Position numbers and translations under genes: made by a program
In this document: positions 1 through 64,000 of the stretch, one piece after another
Numbering within the stretch: position 1 is the stretch's first letter
How the letters are laid out: each line of letters begins with the position of its first letter
Notes under the pieces: model-generated
Database searches by the model: none
What the model was told of the DNA's origin: nothing
Seen by the model: the letters and a program-made list of their open reading frames with translations, nothing else
Assembly: GCF_016907235.1 (NCBI RefSeq)
Contig: NZ_JAFBBO010000001.1
Span: forward strand, 4,216,001 to 4,280,000
DNA from: Oerskovia jenensis
GTDB taxonomy: Bacteria; Actinomycetota; Actinomycetes; Actinomycetales; Cellulomonadaceae
Length of the DNA stretch: 64,000 nt
Direction of reading: 5' to 3'

Positions 1-594
1 GAGGCCGCCGATGTGCTCGGCCCCGGCGGCTGCCGCGGCGTCGAGCAGCTCGAGGACGCCGGGTCGGCGCAGGACGCCGTCCTGGGGGAACGCGACGATC
101 TCGGCGTCGACCGCGCCGCCCAGCACGAACAGGGACTCGCGGACCACGTCGATGCCGCGCAGCCCGAGGCCGAGGTCGACGTCGACGTGGGTGCGGATCG
201 CGGTCGTGCCGTGCCGCAGGAACTCGCGCAGGACCGCGACCGTGACGTCGACGCCGGGGATGCCGAGCTCGTCGCGGTGCTCGCGCTCGTGCGCGATGCG
301 TCCCTGCGTGGTGGCCTCACCGCCGTAGCTGACCCACGGCTTGCCCCACCAGCTCTTGTCGACGTGCGCGTGCGCGTTGACGAACCCGGGCAGGGCCAGG
401 AGGCCGCGCCCGTCGACCTCGCCCGGGACGGGCGCGGTGCCGGCGCGGGGGGCCTCGGCCTCGGTGGAGGAGTGCGGCGTCACCCGGGTGATGTGCCCGT
501 CCGCGACGTGGAGGTCGACGGGGTCGGCGCCCCAGGGGCGGACGTTGCGCAGCACCGTCACTGCGGCCTGAGGAGCGGCGGGGAACAGGGGCAT
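1..594 (-). CDS. Amidohydrolase, cytosine deaminase-like (3' end cut off by window)
   Basis: Metal-dependent amidohydrolase; 198 codons are visible and the frame runs open off the left edge, so the C-terminal part is missing. The N-terminal beta-sandwich is followed by the metal-binding motif HAHVDK at about residues 75-80, in the context GFVNAHAHVDKSWWGK, and a later THVDVD. This is the pattern of the cytosine deaminase / AtzC-like branch, which hydrolyses amino or amide groups on cyclic nitrogen compounds. The substrate cannot be told from this fragment. The start is an ATG at 592-594 preceded by a GGAGG-poor leader. The gene is divergent from the GntR regulator at 712, and the shared 118-bp gap holds a perfect operator palindrome, so repression by that regulator is likely (inference). 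Family assignment is firm; exact function is open. Confidence 0.85.
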   Translation of the reverse strand, partial: MPLFPAAPQAAVTVLRNVRPWGADPVDLHVADGHITRVTPHSSTEAEAPRAGTAPVPGEVDGRGLLALPGFVNAHAHVDKSWWGKPWVSYGGEATTQGRIAHEREHRDELGIPGVDVTVAVLREFLRHGTTAIRTHVDVDLGLGLRGIDVVRESLFVLGGAVDAEIVAFPQDGVLRRPGVLELLDAAAAAGAEHIGGL

Positions 595-664
595 GGGAGG
601 TCCTACTTCCGGTGGTGCTGGACGGGGCGGTGCAGGCTCACCCCCAGGAGCGCTCCACTGGGAG

Positions 665-682
665 GAAATGGTATACCATTTC
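665..682. promoter_or_regulatory. Perfect 18-bp operator palindrome for the adjacent GntR regulator
   Basis: The sequence GAAATGGTATACCATTTC is a perfect palindrome in the gap between the divergent amidohydrolase and the GntR gene, 30 bp upstream of the regulator start. Its core TGGTATACCA fits the half-site spacing (GT, 4 bases, AC) typical of FadR-subfamily GntR proteins. It is AT-rich in a very GC-rich setting. Probable autoregulatory and divergent operator. Confidence 0.75.
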
Positions 683-711
683 TTGCGCGGGGTTCCGGGA
701 GGATGAGACGC

Positions 712-1371
712 ATGAGCGCAGACCAGCCGTTCGAGCCCGAGGCGGACCGCGTCGCCCGGATCGTGCGCGAGCAGATCATCGACGGCGACCGTGACCCGGG
801 CGACAAGCTCGTCGAGCGTGACCTCGCGGCTGAGCTCGGCGTGAGCCGCGTGCCCGTCCGAGACGCCCTCAAGGCCCTCATCTCCGAGGGGCTCGTGACC
901 CCGCGCCCCCGGACGTGGGCCGTCGTGCGGACCTTCACCGACGCCGACGTCGAGGACCTCATCGAGGTGCGCTCCGCGCTCGAGACCCTGACCTTCCGCC
1001 TCGCTGCCGAACGCAGGACCCCCGACGACCTCGCCGCGCTCGAGACCGTCCTCGACCGCGAGGCCCGGGCCGCGCGCGAGCACGACGCGAAGACCGCCCA
1101 CCGCGCCGGCGCCGACTTCCACGAGCTCGTCGCGACGACCGCCGCGAGCCCGCTCCTCGACGAGATCGGCGCCATCACCTCGAGCCGCCTGCGCTGGCTG
1201 CTCGGGCAGCACGTCGACCTCCAGGAGATGGTCGACGAGCATCGCGGGCTCCTGGCCGCGATCCGCGCGGGGGACGGGCAGGAGGCGGCGCGGCTCGCCG
1301 TCGGGCACCTGCGGACCAGCCGCGACGCGGCGCGCACCCGGCGCGCCGCCCAGGGCCCCGCGCGAGGCTGA
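712..1371 (+). CDS. GntR-family transcriptional regulator (FCD/FadR type)
   Basis: 219-residue one-component regulator. The N-terminal winged helix (about residues 8-75) contains DKLVERDLAAELGVSRVPVR, the classic GntR recognition helix. The C-terminal all-helical FCD domain has the expected R..LE, FH and H positions for a metal or carboxylate ligand pocket (RSALE, DFHELV, EHRGLLAAI). The ATG at 712 has GGGAGG 9 bases upstream; an in-frame ATG at 703 lies on top of that ribosome site and is less likely. It is divergent from an amidohydrolase, with a perfect palindrome between them, and probably controls that gene in response to its substrate or product (inference). The stop lies 4 bp from the convergent ligD stop. 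Confidence 0.85.
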   Translation: MSADQPFEPEADRVARIVREQIIDGDRDPGDKLVERDLAAELGVSRVPVRDALKALISEGLVTPRPRTWAVVRTFTDADVEDLIEVRSALETLTFRLAAERRTPDDLAALETVLDREARAAREHDAKTAHRAGADFHELVATTAASPLLDEIGAITSSRLRWLLGQHVDLQEMVDEHRGLLAAIRAGDGQEAARLAVGHLRTSRDAARTRRAAQGPARG

Positions 1372-1375
1372 GAGA

Positions 1376-3997
1376 TCAGTCCTCCCGGCGCACGTCCTCG
1401 GGCGACTTGTCGGGCCGCCAGCCGCGCCACACCGCGTGCCGCAGCTTGCCGTCGCCCTCGGGGGCGCTCGTCCAGTCCGCGTAGTCGACCTCGCCGACCA
1501 GGTGCGGCGTGACCCAGCGTGCGTCCGAGGCGTCCGCGGCCGGGACGTCGAGGGCCGGGTTCGTGACCCGCTCGATCCGGCCGAGGCGCGTCACGAGGTC
1601 GCGCCGGTCCTTCTCGGTGAAACCCGACCCGACGCGGCCCACGTAGCGCAGCCCCACGTCGTCGGGCACCGCGAGCAGCAGCGATCCCACGAGGTGCGAC
1701 CTGTCACCGTGCCCCGGGCGCCAGCCGACCACCACGACCTCCTGGGAGTGCGAGTGCTTGACCTTGATCCAGCTCCGCGAGCGCCGCCCGGCCGTGTACG
1801 TGCTCGTGCGGCGCTTGGCCACCACGCCCTCGAGGCCCAGCTGCCTGCTCGTCGCGACAGCCCCCGCGAGGTCGCCGTCGAACGCAGGTGGCACGTGCAC
1901 GATCCCCGACCCGTCGACCAGGTCCTCGAGGATTGCGCGGCGCTCGTCGTAGGTGCGTCGGACGAGCGAGCGACCGCCGACGGACAGGACGTCGAACAGC
2001 ATGAGCTCGACCCCGACCTTGGCGCGTGCCGCCGCGACGTCGCCCGCCCTGGTGAGGTTCGCGCGGTGCTGGAGGCGGCGGAAGCTCGGGCGACCGCGTG
2101 CGTCGAGCGCCACGATCTCGCCGTCCACGACCACGGGCAGCTCCTCGGGCGGGACGCGGGCCGCGAGGTCCGCGAGCTCGGGATAGGTCACGGTCATGTC
2201 CTTGCCGCTGCGGCTCACGAGGCGGACCCTCGGGGCGGAGGTGCCGCCGGGCGCCGCAGCGCCGCCGGTGACCTGCGCGATCACCCGGAAGCCGTCCCAC
2301 TTCATCTCGTAGGCCCAGTCGTCGGCGTCGCCCTCGGCCGTGAGCGTCTCGACCGTCCCGGCGGTCGCGAGCATGGGGCGGGGGAGGGCGGCGCCCGCGG
2401 GCTCGTCGTCGGGCTCGGTGGGGTGCTGCCCGGTCACCTTGCCGCGCGGTGCGGTGTGCGGTGTCGCCCGCTGTGGCGCCTGCCCCTCGTCGCGCGGGGC
2501 CATGAGATGGATGAGCCAGTTGTTCTCCTCGGCTCTGCCTGATGTGCCGGAGGACCCGTGCTGCTGATGGCCCCCCGTGTGGATGAGCGCGAGCCGCCGC
2601 GTGCCGTGCTGCTCGCCGTGCAGCGTGACGATGACCTCCTCGTCGTCGCGCCATTTCTCGAGCTCGTACGTGCCCGCGTCCCAGATGGTCACCTCCCCGC
2701 CGCCGTACTCGCCCGCCGGGATGGTCCCCTCGAACGAGCCGTACGCGAGCGGGTGGTCCTCGGTCTGGACCGCCAGGTGGTTCTGCTGCGGGTCGGTCGG
2801 CTCGCCGCGCGGCAGGGCCCAGCTCACGAGCACGCCGTCGTGCTCCAGGCGGAAGTCCCAGTGCAGGCGGCGCGCGTGATGCTCCTGGATGACGAAGGAG
2901 TTGCCCTGGCTCGTCGGTGGGGCCGCTTCAGGGACCGGCTCGGGCGTCCGGGAGGCGTCACGCTTGGCGCGATAGGTCTCGAGGCGGTCGCGGCGGGGTG
3001 GGTCTCCTGGTGCGGCGTCGCGCCCGCCGTCGTCCGTGCTCCCGCCGCCCGACGGCGCAGCCCCCTTGCGCGCGAACGTCGCCATACGCTCGGGCGTGGG
3101 TTCGAGCGAGGCCAGGTGGCCCGCGGTCAGGGCCGCGAGCGGGTCGCCCATGGTCTGGACGCGTTCCACGACCTGGTCCTTGTCGAGGTGCGCGAGGTCC
3201 GGGTCGTCGAGCTCGTCCCACGTGCGCGGTGCCGCGACGGTCGGGTGGGCGCGGCCCCGCAGCGAGTAGGGCGCGATGGTCGTCTTGTTGCCGTTGTTCT
3301 GGCTCCAGTCGACCAGCACCTTGCCGCCGCGCAGCGCCTTCTTCATGTCGCTCACGACGAGGTCCGGGTGCTCGGCCTCGAGGTAGCGGGCGAGCTCGTG
3401 CGCGACCGCGCTCACCTCGTCGGTCGTCTGGCGGCCGTCGAGCGCGGCGTACAGGTGGATGCCCTTGGAGCCGCTCGTCACGGGCAGGGGGTCCAGGCCC
3501 ATGCCGCGCAGCACGCCGCGGGCCAGGCGGGCGACCTCGGCGCACTCGGGCAGCCCCGCGCCCTCACCGGGGTCGAGGTCGAGGACCAGGCGGTCGGGGT
3601 TCTTCTGGACCCCGGTCCGCCCGAACTGCCACTGCGGCACGTGGATCTCCAGGGCGGCGACCTGCCCGAGCCACGTGAGGGTCGCGAGGTCGTTGACGAG
3701 CGGGTACGCGTTGGTGCTGTGCTTGTGCTGGATCGTGCGGCGCCGGACCCACGTGGGCGTGCCGGCGTCGAGGTTCTTCTGGAAGAACACGGGCCCCTCG
3801 ACGCCGTTCGGCCAGCGCTTGCGCGTCGCCGGCCGGTTCGAGGCGTGGGGGAGCAGGACGTCCGCGACCGCGGCGAGATAGGCCAGGACCTCGCCCTTGG
3901 TCGTGCCCGTGGCGGGGTACAGGACCTTGTCCAGGTTGGTGAGCTTGAGGCGGTGACCGCCGACGCTCACGGTCTGCGCCGCCGTCGAGGAGGCCAT
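1376..3997 (-). CDS. ligD: Multifunctional ATP-dependent DNA ligase LigD (polymerase, phosphoesterase, ligase)
   Basis: End-processing and sealing enzyme of bacterial non-homologous end joining, about 873 residues. The domain order is the mycobacterial one. It begins with an N-terminal archaeo-eukaryotic primase-like polymerase with the catalytic DLD (residues 140-142, LVLDLDPGEG) and SGSKGIHLYA. A 3'-phosphoesterase domain follows (about 365-520; HHARRLHWDFRLEHDG). The C-terminal ATP-dependent ligase carries its adenylated lysine in EMKWDGFR (K566). The frame extends upstream to 4099, but the extension runs through the palindrome at 4050-4120, so the ATG at 3997 (MASSTAAQTV) is preferred. 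The partner ku is at 10394, about 6.4 kb away on the other strand, not in an operon. The gene is convergent with the GntR gene and divergent from a TetR gene. Confidence 0.95.
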   Translation of the reverse strand: MASSTAAQTVSVGGHRLKLTNLDKVLYPATGTTKGEVLAYLAAVADVLLPHASNRPATRKRWPNGVEGPVFFQKNLDAGTPTWVRRRTIQHKHSTNAYPLVNDLATLTWLGQVAALEIHVPQWQFGRTGVQKNPDRLVLDLDPGEGAGLPECAEVARLARGVLRGMGLDPLPVTSGSKGIHLYAALDGRQTTDEVSAVAHELARYLEAEHPDLVVSDMKKALRGGKVLVDWSQNNGNKTTIAPYSLRGRAHPTVAAPRTWDELDDPDLAHLDKDQVVERVQTMGDPLAALTAGHLASLEPTPERMATFARKGAAPSGGGSTDDGGRDAAPGDPPRRDRLETYRAKRDASRTPEPVPEAAPPTSQGNSFVIQEHHARRLHWDFRLEHDGVLVSWALPRGEPTDPQQNHLAVQTEDHPLAYGSFEGTIPAGEYGGGEVTIWDAGTYELEKWRDDEEVIVTLHGEQHGTRRLALIHTGGHQQHGSSGTSGRAEENNWLIHLMAPRDEGQAPQRATPHTAPRGKVTGQHPTEPDDEPAGAALPRPMLATAGTVETLTAEGDADDWAYEMKWDGFRVIAQVTGGAAAPGGTSAPRVRLVSRSGKDMTVTYPELADLAARVPPEELPVVVDGEIVALDARGRPSFRRLQHRANLTRAGDVAAARAKVGVELMLFDVLSVGGRSLVRRTYDERRAILEDLVDGSGIVHVPPAFDGDLAGAVATSRQLGLEGVVAKRRTSTYTAGRRSRSWIKVKHSHSQEVVVVGWRPGHGDRSHLVGSLLLAVPDDVGLRYVGRVGSGFTEKDRRDLVTRLGRIERVTNPALDVPAADASDARWVTPHLVGEVDYADWTSAPEGDGKLRHAVWRGWRPDKSPEDVRRED

Positions 3998-4049
3998 GGG
4001 TCCATGGTTGCCCGGGGTGGGCTGGTGCGCTCGGTGGGGTCGGCCCTTT

Positions 4050-4120
4050 CCCCCGCTGAGTGCGGAGTAGTTGTCGCCGATCGGCCCGTCCGACGACAAC
4101 TACTCCGCACTCAGCGGGGG
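4050..4120. repeat. Perfect 27-bp-arm palindrome between divergent genes
   Basis: Arms 4050-4076 and 4094-4120 are exact reverse complements over 27 bp, with a 17-base loop at 4077-4093. The outer part of the arm reads GCTGAGTGCG, nearly the same as the outer part (GTTGAGTGCG) of the palindromes at 38457 and 39487. It lies between the divergent starts of ligD (3997) and tetR (4175), so it is not a transcription terminator for either. Probably an interspersed palindromic element of REP type (inference). Confidence 0.8.
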
Positions 4121-4133
4121 CTGTGGCCAAACG

Positions 4134-4179
4134 TGCAGTTGTGCAATCTTTGCAGTCATGCATACAGTGCAGTCATGCA
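4134..4179 (+). promoter_or_regulatory. Leaderless promoter with three 17-bp-phased TetR operator repeats
   Basis: A 12-bp motif, TGCAGTYRTGCA, occurs three times at 4134, 4151 and 4168, exactly 17 bp apart; the last two copies are identical and the last covers the tetR start codon. A promoter is embedded: TTGTGC (4139-4144), 18 bp, TACAGT (4163-4168), then six bases and the A of ATG at 4175. No Shine-Dalgarno sequence is present. The layout predicts a leaderless transcript directly blocked by its own repressor. Confidence 0.65.
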
Positions 4180-4816
4180 GACCGCTCCGACGTCCCTCCG
4201 CGAACGCAAGCGCGCCGAGACCTGGCTCACGATCCACCAGGCGGCCGCCGCAGTGGTTCGCGAGAAGGGGCTCCACCACGCGACCGTCGAGGAGATCGCC
4301 GCCGCGGCGGGAGTCTCGCCGCGGACCTTCTTCAACTACTTCACGACCAAGGAGGAGGCGATCCTGGGCCTCGTGCCCCCGACCGTCTCCGACGAGGCGC
4401 TCGCGGCCTTCCGTGCCGAGACCGAGGGGCCCGCGTTCGAGCGGGTCGTGCGGTTCCTGCTCTCGATCCTGCGCTCGACGCTCCACCCCGGCGTCCCGTT
4501 CGCCGAGCGCAAGGCGCTCGTGCGGGAGCACCCCGAGCTGCGCAAGCACGCCATGGGTTACGTGTCCCAGGTCGAGGGGCTCGTCAACGATCTGCTGTCC
4601 GACCGGGCCGAGGACGGGACGGGGTTCAGCGAGCTCGCGTCGCTGGGCCTGCCCGACAGCCCCGACACCGCGCGAGCGCTCCTCATGCTCGCCGGCACCA
4701 TCATGCGCTTCGCGTACTCGCGCAACCCCGGCACCGCCCTGAGCGACGCCGACGCCGAGGCCGAGATCAGCGAAGCGATCACCATCTTCCGAGAAGTCTT
4801 CGAGGCCACGCTATGA
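4175..4816 (+). CDS. TetR-family transcriptional repressor of the adjacent MFS exporter
   Basis: 213-residue TetR regulator. The N-terminal helix-turn-helix is clear: HATVEEIAAAAGVSPRTFFNYFTTKEEAI (described here as residues about 34-62), which is the canonical TetR signature with FFNYF. The C-terminal half is the variable ligand-binding bundle. The frame is open far upstream, but the start is set by the ATG at 4175, which sits at the predicted transcription start of a leaderless promoter and within the phased repeats. The stop overlaps the ATG of the MFS gene (ATGA), so the two are translationally coupled. It probably represses both genes and is released by a substrate of the pump (inference from the common TetR-DHA2 arrangement). 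Confidence 0.9.
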   Translation: MQTAPTSLRERKRAETWLTIHQAAAAVVREKGLHHATVEEIAAAAGVSPRTFFNYFTTKEEAILGLVPPTVSDEALAAFRAETEGPAFERVVRFLLSILRSTLHPGVPFAERKALVREHPELRKHAMGYVSQVEGLVNDLLSDRAEDGTGFSELASLGLPDSPDTARALLMLAGTIMRFAYSRNPGTALSDADAEAEISEAITIFREVFEATL

Positions 4817-6561
4817 CCACCACCCCCCGAACCGGCAGCACGCCGGCACCCACCCAGGGCGCGGCGCCCACCCGAGGTGCCGCGCCCACCGAACCCGCGC
4901 CGAGCGACCAGGCGGCCCCCGCCCCCGAGACGAAGGACCGCAAGATCGTCCTGCTCTTCCTGGGCCTCATGGTCACGATGCTGCTCGCCTCCCTCAACCA
5001 GACGGTCCTGTCGAGCGCGCTGCCCACGATCGTCGGCGAGCTCAACGGCGTCGAGCACATGAGCTGGGTCATCACGGCCTTCATCCTCGCGTCGACCATC
5101 ACCATGCCGATCTACGGCAAGGTCTCCGACGTCCTGGGGCGCAAGCCCCTGCTGCTGACGGCGATCCTGCTGTTCATGGCCGGCTCCGTGATCGGTGCCG
5201 TGGCGGGCGACATGAACCTGCTCATCGTGGGCCGCACGGTCCAGGGCCTCGGCGGCGGCGGGCTCATGATCCTGTCGCAGGCCGCGATCGCCGACGTCAT
5301 CCCCGCACGCGAGCGTGGCAAGTACATGGGCATCATGGGTGCCGTCTTCGCGGTCTCCTCGGTCGCGGGCCCGCTGCTCGGTGGGTGGTTCACCGAGGGG
5401 CCGGGCTGGCGCTGGGTCTTCTGGATCAACATCCCGCTGGGCATCCTCGCGGCTCTCGCGACGGTCTTCCTGCTGCACCTGCCCAAGAAGGCGCGCAGCA
5501 CCGAGCGCGTCCGCCACGACTACCTCGGCATGGCCCTCATGGCCGTGGCCACCACTGCGATCGTGCTGGTCGGGACCTGGGGCGGCTCGCAGTACGCGTG
5601 GGGTTCGGCGACGATCCTCGGGCTCATCGCGCTGGCGGTCGTGGCGGCCGTCGCGTTCGTGCTCGTCGAGAAGCGGGCCGACGAGCCGATCATCCCGCTG
5701 CACCTGTTCGCCGACCGCAACTTCACGGTCACGACCATCGCAGCGCTCGCGACCGGCATCGCGATGTTCGGCGCGATCGGCTACATGCCGACGTACCTGC
5801 AGATGGCGACCGGCGCGAGCGCGACCGTCGCGGGCCTGCTCATGATCCCCATGATGGGATCCCTGCTCGTCACCTCGGTCGTCACGGGCCAGATGGTCTC
5901 GCGGACCGGGAAGTACAAGGTCCTCCCGATCGTCGGGTCGCTGATCCTGGGTGTGGGCCTGGCCCTGCTCTCGACCGTCGAGGCTGACACCCCGACCCCC
6001 ATGATCTGCGTGTTCCTCGGGGTGATCGGGATCGGGCTGGGCAGCAGCATGCAGATCCTCACGCTGATCGTGCAGAACTCGTTCCCGCTGCGCGAGGTCG
6101 GGACCGCGACGGCGGCCAACAACTACTTCCGCCAGGTCGGTGCCACGCTGGGCTCGGCCGTGGTCGGCAGCGTCTTCATCTCACGCCTGACCTCGCTCAT
6201 CGCCGAGAAGTTCCCGCAGGGCACGGGGTCAGCGGGCGGGACGGGGTCGCTCACCCCGGACCTGGTCCAGTCCCTGCCCGACGGCGTGCGCGCCCTCGTG
6301 ATCGAGTCCTACAACGAGGCGCTCGTGCCGCTCTTCCTCTACATGGTGCCGCTCGCGGTCATCGCGGCGATCGCCCTGTGCTTCGTCCACGAGAAGCCGC
6401 TCGCGACCTCGGTCGAGCACGAGATCGCCGCGGAGTCCCTGGCCGAGGGTCAGCTCCTGGTGTCCGACGCGGACCCCGACACCGACGCCGACCCCGACGA
6501 GGCGAGCGACGCCGTCGGGCGGGGGGAGAGCGTGAGCGCCGGGGCGCGACCCGAGCGGTGA
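4813..6561 (+). CDS. MFS drug:H+ antiporter, DHA2/EmrB-QacA type (14 TM)
   Basis: 582-residue inner-membrane exporter. A disordered Pro/Thr/Ala-rich N-terminus of about 50 residues precedes 14 predicted membrane helices. MFS motif A is present (GKVSDVLGRKPLL, about residues 103-115), and the DHA2 pattern VAGPLLGGWFTEGPGWRWVF follows TM5. The C-terminus is an acidic Asp-rich tail. It is coupled to the upstream TetR gene by an ATGA overlap and ends before a strong bidirectional terminator. Known relatives export cationic drugs, dyes or antibiotics; the substrate here is not predictable. Confidence 0.9.
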   Translation: MTTTPRTGSTPAPTQGAAPTRGAAPTEPAPSDQAAPAPETKDRKIVLLFLGLMVTMLLASLNQTVLSSALPTIVGELNGVEHMSWVITAFILASTITMPIYGKVSDVLGRKPLLLTAILLFMAGSVIGAVAGDMNLLIVGRTVQGLGGGGLMILSQAAIADVIPARERGKYMGIMGAVFAVSSVAGPLLGGWFTEGPGWRWVFWINIPLGILAALATVFLLHLPKKARSTERVRHDYLGMALMAVATTAIVLVGTWGGSQYAWGSATILGLIALAVVAAVAFVLVEKRADEPIIPLHLFADRNFTVTTIAALATGIAMFGAIGYMPTYLQMATGASATVAGLLMIPMMGSLLVTSVVTGQMVSRTGKYKVLPIVGSLILGVGLALLSTVEADTPTPMICVFLGVIGIGLGSSMQILTLIVQNSFPLREVGTATAANNYFRQVGATLGSAVVGSVFISRLTSLIAEKFPQGTGSAGGTGSLTPDLVQSLPDGVRALVIESYNEALVPLFLYMVPLAVIAAIALCFVHEKPLATSVEHEIAAESLAEGQLLVSDADPDTDADPDEASDAVGRGESVSAGARPER

Positions 6562-6577
6562 CCGGCCCCGCAGCACG

Positions 6578-6620
6578 CGACGAAGGGTCGCCCGACACCG
6601 TGTCGGGCGACCCTTCGTCG
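6578..6620. terminator. Bidirectional terminator hairpin, 21-bp perfect stem
   Basis: Arms 6578-6598 and 6600-6620 are exact reverse complements around a single central base. It lies between the stops of the convergent MFS gene (6561) and DUF5692 gene (6633). There is no marked U tract, as is common in actinobacteria. Confidence 0.8.
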
Positions 6621-6632
6621 TGAGCGGAGTCG

Positions 6633-7586
6633 TCAGGCGGTCGGGGCGCCCGCGGTGGCAAGCTCCGGTGCCGGACGGTCCTTCGCGAGCTCCTGGTAGG
6701 ACTTGTGGTCCGTGAAGAGCTCGTCGCGCAGCGGGTTGCGGCGCTTGGTCACGATCACCTTGACCTGGTAGACGGCGACCGCGACGTTGGCGAGCAGCGA
6801 GATCAGGCTGACCACGAACAACGCCGTCGGGTCGTGCGACGAGTCGACCGCGAACGACGAGTCCGAGACGAACGTCGGCACGGCCATCGTGAACATCATC
6901 CAGAACGCGAGCGTGTGGGCACGGTGCTGGAGCCAGGCGCCCTTGCGCAGGAAGAACGCCGGGATCGTGCAGCTGATGAGCAGCGCGGCGCCCGCGTAGA
7001 ACGCGTGGTCGCCCACGCAGTTGTAGACGTACGCGAAGTTCCACAGGTCGTACGCGATGATCCAGAACCACATCATGTCGGGCCAGACCATGTCGCGGAA
7101 CCGGTCGCGCGTGATGTAGATGCCGGCCCAGCCGCAGATCGTCAGCAGGTTCAGGATGCCCGCTATGCCGTTCATGATGTTCCACGAGCCGCCGACCATG
7201 AACACGCCGTCGACCATGCCGTCCATGCCGTAGACCTGGAAGTCACGGATCACGGCCTCGGCGATGTTGAGCGCGAGGATCGCCGGCGGGAACAGCAGGG
7301 CGTACTTCATCGCCCCGACGCGCTTGTTGTACCGGATGAGCATGAAGCCGATACAGCCGGCGAGGGCCGAGTACACCTTGACCCAGTGGAACCAGGTGCC
7401 GGTCGAGGACCCTGCCCCTGCGGTGTGGGGCCAGACGAAGATCGTCAGCAGGACCGGCAGGACGACGAAGATGCCGATCGCAGCGGTCTTGGACCAGCGG
7501 ACGAGCTCGTTGAGGCCCACGAGGGCCGCGAGCACCACGAACCACATGACGGCTGCTTGCCAGGGGATGGAATCGAAGAGGAACAC
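6633..7586 (-). CDS. DUF5692 family polytopic membrane protein
   Basis: 317-residue protein with about eight to nine hydrophobic segments, beginning WQAAVMWFVVLAALVGLNEL and ending in a polar C-terminal tail (TDHKSYQELAKDRP). Conserved-looking aromatic and acidic residues lie in and between helices (NIAEAVIRDFQVYG, WAGIYITRDRFRDMVWPDM, IAYDLWNFAYVYN). I recognise the overall sequence as the DUF5692 type, which has no established function. The start is a GTG at 7586 with AAAGGGAG just upstream; longer frames lack a ribosome site. It lies 112 bp downstream of a TetR gene on the same strand and is probably cotranscribed and regulated by it, which suggests an inducible membrane function such as transport or sensing (inference). 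Confidence 0.7.
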   Translation of the reverse strand: MFLFDSIPWQAAVMWFVVLAALVGLNELVRWSKTAAIGIFVVLPVLLTIFVWPHTAGAGSSTGTWFHWVKVYSALAGCIGFMLIRYNKRVGAMKYALLFPPAILALNIAEAVIRDFQVYGMDGMVDGVFMVGGSWNIMNGIAGILNLLTICGWAGIYITRDRFRDMVWPDMMWFWIIAYDLWNFAYVYNCVGDHAFYAGAALLISCTIPAFFLRKGAWLQHRAHTLAFWMMFTMAVPTFVSDSSFAVDSSHDPTALFVVSLISLLANVAVAVYQVKVIVTKRRNPLRDELFTDHKSYQELAKDRPAPELATAGAPTA

Positions 7587-7698
7587 GTCGCTCCCTTTCT
7601 CAGGACGACGGGACGGCTTGTGGCCGCCCGGGGTGGAGGACGGTGCGCCAGGTGAGCGAGCCCGGTCCCGGCGCACCGTCGGGTTCCGAGCCGTCGCG

Positions 7699-8310
7699 TC
7701 ACTCGGTGTCGGAACGCGCCTCCTCGAGGTGCAGAACCTGTCGCACGATCGTCACGAGCACCGCGTCGTCGACCTCCGGGGTGTTCCGGGCGAGGCCGAC
7801 GAGTCCGTAGACGAGGACGTAGAACGTCTCGGGGACGTGCTCGATGCCGATGTGGTGCCTGGCCGCGTAGGCCTCGACGGTCGTGGCGCCGATGCACTCG
7901 ACCACGGCCCGCACGGCCCGGTCGAGGAAGCGGTTGTACAGCCCCGCGCTCTCGGTGCGCTGCATGTCGTCGCGCAGCGGGGCGACCGCCCGCAGGTGCG
8001 TGCGGAACATCGCGATGCAGTCGACGAGGGCCTTGTCGATGTTCCCGGTCTCGCGCGCCGCGTCCCACGCGCGCACGGCCTCGACGAACTCTGCGACGTA
8101 GCCCTCGAGCACGGCGTCGACGAGAGCGTCCTTGTCGGGGAAGTAGTAGTAGACGAGGCCCCGGGCGATGCCCGCGCGCTCGGCGACCTCCTTGGTCGAG
8201 GTCCGGGCGATGCCCTGCTCGGCGAACAGCTCGCGGGCGGCGTGCACGATCTCCTCGGCACGAACCTCGGGTGCTGAACGTCGCCTCCTCGGCGTCGTCG
8301 CGTCGGTCAT
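7699..8310 (-). CDS. TetR-family transcriptional regulator
   Basis: 203-residue regulator. The HTH is at about residues 17-62 (ARTSTKEVAERAGIARGLVYYYF, typical TetR with YYYF), followed by a long helical ligand domain. It is transcribed toward the DUF5692 membrane protein gene. A 25-bp near-palindrome overlaps its -35 box, consistent with autoregulation. The ligand is unknown. Confidence 0.88.
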   Translation of the reverse strand: MTDATTPRRRRSAPEVRAEEIVHAARELFAEQGIARTSTKEVAERAGIARGLVYYYFPDKDALVDAVLEGYVAEFVEAVRAWDAARETGNIDKALVDCIAMFRTHLRAVAPLRDDMQRTESAGLYNRFLDRAVRAVVECIGATTVEAYAARHHIGIEHVPETFYVLVYGLVGLARNTPEVDDAVLVTIVRQVLHLEEARSDTE

Positions 8311-8338
8311 CGGAGCCCCTTCCTGAGCTGATACCTGG

Positions 8339-8373
8339 ACGCTAGATCCACTATTGACACAGCGTCAACAGTG
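8339..8373 (-). promoter_or_regulatory. Promoter and 25-bp operator palindrome of the TetR/DUF5692 unit
   Basis: Reading leftward, the -35 box is TTGACG (8363-8368) and the -10 box TAGCGT (8339-8344), with an 18-bp spacer. The palindrome 8349-8373 has the form CACT-n-TTGAC-5n-GTCAA-n-AGTG, symmetric over nine bases per side apart from one position. It overlaps the -35 box and upstream edge of the spacer, where a TetR dimer would block polymerase. Confidence 0.65.
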
Positions 8374-8545
8374 TTCGACCAGGTCAGGACGTTGGTCCCG
8401 GGCTTCGGGGCCCAACGGCCCGTCGCGGCGGGCGTCCGGGGCCACGACGTGAGACGAGCGGTGGGCGAGGGCGGACGCGGGCGCCCCGGGGCCTGACGGT
8501 GTGCGACGGTGGAGGATCGACGTCGGCACGATCAGCGAGGAATCC

Positions 8546-9310
8546 ATGAGCGGTGAACCCCAGGTCGGGGCAGAGCTGAGGGCCCTGCGGGAGCACTTCA
8601 CGCGGCTGATGATGACGTACCGGTTCGGCATGGACGAGGTGATGACGAAGATCACCATCCTGCGCGACGAGTTCGCCTACGCCCACGAGTACAACCCGAT
8701 CGAGCACGTGTCCTCGCGCCTCAAGTCGCCCGAGTCGTTGCTCGCCAAGGCGCGTCGCAAGGGCGTGGACCTGACGATCGAGGCGCTGCGTGCGGAGATC
8801 TTCGACATCGCGGGCGTGCGCGTCACGTGCAGCTTCGTGTCCGACATCTACACGGTGCGCGACATGATCGCGGCCCAGCGCGACGTCGTCGTCCTCGAGG
8901 AGCGCGACTACATCGCGCACCCCAAGGGCAACGGGTACAAGAGCCTGCACCTGATCGTCGAGGTGCCCGTGTTCCTGTCCGACCGGGTGCAGCCCGTGGT
9001 CGTCGAGATCCAGATCCGGACCATCGCCATGGACTTCTGGGCCAGCCTCGAGCACAAGATCTACTACAAGTACGACAAGGCCGTGCCGCAGCGCCTCCTC
9101 GACGAGCTCAAGGAGGCCTCGCTCGCTGCCTCGGAGCTCGACGCCAAGATGGAGCGCCTGCACGAGGAGGTGCTCCAGCACTCGCGCGACACCGCGGACC
9201 TCCGCCCCGGGGCGGAGAAGATGGCAGGTCCGTTCACGCCGTCGTGGGAGCTGCTCGACTCGTACCTGCGGGGCAGGCCGGGCGCGGGCGAACCCGAGCC
9301 GGCAGGCTAG
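8546..9310 (+). CDS. Small alarmone synthetase, (p)ppGpp synthetase of RelQ/YjbM type
   Basis: 254-residue protein with a single RelA/SpoT-type nucleotidyltransferase domain and no HD hydrolase, TGS or ACT domain. It would transfer pyrophosphate from ATP to GTP or GDP. Diagnostic segments are SSRLKSPESLLAKARRKG (ATP site basic loop, about residues 53-70), DIAGVRVTCSF (about 88-98), KGNGYKSLHLIVEV (G-loop and catalytic region) and VEIQIRTIAMDFWASLEHK (ending in the conserved Glu). The ATG at 8546 has GCGAGG upstream; an in-frame ATG at 8501 is less likely. The C-terminal coiled region is short. It overlaps the convergent DUF1905 gene by 4 bp at the stop codons. Confidence 0.88.
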   Translation: MSGEPQVGAELRALREHFTRLMMTYRFGMDEVMTKITILRDEFAYAHEYNPIEHVSSRLKSPESLLAKARRKGVDLTIEALRAEIFDIAGVRVTCSFVSDIYTVRDMIAAQRDVVVLEERDYIAHPKGNGYKSLHLIVEVPVFLSDRVQPVVVEIQIRTIAMDFWASLEHKIYYKYDKAVPQRLLDELKEASLAASELDAKMERLHEEVLQHSRDTADLRPGAEKMAGPFTPSWELLDSYLRGRPGAGEPEPAG

Positions 9311-9609
9311 ATCAGCGTCTCGACGGCGATCCGCACGGTGTCCCCGACGTCGACCCCTTCACGGCGACGTACCGCGGCCTTGACGGGCAGGACGAACGTC
9401 CTGCGCTCGGCGTCGGGGAAGACCGACGTGGACCAGCGGGACGCGCCGAGGGTGACCTCGACCTTGACCGAGCCGAACCCGGCCGGGGGGAGCGGGGAGT
9501 CCGCGATCTCGTCGCTGACCTCGGTGGGCAGCGCGGCGAAGACCCACGTGTCGCTGCGCGCCGTCCAGCGCCACAGCTCCGCCTCGAACTCGTACCTGGT
9601 GCCGGCCAT
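9307..9609 (-). CDS. DUF1905 domain protein
   Basis: 100-residue protein matching DUF1905: a small beta-barrel with FEAELWRWTARSDTWVFAAL at the N-terminus, GFGSVKVEVTLGASRWSTSV in the middle and FVLPVKAAVRRREGVDVGDT at the end. The family has no assigned biochemical role and is often found alone or fused to bacteriocin-protection (YdeI/OmpD) modules. The ATG at 9609 is preceded by CATCAT and six bases, suggesting a leaderless transcript. Its stop overlaps that of the convergent alarmone synthetase gene. Confidence 0.8.
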   Translation of the reverse strand: MAGTRYEFEAELWRWTARSDTWVFAALPTEVSDEIADSPLPPAGFGSVKVEVTLGASRWSTSVFPDAERRTFVLPVKAAVRRREGVDVGDTVRIAVETLI

Positions 9610-9660
9610 GCACCCATGATGCCGGGCGCCGCCCACAGGCGTCGGTCCGCTCCGCCCCGG

Positions 9661-9740
9661 GGGCGCGTCACGCAGAGGGCGCGTCACGCAGAGGGCGCGT
9701 CACGCAGAGGGCGTGCCACGCCAGGGGCGCGTCACGCCGC
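9661..9740. repeat. 16-bp tandem repeat, five units
   Basis: Unit GGGCGCGTCACGCAGA is repeated exactly at 9661, 9677 and 9693, followed by two diverged copies at 9709 and 9725. It fills the gap between the divergently transcribed DUF1905 and MOSC genes. No function is visible. Confidence 0.9.
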
Positions 9741-9790
9741 CCCCGGCGCCGCGGGCTGGACAGCCTCGCGGTCGGCCGGGCGGGCACGCC

Positions 9791-10354
9791 ATGATGCTGC
9801 CCGTGACCGAACCCGTGCCCTGGGTCGTGGCGGTGGCCTCCAGCCCGACCCACGACTTCAGCAAGGACCGAGCGCCCAGCGTGCAGATCGTCGAAGGGCT
9901 GGGCGTCGTCGGCGACGCGCACGCCGGCGAGACCGTGAAGCACCGCAGCCGGGTGCGGGCCGACCCGTCGCAGCCCAACCTGCGCCAGGTCCACCTCATG
10001 CACTCCGAGCTGTTCGACGAGCTCGCCGAGGCGGGCTTCGACGTCGGGCCGGCCGACCTGGGCGAGAACGTGACGACGCGCGGCGTCGACCTGCTGGGGC
10101 TGCCGCGCGGCACCCGCCTGCACCTCGGTGCCGACGTCGTCCTCGAGGTGACCGGTCTGCGCAACCCGTGCCAGCAGATCAACGACTTCCGGCCGGGCCT
10201 GCTCAAGCGGCTCGTCCTGCCCGACGGCGCGGGCGACGTGATCCGCAAGGCCGGGATCATGACCGTGGTCGCCCGCGGGGGGACGGTCGCGGTCGGGGAC
10301 GACATCGAGGTCGAGCTCCCCGCGGGCCCGCACCACCGGCTCCAGATGGTCTGA
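9791..10354 (+). CDS. MOSC domain protein
   Basis: 187-residue MOSC (MoCo sulfurase C-terminal) protein. It has the N-terminal SSPTHDFSK, the glycine-rich GVVGDAHAGETVKHR, GENVTTRGVDLL, and the conserved cysteine in TGLRNPCQQIND. The family is thought to bind molybdenum cofactor or carry sulfur in metal-sulfur cluster chemistry, or to act in reduction of N-hydroxylated compounds. Tandem ATGs occur at 9791 and 9794, but a GTG at 9803 follows a CATGAT box by seven bases and may be the true leaderless start. The neighbours give no pathway. Confidence 0.85.
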   Translation: MMLPVTEPVPWVVAVASSPTHDFSKDRAPSVQIVEGLGVVGDAHAGETVKHRSRVRADPSQPNLRQVHLMHSELFDELAEAGFDVGPADLGENVTTRGVDLLGLPRGTRLHLGADVVLEVTGLRNPCQQINDFRPGLLKRLVLPDGAGDVIRKAGIMTVVARGGTVAVGDDIEVELPAGPHHRLQMV

Positions 10355-10393
10355 CGACTCGCCGGGCCCCGCGCCCGGGCGCACCATGGAACG

Positions 10394-11368
10394 ATGAGGG
10401 CCATCTGGAAGGGTGCCATCACGTTCGGTCTGGTCAACGTGCCGATCAAGGTGTACTCGGCGACCGAGGACCACGACGTGCCGCTGCACCAGGTGCACGA
10501 CAAGGACGGCGGGCGGATCCGCTACCAGCGACGGTGCGAGGTCTGCGGCGAGGTCGTGGCGTACGAGCACATCGACAAGGCGTACGACGACGGCGAGCGC
10601 ACCGTGGTGCTCACCGCCGAGGACCTGGGGTCGCTGCCCGCCGAGCGCAGCCGCGAGGTCGAGGTCGTCGAGTTCGTGCCGACCGACCAGATCGACCCCA
10701 TGCTCCTGGACCGCAGCTACTACCTCGAGCCGGACTCGTCGTCGAACAAGGCGTACGTCCTGCTGCGCCGCACGCTCGAGGAGACCGACCGCACCGCGAT
10801 CGTGAAGTTCGCGCTGCGTCAGCGCACGCGGCTCGCGGCGCTGCGCGTGCGCGACGACGTCCTGGTCCTGCAGACGCTGCTGTGGGCCGACGAGGTGCGC
10901 GAGGCCGCGTTCCCGACGCTCGACGAGCCTGCGAAGGTCAGCACCAAGGAGCTCGCGATGTCGTCCCAGCTCGTCGAGTCCTTCGCCGCCGACTTCACGC
11001 CCGAGGACTACCAGGACGACTACCAGGCCCAGCTCCGCCAGCTCATCGAGGCCAAGATCGAGAAGGGCGAGGCCCTGGACACCGCGGAGACGTTCGGCGA
11101 GCAGGAGGAGAAGACCGACGAGGGCGCCGAGGTCATCGACCTCATGGAGGCGCTGCGCCGCAGCGTCGAGAGCTCGCGCGGCAAGAAGTCGGGTGACGCG
11201 AAGGGCGAGAAGCCCGCGAAGGAGGCGGCGTCGTCGGGCACCACGAAGAAGAAGGGCGAGCGCCCGACGGCGTCGCGCGCCTCGGGCGGCAAGGCCGCCT
11301 CGACCCAGGCAGCGGCCTCGACCAAGGAACCCGCGAAGAAGACGACGCGCAAGAAGGCCTCGGCATGA
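10394..11368 (+). CDS. ku: Ku homodimer protein for non-homologous end joining
   Basis: 324-residue bacterial Ku. The protein opens MRAIWKGAITFGLVNVPIKV, which is diagnostic, and contains the conserved RRCEVCGEVV, DRSYYLEPD and RTAIVKFALRQRTRLAALR. It forms a DNA-end-encircling homodimer and recruits LigD. The core is about residues 1-250; the remaining tail is Lys/Ala/Ser-rich (KKKGERPTASRA, KKTTRKKASA), typical of actinobacterial Ku, where the basic tail aids DNA binding. The start follows CACCAT by six bases with no clear ribosome site, so it may be leaderless. ligD is in the same neighbourhood (1376-3997) but not linked in an operon. Confidence 0.95.
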   Translation: MRAIWKGAITFGLVNVPIKVYSATEDHDVPLHQVHDKDGGRIRYQRRCEVCGEVVAYEHIDKAYDDGERTVVLTAEDLGSLPAERSREVEVVEFVPTDQIDPMLLDRSYYLEPDSSSNKAYVLLRRTLEETDRTAIVKFALRQRTRLAALRVRDDVLVLQTLLWADEVREAAFPTLDEPAKVSTKELAMSSQLVESFAADFTPEDYQDDYQAQLRQLIEAKIEKGEALDTAETFGEQEEKTDEGAEVIDLMEALRRSVESSRGKKSGDAKGEKPAKEAASSGTTKKKGERPTASRASGGKAASTQAAASTKEPAKKTTRKKASA

Positions 11369-11395
11369 GCGTTCGCGGCGTGCCAGGCTGACGCC

Positions 11396-11902
11396 ATGAC
11401 CCACGACCAGCCCGAGAACCCCGACCTCGCCCGCATCGGACGCCTGATCGCGGAGGCCGAGCAGCACGAACGCGACCTCGTGCTCACGCGCTTCACGCAC
11501 GACGACGCGTGGCGGCTCGGCTGCCTGCTCGTCGAGCTCGCGGCCGAACGCTCGCTGCCGATCACGATCGACGTGCGCCGCGGACCGCAGCAGGTCTTCC
11601 ACGCCGCGACCGAGGGCACCACGCCCGACAACGACACGTGGGTCCAGCGCAAGGTGCGCGTGGTCGAGCGGTTCGGGGCGTCGTCCTACCTCATGGGCCT
11701 GCGTGCCAAGGCCAAGGGGACGACGTTCACGGCGCAGCACGAGCTCGCGCTCCAGGAGTACGCGGCCCACGGCGGGGCGTTCCCGCTGCGGGTCGAGGGC
11801 GTCGGGGTCATCGGCGTCGTGACGGTGTCCGGCCTGGCGCAGCGCGACGACCACCTGCTGGTCGTCGAGGCGCTGGAGACGTTCCTGGAGACCGTCGCCT
11901 GA
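11396..11902 (+). CDS. UPF0303 family, heme-degrading-domain (HbpS-like) protein
   Basis: 168-residue single-domain protein of the UPF0303/DUF336-like fold: FTHDDAWRLGCLLVELAAER, ITIDVRRGPQQVFHAAT, TWVQRKVRVVERFGASSYLM and GVIGVVTVSGLAQRDDH. Related proteins include heme-binding HbpS; the exact role of UPF0303 proteins is unknown. It starts 28 bp after ku with CAGGCT positioned six bases before the ATG, implying its own leaderless promoter rather than dependence on ku. Confidence 0.78.
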   Translation: MTHDQPENPDLARIGRLIAEAEQHERDLVLTRFTHDDAWRLGCLLVELAAERSLPITIDVRRGPQQVFHAATEGTTPDNDTWVQRKVRVVERFGASSYLMGLRAKAKGTTFTAQHELALQEYAAHGGAFPLRVEGVGVIGVVTVSGLAQRDDHLLVVEALETFLETVA

Positions 11903-12024
11903 CGGTGCACCCGCCCCGACCGGGCGTCGCCGGCCGAGGTGCGCGGACCGATGAGTTCGGCCGCTCCAACAGGTCGGACCAGGAGAGCGTGACGCACCGC
12001 GCGCCGCGCGGGAGGAGGAGAACG

Positions 12025-12504
12025 ATGCGACCGATCGTCCCGAGCCTGTGGTTCAACGGAGGACTCGAGGAGGCCGTGGCCTTCTACACGTCGGTGTTCC
12101 CCGACAGCACCGTCGGCGACTCGCTGAAGATGCCCGACGGCACCCTCGTCACCATCGACTTCACGTTGCAGGGGCAACCCTTCAACCTCATCAACGGCGG
12201 CCCCGACCACCAGTTCCCGTTCAGCGAGGCCGTCTCGTTCATCGTGCGCTGCGAGGACGAGGCCGAGGTCGACCACTACTGGGACGCCCTGCTCTCGGGC
12301 GGCGGCACCGAGTCGCAGTGCGGCTGGCTCAAGGACCGGTACGGACTCTCGTGGCAGGTCGTGCCCGTCGAGTTCGAGGAGCTCGCGCAGTCCGACGACC
12401 AGGAGGCCGTGGCGCGGATGATGGGCGCCATGATGCAGATGATCAAGCTCGAGATGCCCGCGCTGCGGGCCGCGTTCGAGGGGAAGCAGCCCGCGGACGC
12501 CTGA
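12025..12504 (+). CDS. VOC family protein (PhnB / 3-demethylubiquinone-methyltransferase-like)
   Basis: 159-residue glyoxalase-fold protein. The signature of the PhnB-like group is present: PSLWFNGGLEEAVAFYTSVF at the start, DFTLQGQPFNLINGGP, EAEVDHYWDALLSGGG, and the C-terminal QCGWLKDRYGLSWQVVP. The annotation as a methyltransferase is historical; most members are uncharacterised metal-dependent or stress-related proteins. A strong purine-rich ribosome site (GGAGGAGGAG) precedes the ATG. It ends next to a 19-G run and a terminator facing the sialidase gene. Confidence 0.85.
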   Translation: MRPIVPSLWFNGGLEEAVAFYTSVFPDSTVGDSLKMPDGTLVTIDFTLQGQPFNLINGGPDHQFPFSEAVSFIVRCEDEAEVDHYWDALLSGGGTESQCGWLKDRYGLSWQVVPVEFEELAQSDDQEAVARMMGAMMQMIKLEMPALRAAFEGKQPADA

Positions 12505-12510
12505 CGCCGC

Positions 12511-12529
12511 GGGGGGGGGGGGGGGGGGG
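12511..12529. repeat. Homopolymeric tract of 19 G
   Basis: Nineteen consecutive G residues lie 7 bases after the VOC stop and just before the terminator stem. It is outside any coding frame. Length may be unstable in vivo or an assembly estimate. Confidence 0.9.
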
Positions 12530-12537
12530 CGAAGAGG

Positions 12538-12577
12538 CTCGGCCCCCGTCCCCACCGGCATGGGGACGAGGGCCGAG
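12538..12577. terminator. Bidirectional terminator between VOC gene and sialidase
   Basis: Arms 12538-12553 and 12562-12577 pair over 16 bp with one mismatch and an 8-base loop, between the stops of two convergent genes. Confidence 0.75.
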
Positions 12578-12600
12578 GTCTGTGGTGCGTCAGCCGCGGA

Positions 12601-15135
12601 TCAGCACGACGTCGCGTCGTAGGGCGCGGCGAGGATCGCCGTCGCGCCACCGGCGGTCACGTCGAACGAGACCTGCCCGGCGGCCACGGAGGCGGAGCGG
12701 GTCGCGAAGCGCTGCGACGCGCTGCGCCCGGGGGCGAGCCCCGAGAACGCCTTGGTGCCCGCGGTCGAGCGGATCGTGACGTCCACCGCCTCGTCCCCGG
12801 CGTTGACCGCGCGGCCCGTGACGTGGACCTTCCCGGCGACGCACTGGGTGCTCGCGGTCACCTCGACGGGGACGACGGGCTGCGCGGGCACGTCGTAGGG
12901 CGCCACGTCGACCCGCCCGGTCACGGCGAGCGCGCCGTTGGACGCGGCCACCGTGAGGGTCCGGCCCGCGAGCGAGCCCGCCGCGACGTCGGCCGCCGTG
13001 AGGGCGCGCCGCACGGTGCCGCACGACGCCTCGGCGCCCGCCGCGAGCTCGGGCAGCGTGCACAGGCCCGTGGCCCCGACGCCCGTGAGTCGCACGTTGC
13101 CGGTGTTGCGCACCGTGACGGTGTTGACCACGACGTCGCCCGCGTTCACCGAGCCGTTCGCGTCGGTGTCCTCGACCGTGGGCTCGCCGGTCGTGACGGC
13201 GAGCGAGGGGCGGCGGTCGACCAGGTCGACGGGCTCGCCCCGGAGGGCGACCGACGACGCCTGGTCCGCGTTCATGAACCAGCGGGTCTCGGGGACGAAG
13301 AAGCCGTCCGCGAGGTCGCCCGCCGTCACGACGCGGTACGCGAGCGCGCACAGGTAGGTGCCGCCCGCGGGCAGGCTGCTCCAGTTGCAGCCCGGGGACA
13401 GGTTCGTCAGGTTGCCCGTCGCGGTCGAGCGGTAGGCCGTGGTGCCGGTGTTGTAGACGCGGAACGAGTAGGGCACGCGCTCGCCCACGGCGTACGGCTG
13501 GGCCGCGACGTCACGGTCGGTCGTGTACTTCCCGAACACCGCGAGGGAGGTCACGGGGCCAGCGGGGCCGCCGGTCACGGTCACGTAGCCGTACGCGCGC
13601 GCCTGCGTGCCGTCGGCTGCGGTCAGGACGCTCTGGACGCGGACGGGGTTGGCGGCCGTGGTCGCCGCGGCGGTCGGGGACGCCGTGAGCGCGACCTGGA
13701 CCGTGGCGGTCTGGCCGACCGCGAGCGCCGGCACGTCGACCGTCGTCGCGCTCCAGCCCACGGGGGCGTCGATCGACAGGCGTGACGCGGCGAGCGGCGC
13801 CTGGTTCTGGTTGGTGACCGTGACAGGGACCTGCACGGTGCCGCCGGTCGCGACGGTCGTGTCGGGCACGACCGTCGAGGCGCACGTCGCGTTGAGCCAC
13901 TCCTGGTCGAAGCTCGCGAACGAGATCGCGTTCATGCCCTGCGTCTCGTAGAGGAGCCCGAAGCGCCCGTCGCCGATCGGCGAGAGCGTCGAGTACGCGC
14001 CCGAGCCGGGGTTGACGACCCGGAAGCCGGGCCACGTCGCGCCGTCGTCGCACGAGAGGCGCACGGTCACGTTCTCGCGGCCCGTGGTGCTGTTGGAGTT
14101 GCTGAACAGCAGCATCTTGGCCTCGGCCGAGCCCTCGGGGGCGTCGGGGTACAGGCGCGAGATCGAGCCGTTGTTGGTCGGGTCGGGGAGCTGACGGTCG
14201 AGCGTCACCGGCCCGTAGGTGTGCCCGCCGTCGGTCGAGTACGCGATCTTGCGGTACTTGCTGCCCGCCGAGTCGCGCGAGTTCATCAGGACGCGACCGT
14301 CGGAGAGCTCGACCGACTTGTTCTCGTCCATGCCCGTGCCGAAGGCCTCGCCGTGCTGCCAGGTGGCGCCGTGGTCGTCGGAGTAGACGCTGTAGGCCTT
14401 GTAGGTCCCGCCCGTGCGGGCCGTGAACTGCTGGACGAGGCGTCCGGCGTGCTCGCCGTAGCGCAGCTGGATGCCCTCGCCCGAGGCCGCGAAGATGCCG
14501 GCCCACGACGGGTCCTTGGCACCCTCGGTGATGACGCGGCCCTCCCAGGTCTCGCCCCCGTCCTCGGAGACGCTGACCGCTGCGTGCAGGATCTGCCGGT
14601 TGGTCGGGTCGACACCCGTGGCCGACCCGCCGAAGCCCTGGTCGAAGGACTTCACGTGGAAGTTGAAGATCGTGCCCGTCTCGCGGTCCACGACGTAGGA
14701 CGGGTCGGAGAACCCGTACTTGTCGGGGGAAGAGGTGGTTCCGTGCCCCGCGGCCACGACGGTCGTGGGCTCCCACGTCGCGCCGCCGTCACGGCTCACG
14801 CGCTGCAGGATCGAGTTGGGCTGCGGGGCGTCCGCGGCGTTGAACGGCCGCCCGTCGTAGGACGCGAGGATCGTCCCGTCGTTCGTCGTGGTCAGCGCGG
14901 GGATGCGGTAGTTCGCGTAGCCGCCCGTGCCGCCGACCGCGAGGGTCTGCTCGGAGAACGTCCCGGGCCCGTCGGTCGCGGCGGGCGGGAACGGGTCGAA
15001 CGCCTGGGCGCTCGCGGCCGGGGCCACGAGGAGCAGGGACAGCCCGGCGGCGAGCGCCGCGCGCGACCGGCGGCGCGTGCACGCGGGCGGCGCCGGCAGC
15101 GCTGCGCTGGGCGGGGTGGATGGGTGCAGTGGCAT
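12601..15135 (-). CDS. Secreted exo-alpha-sialidase (GH33-type) with C-terminal Ig-like modules
   Basis: 844-residue exported neuraminidase that would release terminal sialic acid from glycans. It has a signal peptide with RRRSR, a hydrophobic core and an ASA cleavage site near residue 43. The YRIP motif (76-79) carries the first triad arginine. Five Asp-boxes of the form SxDxGxxW lie near 114, 190, 252, 300 and 361. The nucleophilic tyrosine region is YSTLSPIGDGRFGLLYE (Y381). The remaining 420 residues look like NEW3/CARDB-type beta-sandwich domains, probably for carbohydrate or surface contact. There is no LPXTG sorting signal. The ATG at 15135 has AGGAG upstream; an open frame to 15579 is low-complexity leader. 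It lies last in the nan gene run but after a 361-bp gap, so it may have its own promoter. Confidence 0.92.
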   Translation of the reverse strand: MPLHPSTPPSAALPAPPACTRRRSRAALAAGLSLLLVAPAASAQAFDPFPPAATDGPGTFSEQTLAVGGTGGYANYRIPALTTTNDGTILASYDGRPFNAADAPQPNSILQRVSRDGGATWEPTTVVAAGHGTTSSPDKYGFSDPSYVVDRETGTIFNFHVKSFDQGFGGSATGVDPTNRQILHAAVSVSEDGGETWEGRVITEGAKDPSWAGIFAASGEGIQLRYGEHAGRLVQQFTARTGGTYKAYSVYSDDHGATWQHGEAFGTGMDENKSVELSDGRVLMNSRDSAGSKYRKIAYSTDGGHTYGPVTLDRQLPDPTNNGSISRLYPDAPEGSAEAKMLLFSNSNSTTGRENVTVRLSCDDGATWPGFRVVNPGSGAYSTLSPIGDGRFGLLYETQGMNAISFASFDQEWLNATCASTVVPDTTVATGGTVQVPVTVTNQNQAPLAASRLSIDAPVGWSATTVDVPALAVGQTATVQVALTASPTAAATTAANPVRVQSVLTAADGTQARAYGYVTVTGGPAGPVTSLAVFGKYTTDRDVAAQPYAVGERVPYSFRVYNTGTTAYRSTATGNLTNLSPGCNWSSLPAGGTYLCALAYRVVTAGDLADGFFVPETRWFMNADQASSVALRGEPVDLVDRRPSLAVTTGEPTVEDTDANGSVNAGDVVVNTVTVRNTGNVRLTGVGATGLCTLPELAAGAEASCGTVRRALTAADVAAGSLAGRTLTVAASNGALAVTGRVDVAPYDVPAQPVVPVEVTASTQCVAGKVHVTGRAVNAGDEAVDVTIRSTAGTKAFSGLAPGRSASQRFATRSASVAAGQVSFDVTAGGATAILAAPYDATSC

Positions 15136-15496
15136 CAGATACTCCTGGCTTCGTCGGGTCAGAGTTCTTGGTGCACGGTGCGGTCCTGCGGGTGCCGTGC
15201 CCGCCGCGGGGTGCGGGGCGGGCGCGGCGCGGACCTCCGCCTCGGCACCGAGTCGGGTGCGGGGGTCCGGTCTGTGGTGCTCCTGGTGCGAGGTGCCCGA
15301 CGGCGGAGCGGACGTCGGGGGTGCAGGTGCGGGACCGTCGTGGTCCGGCGGTGCGGGGACCGGGTCGTCCGCGGCGGTGCGGGCGGGTCCGGGGTGTGGC
15401 CGGGTCGGGCGGGAGTGGGCTGGGTCGGTCGGGGGCGGCAGGTTCAGCCAGGGGCGGGCCGTTCCGGCCAGGGGCTGAGAGGAGGGGCGGTGGGCG
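15136..15496. other. Non-coding gap upstream of the sialidase
   Basis: 361 bp of very G+C-rich, low-complexity sequence between nanE and the sialidase. An open frame continues through it on the minus strand, but its Pro/Ala/Arg-rich translation has no ribosome site or recognisable domain. Probably the sialidase promoter and leader; no clear -10/-35 pair or operator could be assigned. Confidence 0.5.
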
Positions 15497-16234
15497 TCAG
15501 GCGGTGAGTGCGTCGACGAACCAGCCGGTGATGCTCGTGGGATGGGTGATCGCGGTCCCGACGACCACGGCCCACGCACCGGCGTCGAGCGCGGCGCGCG
15601 CCTGGGCGGGGGAGTGGACGCGGCCCTCGGCGATCACGGGCACGTCGAGGCGGTCGACGAGCTGGGCGAGCAGCTCGAGGTCCGGCCCGTCGGTGCGGGG
15701 CCGTTCGCCCGTGTACCCGGACAGCGTGGTCCCGACGACGTCGACCCCGGCGTCGCGGGCCGCGAGCGCGTCGTCGAGGCTCCCGCAGTCCGCCATGACC
15801 AGCGCGGACGTCTGCTCGCGCAGGCCCGCGACGGTCTGCGCGAGGCTCAGGCCGTCGGGGCGCGGACGCCGGGTCCCGTCGATCGCGACGATCGTCGCCC
15901 CGGCGTGGGCGACCGCGACCGCGTGGCGCAGGGTCGGGGTGATGAAGACGCCGTCGGTCCCGTCCTTCCAGAGCCCCGTGACGGGCACCGTGATCCCGAG
16001 CTCGGCGAACGCGTGCGTGACGTGCTCGACGTCCGCGACGCCCTGGACCCGGATGCCCGCCGCACCGCCGCGGACCGCGGCGAGCGCGACCTGGGTCATG
16101 GTCCGGGGGTCCCGCATGGCCTCGCCGGGGTAGGCCTGGCACGAGACGACGAGGCCACCGCGCAGCGCGACGAGCGGGTCGGGGGTCGCCGGTCCCGCGG
16201 GGGGTGCGGGGGCGGTCGACGGTCGGTCGGTCAC
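15497..16234 (-). CDS. nanE: N-acetylmannosamine-6-phosphate 2-epimerase
   Basis: 245-residue TIM-barrel enzyme converting ManNAc-6-P to GlcNAc-6-P. It has the family hallmarks LRGGLVVSCQAYPGEAMRDP, GAAGIRVQGVADV, VPVTGLWKDGTDGVFITPT, ATIVAIDGTRRPRP, LVMADCGSLDDAL, TTLSGYTGER, and VPVIAEGRVHSPAQARAALDAGAWAVVVGTAIT (phosphate-binding end). The GTG start at 16234 is preceded by GGAGG seven bases away. It follows nanK by about 30 bp in the same direction. With nanA and nanK it forms the complete route from sialic acid to GlcNAc-6-P; nagA and nagB are not in the window. Confidence 0.92.
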   Translation of the reverse strand: MTDRPSTAPAPPAGPATPDPLVALRGGLVVSCQAYPGEAMRDPRTMTQVALAAVRGGAAGIRVQGVADVEHVTHAFAELGITVPVTGLWKDGTDGVFITPTLRHAVAVAHAGATIVAIDGTRRPRPDGLSLAQTVAGLREQTSALVMADCGSLDDALAARDAGVDVVGTTLSGYTGERPRTDGPDLELLAQLVDRLDVPVIAEGRVHSPAQARAALDAGAWAVVVGTAITHPTSITGWFVDALTA

Positions 16235-16265
16235 GAGTTCCTCCGGGAGGCGAGGGGGACGGTTG

Positions 16266-17333
16266 TCACGGGGTGGTGAGAGAGGGGAGCGGTGCAGCGG
16301 CCGCAGGGCCGTGGTGGACGGGCACGCCCGGCGCGACGGCCGTCCCGCGCGCCTCGTGCGCGACGAACGCGAGCCGCGCCGCACCCAGGACGGCGGCGTC
16401 GCCCCCGAGGGTCGCGGTCACGACGGGCAGGCCGTCGAGCGCGGGCATGAGCTCGGACGCGACCGCGGCGGACAGGGTGTCCCACCACAGGCTCCCGGCT
16501 CCTGCGAGGCCGCCGCTGATCACGACGACCTCGGGGTCGAGCATGTTCGCGACACCGCCCACGGTCCGGCCCAGTGCCGTGGCCGCGAGGACCACGGCCT
16601 GGTGCGCGACCGGGTCGACGTCGGTGAGCTGGCACACGACCCGGGCCGTGGCGACCGTGGGGTCGCCGCCGAGGCGCAGGTACAGGGCGTGCAGCGCGGG
16701 CCCCGACGCGATGGCCTCGAGGTGCCCCGTGCGCGAGCACGTGCACAGCAGACCCGCCGCCTCGGCCGCGGGCAGGTGCCCCAGGTGCCCGGCCACGTGG
16801 CGGGCGCCGTGCTGGGGCGTGCCGTCGAGCAGGAGCGTGGCCCCGACCCCGGTGCCCGCCGCCACCACGAGCGCGGTCCGCGTCCCCGCGCACGCCCCCA
16901 GCCAGTGCTCGCCCAGCGCGTGGGCGTGCACGTCGTTGTCGGTGTGCACGGGCAGGCCCGCCGCGGCCCCGCCTGCGGCCAGGAGCCGCGAGGCGACCCC
17001 ACCCGCGAGGTCGGCCCCGGCCCAGCCCGTCAGGGCGTCGGTCGCCGCCACGACCCGGCCGCGGCCGGAGTCGATGACCCCGGCCGAACCGATGCCCACC
17101 CCGACCAGGACCTCGGGCGAGCCGGAGACCTCGGGTGCGTCGGCGCCGTCGGGCAGGAGGAGCGCGACCAGGCGCGCGACCGCGTCGAGGATCGCGGCCG
17201 CCCCCTCCCGGGCCGGGGTGGGGACCCCGGCCCGGGCGAGGACCGTGCCGTCGTCGCGGACGAGACCCGCGGCGATCTTGGTACCGCCCAGGTCGACCCC
17301 GACGGCGGTGCGGTGGCTGGTCGGGACGCTCAC
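16266..17333 (-). CDS. nanK: ROK family sugar kinase, probable N-acetylmannosamine kinase
   Basis: 355-residue ROK kinase. The phosphate-1 motif is VGVDLGGTKIAAGLV (near residue 10), the catalytic Asp is in HTDNDVHAHALGEHW, and the adenosine loop is VVVISGGLAGAG. The zinc site reads HLGHLPAAEAAGLLCTCSRTGHLEA: the usual CxCGxxGC is here CxCSxxGH, with His replacing the third Cys. The role as NanK (ManNAc to ManNAc-6-P) rests mainly on position between nanA and nanE. The GTG start overlaps the nanA stop (GTGA), giving translational coupling. Confidence 0.82.
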   Translation of the reverse strand: MSVPTSHRTAVGVDLGGTKIAAGLVRDDGTVLARAGVPTPAREGAAAILDAVARLVALLLPDGADAPEVSGSPEVLVGVGIGSAGVIDSGRGRVVAATDALTGWAGADLAGGVASRLLAAGGAAAGLPVHTDNDVHAHALGEHWLGACAGTRTALVVAAGTGVGATLLLDGTPQHGARHVAGHLGHLPAAEAAGLLCTCSRTGHLEAIASGPALHALYLRLGGDPTVATARVVCQLTDVDPVAHQAVVLAATALGRTVGGVANMLDPEVVVISGGLAGAGSLWWDTLSAAVASELMPALDGLPVVTATLGGDAAVLGAARLAFVAHEARGTAVAPGVPVHHGPAAAAPLPSLTTP

Positions 17334-18253
17334 AGCAGCCCGGCCTCCGCGAGGATCACCTTGATCTGGTCCACGACCTCGCCCTCCAGGGCGGGGGCCG
17401 GGGTCGTCATGACGTTGGACCCGATCACGCCGAGGAGCTGCAGCGACGTCTTGAACGCGCCCAGGCCGCTCGCGCCGCCGCTGTAGCCGCGGGGCTGGAA
17501 GACGATCTCGAACAGGGACGCGAGACGGTCCTGCTCGTCGCGGGCCCGGGCCCAGTCGCCGGCCTGCGCCGCGTCCCACAGGCGCACGTAGCCCGCCGGG
17601 TCGACGTTGCCGAGGCCCGGCACGACGCCGTCCGCACCGAGCAGGAGCATGCCGTCGACGACGACCTCGTGCCCCGTGAACAGGCGCAGCGGGCTGCCCG
17701 CGGCACGGTTCGCCGCGACCAGGCGGCGGAAGCCGACGTCGTCGCCGCTCGAGTCCTTGACGCCCGCGATGACACCCTCGGAGCCCAGGCGGACCAGCAT
17801 GCCCAGGTCGAGCTTCGAGTGCACGCAGACCGGGACGTCGTACGCGAACAGCGGCAGGTCGCTCGCCGCGGCCACGCCGCGGAAGTGACGCTCGATCTCG
17901 TCGTCGTTCGTGCGGATGTACAGCGGAGCGGTCGCGACGACCGCGTCGACGCCCGCGTCGACCGCGCGGCGGACCTGGTCCTCGACGCGGCGCGTCGTCA
18001 GGTCGATCACGCCCGCCATGACGGGCACGCGGCCCGCGGTGATCTCGACCGCGGCCTCCATGACCTGGGAGCGGCGGGCGTCGTCGAGGTACGCGACCTC
18101 GCCCGACGAGCCGAGCACGAACAGGCCGTGCACGCCCGCGTCGAGCTGGCTCGTGATGAGGCGCTCGAACGACGCGCGGTCGAGCTCGCCGTCGGCCGTG
18201 AGCGGGGTGACGACGGGAGGGATGACACCGGAGAAGGTGGTCGTGGTGGGCAC
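17330..18253 (-). CDS. nanA: N-acetylneuraminate lyase (DapA/NanA superfamily)
   Basis: 307-residue class I aldolase of the dihydrodipicolinate synthase superfamily. It has the substrate loop GSSGEVAYL (about residues 47-55), the catalytic Tyr region LFAYDVP, and the Schiff-base lysine in GVIAGVKDSSGDD. In this context it should split N-acetylneuraminate into ManNAc and pyruvate. Sequence alone does not separate it cleanly from DHDPS-like aldolases; the sialidase, nanK and nanE neighbours decide it. The GTG start at 18253 has GGAG upstream. It lies downstream of the ABC ATPase gene, with a stem-loop in between. Confidence 0.85.
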   Translation of the reverse strand: MPTTTTFSGVIPPVVTPLTADGELDRASFERLITSQLDAGVHGLFVLGSSGEVAYLDDARRSQVMEAAVEITAGRVPVMAGVIDLTTRRVEDQVRRAVDAGVDAVVATAPLYIRTNDDEIERHFRGVAAASDLPLFAYDVPVCVHSKLDLGMLVRLGSEGVIAGVKDSSGDDVGFRRLVAANRAAGSPLRLFTGHEVVVDGMLLLGADGVVPGLGNVDPAGYVRLWDAAQAGDWARARDEQDRLASLFEIVFQPRGYSGGASGLGAFKTSLQLLGVIGSNVMTTPAPALEGEVVDQIKVILAEAGLL

Positions 18254-18277
18254 AGCGGACTCCAAGGATGGTGCGGT

Positions 18278-18307
18278 GGTGCCGGGCGGGAACGTCCGCC
18301 CGGCACC
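18278..18307 (-). terminator. Intercistronic stem-loop between transporter and catabolic genes
   Basis: Perfect 12-bp arms 18278-18289 and 18296-18307 with a 6-base loop, inside the 71-bp gap between the ATPase gene and nanA. It may act as a partial terminator or RNA-processing stabiliser within the operon. Confidence 0.6.
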
Positions 18308-18324
18308 GGGTGGATGGGGGACCG

Positions 18325-19119
18325 TCAGAGCAGGGTCGGCGCGGCGCCGAGCAGGGTCCGGGTGTAGTCGTTCGTCGGGCGGTCGAAGACCTCCTCGGCC
18401 GTGCCCTCCTCGACGACCTTCCCGAAGTACATGACCGCGATGCGGTCCGAGACGTACCGGACGGTCTGGATGTCGTGCGAGATGAACACGAGCCCGAGGT
18501 TCAGGCGCGCCTTGAGGTCCGTCAGGAGGTTGAGGACCTGGGCCCGCACCGAGACGTCGAGCGCCGACGTGGGCTCGTCCGCGACGATCACGTCCGGGTC
18601 GAGGGCCAGGGCACGGGCGATCGCCACGCGCTGGCGCTGACCGCCCGAGACCTGGCTCGGCAGCACGTCGAGAGCCGACTGGGGCAGGCCCACGAGGTCG
18701 AGGAGCTCGCTCACGCGACGCTCCCGGTCCCGGGGTGAGCCGATCTGGTGCACGTCGAGCGGGTCGCGCAGGATGTCGCGCACCAGCATGCGGCCGTTGA
18801 GGGCCGTCGACGGGTCCTGGAACACGATCGAGATCGCGCGCCCGAACTCCTTGCGGGTGCGGGCGTTGCGCTTGAGCACGCTGCGCCCGTTGAACACGAC
18901 GTCGCCGCTCGTGGGGGCCTGGAGGCCCACCATGACCTTCGCGAGCGTCGACTTGCCGCAGCCCGACTCGCCCACGATCCCGATGGTCTCGCCGCGTCGC
19001 ACGGCCATGTCGACCCCCGCGACCGCGTGGACGCGGTCCGGGCGGAAGAGCTTGCCCGTGCGGGCCTTGTGCACGACGTGCACGTCCTTGAGCTCCAGGA
19101 CGGGAGTTTCGTCGCTCAT
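18325..19119 (-). CDS. ABC transporter ATP-binding protein (DppF/OppF type)
   Basis: 264-residue cytoplasmic ATPase of a peptide-type importer. It has Walker A GESGCGKSTL, Q-loop VFQDPSTALN, signature VSGGQRQRVAIARAL, Walker B VIVADEPTSALDVS and the switch His in FISHD. It is the second ATPase of the sialic acid importer, pairing with the ATPase half of the upstream fusion protein. The ATG overlaps the stop of the fusion gene (ATGA). Known precedent: the SatABCD importer of Haemophilus ducreyi is also of peptide-transporter type and carries sialic acid. Confidence 0.9.
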   Translation of the reverse strand: MSDETPVLELKDVHVVHKARTGKLFRPDRVHAVAGVDMAVRRGETIGIVGESGCGKSTLAKVMVGLQAPTSGDVVFNGRSVLKRNARTRKEFGRAISIVFQDPSTALNGRMLVRDILRDPLDVHQIGSPRDRERRVSELLDLVGLPQSALDVLPSQVSGGQRQRVAIARALALDPDVIVADEPTSALDVSVRAQVLNLLTDLKARLNLGLVFISHDIQTVRYVSDRIAVMYFGKVVEEGTAEEVFDRPTNDYTRTLLGAAPTLL

Positions 19120-21236
19120 CGGGCACCTTCCTGGACCAGCAGACCGCTGTCGGTCGACTCGGTGTGGCTGGCGTAGCGGTGGTCGGTCCCCGGCAGCGTG
19201 CGCAACGGGGGACGGGGCACGAACGCGTCCTGCGGCCGCGAGGACCGGGGAGCGAAGCGGTCGCCCGTCGCGAAGTCGCGCGGCGAGGGGACCGTGCCGG
19301 GGATCTGGTGCAGGCGCTCCGCGCCCGACTCGATCGACAGGACCGCCCCGAGCAGCCCCCGCGTGTACTCGTGCTGCGGGTTCATGAGCAGGCTCGGCAC
19401 GGGCGCCGACTCGACGACCTGGCCCGCGTACATGACGGTCACGCGGTGCGCGAGCGACGCGACGAGCGCGAGGTCGTGGCTCACGAAGACCATCGCGAAC
19501 CCGAGCTCCTCGCGGAGCTCGTTGAGCAGGTCCACGACCTGCTTCTGGACCGTGACGTCGAGGGCCGTGGTCGGCTCGTCGGCGACGACCAGTCGCGGGT
19601 CGCGCGTCAGGGCCATGGCGATGAGCACGCGCTGGCGCTGCCCGCCCGAGAGCTCGTGCGGGTAGCTCTTGAGCGTGCGCTGGGCGTCGAGGCCCACGAG
19701 CTCGAGGAGCTCGACCGCGGTGCGCGTCCCGCCCCGCGTGACGAGCTGCGCCATCTGCGAGCGGATCAGCATCGACGGGTTGAGCGAGCTCAGCGCGTCC
19801 TGGTAGACCATGGCCATCTCGTGACCGCGCAGCGCGTTGCGGCGGGCCGGGGTCGCCGTGAGCAGGTCCACGCCGTCGAGCAGGATCTCGCCTGTGACCT
19901 GCGCGGACGAGGGCAGCAGGCCCATGACCGCGAGGCTCGTGAGCGACTTGCCGCAGCCCGACTCGCCGACCAGCGCCATGGTCTCGCCGGGACGCACCGA
20001 GAAGCTGATGTCGTCCACGACGGCCACCTCGCCGTGCCGCTCGGGGAAGCGGATCGAGAGGTTCTTGACCTCGAGCAGCGGAGCGGCGTCGCCCGTGTAG
20101 ACCAGGCGGTCCGTGCGGGCGGCCTCGACGACGCGCAGGCGCTCGAGCTGGACCGCGAGGGCCTCGCGCTGCGCGGCGGCCGCCGCGATCGCGATCTCCG
20201 GGTCGGGGATCACCGAGGTGTCGTCGACCAGCTCGTCGAGCACGCGCGGCTCGCGCAGGTCGGCGCCGCCCGTGTACTCGAGGGGAGCGTCGGCGTCGGG
20301 CTCGGCGAGCGGGTCCGTCGCGTGCGCGGCGTCCTCGGCAGCAGCAGCGGTCGCGGCGGACGCGCTGTGTCCCGTGGCCGGCTTGCGGGCCGCGGGGCGG
20401 ACCATCGCGTCCGTGAGTCCCTCGGACAGCACGTTGAGCGAGAGGACCGTCAGGAGGATCGCCATGCCGGGGAAGAACGTCGCCCACCAGCCGCCGTTGA
20501 GCAGCAGGTTGCGGCCGTAGGCGATGACGTTGCCCCACGAGGGCTCGGGGTCCTGCACGCCCGCGCCGATGAACGACAGGCTGGCCTCGAACACGATCGC
20601 GTCGGCGACCAGGACGGTCGCGAAGACCATGATCGGGGCGAGGCAGTTGCGCGCGACGTGCTTCATCAGGATGAGCGAGGTCCGGGCGCCGATGACCTTC
20701 TCGGCCGACACGTAGTCCTCGCCGAACTGGCTCAGCACGTTGGCCCGGACGATGCGGGCGATCTGCGGGGTGTAGAGGAACGCGATGGTGAAGATCAGGA
20801 CGGGCAGGGACTTGCCCCACACGGCCACGAAGACCACGGCCAGGGCGATGCCCGGGAAGGCCATGATGATGTCGAGGATCCGCATCAGGGTCTCGCTCAC
20901 GGCCTTGTGGGCCGTCGCGGCGATCGAGCCGAGGATCGCGCCGGCGATCAGGGCGACACCGGTCGCACCGAGGCCGATCACGAGCGAGTAGCGGGCCCCG
21001 TAGACGATGCGGGAGAAGATGTCGCGCCCCGTGCGGTCGGTGCCGAACCAGTGCTCGCCCGAGGGCGGCTGGGCCGGCGTGCCGGACTGCAGGGGGTCGT
21101 ACGCCGCGACGAGCGGGGCGAAGATCGCCAGCAGCGCGACCAGGAGCACGAAACCGAGGGCGATCTTGGAACCCAGGGGGAGCGCGGCAAGGCGCATGCC
21201 CGGGCGGGACAGTCGTTCTGTCAGCTTCCGACGCAT
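19116..21236 (-). CDS. Fused ABC permease and ATPase (DppC-DppD fusion)
   Basis: 706-residue protein. Residues 1-285 form a DppC-type permease with an N-terminal OppC segment (GTDRTGRDIFSRIVYGAR), about six membrane helices and an EAA-like loop (EDYVSAEKVIGARTSLILMKHV). A 100-residue Ala/Asp/Glu-rich linker follows. Residues from about 385 form a full ATPase with Walker A GESGCGKSLT, signature LSGGQRQRVLIAMAL, Walker B LVVADEPTTALDVT and the oligopeptide C-terminal domain (YTRGLLGAV). Such permease/ATPase fusions are known in actinobacteria. It starts one base after the upstream permease stop and is coupled downstream by ATGA. Confidence 0.9.
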   Translation of the reverse strand: MRRKLTERLSRPGMRLAALPLGSKIALGFVLLVALLAIFAPLVAAYDPLQSGTPAQPPSGEHWFGTDRTGRDIFSRIVYGARYSLVIGLGATGVALIAGAILGSIAATAHKAVSETLMRILDIIMAFPGIALAVVFVAVWGKSLPVLIFTIAFLYTPQIARIVRANVLSQFGEDYVSAEKVIGARTSLILMKHVARNCLAPIMVFATVLVADAIVFEASLSFIGAGVQDPEPSWGNVIAYGRNLLLNGGWWATFFPGMAILLTVLSLNVLSEGLTDAMVRPAARKPATGHSASAATAAAAEDAAHATDPLAEPDADAPLEYTGGADLREPRVLDELVDDTSVIPDPEIAIAAAAAQREALAVQLERLRVVEAARTDRLVYTGDAAPLLEVKNLSIRFPERHGEVAVVDDISFSVRPGETMALVGESGCGKSLTSLAVMGLLPSSAQVTGEILLDGVDLLTATPARRNALRGHEMAMVYQDALSSLNPSMLIRSQMAQLVTRGGTRTAVELLELVGLDAQRTLKSYPHELSGGQRQRVLIAMALTRDPRLVVADEPTTALDVTVQKQVVDLLNELREELGFAMVFVSHDLALVASLAHRVTVMYAGQVVESAPVPSLLMNPQHEYTRGLLGAVLSIESGAERLHQIPGTVPSPRDFATGDRFAPRSSRPQDAFVPRPPLRTLPGTDHRYASHTESTDSGLLVQEGAR

Positions 21237-21237
21237 G

Positions 21238-22191
21238 TCACACCGTCCGGATTCGAGGGTTGACGACGAGGTAGAGGAGGTCGACCAGGATGTTGACGAC
21301 CACGAAGGTCAGGGCGACGGTCAGCGTCACTCCCTGCACCAGGGCCGTGTCGCTCGCGGTCACGCCGTTGAGGATGAGCTTGCCCATGCCCGGCAGGTCG
21401 AAGATGACCTCGATGATGACCGCGCCGCCCATGAGGTAGCCGACGCGCAGGCCGAGCACCGTGATGGGCGTGATGAGCGCGTTGCGCAGGACGTTTCGCC
21501 CGACGACCACGCCGCGGGGCAGGCCCGAGCCGATCGCGGTGCGCACGTAGTCGCGGTCGAGCTCCTCGACCATCGCGGTGCGCACCACGCGGGTCAGCGA
21601 CGCGGCGACCGGGATCGCGAGCGAGAGCGCGGGCAGGAACATCGAGGCGAGGAACATCCCGAAGTCGTCCGCAGGGTTCGTGTACCCGCCCGACGGGAAC
21701 CAGTCCAGGCGTAGCGAGAACTGCTGGATGAGGAGGATCGCGAGCCAGAACGACGGCGTCGCGACGCCCGCGATCGACAGGACGCGGATGGCCTGGTCGG
21801 GCCAGCGGTCGCGGTAGAGCGCGGCGGTCACGCCGAGCACGAGCGAGAGCACGACGGCGATCGCCAGGCCCATGAACGTGAGCTGGAGCGTGAGCGGGAA
21901 GGCGTTGGCGATGAGCTCGTTCACGGGCTGGGACGGCGGGACGGTCATGCCCATGTCGCCGCGCACGAGGCCGGCCAGGAAGTTGCCGTACTGCACGAGC
22001 ATCGGGTCGTTCAGACCGTTCGCCGCGCGGTAGGCCTCCTTGGCCGCGTCCGTGGCGGACTCGCCGAGGGCGTTGGTCGCCTGGTCGCTGGGCGCGAACT
22101 GCATGACGACGAAGACGAGCAGGGTGATGCCCAGGATCATGACGGGCAGGGCGACCAGGCGTCGTCCGGTCAGTCGTAGGAGCGCGGTCAC
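21238..22191 (-). CDS. ABC transporter permease (DppB type)
   Basis: 317-residue membrane permease with six predicted helices: an N-terminal RLTGRRLVALPVMILGITLL, the DppB-typical periplasmic segment ending in GDMGMTV, and the EAA loop LDRDYVRTAIGSGLPRGVVV. It partners the permease half of the fusion protein to form the import channel. The start is GTG at 22191 with GAGGAG about eight bases upstream. A strong stem-loop separates it from the upstream binding-protein gene. Confidence 0.9.
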   Translation of the reverse strand: MTALLRLTGRRLVALPVMILGITLLVFVVMQFAPSDQATNALGESATDAAKEAYRAANGLNDPMLVQYGNFLAGLVRGDMGMTVPPSQPVNELIANAFPLTLQLTFMGLAIAVVLSLVLGVTAALYRDRWPDQAIRVLSIAGVATPSFWLAILLIQQFSLRLDWFPSGGYTNPADDFGMFLASMFLPALSLAIPVAASLTRVVRTAMVEELDRDYVRTAIGSGLPRGVVVGRNVLRNALITPITVLGLRVGYLMGGAVIIEVIFDLPGMGKLILNGVTASDTALVQGVTLTVALTFVVVNILVDLLYLVVNPRIRTV

Positions 22192-22214
22192 GCGGTACTC
22201 CTCGGGGTCGGGGT

Positions 22215-22252
22215 GGGTGGCGACGGCGCAGGGAGGGGCGCCGCCGCCACCC
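22215..22252 (-). terminator. Intercistronic stem-loop after the binding-protein gene
   Basis: 14-bp arms 22215-22228 and 22239-22252 with one mismatch and a 10-base loop, between the substrate-binding protein and permease genes. Known precedent in binding-protein operons: such hairpins raise expression of the first gene relative to the membrane components. Confidence 0.65.
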
Positions 22253-22266
22253 GGAACACGGGGACG

Positions 22267-23904
22267 TCAGGCGGTGCGGGAGACGTCCAGGAAGGACAGG
22301 CCCGTCACGGGGATGGGCTTGAACCCGGTCAGCGCCGAGTCCTCCCAGGCCGTGGGGAGCTTGCGGTGCAGCAGCGGGTACAGCGGGACCTCGTCGGAGA
22401 GGATGTCGAAGACCTGGCCCCAGGTCTTCTTCTGCTTGGCCGCGTCCTGCTCGGCGGCACCCTGGTCCAGCAGGCGCGTGACCTCGGCGAACTCGGGCGT
22501 GCTGGCCCAGCGGTAGCGCTTGACCGGCCACACCGAGCCCGAGTACCACCAGCGGAGCAGCAGGTCGGGGTCGTTGCCGAAGACCGAGGGGTCACCGGGG
22601 GCGACCATGACCTCGAGCCCGCCGTCGTCGACCTTCTTGTACTGACCGCCGGACTGGCCGATGTCGAGAGTCGTGGAGATCCCGACCGCGTCGAGGTCCT
22701 CCTTGATGAGCGGGGCGACGTCCTTGACCCAGCTCGTGTCGGTCGTCAGGAGGGTGATCGTCAGGCCGCTCACGCCCGCGTCGGCCAGGAGCTTCTTGGC
22801 CTTGGCGGGGTCGTGCGAGTAGACCGTCGAGGCCTTGACGTACGACGGGTGCTCCTTGTGCAGGAAGCTGGTCGCCGCGGTCGCGTTGCCGAGCAGGCCC
22901 GTGCTGATGATCTTGTCCATGTCGAGCGCGTGGAAGAACGCCTGACGCACGCGCTTGTCGGTGAACGGCGCCTTGGTGCAGTCGAACATCATGAACAGCA
23001 GACCGAACGACTGGACGGACTCGACCGTGACGGCGTTCGCGAGGCGGTCGACGTCGAGGTAGGGCACGTCCTCGATCGACTGGACGCGGCCCGACTCGAC
23101 CGCGGTCACGCGAGCGGCCGCGTCGGAGAGCAGGTTCCACGTCATGGCCTTGGCGAGCGCCGGACGGGCGCCGTTGTAGGCGTCGAAGCGCTCGAACGTG
23201 ATCTTGTCGTCGACCGTCGCGCTCGTGAGCTTGTACGGACCCGAGCCCACGGGCAGCGAGTCGAAGGCCTTGGGGTCGGCCTCGACGATGGCCTTCGGGA
23301 CGATCTTGACGACCGAGACGCGGTCGACGAACAGCCCGAACGGGTAGTTGAGCGTGAAGGTGACCGTCTTGTCGTCCTTGGCGGCGACCGACGCGAGGAA
23401 CGGCAGGAACTGCGAGTACAGCGAGGCGTTCGCGGGGTCGAGGACGCGGTTGAAGCTGAACACCACGTCGTCGGTCGTGACGGGGGAGCCGTCGTGGAAC
23501 GTCGCGCCGTCGCGCAGCGTGACCTCCCACGTGGTCTCGTCGATCTTCTTGGGCAGCTCCTTGCCGAGGGCGGCGTAAGGGGTGCGGGCTGCCGGGTCGA
23601 GCTCGACGAGCCCTTCGAGGACGTGCCAGTTGGCGGCCATGGTCACGGCGCCGGACGTCGTCATGGGGTCGAAGCCGGTCGACAGGGCGTAGGAGATGCC
23701 CGCCTCGATCGTGCCGTCGAGGTTGGGCTTGGTCCCGCTGCCGGCGGGGGTGGTCTGCGGGTCGGCCGAGGTGGACGCGGGTCCGCCACAGGCGGCGATC
23801 GTGCCCGCGATCACCGCTCCTGCGCCGATCACGCCGGCGAGCTTGAGGAAGCTCCGGCGAGAGGTGTCGGTCGCGTTCGTGCTATTCGCCATCGAGGTAG
23901 CCAT
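22267..23904 (-). CDS. ABC substrate-binding lipoprotein (SBP family 5), Tat-exported
   Basis: 545-residue extracellular binding protein. The N-terminus holds both a twin-arginine motif (SRRSFLK, residues 15-21) and a lipobox IAAC with the lipidated cysteine at 39, indicating a Tat-exported lipoprotein. The body matches the DppA/OppA family ([50 protein letters not shown]). It is first in the operon and adjacent to the divergent regulator, so it is likely the most induced gene. Sialic acid as ligand is inferred from the downstream nan genes; the fold itself binds peptides, sugars or nickel. The ATG at 23904 has GGAGAG upstream. Confidence 0.9.
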
Positions 23905-23921
23905 GAACTCTCCAGATATAG

Positions 23922-23937
23922 GACGTCTGATGTCTGA
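23922..23937. promoter_or_regulatory. Probable GntR operator in the nan divergent promoter region
   Basis: An imperfect palindrome, GACGTCTGATGTC (23922-23934), is followed by TGA, creating two direct GTCTGA copies 7 bp apart (23925 and 23932). It sits in the 82-bp gap between the binding-protein gene and the GntR gene, the only shared control region of the cluster. Confidence 0.5.
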
Positions 23938-23986
23938 CGCTGGTAGGGTTGAACCGTAGAGGCAATTTCTGAGGAGGTCAAGGCGC

Positions 23987-24763
23987 ATGACAGCTACCGA
24001 GCCCGTGTCACATCTGGGCTTCGGAGGTCAGGGGGTGCGTCCCCCGACGACTACCGAACAGATCAAGGACTACATCCTGCGGGCCCACCTGCGACCCGGT
24101 GATCTGCTGCCGACCGAGGCCGAGCTGTGCTCGCTCCTCGGGGTCAGCCGGTCCAACGTCCGCGAGGCGATCAGGACCCTCGCGGCCCTCGACATCGTCG
24201 AGGTGCGGCACGGCTACGGCACGTACGTGGGGCAGCTCTCGCTCAAGCCCCTGGTCGAGGGGCTCGTGTTCCGTGGGGTCCTGATCCCGGGCGACGACTT
24301 CTCGGCGCTGCGCGAGGTGGTCGAGGTGCGCCAGGCGCTCGACCTGTCGATGGCCGAGCAGATCGTCACGGAGATGGCCGGCACGTCGAACCCCGACCTC
24401 GAGAGCCTCGTCGCCGCGATGGAGCGCAAGGCGCAGAAGGGCGAGGACTTCTTCGAGGAGGACCGCGAGTTCCACTCGCACCTGCTCGCGCACCTCGACA
24501 ACTTCCTCGTCGCGCAGCTCGGCACCGCGTTCTGGGACGTGCACCAGGTGGTCTCGCCCAAGCTGGGGCTCCCGGCCCCCGAGCAGATCGACCTCACCGC
24601 GAAGGCGCACGGGGCGATGCTGCGGGCCGCCGAGGCCGGGGACGCCGACGCGTACCGCGCCGCGGTCCTCGCGCACTACGCGCCGCTCCAGGACGCCCTG
24701 CGTCAGGTGGCGGCCACGGTCGAGGCCGAGCGCGCCGCCGCCGCAGCAGCGAGCACTGCATGA
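23987..24763 (+). CDS. GntR-family regulator (FCD type) of the sialic acid cluster
   Basis: 258-residue FadR-subfamily regulator. The winged helix (about residues 20-85) has [30 protein letters not shown] and a GTYV wing. The C-terminal FCD domain has [26 protein letters not shown] and [22 protein letters not shown], with the Asp/His residues that usually bind metal. It is divergent from the transporter-nan operon and presumably represses it until a sialic acid breakdown product binds (known for NanR-type GntR proteins; inferred here). The ribosome site GAGGAGG is well placed. The stop overlaps the ATG of the SGNH gene. Confidence 0.88.
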
Positions 24764-25392
24764 GCCGCCCGCTGCTGGCCCCCGGTGCGCGGGTGGTCCT
24801 GATCGGTGACTCCATCACCGACGCCGGGCGGCTCACGGAGGGCGAGTTCGGGCTCGGGCACGGCTACGCGGCCCGGGTCGCGGGCGTGTGCGGGCGGCAC
24901 GGGATCGAGGTGCTCAACCGTGGCGTGGGTGGCCACCGGGTCGTGGACCTGCAGGCCCGGTGGGACGAGGACGTCCTCGCGCTCGCGCCGGATCTCGTGT
25001 CGATCAAGATCGGGATCAACGACACGTGGCGCCGGTACGACCGGGGCGAGGCGACGAGCGCCGGTGCCTTCGAGGCCGGCTATCGCGACCTGCTCGACCG
25101 GACCCGCGTCGGAGCACCCGGCGCGGCGATCGTCCTGGTCGAGCCCTTCCTGGTGCCGGTCCGGCCGGAGCAGTGGGGCTGGCGAGAGGACCTGGATCCC
25201 AAGATCCAGGTCGTGCGGCGGCTCGCGGCCGAGTACGGGCTGGCGCTCGTGGCGACCGACGGGCCGTTCGCGCAGGCCGTCGCCACGAGCGGGCTCGGTC
25301 CGCAAGCCTGGGCGTACGACGGTGTGCACCCCACACCGGCGGGGCACGACCTGCTCGCCGAGGCGTGGACGGGCGTGGTCCGGCTGGGCTGA
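24760..25392 (+). CDS. SGNH/GDSL hydrolase, candidate sialate O-acetylesterase
   Basis: 210-residue alpha/beta hydrolase with all four SGNH blocks: GDSIT (block I nucleophile Ser, about residues 17-21), GVGGH (block II Gly), GINDT (block III Asn) and DGVHP (block V Asp and His). There is no signal peptide, so it acts in the cytoplasm. It is coupled to the GntR gene by an ATGA overlap and faces the sialidase/nan operon, so removal of O-acetyl groups from imported sialic acid is a reasonable guess. Family members have many other ester substrates. Its last codons form the first unit of a 31-bp tandem repeat. Confidence 0.8.
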   Translation: MSRPLLAPGARVVLIGDSITDAGRLTEGEFGLGHGYAARVAGVCGRHGIEVLNRGVGGHRVVDLQARWDEDVLALAPDLVSIKIGINDTWRRYDRGEATSAGAFEAGYRDLLDRTRVGAPGAAIVLVEPFLVPVRPEQWGWREDLDPKIQVVRRLAAEYGLALVATDGPFAQAVATSGLGPQAWAYDGVHPTPAGHDLLAEAWTGVVRLG

Positions 25393-25460
25393 GCCTGCCG
25401 GCTGGGCCCGCCGACTGGGCTGAGCCTGCCGGCTGGGCCCGCCGGCCGGGCTGAGCCTGC
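25386..25460. repeat. 31-bp tandem repeat, 2.4 copies
   Basis: Units start at 25386, 25417 and 25448, each beginning GGGCTGAGCCTGC. The first unit supplies the SGNH stop codon. Copies one and two differ only at the last few bases; the third breaks off after 13 bp. Confidence 0.85.
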
Positions 25461-25897
25461 GGGTCGTCGACCCCCGACGGCACGGCGACCGGCGCGCGAC
25501 CCTGCGCCCGAGGATGTGCATCGCGCAACACGTGCGGGGTTCGCTCTGGCGGTTGCGGGGTCGAGGGGGGACACTGGTCCTTGAGTGTCCCTTGGGCACT
25601 CCCTGACCGTCGTCGTCTCGGACGCCCCCACGCTACGGACCGTGGGGCCGGGGCGAGGTACGGGATTTCCCCGCACTGCGTGCAGGGTGGGGAGACCGCA
25701 TGAGGTGTGCGGGAGGACGGGGCGCCGGTTGCCACTGGGGGCGGCCGGCGCCTCCCGCACGTCCGGGCCCGCTCGGTTCTTCCTGCGCCGTCCGGCCCTG
25801 CTCGGTGCCGCCCTGTCCGGTGCCCGACGGCGTCGCACCGGTTCGCGGACCCGTCGGCCGTCCGGTGCTCGAGGGTGGCGGACCGTCGACCGCCGGG
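25393..25897. other. 505-bp region without a recognisable gene
   Basis: Between the SGNH gene and the TetR stop. It contains the tail of the 31-bp repeat and a possible terminator with 8-bp arms 25568-25575 and 25584-25591. Open frames here are Arg/Pro-rich and resemble no family. No promoter or tRNA could be assigned. Confidence 0.5.
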
Positions 25898-26467
25898 TCA
25901 GCTCCTGGAGCGCAGCGCGACCATCTCGTCGATCAGCGCGAGGAGGTCGTCGATCGAACCGGCCCGGTCCTGGTTCGCCGCCGAGGGGGCTGCGCCGCTC
26001 GCGAAGTGCTCGCTGGCCTGTGCGTAGAGGCCGTCGCCGATGAGCATGATCGCCCGGGTGAGGACGGGGTCGCCGACGACCTCGAGCACGGCGCCGGTCC
26101 AGGCGTCGTGGGCGTCGTCGAGCGCGGCGCGGGCCTGCGGGTAGCTGCCTTGCGCGAGCCGTGAGACGGCGACGTAGACGAGCTCGAAGCCGCTGTCGGA
26201 GTCGGCGGACGTCCTGATGAAGTAGTCGACCGGCCCGGCGGGCCACGAGCGCATGGTCTCGACGTCTGCGGCGGTCAGGTCGCGCAGGAGCCTCATGAGA
26301 CCTTCGGCGAGCGCGACCTTGGAGCCGAAGTGGTAGAGCAGGCCGCCCTTGGAGACGCCGGCCTCGGCGGCGACCGCGTCGAGCGTGGCTGCCCGCTCTC
26401 CCTGGGTGACGAGAAGGGTGGCGAATGCCTCGAGGACCTTGGCGCGAGCGGCAGGGGGCGGCGGCAT
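25898..26467 (-). CDS. TetR-family repressor of the adjacent MFS exporter
   Basis: 189-residue TetR regulator. The HTH lies at about residues 25-55 (AATLDAVAAEAGVSKGGLLYHF), with the GGLLYHF variant typical of multidrug-pump repressors. The ligand domain is short. It is divergent from the DHA2-type exporter at 26572; the 104-bp gap holds two adjacent operator-like palindromes. It probably represses both genes and is induced by a pump substrate. Confidence 0.88.
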   Translation of the reverse strand: MPPPPAARAKVLEAFATLLVTQGERAATLDAVAAEAGVSKGGLLYHFGSKVALAEGLMRLLRDLTAADVETMRSWPAGPVDYFIRTSADSDSGFELVYVAVSRLAQGSYPQARAALDDAHDAWTGAVLEVVGDPVLTRAIMLIGDGLYAQASEHFASGAAPSAANQDRAGSIDDLLALIDEMVALRSRS

Positions 26468-26478
26468 CTTGAAAGTGT

Positions 26479-26512
26479 ACCGTCCGGTCGGTTACTGTAC
26501 CGTCTGGACGGT
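26479..26512. promoter_or_regulatory. Tandem TetR operators between divergent regulator and exporter
   Basis: Two related sites start 20 bp apart: ACCGTCCGGTCGGT (26479-26492, imperfect) and ACCGTCTGGACGGT (26499-26512, 6-bp perfect arms around TG). They lie just upstream of the regulator start, on opposite sides of a TACTGT-like box. Confidence 0.65.
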
Positions 26513-26571
26513 TGGCAGTCCGGCGCCACAGCGCCGCCCCAGCCGTCCTCGTACGTGAAAGGACTGCTCCC

Positions 26572-28146
26572 GTGACTCTCGTCCAGGACAACCGGACGCC
26601 CCGGGACCCGAACGGCCCCCAGGGCGCCTCGACCGACCCCGCGACCTCCGGTACGCCGCTGACCCGCAGCCGCCGGTGGGTCGCGCTCGCCGTGCTCATG
26701 CTCCCCGTGCTGCTCGTCTCGATCGACAACACGGTGCTCACCTTCGCGCTGCCGCAGATCTCCGAGGCCCTGCGCCCCACGGGGACCCAGCTGCTGTGGA
26801 TGATCGACATCTACCCGCTCGTGCTCGCCGGGCTGCTCGTCTCGATGGGCTCGTTCGCCGACCGCATCGGGCGGCGCAGGCTGCTGCTCGTCGGAGCCGT
26901 CGGCTTCGCCGCGGTCTCGGTCGTCGCGGCCTACGCGCCGAGCGCCGAGGCGCTGGTCGCGTCGCGGGCAGGGCTCGGGTTCTTCGGCGCCATGATCATG
27001 CCGCCGACGCTCTCGCTGCTGCGCAACATCTTCACCGACCGTGAGGAGCGCCGGCTCGCGATCGCCATCTGGGCCGCAGGCTTCGCTGCCGGCAACGCGA
27101 TCGGCCCGATCGCGGGCGGTTTCCTGCTCGAGCACTCGTGGTGGGGCTCGGTCTTCCTGCTCGCGGTCCCCGTGCTGCTGCTCCTCCTGGTCCTCGCGCC
27201 GATCTTCGTGCCCGAGTCCAAGGACGCGAACCCCGGCCGGGTCGACGTCGTCTCGATCGTGCTCTCGATGGCGACCATGGCGCCGATCGTGCTCGGCATC
27301 AAGACCCTCGCCAAGTCCGGACCCAACGCGCTCGCCGTGGGTGCGATCGTCCTCGGGATCGTCGCCGGGTGGGTGTTCGTGCGTCGTCAGCTCGGGCGAC
27401 CCGACCCCATGATCGACGTCCGCCTGTTCCGCCGGGGCGAGTTCTCCGGTGCGGTCGTGATCAACCTGCTGTCGGTGTTCTCGCTCGTGGGCTTCCTGTT
27501 CTTCGTGTCGCAGGACGTCCAGCTCGTCCTCGGCCTGAGCCCCATGAAGGCCGGCTACGCGCTGCTGCCGGGACTGGCCGCGATGATCGTCGCGGGCCTG
27601 CTCGTCGTGCGGGTGGTGCGCAGGGTTCGCCCGTCGTTCGTGGTCGGTGTCGCACTCCTGTTCGCCGCCGCGGGCTACGCGATCGTGGCTCTGAGCGCGG
27701 GTTCGAGCACGCTCACGGTGCTCGTCGTCGCGTTCGTGGTCCTCGCGATCGGGATCGGCGCGGCCGAGACCGTGTCGAACGACCTGATCGTCTCGGCCGT
27801 CCCCGCGGACAAGGCAGGGGCTGCCTCGGCGATCTCGGAGACCGCGTACGAGGTCGGCGCCGTGCTGGGCACGGCCGTCCTCGGGAGCATCCTCACGGCG
27901 TCCTACCACCGCAACGTCGTCGTGCCCGACGGGGTGCCCGCCGCGGACGCGACCGCTGCCGCCGAGACCCTCGGCGGCGCGACGCAGGTCGCCGAGACCC
28001 TGCCCACGGATCAGGCCCAGGCACTGCTGGCCTCGGCTCACGAGGCCTTCGGCAGCGGCGTGGGGACCACGTCGTGGATCGGCTTCGGGCTCATGCTCGT
28101 GGCGGCCACGATCGCGCTCGTGGCGCTGCGCTCCGCGCGGGCCTGA
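26572..28146 (+). CDS. MFS drug exporter, DHA2 family (14 TM)
   Basis: 524-residue membrane transporter with 14 predicted helices. Motif D1 and the TM1 signature LLVSIDNTVLTFALPQIS, motif A GSFADRIGRRRLLL and motif C-like AAGNAIGPIAGGFLLEHSWW place it with LfrA/SmvA-type exporters, which extrude quaternary ammonium compounds, dyes and fluoroquinolones (known for relatives). The GTG start at 26572 has AAAGGA upstream. It is divergent from its TetR regulator. Substrate unknown. Confidence 0.9.
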   Translation: MTLVQDNRTPRDPNGPQGASTDPATSGTPLTRSRRWVALAVLMLPVLLVSIDNTVLTFALPQISEALRPTGTQLLWMIDIYPLVLAGLLVSMGSFADRIGRRRLLLVGAVGFAAVSVVAAYAPSAEALVASRAGLGFFGAMIMPPTLSLLRNIFTDREERRLAIAIWAAGFAAGNAIGPIAGGFLLEHSWWGSVFLLAVPVLLLLLVLAPIFVPESKDANPGRVDVVSIVLSMATMAPIVLGIKTLAKSGPNALAVGAIVLGIVAGWVFVRRQLGRPDPMIDVRLFRRGEFSGAVVINLLSVFSLVGFLFFVSQDVQLVLGLSPMKAGYALLPGLAAMIVAGLLVVRVVRRVRPSFVVGVALLFAAAGYAIVALSAGSSTLTVLVVAFVVLAIGIGAAETVSNDLIVSAVPADKAGAASAISETAYEVGAVLGTAVLGSILTASYHRNVVVPDGVPAADATAAAETLGGATQVAETLPTDQAQALLASAHEAFGSGVGTTSWIGFGLMLVAATIALVALRSARA

Positions 28147-28228
28147 TCCTCCGCGCCGGACATTCACCCGGGTGCCTGTGAGCGTGCCCACTGGCATCCG
28201 GGTGGGGGATCGGGAAGTGTGAGAGGTG

Positions 28229-28384
28229 ATGAGTCGCCTTCGCACCACCCCGTCCCACGGGGCCCGACGCGTGCTGGTCGGGCCCGACGGCCTCGGTGCG
28301 CCCGTGGCCGGAGGATCCGGCGTCGACGTGCGCCGGATGCTGCTGGACGTCGGGGCGGGGCCCTCGCGAGGCGCCGAGCGGTGA
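28229..28384 (+). CDS. Possible 51-residue small protein, unrecognised
   Basis: A short frame from ATG at 28229 to TGA at 28384 lies in the 323-bp gap between the MFS gene and the YceI-like gene. Its translation (Arg/Gly/Val-rich, no membrane segment) resembles no family I know. GAGAGG is only two bases before the ATG, which is too close for a good ribosome site. Codon use is G/C-rich at third positions but less extreme than in neighbours. It may be chance; the rest of the gap shows nothing else. Confidence 0.2.
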   Translation: MSRLRTTPSHGARRVLVGPDGLGAPVAGGSGVDVRRMLLDVGAGPSRGAER

Positions 28385-28469
28385 GGGACCCGTGAGCGAT
28401 CCTGCCGGACCCGGTGAATCGGACCTCGACGGTCCGGAAGTCGGCACGCGGCACGGCAGAATACGGGGC

Positions 28470-29186
28470 ATGAGCAGAGGTGCCCGGTGGATCCTCGTCG
28501 CGGTCGTCGCGGCGCTGGTGATCGTGCTCGCCGGGCCGTACGTCGTCGCCCGCATCTCGGCGGGCAACCCGCCCCCTCCGCTCGGTCTCCAGACCCCGGG
28601 CGAGAGCGCCCTGCCGACCGAGTCGCCGGATCCTGGACCGTTCGACCCGGACGGTACGTGGGTCGTGAGCCCTGGCTCCCAGGCGGGGTACCGGGTCGAG
28701 GAGGTCCTCTCCGGCGAGAAGGGCACGGTCGTGGGCCGCACCGAGGCAGTGGGTGGGACGCTCGTGGTCACGGACGGCGAGCTCGCCCGGGCCGACGTCA
28801 CGGTGGACACGGCCTCGATCGCGAGCGACAGCGTGGTGCGCGACGACGCGTTCCGGCGCATCCTCGAGACCGAGGTGTTTCCCAACGCGGTGTTCATCCT
28901 CACCGAACCGGTCGATCTCACGGGGATCGAGAACCGGGACGAGCCCTTGACGATCACGGCGCGGGGCACCCTCACGATCCGGGACGTGACCGAGCCGGTG
29001 AACGTGACGCTCGAGGCGAGGCGGTCGGGTGACGGGGTCCAGGTGAGCGGAGCCATCCCGGTGACGTTCGCCGACTACGGCGTGCACGTGCCGGAGCTGC
29101 CGTTCGTGACGCTCGACCCGTCGGGGACGGTCGAGATGCTCCTCCGGCTCGAGCGGGGCGCGGCGGTCCAGACCCCGGCTCCCTGA
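28470..29186 (+). CDS. Membrane-anchored YceI-like domain protein
   Basis: 238-residue protein. One N-terminal membrane helix (WILVAVVAALVIVLAGPYVV, about residues 7-26) is followed by a Pro-rich spacer and a lipocalin-like YceI domain: GSQAGYRVEEVLSG, DVTVDTASIASDSVVRDDAF, FPNAVFILTEP and DVTEPVNVTLEA. YceI proteins bind isoprenoid-like lipids. The domain would face outside the membrane. The ATG at 28470 follows CAGAAT by seven bases (leaderless layout); a GTG at 28392 with GAGGGA before it is an alternative that would add 26 residues before the helix. Confidence 0.8.
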   Translation: MSRGARWILVAVVAALVIVLAGPYVVARISAGNPPPPLGLQTPGESALPTESPDPGPFDPDGTWVVSPGSQAGYRVEEVLSGEKGTVVGRTEAVGGTLVVTDGELARADVTVDTASIASDSVVRDDAFRRILETEVFPNAVFILTEPVDLTGIENRDEPLTITARGTLTIRDVTEPVNVTLEARRSGDGVQVSGAIPVTFADYGVHVPELPFVTLDPSGTVEMLLRLERGAAVQTPAP

Positions 29187-29238
29187 CTCCGGCTCGCCGC
29201 CGGACCCTGCGGGGGTCGACGCCGGACCCCGCTCGTGG

Positions 29239-29262
29239 TTAAAGTTCGGTATGCCGAACTTT
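29239..29262 (+). promoter_or_regulatory. MntR-type operator overlapping leaderless start of the metal uptake operon
   Basis: A 22-bp palindrome, 29241-29262, has 9-bp perfect arms AAAGTTCGG and CCGAACTTT around TATG. It resembles known DtxR/MntR-family operators (TTCGGyATrCCGAA core). The ATG of the binding-protein gene (29251) lies in its centre. A TAAAGT box (29240-29245) ends five bases before that ATG and no ribosome site exists, so repressor binding would cover the transcription start itself. Confidence 0.75.
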
Positions 29263-30219
29263 CAACTTCGTCGAGGGGTGACACCCTTCCTCGGAGGGCT
29301 CACCGCACTGTTCCTCGTCGCAGGCTGCACCGCCGGCAGCCCCCAGGGCGAGGCCGCGCCGGGGGAGGGCCTCGTCGCCGGGGCGAGCGACGCCGTCGGG
29401 CCCCTGCAGGTCCTGACCACCTTCACCGTCCTGGCGGACATGGCCCGCGAGGTCGGTGGGGACCACGTCGAGGTCGCGTCCCTGACCAAGGTCGGCGCCG
29501 AGATCCACGGCTACGAGCCCACACCCGCGGACCTGCGCCGCGCCGCGAGCGCTGACCTGGTCCTGGACAACGGGCTCGGGCTCGAGAAGTGGTTCGAACC
29601 GTTCGTCGCGCGGCTCGACGCTCCGCACGTCACGGTCTCCGAGGGCGTCGAGGTGATCGAGATCGGTTCCGGCGCGTACGACGGGCGCCCCAACCCGCAC
29701 GCCTGGATGTCGCCCGTCAACGGCGCGATCTACGCGCGCAACATCGGCGAGGCCTTCGCCGCGGCCGACCCCGCGCACGCGGCGGACTACCGCGCGAACG
29801 CAGCCGACTACGCCGAGCGCATCGACGCCGTGGGTCGTGAGCTCGCGGCCGAGGTCGACCAGGTCCCGGCCGGCTCGCGCGCGCTCGTCACGTGCGAGGG
29901 GGCCTTCTCCTACCTGGCGCGCGACGTCGGGCTCGACGAGAAGTTCCTGTGGCCCGTCAACGCCGACCAGCAGGGCACGCCGCAGCAGGTCGCGCGCGTC
30001 ATCGACTACGTCCGGGACAACGACGTGCGCGCCGTGTTCTGCGAGACGACGGTCTCGGCCGCGGCCCAGCGGCAGGTCGCCGCGGAGACGGGTGCGACCT
30101 ACGCGGGCACGCTCTACGTCGACTCGCTGTCCCGGCCCGACGGCGTCGTCCCCACCTATCTCGACCTCCTCGCCCACGACGCGCGCGTCATCAGCGACGG
30201 GCTGCGGGGCGAGTCGTGA
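29251..30219 (+). CDS. Manganese/iron-type ABC substrate-binding lipoprotein (cluster A-I)
   Basis: 322-residue extracellular metal-binding lipoprotein with lipobox LVAGC (lipidated Cys26). The four expected ligands are visible: His in EIHGYEPTP, His in PNPHAWMSP, Glu in TCEGAFSYLA and Asp in LYVDSLSRPDG. This His-His-Glu-Asp set is the Mn/Fe type (PsaA/MntC), not the zinc type with a third His. It is first gene of an operon with an ATPase, a permease and, just beyond, an MntR-like regulator. Alternative start: none with a better signal peptide. Confidence 0.9.
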   Translation: MPNFQLRRGVTPFLGGLTALFLVAGCTAGSPQGEAAPGEGLVAGASDAVGPLQVLTTFTVLADMAREVGGDHVEVASLTKVGAEIHGYEPTPADLRRAASADLVLDNGLGLEKWFEPFVARLDAPHVTVSEGVEVIEIGSGAYDGRPNPHAWMSPVNGAIYARNIGEAFAAADPAHAADYRANAADYAERIDAVGRELAAEVDQVPAGSRALVTCEGAFSYLARDVGLDEKFLWPVNADQQGTPQQVARVIDYVRDNDVRAVFCETTVSAAAQRQVAAETGATYAGTLYVDSLSRPDGVVPTYLDLLAHDARVISDGLRGES

Positions 30220-30329
30220 CGAGCGCTCGCCGGGTGACCGTGGGGGAGACCCGTGACCCGGCCACCACCCGACCCGACACCTCGCTCGCCGCCCGACCAG
30301 ATGCCCGACCCGACGACCTGGAGCCGCAC

Positions 30330-31262
30330 ATGGACCCCACGCCCGCCCTCGACGTCCGCGGGCTCACCGTCCGCTACCGCGAGGTGCTCGCGCTCGAGGA
30401 CGTGGGGCTCTCGCTCGCGCCCGGCACCGTGACCGGGCTGATCGGGGCCAACGGCTCGGGCAAGTCGACGCTGTTCCGCTCGGTCATGGGCATGACGCGC
30501 GGCAACGGCGTGACCCGGGCCGGGGACGTGCGGATCTACGGCCGGGACGCTGACGCGGCGCGCAAGGACGGGCTGGTCGGCTACGTGCCGCAGTCCGAGG
30601 ACGTCGACTGGGCGTTCCCGGTCGACGTGCGCGACGTCGTGACCATGGGCCGCTACGGGGGCCTCGGGCCCACGCGGCGTGCGCGCGCCGAGGATCGCCG
30701 GGCCGTGGCCGAGGCCCTGGAACGGGTGGGGCTCACGGACCTCGCGCACCGCCAGATCGGCCGGTTGTCCGGCGGCCAGCGCAAGCGGGTCTTCGTGGCG
30801 CGCGCGATCGCGCAGGGTGCGCGGCTGCTGCTGCTCGACGAGCCGTTCGCCGGGGTCGACAAGGTCTCCGAGGCGCAGATCACCGCGGTGCTGCGCGGGC
30901 TCGCGGACGTGGGGGTCGCGGTGCTCGTCTCGACGCACGACCTGTCCTCGCTGCCCGACCTCGTCGACGACGCGATCCTGCTCCAACGGCGCGTCATCAT
31001 GACCGGGCCGCCCGACGTGGTGCTGCGCCCCGAGAACCTCGCCCGCACGTTCGGGATCGACCCGCTCGCGGCGACCCGGGGCGCGATGGACACGGTCGGC
31101 ACGACGGACACGACCGACCCGGCCGACCCGGCCGACCCGGCCGACCCGGCCGACCCGGCCGACCCGGCCGACGGCGCCGACCCGGCCGACGGCGCCGCAC
31201 CCGCCCCGTCCCCCCTGTCGGCGCCGCACGGCTCCGCGACGACCGAAGGAGCCGCCCGATGA
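30330..31262 (+). CDS. Metal ABC transporter ATP-binding protein (MntB/ZnuC type)
   Basis: 310 residues if started at the ATG at 30330, which has GGAG six bases upstream; a GTG at 30216 overlapping the previous stop (GTGA) would add 38 residues of disordered sequence. It has Walker A GANGSGKSTL, Q-loop YVPQSEDVDW (the DVDW after the Q-loop is typical of the Mn/Zn group), signature LSGGQRKRVFVARAI, Walker B LLLLDEPFAGVD and switch His VSTHD. The C-terminal 50 residues are a low-complexity (DPA)n tail encoded by a 9-bp tandem repeat. The stop overlaps the permease ATG. Confidence 0.88.
   Translation: MDPTPALDVRGLTVRYREVLALEDVGLSLAPGTVTGLIGANGSGKSTLFRSVMGMTRGNGVTRAGDVRIYGRDADAARKDGLVGYVPQSEDVDWAFPVDVRDVVTMGRYGGLGPTRRARAEDRRAVAEALERVGLTDLAHRQIGRLSGGQRKRVFVARAIAQGARLLLLDEPFAGVDKVSEAQITAVLRGLADVGVAVLVSTHDLSSLPDLVDDAILLQRRVIMTGPPDVVLRPENLARTFGIDPLAATRGAMDTVGTTDTTDPADPADPADPADPADPADGADPADGAAPAPSPLSAPHGSATTEGAAR
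31116..31196 (+). repeat. 9-bp tandem repeat encoding a (Asp-Pro-Ala)n tail
   Basis: Six perfect copies of GACCCGGCC (31116-31169), then alternating GACGGCGCC, GACCCGGCC, GACGGCGCC to 31196; nine in-frame units at the C-terminus of the ATPase gene. Copy number changes would preserve the frame. Confidence 0.9.
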
Positions 31263-32161
31263 ACCCGCTCGACCTGCTCGCCGCCGCGGGGACGTGGCTC
31301 GCGGCGCCCCTCGAGTACGAGTTCGTGCAGCGAGCGCTGCTGGTCGCGGTCGTCGCGAGCATCGTGTGCGCGCTCCTGAGCTGCTGGCTCATCATGATCG
31401 GCTGGTCGCTGCTCGGCGACGCGGTCTCGCACGCGGTGCTGCCGGGCGTCGTGCTGTCCTACATCGTGGGGGTGCCGTTCGCGGTGGGTGCGCTCGTGTT
31501 CGGGATCGGGGCGGTCGCGCTGATCGGCACGGTCCGGGACACGAGCCGGCTCAAGGAGGACGCGGCGATCGGCGTGGTCTTCACGACGCTGTTCGCGATC
31601 GGGATCGTGCTCGTCTCGGTCACGCCGAGCCAGATCGACCTGGGGCACATCCTGTTCGGCAACATGCTCGGGATCACGGACACGGACCTGTGGCAGGTCG
31701 TGGTGCTGGGGGCGCTGACGACCGTGGTGCTCGTGCTCAAGCGACGGGACCTGACGTTGTTCGCGTTCGACCCGGTCCACGCGCACGCGGTGGGCATCTC
31801 GCCGCGCCGGTTGTCCGCGCTGCTGCTCGGCTCGCTCGCGCTGACCGTGGTGGTCGCGCTCCAGGCGGTCGGGGTCGTGCTCGTCGTCGCCCTGGTCATC
31901 ACGCCGGGGGCGACGGCCTACCTGCTGGTCGACCGCATGTCGCGCATGCTCGTGGTCGCACCGCTCGTCGCGGTGGGGTGCGCGGTCGTCGGGATCTACG
32001 CGAGCTACTACCTCGACACGGCGAGCGCCGCGACGATCGTGGTGGCGCAGGGCGTGGTGTTCGCGGTCGCGTACGTGGTGCACCTGGCGCGGCGCCCGCG
32101 CGTGGCGCAGGCCGTGGGCCCGACGGCGGAGCGCGAGCCCGCGGAGCTGGTCGCCGGGTGA
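31259..32161 (+). CDS. Metal ABC transporter permease (ABC-3 family)
   Basis: 300-residue polytopic permease with eight to nine helices of the ZnuB/MntC/SitC family. It has the conserved SLLGDAVSHAVLPGV, RLKEDAAIGVVFTTLFAIGIVL, FDPVHAHAVGI and ALVITPGATAYLL. It transports the metal delivered by the upstream lipoprotein. The ATG overlaps the ATPase stop (ATGA). Only one permease gene is present, so it should act as a homodimer. Confidence 0.92.
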   Translation: MNPLDLLAAAGTWLAAPLEYEFVQRALLVAVVASIVCALLSCWLIMIGWSLLGDAVSHAVLPGVVLSYIVGVPFAVGALVFGIGAVALIGTVRDTSRLKEDAAIGVVFTTLFAIGIVLVSVTPSQIDLGHILFGNMLGITDTDLWQVVVLGALTTVVLVLKRRDLTLFAFDPVHAHAVGISPRRLSALLLGSLALTVVVALQAVGVVLVVALVITPGATAYLLVDRMSRMLVVAPLVAVGCAVVGIYASYYLDTASAATIVVAQGVVFAVAYVVHLARRPRVAQAVGPTAEREPAELVAG

Positions 32162-32264
32162 GCGGGCCGGGGTGGGTGCTGTGCGGGCGGTCGACCGGTG
32201 CCGAGGTGCGCCGGGGCGTCCGGACCTCGGTCCGCCCGGCCCCCGTGGAGAGCCGTGAAATAGA

Positions 32265-32978
32265 GTGAGCGCCGTGGACCATCCCCTCGACCTGACCTCA
32301 GTCGCCCAGGACTACCTCAAGGTGGTGTGGTCGGCGCAGGAGTGGTCCGACGAGCCCGTGACCACGAAGCTCCTCGCGGACCGCCTCGGTGTCGGGGCCT
32401 CGACGGTCTCGGAGACCGTGCGTCGACTGTCCTCGCAGGGCCTGCTGGTGCACGCGCGCTACGGCGCGATCGAGCTCACGGACCTGGGGCGCGCGCACGC
32501 GGTCGCCATGGTCCGGCGGCACCGCATCCTCGAGACGTACCTGGTCTCGGAGCTGGGGTACTCGTGGGACGAGGTGCACGACGAGGCCGAGGTCCTCGAG
32601 CACGCGGTCTCGGACCTCATGCTCGACCGCATCGACGCGCTGCTCGGCCACCCGACGCGCGACCCGCACGGCGACCCCATCCCGACGGCCTCGGGTCATG
32701 TCCCGCGCCCGGCGGCGATCCGGCTCTCGGAGCTCGACGCGGGGGCGTGCGCGGTCGTCGCGCGGATCTCTGACTCGGACCCGGACGTGCTGCGCTATCT
32801 CGCGGAGCTGGGGCTGGGGCTCGACGCCGAGGTCTGCGTGCACGAGCGGCGCGAGTACGCGGGCACCATGGCCATCACGTGGGGGAGCGACGAGAGCCCC
32901 GTGCACCTGGGGCTCCCGGCGGCGTCCCGCGTGTGGGTCGTGCCGCAGGCCCTCGCGGGGGACCGCGGCCCGGTCTAG
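32265..32978 (+). CDS. mntR: MntR-like metalloregulator (DtxR family)
   Basis: 237-residue regulator: winged helix (TTKLLADRLGVGASTVSETVRRL), dimerisation/metal domain (about 75-145) and a C-terminal FeoA/SH3-like domain (SELDAGACAVVARISDS onward). Primary metal-site positions read AQDYL, where DtxR has a Met, and EAEVLEH, where DtxR has a Cys. Asp and Glu at these places are the Bacillus MntR pattern, pointing to manganese rather than iron sensing. It probably represses the metal-uptake operon through the operator at 29241. GTG at 32265 is used; GTG at 32274 fits a TAGAGT box seven bases away and may be a leaderless start. Confidence 0.85.
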   Translation: MSAVDHPLDLTSVAQDYLKVVWSAQEWSDEPVTTKLLADRLGVGASTVSETVRRLSSQGLLVHARYGAIELTDLGRAHAVAMVRRHRILETYLVSELGYSWDEVHDEAEVLEHAVSDLMLDRIDALLGHPTRDPHGDPIPTASGHVPRPAAIRLSELDAGACAVVARISDSDPDVLRYLAELGLGLDAEVCVHERREYAGTMAITWGSDESPVHLGLPAASRVWVVPQALAGDRGPV

Positions 32979-33025
32979 ACTGGCGTTCTTCCCGCTTCAC
33001 GCTGCCGACGGTGCCAGCGACCGGC

Positions 33026-33039
33026 TCGAATCGATTCGA
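33026..33039. promoter_or_regulatory. 14-bp perfect palindrome in the leader of the MFS gene
   Basis: TCGAATCGATTCGA lies 44 bp upstream of the MFS start and about 45 bp after a TAGACT box (32976-32981). Possible operator; no regulator gene is adjacent to assign it to. Confidence 0.35.
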
Positions 33040-33082
33040 TCCACCGCATCCTGCTCCCGAACACCCTCGAAAGGGTCCCGCC

Positions 33083-34402
33083 TTGACCGTCGACAGCACC
33101 GGCCTGCCCGGCTCGACCGCCCCCCACGCCGACGCGCCCGCCCCGGGAGCGCGACGCCGTCGGGCGGGCAGGGGCGGCTCGCCCCGAGGTGCGCGGACCA
33201 CCGGGCTCGCGCTGCTCGCGCTCGCCGCGGGCGGCTTCACGATCGGCACGACCGAGTTCGCGACCATGGGCCTCCTCCCCGACATCGCGGCCGACCTCGG
33301 CGCGACCATCCCGGTCACCGGGCACGCCATCACGGCCTACGCCGTGGGCGTCGTGGTCGGCGCGCCTCTGCTGACCGTGCTCGCCGCACGCGTCTCGCGC
33401 AAGAAGCTGCTCATCGCGCTCATGCTGGCCTACACGCTCGGCAACGTGCTCTCGGCCGCCGCCCCCAGCATCGAGGGGCTCATCGCGGGGCGCTTCCTCG
33501 CGGGCCTGCCGCACGGGGCGTTCTTCGGCGTCGGGGCCGCGGTCGGCGCGGCCGTCGCCGGACCCGGACGGCGCGGCCACGCCGTGGCCATGATGATGAC
33601 CGGGCTCACGATCGCGAACGTCGTGGGCGTGCCGCTGTCGACGTTCGCGGGCCAGCAGCTCGGCTGGCGTGCGGCGTTCGTGCTCATCGGGGTCCTGGGC
33701 GGCATCACGCTCGCGGCCCTGTGGCGCTGGGTCCCGGCAGGCGCGGGCGACACCGGGTCGAGCGTGAGCAAGGAGCTCGCGGCGCTGCGGAACGGCCCGC
33801 TGTGGATCAGCTTCGTGGGAGGAGCGGTCGGCTTCGGCGGCATGTTCGCGGTCTACTCCTACGTCGCGCCCACGCTGACCGAGGTCACCGGGCTCTCGCT
33901 CGGGGTCGTCCCCGTGGTCCTCGCGATCTTCGGCCTCGGCATGACGCTCGGGACCGTCGTCGGCGGACGGCTCGCCGACAAGGACGTCCTGCGCACCGTA
34001 TGGATCGGCTTCGGCTCGACGGCCGTGGCCCTGGTCGCGTTCGCGCTCACCGGCCAGAGCGTGGTGCCCGCGGTCGCGTCGTTGTTCCTGCTGGGCGTGA
34101 CCTCGCAGATCCTGGGCCTCGCGCTCCAGACCCGGCTCATGGACCTCTCTCCCGGTGCTCCCTCGCTCGGCGCCGCGCTGTGCCACTCGGCCCTCAACGT
34201 CGGCAACGCCAACGGCGCGTTCCTCGGCGGCCTCGTCATCGCCGCGGGCTGGGGCTACCTCGACCTCGCCTGGACCGGGCTCGCGCTCACGCTCGCCGGC
34301 CTCGCGATCATCGTCCTGTTCGGGCGGCAGCGCGTCGCGCACGTCCGGGAGGGCGAGCCCGCCGTCACCGAGAACGAGGCCGAGGCCGTCGCCGCGTCCT
34401 GA
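33083..34402 (+). CDS. MFS exporter, DHA1 family (AraJ/Cmr-like, 12 TM)
   Basis: 439-residue transporter with a basic, disordered N-terminus of about 35 residues and 12 helices. The TM1 signature GGFTIGTTEFATMGLLPDIA is diagnostic of the AraJ/PbuE/Cmr branch of DHA1; motif A appears as TVLAARVSRKKLLIALML and motif C as TIANVVGVPLSTFAGQQLGWR. Relatives export arabinose, purines or chloramphenicol. The start is assigned to a TTG at 33083 with GAAAGG upstream, since no ATG or GTG fits before the first helix. It ends at a strong palindromic terminator. Confidence 0.88.
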   Translation: MTVDSTGLPGSTAPHADAPAPGARRRRAGRGGSPRGARTTGLALLALAAGGFTIGTTEFATMGLLPDIAADLGATIPVTGHAITAYAVGVVVGAPLLTVLAARVSRKKLLIALMLAYTLGNVLSAAAPSIEGLIAGRFLAGLPHGAFFGVGAAVGAAVAGPGRRGHAVAMMMTGLTIANVVGVPLSTFAGQQLGWRAAFVLIGVLGGITLAALWRWVPAGAGDTGSSVSKELAALRNGPLWISFVGGAVGFGGMFAVYSYVAPTLTEVTGLSLGVVPVVLAIFGLGMTLGTVVGGRLADKDVLRTVWIGFGSTAVALVAFALTGQSVVPAVASLFLLGVTSQILGLALQTRLMDLSPGAPSLGAALCHSALNVGNANGAFLGGLVIAAGWGYLDLAWTGLALTLAGLAIIVLFGRQRVAHVREGEPAVTENEAEAVAAS

Positions 34403-34411
34403 GTCGCGTCG

Positions 34412-34441
34412 CCGCGCGGGGGCCGATCGGCCCCCGCGCGG
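34412..34441. terminator. Terminator, 30-bp perfect GC-rich palindrome
   Basis: Positions 34412-34441 are fully self-complementary around GATC (13-bp arms at least, minimal loop), 9 bp after the MFS stop. Confidence 0.75.
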
Positions 34442-34596
34442 GTGGCAGCACACCCCGCCACGACCCTGCACGACCGAGCGGTCCGCCGTCCGTCGTGCGA
34501 CGAGGGGCGACACATCCAGCCAAACCCCAGAGATCGCCGGTACCTTGAGCGCACCTGTGTGCCGGAAGCGCACACGCAGACCCTCAGGAGCGGTTC

Positions 34597-35316
34597 GTGA
34601 GCGAGAGCCCCACCCGTCCTTCCCGCACCCGGCGCACCCCGGGCACGACCCCCGACCGAGACCGGTCCGCTGTCGACGACGCCACCGGCGACGAGCGTGA
34701 CGACCTCCTCCGGGGAGCCGACGCGAAGAACCTCACCCCTCGAGCCCTCGGATGGGTGCTTCTCGTCGCAGGTGCCGTCGGACTGGTCGGCGCAGCCTGG
34801 CTCTCGATCGAGCGCTACCTCAAGCTCATCGACCCCGACCACGTCGCGGCGTGCTCGCTCAACCCGTTCCTCGACTGCGGCCCCGCGATGGCGTCGTGGC
34901 AGGGCGCGCTCCTCGGGTTCCCCAACCCCTTCCTCGGCGTCGCTGCCTTCCCCGTCGTCATGACGATCGGTGTCGTGGTGCTCACCGGTGCGCGACTGCC
35001 ACGATGGTTCTGGCTCACGATGCTGGCCGTCACGACCGTCGCCATGGGGCTCGTCGTCTTCCTCGTGTGGACCAGCCTGTACGCGCTCGTCGTGCTCTGC
35101 CCGTTCTGCATGGTCGTGTGGGCCGCGATGCTGCCGATCTTCTGGTTCCAGGTGGTGCACGCCGTCCAGGAGGGACACCTGAAGGTCTCCGAGGGGGTTC
35201 GCCGTGTGATCGTCGACAACAAGGGCACGCTCCTCGCGGTGCTCTACGTGCTCCTCGTCGCCTGGGTCTTCCTCGAGATGGGCCCCACGATCGTCGAGTA
35301 CCTCCAGGCGGTCTGA
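34597..35316 (+). CDS. Vitamin K epoxide reductase (VKOR) family membrane protein
   Basis: 239-residue protein with a disordered N-terminus of about 45 residues and five membrane helices. The active-site CPFC motif lies in TM4 (LVVLCPFCMVVWAAML) and the loop cysteine pair is ACSLNPFLDCG after TM1. VKOR homologues replace DsbB in actinobacteria: they use quinone to reoxidise a periplasmic DsbA-like partner for disulfide formation. No DsbA gene is next to it. The GTG start at 34597 has CAGGAG upstream. Confidence 0.9.
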   Translation: MSESPTRPSRTRRTPGTTPDRDRSAVDDATGDERDDLLRGADAKNLTPRALGWVLLVAGAVGLVGAAWLSIERYLKLIDPDHVAACSLNPFLDCGPAMASWQGALLGFPNPFLGVAAFPVVMTIGVVVLTGARLPRWFWLTMLAVTTVAMGLVVFLVWTSLYALVVLCPFCMVVWAAMLPIFWFQVVHAVQEGHLKVSEGVRRVIVDNKGTLLAVLYVLLVAWVFLEMGPTIVEYLQAV

Positions 35317-35354
35317 CCGGTTCCCGCCCGCGTTCGTCCGCGGTCGCCGGCCAT

Positions 35355-35381
35355 GTCCGCCCGACCCCGACGCGGGCGGAC
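35355..35381. terminator. Possible terminator after the VKOR gene
   Basis: 9-bp perfect arms (35355-35363, 35373-35381) with a 9-base loop, 39 bp after the VKOR stop. Confidence 0.5.
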
Positions 35382-35479
35382 GTGGCGCCCCGGCACGGCG
35401 GGCGAGCGGCGCCGTCGGGCCGGGTGGGACGTGGGCGTCCAGCCCGCGCCCGCCTGCCGGACGACGCCCCGCCGAACGG

Positions 35480-35492
35480 TAAACTCGCGGGG
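35480..35492 (+). promoter_or_regulatory. Leaderless -10 box of leuS
   Basis: TAAACT at 35480-35485 ends six bases before the GTG at 35492, placing the transcription start on the start codon. No ribosome site precedes the gene and no clear -35 box is visible. Confidence 0.6.
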
Positions 35493-38449
35493 TGAGCACG
35501 CCTGAGAACCCCGCCCCCGAGAACCCCGCCGAGTCCGTGCACGACGCCCCCGCGTCCTCGCCCGAGACGACCTCCCACCGCTACACGCCCGCCCTCGCGC
35601 AGGACATCGAGCTCCGGTGGCAGGACGCGTGGGAGGAGCGCGGCACGTTCTGGGCGGCCAACCCCTCGGGCCACCTCACCGACGGCGACGGCAAGCACGC
35701 CGACGGGCGCTCGCCCTACTTCATCATGGACATGTTCCCGTACCCCTCGGGCGCGGGCCTGCACGTGGGGCACCCGCTCGGGTACATCGCGACCGACGTC
35801 GTCGGGCGCTTCCGGCGCATGTGCGGCGACAACGTGCTGCACGCCCTCGGCTACGACGCGTTCGGCCTGCCCGCCGAGCAGTTCGCGGTGCAGACCGGTC
35901 AGCACCCGCGCGTCACGACCGAGGCCAACATGGCCAACATGAAGCGCCAGCTCCGCCGCCTGGGCCTGGGCCACGACTCGCGCCGATCGTTCGCGACGAT
36001 CGACCCCGAGTACGTCCGCTGGACCCAGTGGATCTTCCTGCAGATCTTCGAGGCCTGGTACGACGAGGACGCCGTGCGTCCCGACGGCGGCACGGGCCGT
36101 GCGCGCCCCGTCACCGAGCTCGTGGCCGAGTACGCCGCGGGCACGCGGCCCGTCCCCGGCCACCCCGAGGGCACCCGCTGGGCAGACCTCGACCGCGTCG
36201 CGCAGCGCGCCGTGATCGACCCGCAGCGCCTGGCCTACGTGTCCGAGTCTCCCGTGAACTGGGCCCCGGGTCTGGGCACCGTGCTCGCCAACGAGGAGGT
36301 CACGTCCGACGGTCGCTCCGAGCGCGGCAACTTCCCCGTCTTCCAGCGCAGCCTGCGCCAGTGGAACATGCGCATCACCGCGTACGCCGACCGCCTGGCC
36401 GACGACCTCGACCTCATCGACTGGCCCGAGAAGGTCAAGTCCATGCAGCGCAACTGGATCGGCCGCAGCGAGGGTGCGAACGTGCGCTTCGCGATCGACG
36501 GGGCGATCGGCGGGGCCGCGACCCAGGACGTCGAGGTCTTCACCACGCGCCCCGACACCCTGTTCGGCGCGACGTTCATGGTCGTCTCGCCCGAGCACCC
36601 CCTGCTCGACGAGGTCCCCGCCGAGTGGCCCGACGGCACGCGCGACGCGTGGACCGGCGGGCACGCGACCCCCATCGACGCCGTCGCCGCCTACCGCAAG
36701 GAGGCCGCGGCCAAGACCGCGGTCGAGCGCCAGGCCGACGCCGGCAAGAAGACCGGCGTGTTCACGGGCCACCTCGCGGTCAACCCCGTCAACGGCACGC
36801 TCATCCCCGTGTTCACCGCGGACTACGTCCTCATGGGCTACGGCACGGGTGCCATCATGGCCGTCCCCGGCGGCGACGAGCGCGACCACGCGTTCGCCGA
36901 GGCCTTCGAGCTGCCCGTGGTCCGCACGGTCGCGGCCCCCGAGGGCCACGAGGGCGCCTGGACGGGCGACGGCGAGATCGTCAACTCGTCCAACGACGAG
37001 ATCTCGCTCGACGGCCTGAGCGTGCTCGACGCCAAGCGCGCCATGATCGAGTGGCTCGAGGCCAAGGACATCGGCACGGGCACCGTCACCTACCGCCTGC
37101 GCGACTGGCTCTTCAGCCGCCAGCGCTACTGGGGCGAGCCGTTCCCCATCGTCTACGACGAGAACGACCAGCCCATCGCGCTGCCCGACGAGCTGCTGCC
37201 CGTCAACCTGCCCGAGGTCCCCGACTACTCGCCGCGCACCTACGAGCCCGACGACGCCGACTCCTCGCCCGAGCCGCCGCTGGGCCGCAACGAGGACTGG
37301 GTCAACGTCACGCTCGACCTGGGCGACGGTCCCAAGACCTACCGCCGCGACACCAACACCATGCCCAACTGGGCCGGGTCCTGCTGGTACTACCTGCGCT
37401 ACCTCGACCCCGCGGACACCGAGCACATGGCCTCGCCCGAGCTCGAGAAGTACTGGACGGGCCCCGGGCACAACGCCACGGCCGGGCCCGCGGGCGGCGT
37501 CGACCTGTACGTGGGCGGCGTCGAGCACGCCGTGCTGCACCTGCTCTACGCGCGCTTCTGGCACAAGGTGCTCCTGGACCTGGGGCACGTGACCAGCACC
37601 GAGCCGTTCCACAAGCTCTTCAACCAGGGCTACGTGCAGGCCTACGCCTACACCGACGCGCGCGGCGCGTACGTGCCGGCCGAGGAGGTCGTCGAAGAAG
37701 GCAGCGGCGACGAGGTCCGGTACCTGTGGAAGGGCGAGCCCGTCCACCGCGAGTACGGGAAGATGGGCAAGTCGCTCAAGAACGTCGTGACGCCCGACGA
37801 CATGTACGAGGCCTACGGCGCCGACACGTTCCGCGTGTACGAGATGTCCATGGGGCCGCTCGACCTGTCGCGCCCCTGGGACACGCGCGCCGTCGTCGGC
37901 TCGCAGCGGTTCCTGCAGCGGCTGTGGCGCAACGTGGTCAGCGAGGACACGGGCGAGACGACGGTCTCCGACGAGCCCGCCGAGGTCGCGACCCTGCGCC
38001 TGGTCCACCGGACGATCGCGGACGTGCGCGTCGAGATGGAGCACATGCGCTCCAACACGGCGATCGCCAAGCTCATCGCGCTCAACAACCACCTCACGGG
38101 GCTGGACCGTGTGCCGCGCGAGGCGATCGAGCCGCTGATCCTCATGGTGGCGCCCATCGCGCCGCACATCGCGGAAGAGCTGTGGTCCCGCCTCGGCCAC
38201 CCGCAGTCGCTGGCCCACGCGCCCTTCCCGGTCGCGCTCGACGAGTACCTGGTCGAGGACACCGTGACGTGCGTCGTGCAGGTCCAGGGCAAGGTCCGCA
38301 GCCGCCTCGAGGTCCCGCCGTCGATCGGCGAGGACGAGCTGCGTGAGCTGGCACTGGCGGACGCGAACGTGCAGCGCACGCTCGACGGGCGGGGCATCCG
38401 CACGGTCATCGTCCGCGCCCCGAAGCTGGTGAACGTGGTCCCGGCCTGA
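35492..38449 (+). CDS. leuS: Leucyl-tRNA synthetase
   Basis: 985-residue class I synthetase charging tRNA-Leu. The HIGH motif is HVGH (residues 91-94) in [19 protein letters not shown], and the KMSKS loop is KMGKS (757-761). The CP1 editing domain ([20 protein letters not shown] and the following segment) is present, as is the anticodon-binding C-terminus. It has a disordered N-terminal extension of about 30 residues and an additional segment after the HVGH region ([16 protein letters not shown]), both usual in actinobacterial LeuRS. A palindromic element begins 8 bp after the stop. Confidence 0.98.
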
Positions 38450-38456
38450 CATCTCT

Positions 38457-38517
38457 GTTGAGTGCGTGATTCGGCTGCGACTCGCCCGGCGAGTCGCAGC
38501 CGAATCACGCACTCAAC
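38457..38517. repeat. 61-bp palindromic element, copy 1 (perfect 30-bp arms)
   Basis: Arms 38457-38486 and 38488-38517 are exact reverse complements around one base. Outer sequence GTTGAGTGCGTGATTCGGCT. Near-identical to the element at 39487-39547, and the pair frames the DUF559-type gene. It could terminate leuS transcription, but its repetition argues for an interspersed element. Confidence 0.9.
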
Positions 38518-38582
38518 GGCGCGTTGTCCACAGATTCGTCGGCTCACCACTATGGCGCCGCCGATCGGCGCATCGTGGCCGC

Positions 38583-39491
38583 ATGACGAACCCTCAGATG
38601 CCATCGGTCGTGCTCCGCTCGCGGGACGCAGCGAGCTATGGGCTGACACGCCACGACCTGGGCCGGCCCTGGTGGGAGGCGCCGATCCGCGGAGTGCGCG
38701 TGCCGACCGGCAGTGTCGACACTGTCGCCGCCCGGTGCCGCGCCGCTCTGGAGATCTTGCCGCCGTCCGCCGCGTTCAGCCACGTCACAGCGCTCAGGTT
38801 GCTCGGGATCGAGGTGCCTTGGCGGTTGGACCGCGGGTTCGCCGGAGGTCACGAGACGCCAGAACGCCTGCACGTCGTCGTTCCGCGTCGGGACGTGCGG
38901 CCGCAGAGGAAGGACCTCGTCGCCCACGCGTGCAACCAGCCGGCGCTCGAGGTCTTCACGTGGCACGGCCTCCCGGTCACGACACCCGCGCAGACCTGGC
39001 TCCACCTCTCTGACGGGCTCAGCGTGACCGATCTCGTGGTGCTGGGGGACTCCATGACTCGCCGGAAGAACCCTGCGACGACCGTCGAGAAGCTGCGCGA
39101 CCTGCTCGCTGCGACACACAAGATGCGAGGGATAGTCAGTGCGCGTGCGGCGATCGAGCACGTCGTCGCTGGGACCGATTCCTCGATGGAGTCCCGGACG
39201 CGGATGATCCTCGTGGAAGCGGGACTGCCCTGTCCGCAGGTCAACGTGCCTGCGATCGACCCGTCGGGGGCGTTCCTGGCGCTGCCCGACATGTCCTACC
39301 CGGCGCTCCGGATCGCGATCGAGTACGACGGCGACGTCCACCGGACCGATCCGGCCACCTGGCGACGAGACGTCGAGCGTCGGCAGCGCCTCGAAGAGGC
39401 TGGCTGGCTGATCATCACGGTCACCGCGGACGATGTGATCCGACATCCTGAACGGCTGATCCGCCGTGTACAGGCGGCCCTGGCTCGTTGA
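38583..39491 (+). CDS. DUF559/Vsr-like putative endonuclease with AbiEi-like N-terminal region
   Basis: 302-residue protein. The N-terminal half has PPSAAFSHVTALRLLGIEVP, similar to the winged-helix region of AbiEi-type (type IV antitoxin-like) proteins. The C-terminal about 105 residues look like a PD-(D/E)XK nuclease of the DUF559/Vsr group: SSMESRTRMILVEAGL (helix with Glu), ALPDMSYPALRIAIEYDGDV (Asp, then Glu on the next strand) and DVERRQRLEEAGWLIITVTADDV. Proteins of this type are scattered in actinobacteria; their target is unknown. The gene is bracketed by two 61-bp palindromes; its TGA stop is supplied by the right-hand one. A TTGTCCACA site lies 50 bp upstream. Confidence 0.75.
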   Translation: MTNPQMPSVVLRSRDAASYGLTRHDLGRPWWEAPIRGVRVPTGSVDTVAARCRAALEILPPSAAFSHVTALRLLGIEVPWRLDRGFAGGHETPERLHVVVPRRDVRPQRKDLVAHACNQPALEVFTWHGLPVTTPAQTWLHLSDGLSVTDLVVLGDSMTRRKNPATTVEKLRDLLAATHKMRGIVSARAAIEHVVAGTDSSMESRTRMILVEAGLPCPQVNVPAIDPSGAFLALPDMSYPALRIAIEYDGDVHRTDPATWRRDVERRQRLEEAGWLIITVTADDVIRHPERLIRRVQAALAR

Positions 39492-39547
39492 GTGCGTGAT
39501 TCGGCTGCGACACGCCCGGCGAGTCGCAGCCGAATCACGCACTCAGC
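39487..39547. repeat. 61-bp palindromic element, copy 2
   Basis: Arms 39487-39516 and 39518-39547 pair except for one A/A mismatch (39512/39522) and one G-T pair. It differs from copy 1 at only two positions within 61 bp. It carries the stop codon of the nuclease gene (39489-39491) and lies before the convergent HerA-like gene. Confidence 0.9.
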
Positions 39548-39560
39548 GGAGCTGGCCGTC

Positions 39561-41498
39561 TCAGCGGCGGCGGGTGCCGAACACCGTCCGCGTGATCTCC
39601 CGCCCGAGCTGCGTCGCCATCGACCCCAGGAACTTGTCGAGCCCCGACGACGCGCTCGACTTCCGGGGAGTGCTCCGCGTCCCGCTCCCGGCGCGGGCCG
39701 CGTCCCGTTCGAGCTTGGCGCGCATCTTCTCGAGCTCGTCGGCCTGCTTCTTGGCCGCCTTGTCCGCCTCCTTCTGGGCGGCCTCCTGCTCCTTGGCGAC
39801 CTTCTCGGCGGTCGCCGCCTGTTCCGCCGCGGCCCGCTGCGCGGCGATCCGCGCGGTCAGCAGCTCGTAGGCCGACTCGTTGTCGACCGCCACGGTGTAC
39901 CGCGCGGCGAGCGGCGAGCCTGCCACGATCCCGTCGATCACGGCCTCCGGTGCGGGCTCCATCGACGACTGCGGCGCCCGCACCCGGGTCCACGCGACCG
40001 GTGTCGGGGCACCCTTCTCGGTCAGCACCGTGACCACGGCCTCGCCCGTCCCGAGCGACTGCAGCAGCTGCTCCAGGTCGTAGGGGGACCGCGGGAACGT
40101 CCGCACGGCCGCGCGCAGGGCCGCGGCGTCGTCGGGCGTGAAGGCGCGCAGCGCGTGCTGGACGCGGTTGCCGAGCTGGGCCAGGACGTCGGCGGGCACG
40201 TCCTTGGGGCTCTGCGTCACGAAGAACACGCCCACGCCCTTGGAGCGGATGAGCCGCACGGTCTGCACGACCTGCGCCACGAATTCCTTGGTCGCACCCG
40301 TGAACAGCAGGTGCGCCTCGTCGAAGAAGAAGACGAGCCTGGGCTTGTCGAGGTCGCCGACCTCGGGCAGGTCCTGGTACAGGTCGGCGAGCAGCCACAT
40401 GAGGAACGTCGAGAAGAGCGCGGGCCGGTCCTGGACGGCGGGCAGCTCGAGCGCCGAGATCGTGCCGCGGCCATCGGCGGCGACGCGCAGCAGCTCGGTC
40501 GTGTCGAACGCGGGCTCGCCGAAGAACACGTCCGCTCCTTGCGCCTGGAGCGTCACGATCTCGCGCAGGATGACACCGGCCGTGGCCGTGGACAGCCCGC
40601 CGATGCCCGTGAGCTCGGCCTTGCCGTCGTCCGAGGTGAGGTACGCGATGGTCGACTGCAGGTCCTTGAGGTCGAGCAGTGCGAGGCCCTGCGTGTCGGC
40701 CCAGTGGAAGATGAGCCCCAGGCTCGACTCCTGCGTGTCGTTGAGCCCCAGCACCTTGGACAGCAGCAGCGGCCCGAAGTCGCTCACGGTCGTCCGGATC
40801 GGGATGCCCTTGCCGAGCCCGCCGAGCGAGTAGAACTCGACCGGGTAGGTGGTCGGCTCCCAGTCCTGCCCGATGCTCGCGGTGCGCTCGAGGATCTTCT
40901 CGCCGCTCGCGCCGGGCACGGCGAGCCCCGACAGGTCGCCCTTGATGTCGGCGACGAACGTCGGCACCCCGGCGTCGGACAGTCCTTCGGCCATGCCCTG
41001 CAGCGTCTTGGTCTTGCCCGTCCCGGTGGCCCCGGCGACCAGTCCGTGGCGGTTGAGCATCGCGAGCGAGAACCCGACCTGGACGTCGGCGCGCGGCACG
41101 GGGTCGCCGGGAGCCGCGTCGGGGGCTTCGAGCAGCGCACCCAGCGCGAGCGTCGCGTCCTTGGAGGCGTAGCCCGCGGCGACCTCGGCGGGGTAGCCGT
41201 CCAGGGGGCCCGACGGCGGAGCCTGCGCGGGAGGTGCGGCTGCCGGGTCCGGGGTGGCCGGGTCCGGCGTGCCCGACGGCGCGGCGTCGGCGGGTGCGTC
41301 AGGCGCCTCGGTGCCCGGTCCGGCGGGGGAACCCGCACCGGAGGGGGTGCCGGTGCTGCCGGCCGCTGCGGCCTCGGCGGCCTCGAGCGCGGCCTGTGCT
41401 GCGGCGGCCTTGGCCTCGGCCGCCTCGGCGGCTGCCTGTGCGGCGGCTGCCTTCAGGGCGGCGAGCTCTGCGGGGGAGGGGGCTGCGTCGTCGGGCAT
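39561..41498 (-). CDS. HerA-like ATPase, DUF853 family
   Basis: 645-residue P-loop ATPase. Walker A is in HGLVAGATGTGKTKTLQGMA (about residue 158), Walker B in PRLVFFFDEAHLLF (about 390), with VADIKGDLSGLAVPG and FFVTQSPKDVPADVLAQLGN (sensor region) also conserved. The N-terminal 130 residues are Ala/Pro-rich and disordered; residues 540-610 form a charged coiled coil (KEQEAAQKEADKAAKKQ). DUF853 proteins resemble HerA/FtsK-type DNA translocases, but their role is not established. The gene is convergent with the DUF559-type gene; it is not clear whether they act together. Confidence 0.85.
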   Translation of the reverse strand: MPDDAAPSPAELAALKAAAAQAAAEAAEAKAAAAQAALEAAEAAAAGSTGTPSGAGSPAGPGTEAPDAPADAAPSGTPDPATPDPAAAPPAQAPPSGPLDGYPAEVAAGYASKDATLALGALLEAPDAAPGDPVPRADVQVGFSLAMLNRHGLVAGATGTGKTKTLQGMAEGLSDAGVPTFVADIKGDLSGLAVPGASGEKILERTASIGQDWEPTTYPVEFYSLGGLGKGIPIRTTVSDFGPLLLSKVLGLNDTQESSLGLIFHWADTQGLALLDLKDLQSTIAYLTSDDGKAELTGIGGLSTATAGVILREIVTLQAQGADVFFGEPAFDTTELLRVAADGRGTISALELPAVQDRPALFSTFLMWLLADLYQDLPEVGDLDKPRLVFFFDEAHLLFTGATKEFVAQVVQTVRLIRSKGVGVFFVTQSPKDVPADVLAQLGNRVQHALRAFTPDDAAALRAAVRTFPRSPYDLEQLLQSLGTGEAVVTVLTEKGAPTPVAWTRVRAPQSSMEPAPEAVIDGIVAGSPLAARYTVAVDNESAYELLTARIAAQRAAAEQAATAEKVAKEQEAAQKEADKAAKKQADELEKMRAKLERDAARAGSGTRSTPRKSSASSGLDKFLGSMATQLGREITRTVFGTRRR

Positions 41499-41581
41499 GT
41501 CTCGGATACTAGGGCGGTGCCCCGGTGAGCGCGCGGCGCAGGATGCGACCGCCCGTGACCGCCACGTAAGGTGTCCCGAAG

Positions 41582-42436
41582 ATGAGTCCTGCGAAGCACC
41601 CGGCCGTCCACGTCGTCACGGACTCGACCGCCTCCCTCCCCACCGGTGACCACCCGGCGCTGTCCGTGGTGCCCCTGCACGTGCTGGCCGGGGACGAGGT
41701 GTTCCTCGAGGGCGTCGACGTCTCGCCGGACGACGTCGCGGAGCGGATCGGTGCGGGCGAGCGGGTCACGACCTCGCAGCCGACGCCGCACGCCCTGGTC
41801 ACGGCCTACGAGGCTGCGGCGGGGGCCGGTGCGCGGTCGATCGTCTCGATCCACCTGTCGGGAGACCTGTCGGGCACGGTGCACGCGGCCGCGCTCGCGG
41901 CGACGCGCTCCCCGGTGCCGGTGCGGGTCGTGGACTCGCGGACCGTCGCGATGGGGCTGGGGTTCGCGGCGCTCGCGGCGGCCGACGCCGCGGCGGCCGG
42001 CGGGACCGTCGACGAGGTGGCTCGCCGCGCGATCGCGGTCGCGGACTCGAGCCGAGCGATCTTCATGGTCGACTCGCTCGACCACCTGCGCCGCGGTGGC
42101 CGCCTGGGAGTGGCGGCCGCGACCCTCGGGACCGTGCTCGGCGTGAGACCGCTGCTCGCGGTGCGCGACGGTCGCATCGAGGTGATCCAGAAGGTCCGGA
42201 CGCGGGGCGCGGCGGTGGACCGGCTGATCCAGGTGGCGGTCGACTCGGTCGAGCGTCGGGGCGAGCCCGAGCTCGCGGTGCACTACCTGGGCGACGACGG
42301 CGCGGCGAGAGACGTGGCCGACCGGCTGTGGGACGAGACCGGGGTGCGGGCATCGGTCACGCCCGTGAGCGCGGTCGTCGGGGCCCACGCGGGACCCGGT
42401 GTGCTGGCGATCGTCGTGGCGGACCGCGCACCGTAG
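41582..42436 (+). CDS. DegV family fatty-acid-binding protein
   Basis: 284-residue two-domain protein. The N-terminal domain has HVVTDSTASLP, VTTSQPTPHALVTAYE (fatty-acid carboxylate-binding Thr/Ser) and IHLSGDLSGTVHAA. The second domain has FMVDSLDHLRRGGRLGVAAATLGTVLGVRPLLAVRDG. Known role of relatives (FakB): bind a fatty acid and present it to FakA kinase. No fakA is adjacent. TAAGGT at 41567-41572 suggests a transcript with a leader of only a few bases. Confidence 0.9.
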   Translation: MSPAKHPAVHVVTDSTASLPTGDHPALSVVPLHVLAGDEVFLEGVDVSPDDVAERIGAGERVTTSQPTPHALVTAYEAAAGAGARSIVSIHLSGDLSGTVHAAALAATRSPVPVRVVDSRTVAMGLGFAALAAADAAAAGGTVDEVARRAIAVADSSRAIFMVDSLDHLRRGGRLGVAAATLGTVLGVRPLLAVRDGRIEVIQKVRTRGAAVDRLIQVAVDSVERRGEPELAVHYLGDDGAARDVADRLWDETGVRASVTPVSAVVGAHAGPGVLAIVVADRAP

Positions 42437-42544
42437 GCCCTTCCTCGGCGGTTGGCCGTGCACAGGTCGGCCTGCAGCGCGTCGCGTCCACAGCACCCTC
42501 GCCGCGCCCGGCGGGCGGTGGGGCCAGGGGCCTAGCGTGCCCGC

Positions 42545-43693
42545 GTGACCTTCTCCCGGACGCGCCCACCGACCGCCGACGACGACCTGCCGCACGTCGG
42601 CGTGCGCGGGGCCGACCCCTCGGTCGACGGGGGAGGAGCCGGGTTGCGTCGCCTGCGCGGCCTCGACCCGACTCTCGACCGGACTCTCGACCCGATTCTC
42701 GACCCCGGGTCGAGACGCAGTGGTCCCGCGCCGGAGGGTGAGGACGCCACGTGGTGGCGGGGGGCGGAGGGGCTGGACCGCGAGACGTCGATCGCCGGCC
42801 CGGGGCGCTCAGCGGGCGACCTGCGGCCCTCACGTTCGACCTCAGGTTCAGGGTCGGGTGCTGAGGGCGAGGAGCTGCCGTGGGAGAGGGACGCACCTCG
42901 ACGCGGTCCCCTGTTCGCGGTCGCCGAGGCGTACACGGCCGCGAACGGCCACCCGACGACGCACTCGGGGTTCGAGCACGTGCACGACGGCGGCCCGCGC
43001 CGCTGGTCCGTGGGGGCAAGGACAGCCGTGGTCGCCGCGGTCGCGGTGCTGCTGCTCGCGATCGTCGTCGGTGCGTGGGCGCTCGCGGACGGTGACGACC
43101 TGCGCCCCGTGGCAGCGCTGGGAGCACCGGGCGCGGAACACGACGTCCCGGGGACGGTCGTGGACGCGGGTCCGGGCGACGACGACTCCGACGGGTCCCG
43201 CCCCGAGCAGGGAGCCGCACCTGGACAGGCCGCCGAGGAGGGAACTTCGCCGCCTGCGGTGCGCGACGTCGTCGTGCACGTGGTCGGGGCGGTGGCCGCG
43301 CCCGGGCTCGTGACGGTGCCCGCGGGGTCACGCGTCGTCGACGCGCTCACCGCGGCCGGGGATGCCACCGGGGACGCGGATCTCGCGGGGGTGAACCTGG
43401 CACGGGAGGTCGTCGACGGCGAGCAGATCGTCGTGCCTCGACCCGGTGAGGTCGTCGCCGCCGTTCCGCAGCCCGCACCGGGAGGCGCTGCACCGGCGAC
43501 GGGACCGCTCGACCTCAACTCGGCCGACGAGGCCGCCCTCGACGGACTGTCGGGGATCGGACCCGTGCTCGCTGCCCGGATCGTCGAGTGGCGAGAGGCG
43601 AACGGACCGTTCACGACCGTCGAGGAGCTGGGGGAGGTGAGCGGGATCGGAGACGCACTGCTCGCGAGGCTGCGCGACCAGGTCCGGGTCTGA
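42545..43693 (+). CDS. comEA: ComEA-like DNA-binding protein (SLBB + helix-hairpin-helix)
   Basis: 382-residue membrane-anchored protein. A disordered cytoplasmic N-terminus of about 155 residues includes a 12-bp repeat-encoded LDPTLDRTLDPILDPG. One membrane helix (TAVVAAVAVLLLAIVVGAWAL) follows, then an SLBB domain (VVVHVVGAVAAPGLVTVPAG, about 240-300) and a C-terminal double HhH domain (LDLNSADEAALDGLSGIGPV to GIGDALLARL). ComEA binds incoming DNA at the cell surface and passes it to ComEC. The GTG start follows TAGCGT by six bases (leaderless). comEC begins one base after its stop. Confidence 0.92.
   Translation: MTFSRTRPPTADDDLPHVGVRGADPSVDGGGAGLRRLRGLDPTLDRTLDPILDPGSRRSGPAPEGEDATWWRGAEGLDRETSIAGPGRSAGDLRPSRSTSGSGSGAEGEELPWERDAPRRGPLFAVAEAYTAANGHPTTHSGFEHVHDGGPRRWSVGARTAVVAAVAVLLLAIVVGAWALADGDDLRPVAALGAPGAEHDVPGTVVDAGPGDDDSDGSRPEQGAAPGQAAEEGTSPPAVRDVVVHVVGAVAAPGLVTVPAGSRVVDALTAAGDATGDADLAGVNLAREVVDGEQIVVPRPGEVVAAVPQPAPGGAAPATGPLDLNSADEAALDGLSGIGPVLAARIVEWREANGPFTTVEELGEVSGIGDALLARLRDQVRV
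42662..42709 (+). repeat. 12-bp tandem repeat inside comEA
   Basis: Units of about 12 bp (CTCGACCCGACT and variants) start at 42662, 42674, 42686 and 42698 and encode Leu-Asp-Pro/Arg-Thr/Ile repeats in the disordered region. Confidence 0.75.
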
Positions 43694-43694
43694 G

Positions 43695-46457
43695 GTGCGG
43701 CCCGCGTCGCCCTCGCCCGTGGCGTCGTCGAACGGGGCACCTGCGGGCCCGCCGTCACCGCTCGCCGCGCCGTCACCGCTCGCCGCGCCGCGGCCGCCAC
43801 GGGCGACCGCGACCGACCTCCGGCTGGTGCCCTCCGCGCTCGCCTCCTGGGGGAGCGCGTGGTGGCTCTCGGCGGCCGGACCCGGCCCGGTGCTGGTATC
43901 GGTCGTCGTGACCGCCGTCCTGCTGACGCTCCTCGGGGCGCTGCTGCTCACGACGCGAGGACGAACGGATCACGCGACCGTGCTGGTCGGCGTGGTGCCC
44001 GACTCCGGTGGGCCAGGTGCCCTGGGGAGCCGGCGGCCGGATGCGGTCGCGCGCACGCCGCGCGCACCGGGGGCGCCTGGGCAGCGGCAGCGCGCGCCGC
44101 GACACCGCCGGCTCGGGCAGGTCGTCGTGCTCCTGGCGTGCGTGCTCGCCGTCCTGGTGGCCGGGTCGGTCCACCTCGTCGAGCGAGCCGCGGGGGGCGC
44201 CGCGGACCTCGCGGCGCGGGGCGCGACGGTCGAGGTCGTCGGGCGGGTCGTCGGCGAGCCGGAGAAGGTGACCAACCCGTGGTCGGGGGAGACGGACTCC
44301 GTGCGCACCACGCTCGCCCTCTCGACCGTGCAGGGCCGCGGCGTGGCAGCCCCCGCGGGCGGGCAGGCCGACGTCCTCGCAGGTCTCGCCTGGGGCGACG
44401 TGACCTACGGGAGCGAGGTCCGCGCGTCGGGCACGCTGACGCTCGCCGACCCCGGCGACAAGGCCGTCGCGACGCTCGTCGCGACCGGACCACCCGGGCT
44501 CGTCGCCGAACCCGGACCGGTCCTGCGGACCGTCGACATCCTGCGGACCGACCTGCTCACGGCCTCGGACGGGCTGCCCGACGACGCGCGAGCGCTCCTG
44601 CCCGGTGTGGCGGTCGGCGACACGTCACGCATCGACGACGAGCTCGACTCGGCCCTCAGGACCACGGGGCTGACGCACGTGACGGCGGTCTCGGGCGGGC
44701 ACTTCGCGATCGTCGTCGCGACCGTGACCGCGCTGTGCGCCACGGCACGTGCGCCGCGCTGGGCACGCGTGGTCGTGACGGGTGCGGCCATGGCGGGCTT
44801 CGTCCTGCTGGTCCACCCCGACCCGAGCGTGCTGCGCGCCGCGGCCATGGGGGTCGTCGGGCTCGCCGGGGTCGGGCTGGGGCGGCCGTCCAGGGCGATG
44901 CCGGCGCTCGCGGCCGTTGTGGTCGTGCTGCTCGTGCTGGACCCGTGGCTCGCGCGCTCGTACGGGTTCGTCCTGTCGAGCGTCGCGACCGCCGCCCTGG
45001 TGCTCGGGACCCAGCCCGTGGCCCGGCGCCTCGCTCCGTGGATCGGCAAGGTCCCGGCGTTCGCGCTCGCGGTCCCCCTGACGGCGCAGCTCGCGTGCGC
45101 GCCGATCCTCGTGCTGCTCGACCCCTCCGTCGCGACCTACGCGGTACCCGCCAACCTGGTCGCCGCCCCGGCGCTCGTGCCGGCGACCGTGCTCGGGGTG
45201 CTCGCGACGATCGTGGCGCCGTGGTTCCCGCTGGGCGGGGTGCTGCTCGCATGGCCCGCGGGGCTGGCGTCCTGGTGGATCGCCGCCGTGGCGCGCTTCT
45301 TCGCGGACCTGCCCGGGGCGCGGCTGCCGTGGCCCGGCGGGCTCGGCGGAGCGGCGGCGCTCGCGGTGCTGACGGTCGTCGGGATCGTCCTGGTGTGGCG
45401 GTGGCGGTGGGTCGCGGGCCTGGTCGGGGTGCGCGTGCCGTGGAGCCGGGGGAGCGGGTGGCCCCACGCGTGGCGCACGGCGGTGCGGGCGAACGCACGG
45501 GAGGCGTTCACCGCCCGACGGCGTCGCGCCACACTGCGCCTTCTGGTGGCCTGGTCGCTGCTCGCCACCGTGGCCACCGGATGCGTGGTCCTCGCGTGGC
45601 CGCGCTGGGTCGCCCCCGCAGGACGGGACGTGCCGGCCGACTGGGCGGTCACGGCGTGCGACGTCGGGCAGGGTGACGGACTCGTGGTCCGCACCGGGGC
45701 CGGGCGCGGCCTCATGATCGACGTCGGGCCCGCAGGGGACGCCGCAGGGAACTGCCTCGACGAGCTCGGTGTCGAGCGCCTCGACCTGCTCGTGCTCACG
45801 CACTTCCACGCCGACCACGTCGGTGGGCTCGACGCGGTGCTCGACGGACGTCGGGTGGACAGGGTGCTCGTGACCGGCCTCGGGGACCCGGCCGCGCAGG
45901 CCGATCGGGTTCTCGACGACCTGACCGGCCGAGGGGTGCTCGTCGAGGTCGCCGAGCCCGGGACCGGCGGGGTGCTCGGCGACGTGTCGTGGGAGGTGCT
46001 GCAGGCCGGACCGGGCACCACGTCCAGCGACCCGTCGCCGAGCCGTCAGCGGGGGCGGCCCACCCTCGCCGAGGCCGACGGGGGAGCCAACGACGCGAGC
46101 ATCGCCCTGCTCGTCACCACCCCGCAGCTCACGCTCGTCACGCTCGGCGACCTCGAGGACGCCGGGCAGGAGGCGCTCGAGCGGACCTTGCGGTCCCGCG
46201 ACGGTGGTGCCGAGGTCGACGTCGTCAAGGTCGCTCACCACGGGTCCCGCGTCCAGTCGCCGGGGCTTGCGGCACTCCTGAGCCCCACGGTCGCGATCGT
46301 GAGCTCGGGCGAGAACACCTACGGTCACCCGACCGACGCTGCACTCGACCTCTACGGGAGCGTCGGAGCGGCGGTCCTGCGCACGGACCGGTGCGGGACG
46401 TTCGCGCTCGTCGTGCGTGACGCGGCTCTCGCGGTCGCCGGCTGCGCGGACGGCTGA
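43695..46457 (+). CDS. comEC: ComEC/Rec2 family DNA-uptake channel
   Basis: 920-residue polytopic protein. After a Pro-rich start, TM segments precede an OB-like extracellular domain (GRVVGEPEKVTNPWSGETDS), the competence core (LPGVAVGDTSRIDDELDSAL, TGLTHVTAVSGGHFAIV, with further helices) and a C-terminal metallo-beta-lactamase-like domain from about residue 650. That domain has CDVGQGDGLVV, LVLTHFHADHVGGLDAVL (HxHxDH near 702) and VVKVAHHGSRVQSP. ComEC forms the transmembrane channel for single-stranded DNA and may degrade the other strand. It starts one base after comEA. A comEB-like gene is absent, as usual in actinobacteria. Confidence 0.93.
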   Translation: MRPASPSPVASSNGAPAGPPSPLAAPSPLAAPRPPRATATDLRLVPSALASWGSAWWLSAAGPGPVLVSVVVTAVLLTLLGALLLTTRGRTDHATVLVGVVPDSGGPGALGSRRPDAVARTPRAPGAPGQRQRAPRHRRLGQVVVLLACVLAVLVAGSVHLVERAAGGAADLAARGATVEVVGRVVGEPEKVTNPWSGETDSVRTTLALSTVQGRGVAAPAGGQADVLAGLAWGDVTYGSEVRASGTLTLADPGDKAVATLVATGPPGLVAEPGPVLRTVDILRTDLLTASDGLPDDARALLPGVAVGDTSRIDDELDSALRTTGLTHVTAVSGGHFAIVVATVTALCATARAPRWARVVVTGAAMAGFVLLVHPDPSVLRAAAMGVVGLAGVGLGRPSRAMPALAAVVVVLLVLDPWLARSYGFVLSSVATAALVLGTQPVARRLAPWIGKVPAFALAVPLTAQLACAPILVLLDPSVATYAVPANLVAAPALVPATVLGVLATIVAPWFPLGGVLLAWPAGLASWWIAAVARFFADLPGARLPWPGGLGGAAALAVLTVVGIVLVWRWRWVAGLVGVRVPWSRGSGWPHAWRTAVRANAREAFTARRRRATLRLLVAWSLLATVATGCVVLAWPRWVAPAGRDVPADWAVTACDVGQGDGLVVRTGAGRGLMIDVGPAGDAAGNCLDELGVERLDLLVLTHFHADHVGGLDAVLDGRRVDRVLVTGLGDPAAQADRVLDDLTGRGVLVEVAEPGTGGVLGDVSWEVLQAGPGTTSSDPSPSRQRGRPTLAEADGGANDASIALLVTTPQLTLVTLGDLEDAGQEALERTLRSRDGGAEVDVVKVAHHGSRVQSPGLAALLSPTVAIVSSGENTYGHPTDAALDLYGSVGAAVLRTDRCGTFALVVRDAALAVAGCADG

Positions 46458-46483
46458 CGGGACGGGCTGCGCCGCTCGGATGC

Positions 46484-46564
46484 CGAGCATGCGGTTGTGG
46501 TCGGTCGAGCATGCGGTTGTCGTCCGGAATCCGGCCCGTCACGACGCCCACCGCATGCTCGGCA
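46484..46564. repeat. Direct and inverted GAGCATGCGGT repeat element
   Basis: CGAGCATGCGGTTGT occurs at 46484-46498 and again at 46506-46520 (22 bp apart); a third, inverted copy of its core pairs as ACCGCATGCTCGGCA at 46550-46564 with 46481-46495 (15 bp). It lies 27 bp after the comEC stop, in the gap before holA. Confidence 0.75.
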
Positions 46565-46570
46565 CCGGGG

Positions 46571-46678
46571 CGTGCACCGGGACGTGCACCGGGACGTGCA
46601 CCGGGACGTGCACCGGGGCGTGCACCGGGACGTGCACCGGGGCGTGCACCGGGGCGTGTCCCGGGATGTGCCCCGGGT
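46571..46678. repeat. 12-bp minisatellite, nine units, upstream of holA
   Basis: CGTGCACCGGGR is repeated seven times (46571-46654), varying only at the last base, then two degenerate units (46655 and 46667). It ends 26 bp before the holA start codon. It would fall in the holA leader or promoter. Confidence 0.9.
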
Positions 46679-46704
46679 GGGTGGGCCGTGGGATCGTTGT
46701 GCCC

Positions 46705-47721
46705 ATGGCTGCCGCTCCCTCCCGCACCTCTGCCCGCCCGTCCGCGACCCTCCCCTGGAACGCCGTCGAGCTCGCGCCCGTGGTGCTGGTGCAGGGACCC
46801 GAGGGGCTGCTCGCGGAGCGAGCCGTCGACGCGCTGCTCGAGCTCGCTCGGGCCCGCGACCCCGAGGCGGAGAAGTCGGAGATCGAGGCCGTGACCTACG
46901 AGTCCGGCATGCTGACGGTCGCCGCGAGCCCGTCGCTCTTCGGTGAGCCCAAGTTCGTCGTGGTGCGGGGCGCGGAGGCGGCGGCCGACGCGCTCATCCC
47001 GGACGTCGTGGACTACGTGGCCTCGCCGGACCCGGAAACGACCGTCGTGATCGTGCACGGCGGCGGGGTGCGGGGCAAGAAGATGCTCGACGCGATCCGG
47101 GCGAGCGGAGCCCCGGTCGTGGTGTGCGAGGCCATCAAGAAGGACGCCGACAAGCTGTCGTTCGTCGCCGCGGAGTTCAAGGCTGCGGGGCGTCGGGCCG
47201 ACGCGGGAGCGGTCAAGGCGCTCGTCGAGGCGCTCGGCAACGATCTGCGCGAGCTCGCGAGCGCGTGCGCACAGCTCGTCGCGGACACCACGGGCACCAT
47301 CAGTGCCGCGACGGTCGACCGGTACTACGGGGGCAGGGTCGAGGCCACGGGGTTCCGGGTCGCCGACGCGGCCGTCGCGGGCAAGGCGGGCGAGGCCGTG
47401 TCGTTGCTGCGGCACGCGCTCGCGACGGGCCTGGACCCCGTGCCGCTGGTCGCTGTGCTCGCGATGAAGCTGCGCACGCTCGCCAAGGTCGCCGCGATGC
47501 GCGGCCGCGGGGGAGTCTCGGCCAAGGACCTGGGACTGGCGCCGTGGCAGATCGACCGTGCCAAGAAGGACCTGTCGAGCTGGAGCCCCGAGGGGCTCGC
47601 CGCCGCGATCACCGCAGTGGCGCAGGCGGACGCCGAGGTCAAGGGCGGCGGCCGTGACCCGGTCTTCGCGGTCGAGCGTGCGGTGCTGACGATCGCCGGG
47701 GCGCACGGCTCGGGACGGTGA
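46705..47721 (+). CDS. holA: DNA polymerase III delta subunit
   Basis: 338-residue clamp-loader subunit that opens the beta clamp. It shows the family pattern: VVLVQGPEGLLAERAVDAL at the N-terminus, VVVRGAEAAADALIPDVVDY, TTVVIVHGGGVRGKKMLDAI, LSFVAAEFKAAGRRADAGAV, LGNDLRELASACAQLVADT and the C-terminal helical collar domain. The open frame extends upstream through the minisatellite, but that part is repeat-encoded (Cys/Thr/Gly) and the ATG at 46705 is the sensible start. Its position after comEC is conserved in many bacteria. It overlaps the GNAT gene start (GTGA). Confidence 0.92.
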   Translation: MAAAPSRTSARPSATLPWNAVELAPVVLVQGPEGLLAERAVDALLELARARDPEAEKSEIEAVTYESGMLTVAASPSLFGEPKFVVVRGAEAAADALIPDVVDYVASPDPETTVVIVHGGGVRGKKMLDAIRASGAPVVVCEAIKKDADKLSFVAAEFKAAGRRADAGAVKALVEALGNDLRELASACAQLVADTTGTISAATVDRYYGGRVEATGFRVADAAVAGKAGEAVSLLRHALATGLDPVPLVAVLAMKLRTLAKVAAMRGRGGVSAKDLGLAPWQIDRAKKDLSSWSPEGLAAAITAVAQADAEVKGGGRDPVFAVERAVLTIAGAHGSGR

Positions 47722-48236
47722 GCGCCCCGGGCCCCGTGGTGCCGGGCCAGGACGCGAGCGCCGGTGTACGGGTCCGGCGCGCGACCCAGGACGACCTGGA
47801 CGCGGTCGCCGAGATCGAGCGCCGTGCCCGTCGTGGCGCGGACCGGGAGCAGCTCGTGCTCGCCCTGGTCGACCCGGAACGGGTCGTGGTCGTCGCGACC
47901 GTGGACGACCAGGTCGTCGGCTGGGGGAAGACCCACCGGTGGTCGTACGCAGACGGACCTGCGCCGGTCGGCCACTACCTCGGAGGCGTCACGGTCGACC
48001 CGGGCTTCCGCCGCGGTGGCGTCGGGAGCGCGCTGACCCGGGCACGCATGGACTGGGTGGCCGAGCGAGCGGGCTTCGTCTGCTGCGTCGTGAACGCGAC
48101 CAACGTCGCCTCGCTCGCACTGCACGAGGGCCTGGGGTTCCGCGAGGTGGCACGTGCGGCGTCGTTCCACACGATCCGTTTCACGGGCGGGAGCGGCGTG
48201 CTCCTGCGGGCCGAGCTCGGCACGGGCCGCGCCTGA
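47718..48236 (+). CDS. GNAT family N-acetyltransferase
   Basis: 172-residue acetyltransferase. The acetyl-CoA loop is VTVDPGFRRGGVGSALTRAR, with NATNVASLALHEGLGFREV as motif B. The substrate is unknown. The GTG start overlaps the holA stop, so it is translationally coupled to holA. A terminator follows before the convergent rpsT. Confidence 0.88.
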   Translation: MSAPGPVVPGQDASAGVRVRRATQDDLDAVAEIERRARRGADREQLVLALVDPERVVVVATVDDQVVGWGKTHRWSYADGPAPVGHYLGGVTVDPGFRRGGVGSALTRARMDWVAERAGFVCCVVNATNVASLALHEGLGFREVARAASFHTIRFTGGSGVLLRAELGTGRA

Positions 48237-48330
48237 CGGCACCGCCCCGCCCGATGGTGTTCTCCTGCGGACCGGCTCGATCCGACGGCGCTCCACGCAG
48301 GCCGGAACGAACGATCCGTCCCCGGACGCA

Positions 48331-48368
48331 CGAGAGGCGCTGCCCCGTGGAGGGAGCAGCGCCTCTCG
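48331..48368. terminator. Bidirectional terminator between GNAT gene and rpsT
   Basis: 13-bp perfect arms 48331-48343 and 48356-48368 with a 12-base loop, between convergent gene ends. Confidence 0.75.
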
Positions 48369-48435
48369 ACGTTCACCGTGCAGCCCGAGGTGGATCAGGG
48401 GCGCACAAGGTCACGCGTGGAAGGGAGTGTCACGC

Positions 48436-48696
48436 TCAGAGAGCGTTGACGGCCTTCGACAGAGCCGACTTGCGGTTCGCAGCCTGGTTCTGGTGGATGA
48501 CACCCTTGGAGACTGCCTTGTCGAGCTTCTTCGACGCGGTGGCGAGGGCGCTGGCAGCGGCCTCCTTGTCACCGGCGGCGACGGCCTCGCGAACGCGGCG
48601 AACGTTCGTCTTGAGCTCCGACTTGACGGCCTTGTTGCGCAGACGAGCCTTCTCGTTCGTCTTGATGCGCTTGATCTGAGACTTGATGTTTGCCAC
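48436..48696 (-). CDS. rpsT: 30S ribosomal protein S20
   Basis: 86-residue basic protein, [26 protein letters not shown] at the start (given here only as the family hallmark), [20 protein letters not shown] at the end: unmistakable S20, which binds 16S rRNA early in 30S assembly. It stands alone, facing the convergent GNAT gene, with lepA and a PemK-like gene beyond its promoter region. This rpsT-lepA-hemW neighbourhood is conserved in actinobacteria. Confidence 0.97.
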
Positions 48697-48750
48697 GTGT
48701 GGACTTTCTGGTGTGTTCGCCGAAGCGATCGAATAGGTCGTAGAGGGCGA

Positions 48751-48798
48751 TTCCAGCTCCGGGACTGGGGGTGGGGAACCCTTGGGGAGGAGCTGGAA
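48751..48798 (-). promoter_or_regulatory. Stem-loop in the rpsT leader region
   Basis: 10-bp perfect arms TTCCAGCTCC (48751-48760) and its complement (48789-48798) lie 54-102 bp upstream of the rpsT start on its strand. Possible 5' leader structure for ribosomal-protein autoregulation, or a terminator for nothing upstream. Not a known riboswitch. Confidence 0.4.
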
Positions 48799-48984
48799 CT
48801 GTGCCCGCCGACCTGGGCGGACACGCAGCCACCAAGACTACCAGCCGACCGCGAGAACGGCCAGAATGCTCACCGCCGGCCCCCGGTCCGACGGTTCGAC
48901 GGACGGTTCGGCGGGCCGTGGGCACAGCGCGCCCACGGTGGGTGGCGCTCCTCGCGGGCCGTGCGGCCGCCCCGGACGGCTCTC

Positions 48985-49665
48985 TCAGACCTTGCCCATC
49001 TCGCGCACGATCGTGTCGAACGTGGAACGACCCATGACCGCTCCTTCGCGGCGCACGGCGCCCGGGTCGACACGGATCACGCGGTCGAGGCGGACCTCGC
49101 TGTCGCGACCCTGCGCGTCCCAGGGGCCGGAGCCGATGTCGAGCCAGTGCCGCCCCCACCGCGCCTCGTCCGCCGCGTCGCGCGAGTGGTCCTTGCTCGA
49201 GAGCATGATCGCGAGGAGCCAGTCGCCGTCGCGCCCGACGAGCAGCACGGGACGGTCCTTGCCCTGGGAGAAGTCCTCCTCGAAGGGGACCCACGTCCAG
49301 ACGATCTCACCGGGGTCCGGGTCGCCGTCGAGCTGCGGGGAGTACTCGGCGCGGACGCGCCCCGTGTAGTCGCCGGGGTAGGTGCCGGTGCCGGGCCGGG
49401 GTCCGCGCTGGGGCGTGGTCGCCCCGGCCGTGCGGCCTGCGGGCCCGGCCTGCTGAGCCGCACGGGGTCGTGGGCCCCGCGTCCCCGACGCCGTCGTGCC
49501 CGTCCGCGGGCGTGGCGCCACCCCGCGCGGGGTGCCCGACGTCGTCGGGCCGGAGGGCTTGTGCGCCGTCTCCGATCCGCCACCCGGGCGGGACGAGCCG
49601 CCGAGCGCGCCGAGGATCGCGCGGGCCGCGTCCGTGAGCAGGGAGATCCACATGTTCTGAGCCAC
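48985..49665 (-). CDS. PemK/MazF-like protein with disordered N-terminal extension
   Basis: 226-residue protein. The C-terminal about 125 residues carry a PemK/MazF-type barrel: PGEIVWTWVPFEEDFSQGKDRPVLLVGRDGDWLLAIMLSSKDH (described by parts; Arg-Pro-Val-Leu is the hallmark), SEVRLDRVIRVDPGAVRREG and STFDTIVREM. The first about 95 residues form a short hydrophobic stretch followed by Pro/Gly/Thr/Arg-rich sequence. MazF proteins are ribosome-independent RNases, but no antitoxin gene is adjacent, and orphan versions near lepA are common in actinobacteria, so a housekeeping role is possible. The GTG start is at 49665. Divergent from lepA. Confidence 0.75.
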   Translation of the reverse strand: MAQNMWISLLTDAARAILGALGGSSRPGGGSETAHKPSGPTTSGTPRGVAPRPRTGTTASGTRGPRPRAAQQAGPAGRTAGATTPQRGPRPGTGTYPGDYTGRVRAEYSPQLDGDPDPGEIVWTWVPFEEDFSQGKDRPVLLVGRDGDWLLAIMLSSKDHSRDAADEARWGRHWLDIGSGPWDAQGRDSEVRLDRVIRVDPGAVRREGAVMGRSTFDTIVREMGKV

Positions 49666-49961
49666 GCCCGCAATCTACCCGCGCCGGGCGGGGGAGCAGG
49701 GCGCGTCCAGGCGGTCGACGCCTGTCCAGCACGCACTGGCGCCCACCCGGCGCACGCAGCAGTGCCCCGGCGTGCCCGGGCGCGTGAGCCTCGGCCGTGC
49801 GGGGTCGTGGGACAATGGTGGTTGCTGTCCGACCCTGCGTGCGACGACCAGCGACCTGCCGGGCGCGTCCCGGCGGCTCACGCTCCGTCGTCGAGCACCG
49901 ATCCGCAGGGGCGGGCGCCGTCCGCCGCCCCGTCTTGACCCACCACAGGAGCGCACCCCCG

Positions 49962-51884
<1,923 letters not shown>

Positions 51885-51957
51885 TGTGCTGCTCTTCTCG
51901 TGAGCGCGTGGCTCCCGTCCTGGGAGCCGCGCGCTCCGCGGCGTCCGGGGCACGGGC

Positions 51958-53352
51958 ATGAGCCCGGCTCTCCCGGACGGCATCCCCGTGCCCGACGACG
52001 GCGCTCTCCCCGCGTGGGTGGGTGCGGGTCCTGGTGGGGCGGGGTCGGACGACCACGCGGGTCGTGACTTCGGCGTGTATCTGCACGTGCCGTTCTGCAC
52101 GGTGCGGTGCGGGTACTGCGACTTCAACACGTACACGGCCTCCGAGCTGGGCGGTGGTGCGAGCCAGGCGTCGTACGCGGACACGGCCCTGCGGGAGATC
52201 GACCTCGCGGCGCGGGTCATGGACCGCGCCGGGTTGGCCTCGCGCCCGGTCTCGACCGTGTTCGTGGGCGGCGGCACCCCGACCCTGCTGCCTGCCGGCG
52301 ACCTGGGACGCATGCTCGCGGGCGTGCGCGACGCGTGGGGCCTCGCCCCGGGCGCCGAGGTCACGACCGAGGCGAACCCCGACTCGGTGACCCCGGAGTC
52401 GCTCGCCGAGCTCGCTGCGGCGGGCTTCACGCGGGTGTCGTTCGGCATGCAGTCGGCCGTGCCGCGCGTGCTCGCGACGCTCGAGCGCACGCACGACCCG
52501 CGCCGTATCCCCGACGTGGTGCGCTGGGCGCGCGACGCGGGGCTCGCGGTGTCGCTCGACCTGATCTACGGGACGCCCGGCGAGAGCCTCGACGACTGGC
52601 GCACGAGCCTCGAGGCCGCGCTCGCGACGGGGGTCGACCACGTCTCGGCATACGCGCTCGTCGTGGAGCAGGGGACCAAGATGGCCGCGCAGGTTCGTCG
52701 TGGGGACATCTCGTTGCCGAGCGAGGACGACCAGGCCGAGAAGTACGAGCTCGCGGACGAGCTGCTCACCGCGGCCGGTCTCGAGTGGTACGAGGTCAGC
52801 AACTGGGCCCGGCGCTCTCCCGAGGGCGAGGGGCCGGACCCGGCGTACGTGTGCCGTCACAACCTCGCGTACTGGCGGGGTGAGGACTGGTGGGGGATCG
52901 GCCCGGGAGCGCACTCGTACATCGGTGGCGCATCGAACCGTACAGATTGTTCGGCCGATGTCGACGAGCCCTCAGGGGTCCTCCAGGACGTGTCCGACGA
53001 CTCGGCCGACGACTCGGCCCAGCCTGCGCCGGGCGGTCGCGAGGGCGTGCGATGGTGGAACGTGAAGCACCCGCGACGCTACGCGGCGTTGCTCGAGGCG
53101 GGCACCAGCCCGGCGGCCGGACGGGAGCTCCTGACGGTCGCCGAGGCCCATCTCGAACGTGTCATGCTCGGGGTGCGACTGCGAGAAGGACTGGACCTGA
53201 GCGTCCTTACCGAGGTGGGCCGGCGCAACGTGGCCGGCATGGTCGCGGCGGGCCTCCTCGACGGCAAGGCGGCGATCCGTGGCCGCGGGGTGCTGACCCT
53301 GCGGGGGCGGTTGCTGGCGGACACGGTGGTACGGGAGCTGACTGACGGGTGA
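51958..53352 (+). CDS. hemW: HemW, radical SAM heme chaperone (coproporphyrinogen oxidase-like)
   Basis: 464-residue radical SAM protein. The cluster cysteines are C47, C51 and C54 in HVPFCTVRCGYCDFN, with VFVGGGTPTLLP and DLIYGTPGESLDDWRTSL downstream and a C-terminal HemN-like domain. HemW binds heme and hands it to membrane proteins rather than oxidising coproporphyrinogen. It carries an insertion of about 38 residues, Asp/Ser-rich, near 325-363, between GAHSYIGG and RWWNVKHPRRYA, where relatives run on directly. It is coupled to the acyltransferase gene by GTGA. Confidence 0.93.
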   Translation: MSPALPDGIPVPDDGALPAWVGAGPGGAGSDDHAGRDFGVYLHVPFCTVRCGYCDFNTYTASELGGGASQASYADTALREIDLAARVMDRAGLASRPVSTVFVGGGTPTLLPAGDLGRMLAGVRDAWGLAPGAEVTTEANPDSVTPESLAELAAAGFTRVSFGMQSAVPRVLATLERTHDPRRIPDVVRWARDAGLAVSLDLIYGTPGESLDDWRTSLEAALATGVDHVSAYALVVEQGTKMAAQVRRGDISLPSEDDQAEKYELADELLTAAGLEWYEVSNWARRSPEGEGPDPAYVCRHNLAYWRGEDWWGIGPGAHSYIGGASNRTDCSADVDEPSGVLQDVSDDSADDSAQPAPGGREGVRWWNVKHPRRYAALLEAGTSPAAGRELLTVAEAHLERVMLGVRLREGLDLSVLTEVGRRNVAGMVAAGLLDGKAAIRGRGVLTLRGRLLADTVVRELTDG

Positions 53353-55433
53353 CGACGGTAGGACAGTCGGCTCGGGCGCAGGCCGGAGCAGCCGGGACCT
53401 CGACCGACCGCGTCGACGTGTGGCAGCGACTGCGACCTGCCGACCTCGACCTCGGCTCCCCGGACCGGTCCCTCGTCGGGCCCCTGCCGCAGAGCCCACC
53501 GGCTGCCGGTGGGCACCGCCCGTCCCGACCCGTCCGTCCGACGGTCCGGTACCGGCGGATCGCCGGGCTCGACGGGCTGCGTGCGCTGGCCGTGCTCTCG
53601 GTCATGGTCTTCCACTTCGCGCCCCACCTGCTTCCCGGCGGGTACGTGGGTGTCGACGTCTTCTTCGTGCTCTCGGGCTTTCTCATCACGACGCTCCTGG
53701 TCCGCGAGTTCCGGGCTCGGCGGGCCGTGTCGTTGAGCCGGTTCTGGGTCCGGCGGGCCCGGAGGCTGCTGCCGGCCCTGGGGCTCGTCGTCCTGGTGTG
53801 CACGGCCGCGGCGGGCCTGGTCGGGGGCGATCTCCTGGTGGGGATCGGGGCGCAGGTGGCCGGTGCCGCCACGTTCACGAGCAACTGGGTCTACATCGCC
53901 CAGGGGAGCACGTACTCCGGGGGGCTGGCGCCGCAGATCTTCGCGAACCTGTGGTCGCTCGCGGTCGAGGAGCAGTTCTACCTGGTGTGGCCGCTCGTGG
54001 TCCTCGCCGTGCTCGCGCTGCGGATCACCCGGCGCAGGGCCCTGGTCCTGGCGGGGGTGCTCGCCGTGGGGTCCGCCGTCGCGATGGCGCTCCTCTACTC
54101 GCCCGGCACGGACCCGACCCGGGTCTACTTCGGTACCGACACCCACCTGTTCGGGCTCATGATCGGCGCCTTCCTGTCGTTCTGGCACCTGCGCACCGGG
54201 CGCCCCACGCTGGTCCGCGAGTCCCCTCGGACGACGACGCGCAGGGGGACGCTGTTCGTCCTGGGGGCGGGCGTCGCGGGTGCGATCGTCCTGGTCGTCG
54301 CGATGCTCTGGATGCCGTGGGACGACGGCATCACCTACCGGGGTGGGCTGTTCGTCGTGTCGCTCGCGACCGCCGGGGTCGTCAACCTGGTGCTGCACGC
54401 GCCGCGACTCGGCAGTCAGCTCGACCGCGGGCCGATGGGCTGGATCGGTGCGCGCTCCTACGGCCTGTACCTGTGGCACTGGCCGGTCTTCGTCCTGGTG
54501 GCCGCGCTCGCCGGAGGCGGGGGGCTGTACGCGAGCCCCGGTCCCTGGGTCGCGCTCGCCGCGACGGTCGTGACGTTCGGCGCCGCGGCACTGTCCTACC
54601 GCTACGTCGAACGTCCCGTCATGGGGCGCGGCCTGCTGGGCTACGCGCGCACGCTCGTGGCGTGGCTCCGCCGGGGAGCGACGGGGCGCAACCCCTTGCC
54701 CGCCCGTGGGTGGCTCACGGTCGGTGGCGTCGTGGTGGTCGTCGGGCTCGCGGTCTCGGGGTTCGTGCGGGCCCCGGCGACCTCCTCGGTCGAGGCGCAG
54801 ATCCGCGCGGGCCAGGAGGTCGCGGCGCAGACCCAGCAGCCGGGCGGCGCCGCACCCGAGGCGCCCCCGGCTCCTGCTGAGGTCGCGACCCCGGCGCCGC
54901 CGGCTCCAGGCCCTGTCGCCCCGGAACCCGCACCCGCGCCCCCGACCGGCGACCAGGTCACGATCATCGGCGACTCGGTCACGCTCGCCAGCGCGCCCGC
55001 GCTGGCTGCCACGCTCCCCGGTGTCCTGATCGACGGCGCCGTGGCCCGGCAGATGAAGGACGCCGTCGGCCTCGTCGACGCCGTCCGAGCGGCCGGGAAC
55101 CTGCGGCCCTACGTCGTCCTCTCGCTCGGCACCAACAGCACGGTCGACGCCGCGATGATGGACAAGGTCCTGGCCGCGATCGGCCCCGACCACACGGTCG
55201 TGCTCGTCACGGGGTACGCCGACCGGTCCTGGGTGCCGGTCACGAACGCGGAGCTGGTCGGCGCGGCCCAGCGCCACGGGAACGTCGTGGTCGCCGACTG
55301 GAGCGGCGCGGTCTCGGCCCAGCCGACGTTCCTCGGGCCCGACGGCGTGCACCCCACGGGGGAGGGCACCTCGCTCTACGCGGGGGTCGTCACGGGCGGG
55401 CTCGCCCAGGCAGCCGGGCTCCGCGGGCCCTGA
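53349..55433 (+). CDS. Acyltransferase-3 (OafA/OatA-like) with C-terminal SGNH domain
   Basis: 694-residue membrane enzyme. The acyltransferase-3 domain begins at IAGLDGLRALAVLSVMVFHF, with GGYVGVDVFFVLSGFLIT (near 104) and RFWVRRARRLLPAL, and about ten helices. A Pro/Ala-rich linker leads to an extracytoplasmic SGNH domain with IIGDSVT (near 538), SLGTNS and DGVHPTGEG (near 664). The layout is that of OatA-type peptidoglycan or surface-glycan O-acetyltransferases: acetyl groups pass across the membrane and are attached by the SGNH serine. The GTG start overlaps the hemW stop. Confidence 0.92.
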   Translation: MTTVGQSARAQAGAAGTSTDRVDVWQRLRPADLDLGSPDRSLVGPLPQSPPAAGGHRPSRPVRPTVRYRRIAGLDGLRALAVLSVMVFHFAPHLLPGGYVGVDVFFVLSGFLITTLLVREFRARRAVSLSRFWVRRARRLLPALGLVVLVCTAAAGLVGGDLLVGIGAQVAGAATFTSNWVYIAQGSTYSGGLAPQIFANLWSLAVEEQFYLVWPLVVLAVLALRITRRRALVLAGVLAVGSAVAMALLYSPGTDPTRVYFGTDTHLFGLMIGAFLSFWHLRTGRPTLVRESPRTTTRRGTLFVLGAGVAGAIVLVVAMLWMPWDDGITYRGGLFVVSLATAGVVNLVLHAPRLGSQLDRGPMGWIGARSYGLYLWHWPVFVLVAALAGGGGLYASPGPWVALAATVVTFGAAALSYRYVERPVMGRGLLGYARTLVAWLRRGATGRNPLPARGWLTVGGVVVVVGLAVSGFVRAPATSSVEAQIRAGQEVAAQTQQPGGAAPEAPPAPAEVATPAPPAPGPVAPEPAPAPPTGDQVTIIGDSVTLASAPALAATLPGVLIDGAVARQMKDAVGLVDAVRAAGNLRPYVVLSLGTNSTVDAAMMDKVLAAIGPDHTVVLVTGYADRSWVPVTNAELVGAAQRHGNVVVADWSGAVSAQPTFLGPDGVHPTGEGTSLYAGVVTGGLAQAAGLRGP

Positions 55434-55610
55434 TCCCGCGCCGTCCCGCTCGACGGACGGGACTGTGGCGTCGCTCACCCCCGGTCGTCGTTCCTCGTGT
55501 GGCGCGAATCGCCGGACGGCCCCATCGTTGGTATCGACAGGTGAAATGTTCGATCGTCACAGTCTGTCCACAGTGTGGCTTGCCGCACCCCGACGACCCG
55601 AGGGATCCCG

Positions 55611-56660
55611 ATGAGCGACAACACCGCAGGCGGGCCGCCGCCGGAAGAGAACGAGCCGACGCCGCAGAACCCGTACGCGAGCACGCCGGAGCCCGGTGCC
55701 GGCGCGCAGTCTCCCTCCGAGCCCGTGCCACCGAGCCAGCCGCCGGCGGAGCCGCCGGTCACGCCGCCCGCGCAGCCCACACCGCCCGCGCAGCCCACGC
55801 CGCCCGTGGCGCCACCGGTGGCACCGCCCGTCGCGCCACCGTACGGAGCCCCGACACCGCCTCCGGCCGCACAGCCCTACGGTGCCCCCGCCGGCGGCCA
55901 GCAGCCTCCCTACCCGCCTCCCGCCGGGGCCTACCCGCCACCGGGCGGTGCGTACCCGCCGCCTCCGGGCCAGCCCGCGTACGCGGGCGCCGCGCCCTTC
56001 TCGGTCGGTGACGCGATCGGCTTCGGGTGGAAGAGGTTCTGGGCCAACCCGTGGCCGTGGATCCTGGCCGCCCTGATCTTCGTGCTCATCAACGTCGTCT
56101 TCAGCTGGATCACCGGCGGTTTCGACCAGCTCACGGACTACCGGACCGACGGGTTCACCGACACCAACATGGCCGAGGCCCTGGGGCTGAGCTTCGTCAG
56201 CGTCCTGCTGTCGATCGTCGGAGCGATCATCGGCTACCTCATCACCGCCTTCTTCACCCGTGGGGCGCTCGACGAGTCGCAGGGGCGCAAGCCCGACGTC
56301 GCCGCGTTCTTCCGGATCGGCAACGTGGTGAACGTGATCCTCGCGGCCTTCCTGGTCGGCATCATGGCTGCCGTGGGCACCCTCCTCTGCGTGCTGCCCG
56401 GCCTGGCCGTCCTGCTCTTCTCGACGTTCGTCTACTACTTCACGCTCGACAAGGAGCAGGACGCCATCACGGCGATCAAGTCCAGCTGGTCGCTGGTCGC
56501 GAAGAACTTCGGGTCGGTCTTCCTGCTGCTCCTCGCGCTCTTCGGCATCAACATCGTCGGAGCCCTCCTGTGCGGGATCGGACTGCTCGTGACGCTCCCG
56601 CTGTCCTACATCGCGGTCGCGTACGCCTACCGTCGCCTGGTGGGCGAGCAGCCCGTCTGA
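55611..56660 (+). CDS. Proline-rich-N-terminus polytopic membrane protein
   Basis: 349-residue protein. The first about 125 residues are Pro/Ala/Gln/Tyr-rich and disordered (repeats such as PPAQPTPPAQPTPP and YPPPAGAYPPPGGAYPPPPG). The rest has a GFGWKRFWANPWPWILAALIF segment and five to six membrane helices, resembling the DUF975/GPDP-membrane-domain type. No enzymatic motif is visible. The ATG at 55611 has GAGGGA upstream. It is followed by another protein of the same style (DUF4870). Function unknown; a cell-envelope or stress role is possible. Confidence 0.7.
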   Translation: MSDNTAGGPPPEENEPTPQNPYASTPEPGAGAQSPSEPVPPSQPPAEPPVTPPAQPTPPAQPTPPVAPPVAPPVAPPYGAPTPPPAAQPYGAPAGGQQPPYPPPAGAYPPPGGAYPPPPGQPAYAGAAPFSVGDAIGFGWKRFWANPWPWILAALIFVLINVVFSWITGGFDQLTDYRTDGFTDTNMAEALGLSFVSVLLSIVGAIIGYLITAFFTRGALDESQGRKPDVAAFFRIGNVVNVILAAFLVGIMAAVGTLLCVLPGLAVLLFSTFVYYFTLDKEQDAITAIKSSWSLVAKNFGSVFLLLLALFGINIVGALLCGIGLLVTLPLSYIAVAYAYRRLVGEQPV

Positions 56661-56872
56661 CCTCGAGCACCACGACCGCGGGCTGCGCCGCACGCTCGTC
56701 CCGGGCGGCGGCGCAGCCCGTCGGCGTGTCCGAGGGGTCCGAGGCGGCGAGACCAGCGGGTGAACCGGTCGGGTCGGCGGGCGGACGCCCTGGCTCTCGG
56801 CACGGTGGACCGGCTAGCGTGAGGGCGCCCGGTCCGTCCTGATCGGTCCGGTCCGTCCGTCGAGAGGCCCCC

Positions 56873-57367
56873 ATGAACAGCCAGAACCCGTCCGACCAGG
56901 TCCCCGAGTACGGTCAGTACGTGCCCCCGGCGGACCAGAACGGTGCACCCGGACAGCCGAACCCGTACGGGCACCAGGGCGGGCAGCCAGGGTTCCAGGG
57001 CCAGTACCCGCCGCAGGGCTACCCGGCCGCGCCGGCCGACCCGCTCTCGCCGGCCGACACCAGGACGTGGGCCGGCTTGTCCCACCTCCTGGGGGGCATC
57101 CTCGGGTTCCTGGCGCCGCTCGTGATCTGGCTCGTCTTCCGCGAGCGCAGCCACGTCGTGGACACCGAGGCCAAGAGGGCGCTCAACTTCCAGATCCTGG
57201 TGGCGATCGTCCTCCTCGCCGCGAGCTGGGTGCTCCCGGGCTTCCTGTCCGGGCTGGTCGTCTTCGGTGTCTGGGTGACGTCGCTCGTGTTCGGCATCCT
57301 CAACTTCCAGGCGTTCAACAACGGCCGGGAGACCGCGTACCCGGTGGACCTGAAGATCGTGAAGTAG
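56873..57367 (+). CDS. DUF4870 domain membrane protein
   Basis: 164-residue protein with a disordered Gln/Pro/Gly/Tyr-rich N-terminus of about 55 residues and the DUF4870 core: TRTWAGLSHLLGGILGFLAP, LVIWLVFRERSHVVDTEAKRALNFQI and a C-terminal helix pair. The family is also called Tic20-like and has no proven function. It shares the Pro-rich N-terminal style with its upstream neighbour. A TAGCGT box (56815-56820) lies 52 bases upstream. A strong terminator follows. Confidence 0.85.
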   Translation: MNSQNPSDQVPEYGQYVPPADQNGAPGQPNPYGHQGGQPGFQGQYPPQGYPAAPADPLSPADTRTWAGLSHLLGGILGFLAPLVIWLVFRERSHVVDTEAKRALNFQILVAIVLLAASWVLPGFLSGLVVFGVWVTSLVFGILNFQAFNNGRETAYPVDLKIVK

Positions 57368-57382
57368 CCACTCCTGCGCGGA

Positions 57383-57422
57383 GCGAGGGGCGTCCCGGGA
57401 GCTTTCTCGGGGCGCCCCTCGC
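57383..57422. terminator. Terminator, 18-bp stem with tetraloop
   Basis: Arms 57383-57400 and 57405-57422 pair throughout (two G-U pairs) around a GCTT loop, 15 bp after the DUF4870 stop and before the convergent DUF3097 gene. Confidence 0.85.
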
Positions 57423-57503
57423 GCCGACCGGTCGTCGAGCGCAGGAACGGCCCGTGGCGCGCGCCGGCCGCCCGGTGCCCGGCACCGGTCCTCGGCCCAG
57501 ACC

Positions 57504-58379
57504 TCAGTCGGCCGTCACGAAGTCGATGAGCTCCTCGACGCGCCCCAGCAGCGACGGTTCGAGGTCCGCATAGGTGCGCACGGTCCCGAGGATGCGCTGC
57601 CAGCCCCGCGCGACGTCGGCCTGCTCGGCCGCGGGCCACCCGAGCTCGCGCAGGATCCCGCGCTTCCACTCGGTGCCGCGCTCGATCACGGGCCAGACGT
57701 CGAGCCCGATCCGCTCGGGGCGCACGGCCTGCCACACGTCGACGTAGGGGTGGCCGAGCACCTTGACCGTGCCGGGCCGCACGCCGCGCAGCGCCTCCGC
57801 GACCAGGCGCGTCTCCTTGCTGCCGGGAACGAGGTGGTCGACGAGTACGCCCACCTTGCGCTCCGCCGTCGGGCCGAAGTCCTTGAGGGCTTCGCCGAGG
57901 TTGTCGACGCCGTCGAGCAGCTCGACCACGACCCCCTCGATGCGCAGGTCGTCACCCCAGACCTTCTCGACGAGCTCGGCGTCGTGCTTGCCCTCGACCC
58001 AGATGCGGCTGCCGCGCGCGACGCGTGCCCGGACGTTCGCGACCGCTCGCGAGCCCGACGCCGTGCGGGTCGGGGCTGCGGGGGCCGTCGAGGTCACGGG
58101 GGCGGTCAGCTCGACCGGTTCGCCGTCGACCCAGAACCCCGCTCCGAGCGGGAAGGTGCGCGTGCGGCGCGCGCGATCCTCGAGGACGACGACGTGCATG
58201 CCGCCGGACTTCTCGACCCGCACGACCGCGCCGACCCAGCCGGTCTCGACGTCCTCGACGACGAGGCCGCGCTCGGCGGGCTGAGGGCGGGAGACCGGGC
58301 GCCTGCGGTGGGGGACCGGGGCGGGGGTCGCGCTGGACAGGACGTCGGAACCGTAGCGATCGAAGCTCACCGACGTCAC
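57504..58379 (-). CDS. DUF3097 family protein
   Basis: 291-residue actinobacteria-specific protein. It opens with YGSDVL and a Pro/Arg-rich stretch, then LVVEDVETGWVGAVVRVEKSGGMHVV (small beta domain). A Toprim-like core follows: GSRIWVEGKHDAELVEKVWGDDLRIEGVVVE, with KVGVLVDHLVPGSKETRL and VKVLGHPYVDVWQAV. The Glu-then-Asp spacing of EGKHD and DHLVPGS resembles the Toprim metal site, so a nucleic-acid-related role is possible (inference). The family has no known function. GTG at 58379 is used; GTG at 58370 is close behind. Confidence 0.85.
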   Translation of the reverse strand: MTSVSFDRYGSDVLSSATPAPVPHRRRPVSRPQPAERGLVVEDVETGWVGAVVRVEKSGGMHVVVLEDRARRTRTFPLGAGFWVDGEPVELTAPVTSTAPAAPTRTASGSRAVANVRARVARGSRIWVEGKHDAELVEKVWGDDLRIEGVVVELLDGVDNLGEALKDFGPTAERKVGVLVDHLVPGSKETRLVAEALRGVRPGTVKVLGHPYVDVWQAVRPERIGLDVWPVIERGTEWKRGILRELGWPAAEQADVARGWQRILGTVRTYADLEPSLLGRVEELIDFVTAD

Positions 58380-58516
58380 CCTAGGCGCTCACCGCCCCCA
58401 CGGCGGGAAGGGGCGCGCGGCGACGCGCGAGGTCGTCGCGGACATCGACGCGTCGCGGCCGCTCGCCAGGCCCGGCTCGCCGGGTGCGGGCCCCCGCACC
58501 GTGGTACGACTGGCCG

Positions 58517-59977
58517 GTGAGTACTTCGAGCGGTCAGGTCGCGCCGGACCCCCAGCGCTGGCGGGTCCTGTGGCTGTGCCTCGCGGTCGGCTTCATCACG
58601 ATGCTCGACGTGTCGATCGTCAACGTCGCGCTCCCGTCGATCGAGAAGGCCCTCGACGCGGGCCCGACCGAGCTGCAGCTCATCGTCGCGGGCTACACGC
58701 TGGCGTTCGGGCTCGCGCTCGTCCCCGCCGGTCGCCTGGGCGACGCGGGCGGGCGCCGCACGCTGTTCATCGTCGGCCTCGTGGGTTTCGCCCTCACGAG
58801 CCTCGCGGCGGGGCTGGCGCCGAACGACGAGTGGCTCGCGATCGCCCGGCTCCTGCAGGGCGTGAGCGCGGGCCTGCTCAACCCGCAGGTCATCGGGCTC
58901 ATCCAGCAGATGTTCTCCGGGTACGAGCGCGGCAAGGCGTTCGGCATGTTCGGTGCGACGATCGGCGTCTCGACGGCGCTGGGCCCGCTCCTGGGCGGAC
59001 TGATCCTCCAGGTCGCGGGCGAGGAGAACGGGTGGCGCTGGATCTTCGGGATCAACGTCCCGATCATCGCGGTCGTGCTGCCCCTGGCGATCCGGTTCCT
59101 GCCCGTGACGGCGCACAAGCCCGGTCCGCGCCGGCTCGACCCCGTGGGCCTCGTGCTCATCGCGGTCGCCACCGTCGCGGTCATGCTCCCGTTCGTCACG
59201 ACGTCGGGCCAGGACGACGACCCCGACCGCTGGTGGTGGCTCGCGCTCGGCGTGGTCGCGATCGTCGCCGCGGTGTTCTGGGAGCGGCGCTACCAGCGCA
59301 CCACGGGCGCCCCGGTCCTGGACCCGCGGGTCCTGTCGCTCGCGTCGTTCCGCAACGGCACGCTGCTGGGCATCACGTACTTCGCGGGGTTCACGGGCAT
59401 CTTCCTCGTCGCGACGCTCTACCTGCAGAACGACCTGCACTTCACGCCGCTGCACGCGGGGCTCATCGGGATGCCGTTCGCGATCGCGTCGGGCGTGGCG
59501 TCCTGGCTCGCCGGTCGCGGGGTCGCGCGCTGGGGCCGGCCGCTCGTGGTCGCGGGACTGGTCGTCGTGCTCGTGGGGCTCGTGGGCGTGATCCTCGCGA
59601 TCCGCGCCACCGGCGACGACTCGTCGGCCGCGGGCTGGGCCATCGCCCTGACCATGATGGTCACGGGCATCGGCAGCGGGACGGTCATCTCGCCCAACCA
59701 GACCCTGACCCTGGCCCGCGTCCCGGTCGAGCTCGCGGGCGTGGCGGGCAGCATGCTCCAGCTCGGGCAGCGCGTGGGCTCCGCCATGGGCATCGCGGTG
59801 GTCCTCTCGACGTACTACTCGCTCAAGGCGGGCGGCTCGACCGGAGCCGTCGCGGCGAGCTCCGCGATGCTCATCACGGTCGCCCTGGTCGCGCTCTCGC
59901 TCGTGGTCGCGGTCGTGGACCTGCGTGCGCGCCACGCGCAGGGCGCGCCGGAGGGCAAGGTGGCGTCCACGACGTGA
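58517..59977 (+). CDS. MFS drug exporter, DHA2 family (EmrB-like)
   Basis: 486-residue transporter with about 14 helices. TM1 is FITMLDVSIVNVALPSIEKAL, motif A GRLGDAGGRRTLFI, and after TM5 IGVSTALGPLLGGLILQVAGEENGWRWIF. It lacks an adjacent regulator gene. GTG at 58517 follows TACGAC by six bases, matching the leaderless layout; an ATG frame at 58484 is not supported by a ribosome site. Substrate unknown. Confidence 0.88.
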   Translation: MSTSSGQVAPDPQRWRVLWLCLAVGFITMLDVSIVNVALPSIEKALDAGPTELQLIVAGYTLAFGLALVPAGRLGDAGGRRTLFIVGLVGFALTSLAAGLAPNDEWLAIARLLQGVSAGLLNPQVIGLIQQMFSGYERGKAFGMFGATIGVSTALGPLLGGLILQVAGEENGWRWIFGINVPIIAVVLPLAIRFLPVTAHKPGPRRLDPVGLVLIAVATVAVMLPFVTTSGQDDDPDRWWWLALGVVAIVAAVFWERRYQRTTGAPVLDPRVLSLASFRNGTLLGITYFAGFTGIFLVATLYLQNDLHFTPLHAGLIGMPFAIASGVASWLAGRGVARWGRPLVVAGLVVVLVGLVGVILAIRATGDDSSAAGWAIALTMMVTGIGSGTVISPNQTLTLARVPVELAGVAGSMLQLGQRVGSAMGIAVVLSTYYSLKAGGSTGAVAASSAMLITVALVALSLVVAVVDLRARHAQGAPEGKVASTT

Positions 59978-60150
59978 GCGCCGCCGTCGGGCGGGGACGG
60001 CGGGGGCGCGCGCCGCGAGGCCCGGCGACCGTCCGGGGCCCGACGGCGGAGCGCGGCCCGCGTCGTCGGGTGCGGTCGCGTCCGGGGCGTGCTCGGGAAG
60101 ACACCGTGAGGACCCTGTGCACGTCGCGCCCCACGCCTCCGGCGACCGCG

Positions 60151-60182
60151 TAGAATTAGCACTCGACGGTGGAGAGTGCGAG
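60151..60182 (+). promoter_or_regulatory. CIRCE operator and -10 box of hrcA-dnaJ
   Basis: The left arm TTAGCACTC (60156-60164) matches the CIRCE consensus exactly; the nine-base spacer is correct; the right arm GAGTGCGAG (60174-60182) differs at two end positions from GAGTGCTAA. TAGAAT (60151-60156) is the probable -10 box, so HrcA binding would cover the transcription start. Confidence 0.9.
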
Positions 60183-60210
60183 AACGCGCGACGATCGGCA
60201 GGAGGTGGTC

Positions 60211-61227
60211 ATGAGCGAGGAACGACGGCTCGACGTGCTGCGTGCGATCGTCGAGGACTACGTCCTGACGAGGGAGCCCGTGGGATCCCGTGTCCTGGCC
60301 GAGCGGCACCGCCTGGGCGTGTCCCCGGCGACCATCCGCAACGACATGGCCGCCCTCGAGGAGGACGGCTACATCGCCCAGCCGCACACGTCGGCCGGGC
60401 GCATCCCCACGGACAAGGGCTACCGCCTGTTCGTGGACAAGCTCTCGACGGTCAAGCCGCTGTCGTCGCCCGAGCGCCGCGCGATCGAGACCTTCCTGTC
60501 GGAAGCCGTGGACCTCGACGACGTCGTGGCCCGTGCGGGGCGTCTCCTCGCCCAGCTCACGGGCCAGGTCGCCGTGGTGCAGTACCCGTCGTTGCGCCGG
60601 TCGGGCCTGCGGCATCTCGAGCTCGTGCCGATCGGTGACCGCCGCCTGCTCGTGGTCATCATCACGGACACGGGGCGGGTGGAGCAGCGCACCCTCGAGG
60701 TCGCGGCCGCTCCGGACGAGGCCACGCTCGCCGAGCTGCGCTCTCGGCTCAACGCCGTCGCGGCCGGCAAGCGGCTCGCGGAGCTCGGGCAGGGCTTCAC
60801 CGAGGTCGCCGAGCAGTTCCGCCCCGAGCACCAGGACCTCGCTCGCTCGCTCGCGCAGCTCGTCGAGGAGACGCTGTCCGAGGAGTCCGAGGAACGCATC
60901 GTGCTCGCCGGTACCGCGAACCTGGCCCGCGTCGGCATGAGGTTCGAGCACGCGCTCCGCCCCGTCCTCGAGGCGCTCGAGGAACAAGTCGTGCTGCTCG
61001 GGTTGTTGACCGAGATGGCCGCGGAGTCGGGGGTGAGCGTGCGGATCGGTCACGAGACGCAGCTCGAGGGGCTGGTGGAGACCTCGGTCGTGACGAGCGG
61101 ATACGGTAACGAGGGGGACTCGGTCGCGCTGATCGGCTCGATCGGACCGACCCGCATGGACTATCCCGGGACGATCGCCTCGGTCCGCGCTGTCGCGCGG
61201 TACCTGTCGCGCGTCCTGACCACCTGA
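60211..61227 (+). CDS. hrcA: Heat-inducible transcriptional repressor HrcA
   Basis: 338-residue repressor. The winged helix is [30 protein letters not shown], followed by the wing [20 protein letters not shown], which is diagnostic; the GAF-like and dimerisation domains follow ([45 protein letters not shown]). HrcA binds CIRCE and is kept folded by GroEL. Here it controls its own operon with dnaJ. The ATG at 60211 has AGGAGG upstream; an earlier ATG at 60169 lies inside the CIRCE element. Confidence 0.97.
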
Positions 61228-61342
61228 GTTCTGTTCTTGCGCCGGCGGGCGCCGCGCCGGGTCCTCGGGCCCTGGCCGTCACCGCACGGTGTTGTCGGAA
61301 GTCGCCGATCCTCGATCGGTGTGCGCTAGTAGAGAGTGACCT

Positions 61343-62455
61343 GTGAGCGACTACTACGAGATCCTGGGTGTGCCCCGGGACGCGAGCCAGGACCAGATCA
61401 AGAAGGCCTACCGCAAGCTGGCCCGTGAGCTGCACCCTGACGTCGCGGGCGAGGCCGCGGAGGACAAGTTCAAGGACGTGTCCCGCGCCTACGAGGTGCT
61501 GTCCAGCCCGGACAAGCGCCAGCAGTACGACCTCGGCTCGGACCCGTCGGCCGCCGGTGGTGGCATGGGCGGCGGGTTCGGCTTCCAGGACATCTTCGAG
61601 ACGTTCTTCGGGGGAGGTCAGGCGCAGTCCGGGCCCATCCCGCGCGCACGCCGCGGCCAGGACGCCCTGGTGCGTCTCGACATCGACCTCTCGGAGGCGA
61701 CCTTCGGGGCACGCCGCGAGCTCCAGGTCGACACCGCGGTGATCTGCGGCACGTGCTCGGGCTCGTGCTGTCGCCCCGGGACCTCGCCGCGCACCTGTGA
61801 CGTGTGCAACGGTCGCGGCACGGTCCAGCGCGTGGCGCGCTCCTTCCTCGGCCAGGTCATGACGACCGCGCCGTGCGCCGCGTGCCAGGGCTTCGGCACC
61901 GTGATCCCCGAGCCCTGCGCCGAGTGCGCGGGCGAGGGTCGCGTGCGCAGCCGCCGCACCCTGACCGTCAACGTCCCCGCAGGGGTCGACACGGGCACGC
62001 GCATCAAGCTCACGTCGCAGGGCGAGGTCGGCCCCGCCGGCGGCCCCGCGGGCGACCTCTACGTCGAGATCCGTGAGCGCAACCACGAGATCTTCGTGCG
62101 CCGCGGCGACGACCTGCACTGCACCCTGCAGGTGCCCATGACGGCCGCGGCCCTCGGCACCGTGCTCGAGCTCGAGACGCTCGACGGCCCGCAGGAGATC
62201 GACCTGCGTCCCGGGACCCAGCCCGGTCAGATCGTGACCCTCAAGAACCTCGGGGTCGGCCACCTGCACACCGGTGGTCGCGGCGACCTCAACGTGCACG
62301 TCGAGGTCCAGGTCCCCACGGGTCTCGACGAGGCGCAGGAGGAGCTGCTGCGCTCGCTCGCCAAGGCTCGCGGCGAGGAGCGCCCGGACCCGCGCCTGTC
62401 GGCCGCGCACCCGGGAGTCTTCTCCCGCCTGCGCGACAAGCTCTCGGGGCGCTGA
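61343..62455 (+). CDS. dnaJ: Chaperone DnaJ (second actinobacterial copy, DnaJ2 type)
   Basis: 370-residue Hsp40. It has an N-terminal J domain with HPD (residues about 31-33), a Gly/Phe region ([21 protein letters not shown]), a zinc-finger domain with four CxxC pairs (CGTC, CDVC, CAAC, CAEC) and the C-terminal substrate domains. The first zinc repeat reads [13 protein letters not shown] instead of the common CxGxG, giving one additional cysteine pair. Linkage to hrcA rather than dnaK marks the DnaJ2 paralogue found in actinobacteria. The GTG start is at 61343. Confidence 0.95.
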
Positions 62456-62457
62456 GC

Positions 62458-63279
62458 GTGAGCGCGCCGGTCTTCCTCGCGGAGGCGAACGGTCCCACGG
62501 GCGGCCTCGCGGGTTTCCCGGAGGGGTCGCTCTACGTGCTCGACGGCGCCGAGGGGCGCCACGCGGGCGTCGTCCAGCGGCGCGGGGTCGGTGAGTCGGT
62601 CGACGTCGTCGACGGCGAGGGGCTCCGGCTGCGGTGCACCATCGAGGGGGTCGAGCCCTCCGGGGTGAGCCTGCGCGTCCGCGAGGTCGTCCAGGAACCG
62701 GCGCCCGACGTCGTCGTGACGCTCGTCCAGGCCCTCGCCAAGGGGGACCGCGACGAGATGGCGATCGAGGCCGCGACCGAGGTCGGCGCCGACGCCGTGG
62801 TCCCGTGGCAGGCCGAGCGCTCGATCGTGGTGTGGCGCGGCGACCGTGCGGCCAAGTCGCGTGCCCGCTGGCTCGCGACCGTGCGGGCCGCGACCAAGCA
62901 GGCCCGCCGGGCCCGCCTTCCCCGCGTCGACCTCGCGATCGACACGCGATCGCTCGTCGAGCGCACGCGCCAGATCGTCGGCGCCGGCGGTGCGGTGATC
63001 GTGCTGCACGAGGAGGCGCTCGTCCCGCTCGCCGAGGTGTCCCTCCCCGTCCCTGCGACCCAGGACACGGCCGCGGCAGGCCGGGCACCCGAGGTGCTCG
63101 TCGTCGTCGGGCCCGAGGGAGGGATCTCCGAGCGGGAGGTCGAGGCGCTGACCGAGGCCGGGGCGCGTACCGCGCGACTGGGCCCCCACGTGCTGCGGAC
63201 CTCGACCGCGGGCCCCGTCGCGATCGCGATGCTCGTCCAACGGCTCGGCCGATGGGGCGGGGCGGACGACGAGCGATGA
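62458..63279 (+). CDS. rsmE: 16S rRNA (uracil1498-N3)-methyltransferase
   Basis: 273-residue SPOUT methyltransferase. It has an N-terminal PUA-like domain (GAEGRHAGVVQRRGVGESVDVVDGEG in parts) and a C-terminal trefoil-knot domain with LVQALAKGDRDEMAIEAATEVG, ATKQARRARLPRV, VVVGPEGGISEREVEAL and RLGPHVLRTSTAGPVAIAML (SAM site). It starts two bases after the dnaJ stop, so it is cotranscribed with dnaJ. This order (hrcA-dnaJ-rsmE-HIT-phoH) is conserved in actinobacteria. Confidence 0.95.
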   Translation: MSAPVFLAEANGPTGGLAGFPEGSLYVLDGAEGRHAGVVQRRGVGESVDVVDGEGLRLRCTIEGVEPSGVSLRVREVVQEPAPDVVVTLVQALAKGDRDEMAIEAATEVGADAVVPWQAERSIVVWRGDRAAKSRARWLATVRAATKQARRARLPRVDLAIDTRSLVERTRQIVGAGGAVIVLHEEALVPLAEVSLPVPATQDTAAAGRAPEVLVVVGPEGGISEREVEALTEAGARTARLGPHVLRTSTAGPVAIAMLVQRLGRWGGADDER

Positions 63280-63349
63280 CCTGGTGCACGGTGCCGGCGC
63301 AGGTCCCGTCGCCCGGGCCGTGTCGGTGAGCCGGGGGTAGCCTGCCGTC

Positions 63350-63718
63350 ATGACCAGCAACGACACCGCTCGCCCGAACGACCCCGACTGCCTGTTCTGC
63401 AAGATCGTGGCCGGGGAGATCCCTGCGACGATCGTGGCGACCACGGACCAGGCCGTGGCGTTCAAGGACATCAACCCGCAGGCCCCGCTCCACGTGCTCG
63501 TGGTGCCGCGCGCGCACCACGGCGACATCGCGCAGCTCGCCGCCGCGGACCCGGATCTCCTCGCGGCGGTCGTGGCCCTGGCCGACGAGATCGCGAGCGA
63601 GCAGGCCGACGGTCAGTTCCGGCTCATCTTCAACTCGGGGCCGCGCGCCGGGCAGAGCGTGTTCCACGTCCACGGTCACGTCATCGGCGGTGCCGCGCTG
63701 GGGTGGAACCCGGCCTGA
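63350..63718 (+). CDS. HIT family protein (Hint branch, histidine triad)
   Basis: 122-residue nucleotide hydrolase/transferase of the Hint type. DCLFCKIVAGEIPATIV at the N-terminus and the triad HVHGHVIGG (near residues 105-113) are clear. Substrates of relatives are AMP-lysine or AMP-linked molecules. TAGCCT at 63338-63343 ends six bases before the ATG, a leaderless layout, so it has its own promoter apart from the dnaJ-rsmE operon. Confidence 0.93.
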   Translation: MTSNDTARPNDPDCLFCKIVAGEIPATIVATTDQAVAFKDINPQAPLHVLVVPRAHHGDIAQLAAADPDLLAAVVALADEIASEQADGQFRLIFNSGPRAGQSVFHVHGHVIGGAALGWNPA

Positions 63719-63859
63719 GCGCCGGGCGTCGTGCGCCCGAGCCCCGAGCCGCCGGGGGCCGCCGGTATTCGCCCTGACCCGGCGGGTCGCGCTCGATATC
63801 ATGGATGCACCACGAACCACCCAGACCTGCAGAAGGAGTGCCTCGGCGCAAGCCGGCTC

Positions 63860-64000
63860 ATGCCATCTTCGACACCGCCCTCACCGAACGGCCCGACGTC
63901 GCACGGCCCCGCGGGCACCTCTCGAGACCAGGACCGTACCCGCGCCGCGCGGACGAACGGGACCGGCGGTGCGGCGGCCCACCCCTCCGGGGCTCGGGTC
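63860..64000 (+). CDS. N-terminal fragment, probably PhoH family protein
   Basis: From ATG at 63860 a frame of 47 codons stays open to the window edge; it is Ser/Thr/Pro/Gly-rich and disordered, as are the N-termini of many actinobacterial PhoH ATPases. No PhoH motif is reached, so the identity rests on the conserved order rsmE-HIT-phoH. The AGGAG at 63834-63838 is too far from this ATG; a GTG at 63838 in another frame is also open to the edge, so the start and frame are uncertain. Confidence 0.4.
   Translation, partial: MPSSTPPSPNGPTSHGPAGTSRDQDRTRAARTNGTGGAAAHPSGARV

Follow-up and report, generated by a model that had tools for sequence, protein, structure and literature searches.

The closest described systems are REP and REPIN repeats together with their RAYT genes, the latter being usually single-copy and vertically inherited. 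In such systems, according to parts of PMC8266576 and PMC3733652, the gene is located between palindromes of its own type, and further palindromes occur in intergenic DNA as solos, doublets and clusters. The same parts of these sources describe several repeat types per genome with repeat-specific genes, and some repeats that are interrupted by bulges. REP palindromes occur in many bacteria, and the sole enzyme linked with them in the literature cited so far is the HUH-type RAYT. Two other protein groups are relevant here: AbiEi proteins, which bind inverted repeats of their own promoters (part of PMC7319586), and the MTES_1575 domain, which is listed as a novel Vsr-type REase and is found there in a large HEPN-containing protein (part of PMC3710099).

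This work describes a gene-palindrome unit in a window of 64,000 nucleotides from the Oerskovia jenensis genome (contig NZ_JAFBBO010000001.1, positions 4,216,001 to 4,280,000). The left palindrome, of type A (GTTGAGTGCGTGATTCGGCTGCGACTCGCC / GGCGAGTCGCAGCCGAATCACGCACTCAAC; 38457-38517, no strand), has 30-nt arms that are 100% complementary around a 1-nt centre. The right palindrome, also of type A (39487-39547, no strand), carries an A.A mismatch and is 94% complementary with arms taken as 31 nt; the two copies mismatch at 2 positions over 61 nt. The sole gene inside the pair (38583-39491, + strand, start set from the family profile match) encodes 302 aa with an AbiEi-like N-terminal/middle part and a Vsr/MTES_1575-type PD-(D/E)XK nuclease, and its TGA stop (39489-39491) is supplied by the right palindrome. 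On the left, 7 bases separate the stop codon of leuS (35492-38449, + strand) from the palindrome; on the right, a convergent HerA-like ATPase gene follows (39561-41498, - strand). A DnaA-box-like motif, TTGTCCACAG, is located just inside the left palindrome (38524-38533, + strand). The initial annotation had reported two near-identical 61-bp palindromes around exactly one gene, with the right copy carrying the stop and the left copy starting right after leuS, and the coordinates confirm each of these points. Its further proposal of a putative PD-(D/E)XK nuclease with an AbiEi-like region and no transposase is borne out by the profile matches that follow.

The AbiEi part matches PADLOC profile PDLC02228 (residues 51-152, 38736-39041, + strand, E 6.9e-8). 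The nuclease part matches Pfam PF18741, MTES_1575 REase (residues 241-299, 39306-39482, + strand, E 4.4e-10), with 39.9 bits over a curated cut-off of 38.2. We aligned 70 relatives (members of ≥ 240 aa, near-duplicates left out), i.e. the 5 genes of the O. jenensis genome and 65 of the 80 fetched loci. Their C-terminal part matches PF18741 in 67 of 70 members and PF04480 (DUF559) in 61; PADLOC AbiEi profiles match up to 49. Weak matches were obtained to the candidate defence family PDC-S37 (31/70) and to the NCBIfam anti-phage families ProA (9/70) and Hhe (1/70), and no known transposase domain is among the Pfam and NCBIfam families listed for the members, the Pfam families being those of nucleases and AbiEi throughout. 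E202, R206, D235, E246, D248 and G249 are invariant across the alignment, and we take D235, E246 and D248 to be the catalytic acidic residues. Profile comparison with solved structures points first to the chains 3hrl (E 9.9e-5) and 3r3p, 'Mobile intron protein' (E 0.0051), the latter presumably I-Bth0305I; a Vsr-like fold of the nuclease part is predicted from such profile matches. A search of mobile DNA with the window protein gave matches in 7 of 72,556 plasmid and 1 of 50,697 phage records. Plasmid or phage cargo was rejected, as the family is rare in both record sets.

Gene and palindrome type are paired throughout the O. jenensis genome (G000; the other Oerskovia genomes are G001-G006, and L numbers denote loci). 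The window protein detected 5 genes in its own genome (100, 47, 37, 36 and 34% identity), all with a matching palindrome on each side whose sequence is unlike that of the other genes. The 70-relative profile gave 8 matches, namely the same 5 genes plus L269, L238 (= L270) and L271. The more distant members L269 and L238 are also located between matching palindromes, L238 between doublets, so that 7 of 7 nuclease-bearing genes detected are bracketed, each by a different palindrome type. Left-right scores of the 7 genes are 56, 57, 38, 25, 68, 27 and 43, whereas scores between types do not exceed 9; the type E pair scores 14 with fixed windows and 25 with a wider right-hand copy. The remaining match, L271 (2761929-2762348 of the genome), encodes an AbiEi_4 protein of 193 aa that lacks the nuclease part. 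Its homology is to the 5' part of the element genes; it has no matching palindrome pair and is followed by a gene that reads like an AbiEii toxin. No type B gene was found in this genome by profile search. Two further palindrome types occur beside TTGTCCACAG (L236:1615-1671 and L248:1551-1610), at sites where a candidate scan detected no family gene; their sequences are similar to the types of L033 (G003) and L029 (G005), and they may be what is left of former elements.

The same arrangement was found in relatives from named genomes, for which the best 80 of 412 were fetched and 74 have full flanks (L035, the second piece of the gene in L031, was dropped). A matching left-right hairpin pair is present in 42 of 74 at a score ≥ 15 and in 39 at ≥ 20. 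Of 249 control ORFs from these loci one has such a pair, and it is located beside the element in L095. The 32 relatives without a matching pair at threshold comprise 12 with a one-sided long hairpin and 20 with none. On at least one side, a hairpin of ≥ 45 bp was detected in 54 of the 74 family loci, whereas among 97 control ORFs located away from the element 3 had one. Loci with both copies belong to the Cellulomonadaceae, Promicromonosporaceae, Sanguibacteraceae, Jiangellaceae, Microbacteriaceae, Geodermatophilaceae and Propionibacteriaceae, and are spread over the two halves of the protein tree under midpoint rooting, where the root fork is weakly supported. Own pairs average 40.3 versus 8.1 for mismatched pairs (62 pair-bearing loci of 107), and the own pair scores highest in its row in 52 of the 62 loci. 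Protein similarity correlates with palindrome similarity (r 0.713, 0/2000 permutations, n=54, with eight genus loci duplicating named loci left out), and both this correlation and the pair counts partly reflect shared ancestry. Along the protein, the correlation has a weak peak at residues 101-140 (partial r 0.33). The bracketed gene of the window is one case of a widespread pattern in soil actinobacteria.

The palindromes themselves are constrained as hairpins. Folded as single-stranded DNA, the left and right copies reach -40.9 and -35.8 kcal/mol (z-scores -13.7 and -11.0), and for each copy none of 200 shuffles folded equally well. Two blocks hardly vary among 38 distinct type A copies, GAGTGC on the outer side of the arm and GCGAC on the inner side. 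The stretch between them varies yet stays paired (90.7% of cells), and 13 of 29 pairs are changed on both sides; 0 of 500 shuffles were as high on either measure, shuffles that ignore relatedness and a structure that was read from the same sequences. Sliding the partner by 1-3 columns leaves at most 5 pairs changed on both sides. Pairing is kept where the sequence is free, which suggests that the palindrome folds into a hairpin or a cruciform, or that its arms are copied from each other. Types B and C likewise have conserved blocks around variable paired positions. Pair 25-35 of type A, which corresponds to window positions 39511 and 39521 of the right palindrome, departs from standard pairing in 30 of 38 copies (A.A in 16, T.T in 11); this mismatch marks the orientation of type A palindromes, and the orientation differs between orthologous flanking copies (e.g. 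G001 versus G002). Rfam RNA identity was rejected for the palindromes: all 13 matches (9 miRNA models, 3 Ms_IGR-8 and 1 snoRNA) are below the gathering score. Those to the mycobacterial sRNA Ms_IGR-8 (38447-38527 and 39498-39557) reach 22.9-25.0 bits against a gathering score of 44. Another strong hairpin of the window is located at 6573-6625 (26-nt arms, 92% complementary).

Within 300 bp upstream, the motif TTRTCCACA was found for 26 of the 75 family genes and for none of the 234 controls; for its core TCCACAG the numbers are 60 of 75 and 11 of 234. The core was found within 100 bp of 0 of 23 solo palindromes. The DnaA-box-like motif therefore goes with the gene, as it is present at genes and absent at solos.

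The palindromes are dispersed. Type A occupies 11 sites in the O. jenensis genome, 2 at the gene and 9 elsewhere (two rows with E 0.82 dropped). A joint six-type query gave at least 80 matches with the best 40 of 173 candidates scored, which makes the six-type solo counts lower bounds; for type B, at least 12 sites were counted from the rows. Solos outnumber genes, and 14 of 23 lie between convergent ORFs (+ left, - right; crude ORF calling). The nuclease-associated palindromes show the mostly intergenic repeat dispersal by which a REPtron is recognized. In the Cellulomonas denverensis genome that harbors L096, five palindromes of one type are located within ~620 bp (L252, G011:C1:667800-668900), resembling a REP cluster. 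When nine other genomes were searched with nine types (40 candidates scored per genome), each genome had mainly its own type among the matches listed. Type A is about as common without its gene: matches on both strands number 24 (G003), 17 (G005) and 11 (G006) where no type A gene was found, and 19 (G000), 9 (G001), 29 (G002) and 22 (G004) in genomes that have it. Type A match numbers do not depend on the presence of the type A gene.

At fixed sites, elements turn over and types are switched. A comparison of the leuS-to-HerA-like junction among relatives, as the initial annotation had suggested, yielded full, solo-palindrome and replaced sites. The type A element is present in G000, G001, G002 and G004. 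In G003 the outer flanks of the full element enclose a single type A palindrome, and G006 (L031/L106) has an opposite-strand gene between type B palindromes. Neither gene nor palindrome is present in G005, where a different coding region, and no HerA-like gene, is found within 1.5 kb downstream of leuS (L043:3453-4953). Trees place G003 with G002 (support 57 for leuS and 100 for another locus), which suggests loss of the element in G003, as G002 has the full element. The type B gene of G006 lacks ~60 middle residues that include E202, R206 and D235, and looks inactive for that reason; its last ~58 residues are 83% identical to the type A gene, and it is perhaps a recombinant of two element types. 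In L022 the end of the gene and the right palindrome have been lost, and both this element and the type B element of G006 look dead. Two elements syntenic with the window locus, those of L060 (Sanguibacter) and L068 (Cellulosimicrobium), have other palindrome types. The locus is thus not merely a fixed gene with ordinary terminators, given the nine further palindrome copies and the solo and replaced sites among relatives.

Solo sites were compared at 14 sites in four relatives, with 47 comparisons possible and classes assigned by our own reading: 29 same type (only one flank orthologous in 4 of them), 6 other type or full element, 5 remnant and 7 no palindrome. As 5 of the 12 palindrome-free comparisons keep a remnant, we read these as loss by deletion rather than gain. 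Insertion boundaries and target-site duplications of solos are unreadable, because intergenic DNA diverges too fast and because of the 5 remnants. The type B solo palindrome of the window (TGAGTGCGGAGTAGTTGTCG; 4050-4120, no strand) has an empty site in G004. A 1.7-kb insert at this site in G003 (L188) was considered as a family element and rejected, having no family match. At the site of solo L143, G006 has an element that lost its gene end and right palindrome, and G002-G004 have a palindrome resembling that of L269. Within Oerskovia, the genes of group A (in 4 genomes), C (6), D (3), E (3) and F (3) keep their synteny; most genes stay in place here, and it is the palindromes that vary. Flanking copies of type A differ within a locus at 2 (G000), 2 (G002), 1 (G001) and 7 (G004) of 59 positions, and same-side copies between species at 2 to 7, so that concerted evolution of the flanking copies is at most weakly supported.

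The unit as a whole ends at its palindromes. Relocation was assessed in loci with a palindrome pair, from which nine genus duplicates (including L019) were dropped. A gene-covering DNA match links 150 locus pairs, of which 45 share flanks and 105 do not. In 7 of these 105 non-syntenic pairs the shared block reaches both palindromes and stops at most 28 bp from their outer edges: L077/L089, L077/L078, L077/L099, L078/L089 and L083/L089 in Jiangella, and L112/L121 and L121/L122 in the Geodermatophilaceae. L078 has only ~40 bp left of the element, making its left edge a weak test. L077 and L089 are on different contigs of one Jiangella ureilytica genome, with 80% DNA and 82% protein identity. The other 98 pairs are uninformative, being too diverged for the block to reach both outer edges. 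Since the homology blocks of the closest non-syntenic copies end at the palindromes, the unit has changed place and the palindromes are its ends. Full copies at different loci bounded by end repeats, by which insertion sequences are recognized, are thus represented by these 7 pairs; within Oerskovia, no full copies at different loci were seen. The idea of a movable element therefore stands for the relocated units of Jiangella and the Geodermatophilaceae, whereas within Oerskovia the genes are mostly stationary.

The resemblance to REP/RAYT that had been noted from the sequence is supported by pairing, dispersal and type-specific genes: the gene is flanked by its own repeat type (7/7 in the own genome, 42/74 relatives), and scattered solos, doublets and clusters occur. 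The enzyme is different, with an AbiEi-like part and a PD-(D/E)XK/Vsr-type nuclease here and a HUH/Y1 transposase in RAYT. The Y1 transposase profile PF01797 matched 0 of 7 Oerskovia genomes and was positive in 6 of 14 control genomes, and a RAYT acting from elsewhere in the genome was rejected on its absence from all seven. As the defining enzyme is absent, this is not a RAYT system. Compared with REP, the palindromes are ~57-80 bp long with two conserved blocks per arm (type A). The REP-type GTAG/CGTC end tag is absent in type A (the tested type), which ends with GAGTGC blocks; type E arms contain GTAG internally. Unlike in a REPtron, a DnaA-box-like motif precedes the gene. Vsr-fold homing endonucleases such as 3r3p share the nuclease domain by profile match, but here there is no intron or intein, the flanking palindromes are intact and an AbiEi-like part is fused. 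AbiE type IV toxin-antitoxin systems are alike in the AbiEi profile matches and in the inverted-repeat binding of AbiEi cited above; they differ in that the window gene has leuS and a HerA-like gene as neighbors and no toxin gene, that a nuclease is fused at the C-terminus, and that palindromes are on both sides and elsewhere in the genome. The C-terminal domain belongs to MTES_1575/DUF559 (PF18741, PF04480), and the association with palindromes sets it apart from the large HEPN-containing protein in the consulted part of PMC3710099. Open-licence papers yielded no literature link of DUF559, MTES_1575 or AbiEi-nuclease proteins to palindromes, and no description of such an element. As the initial annotation had anticipated, the nuclease-palindrome element looks undescribed.

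In our view, gene and palindromes probably belong together as a cognate nuclease-palindrome element, which looks like an independent counterpart of the REPtron that works in a similar way with an unrelated enzyme. The AbiEi-like part would read the two conserved blocks in each arm, and the Vsr-like nuclease would cut or nick the palindrome in its hairpin form, which would arise in single-stranded DNA at the replication fork or as a cruciform. Host repair would then copy the palindrome, and rarely the whole unit, to a new or occupied site. The left palindrome and the DnaA box by the promoter would provide autoregulation and replication coupling. Recognition of the hairpin ends by the enzyme, and movement through it, as the initial annotation had suggested, are our inference. 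More tentatively, we propose as a good possibility an HUH-free route to REP-like palindromes: an AbiEi-type reader fused to a Vsr/homing-type nuclease under a DnaA box, tied to replication, would cut its own hairpin and drive spread, exchange and occasional unit transfer, with several co-evolving pairs per genome and orphan palindromes after gene loss.

A homing-type selfish gene, which we regard as unlikely, would consist of the gene plus one palindrome; the nuclease would cut solos, the unit would be copied in, and solos would be empty or vacated sites. The single palindrome with the element's outer flanks in G003, the other gene and palindrome type at the leuS place in G006, a type B solo site of G000 that is occupied by a gene of another type in G006, the other palindrome types of the syntenic L060 and L068 elements and the resemblance of the nuclease domain to a mobile-intron protein are all in its favor. 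A classical homing gene, however, splits its target, and with both flanking palindromes intact this element would, if they are its target, keep cutting itself; in addition, solos outnumber genes, and G003 looks like loss rather than an empty target by its grouping with G002.

Still less probable is a host function without mobility, in which the palindromes act as bidirectional transcription terminators or as 3' ends of mRNAs and the protein has been domesticated for regulation or processing. The 14 of 23 solos between convergent genes (on a crude ORF reading) agree with this, as does the promoter-repeat binding of AbiEi proteins, but a pattern scan of 38300-39700 found no T-tract terminator. 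Nor does this reading account for palindrome types that are specific to a gene and present on either side of it, for a change of type at a single site, for the five copies of L252 or for the homology blocks that end at palindromes. Ordinary terminators are rejected as a full account because the pairs are gene-specific and controls do not have them. We give least credence, as very unlikely, to a single-gene anti-phage or toxin-antitoxin-like defence in which the AbiEi antitoxin part restrains the nuclease and the palindromes serve as operators or self markers. The AbiEi profile matches and the weak PDC-S37, ProA and Hhe matches speak for it; the scarcity of the family in plasmid and phage records, the downstream copy and many distant copies, which are unexpected of an operator, and the absence of such palindromes at the AbiEi gene without nuclease speak against it.

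In the reading that we prefer, a cognate nuclease-palindrome element, a nuclease unrelated to RAYT is associated with its own palindromes across Actinobacteria just as RAYT is with REP, and several such pairs occur per genome. Comparison with RAYT systems could separate general traits (hairpins, gene 3' ends, co-evolution) from enzyme-specific ones. DUF559/MTES_1575 proteins, at present of unknown function or included in defence lists, also gain a role that can be tested, and the family is a possible source of sequence-specific hairpin nucleases.

The extended motif TTRTCCACAG occurs 17 times in the O. jenensis genome, including at element A, element D and the L238 element. Two of the occurrences are upstream of dnaN, at the presumed oriC, where the 10-mer TTGTCCACAG of the window is found as well. 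Motifs of the TTRTCCACA type are presumed DnaA boxes, which agrees with their place near dnaN. Two more of the 17 are DnaA-box-like TTATCCACAG sites, located 44 bp apart at L240:1501-1554 (2506014-2506067 of the genome), beside genes that we take to be a short crgA-like and a rhomboid-like gene.
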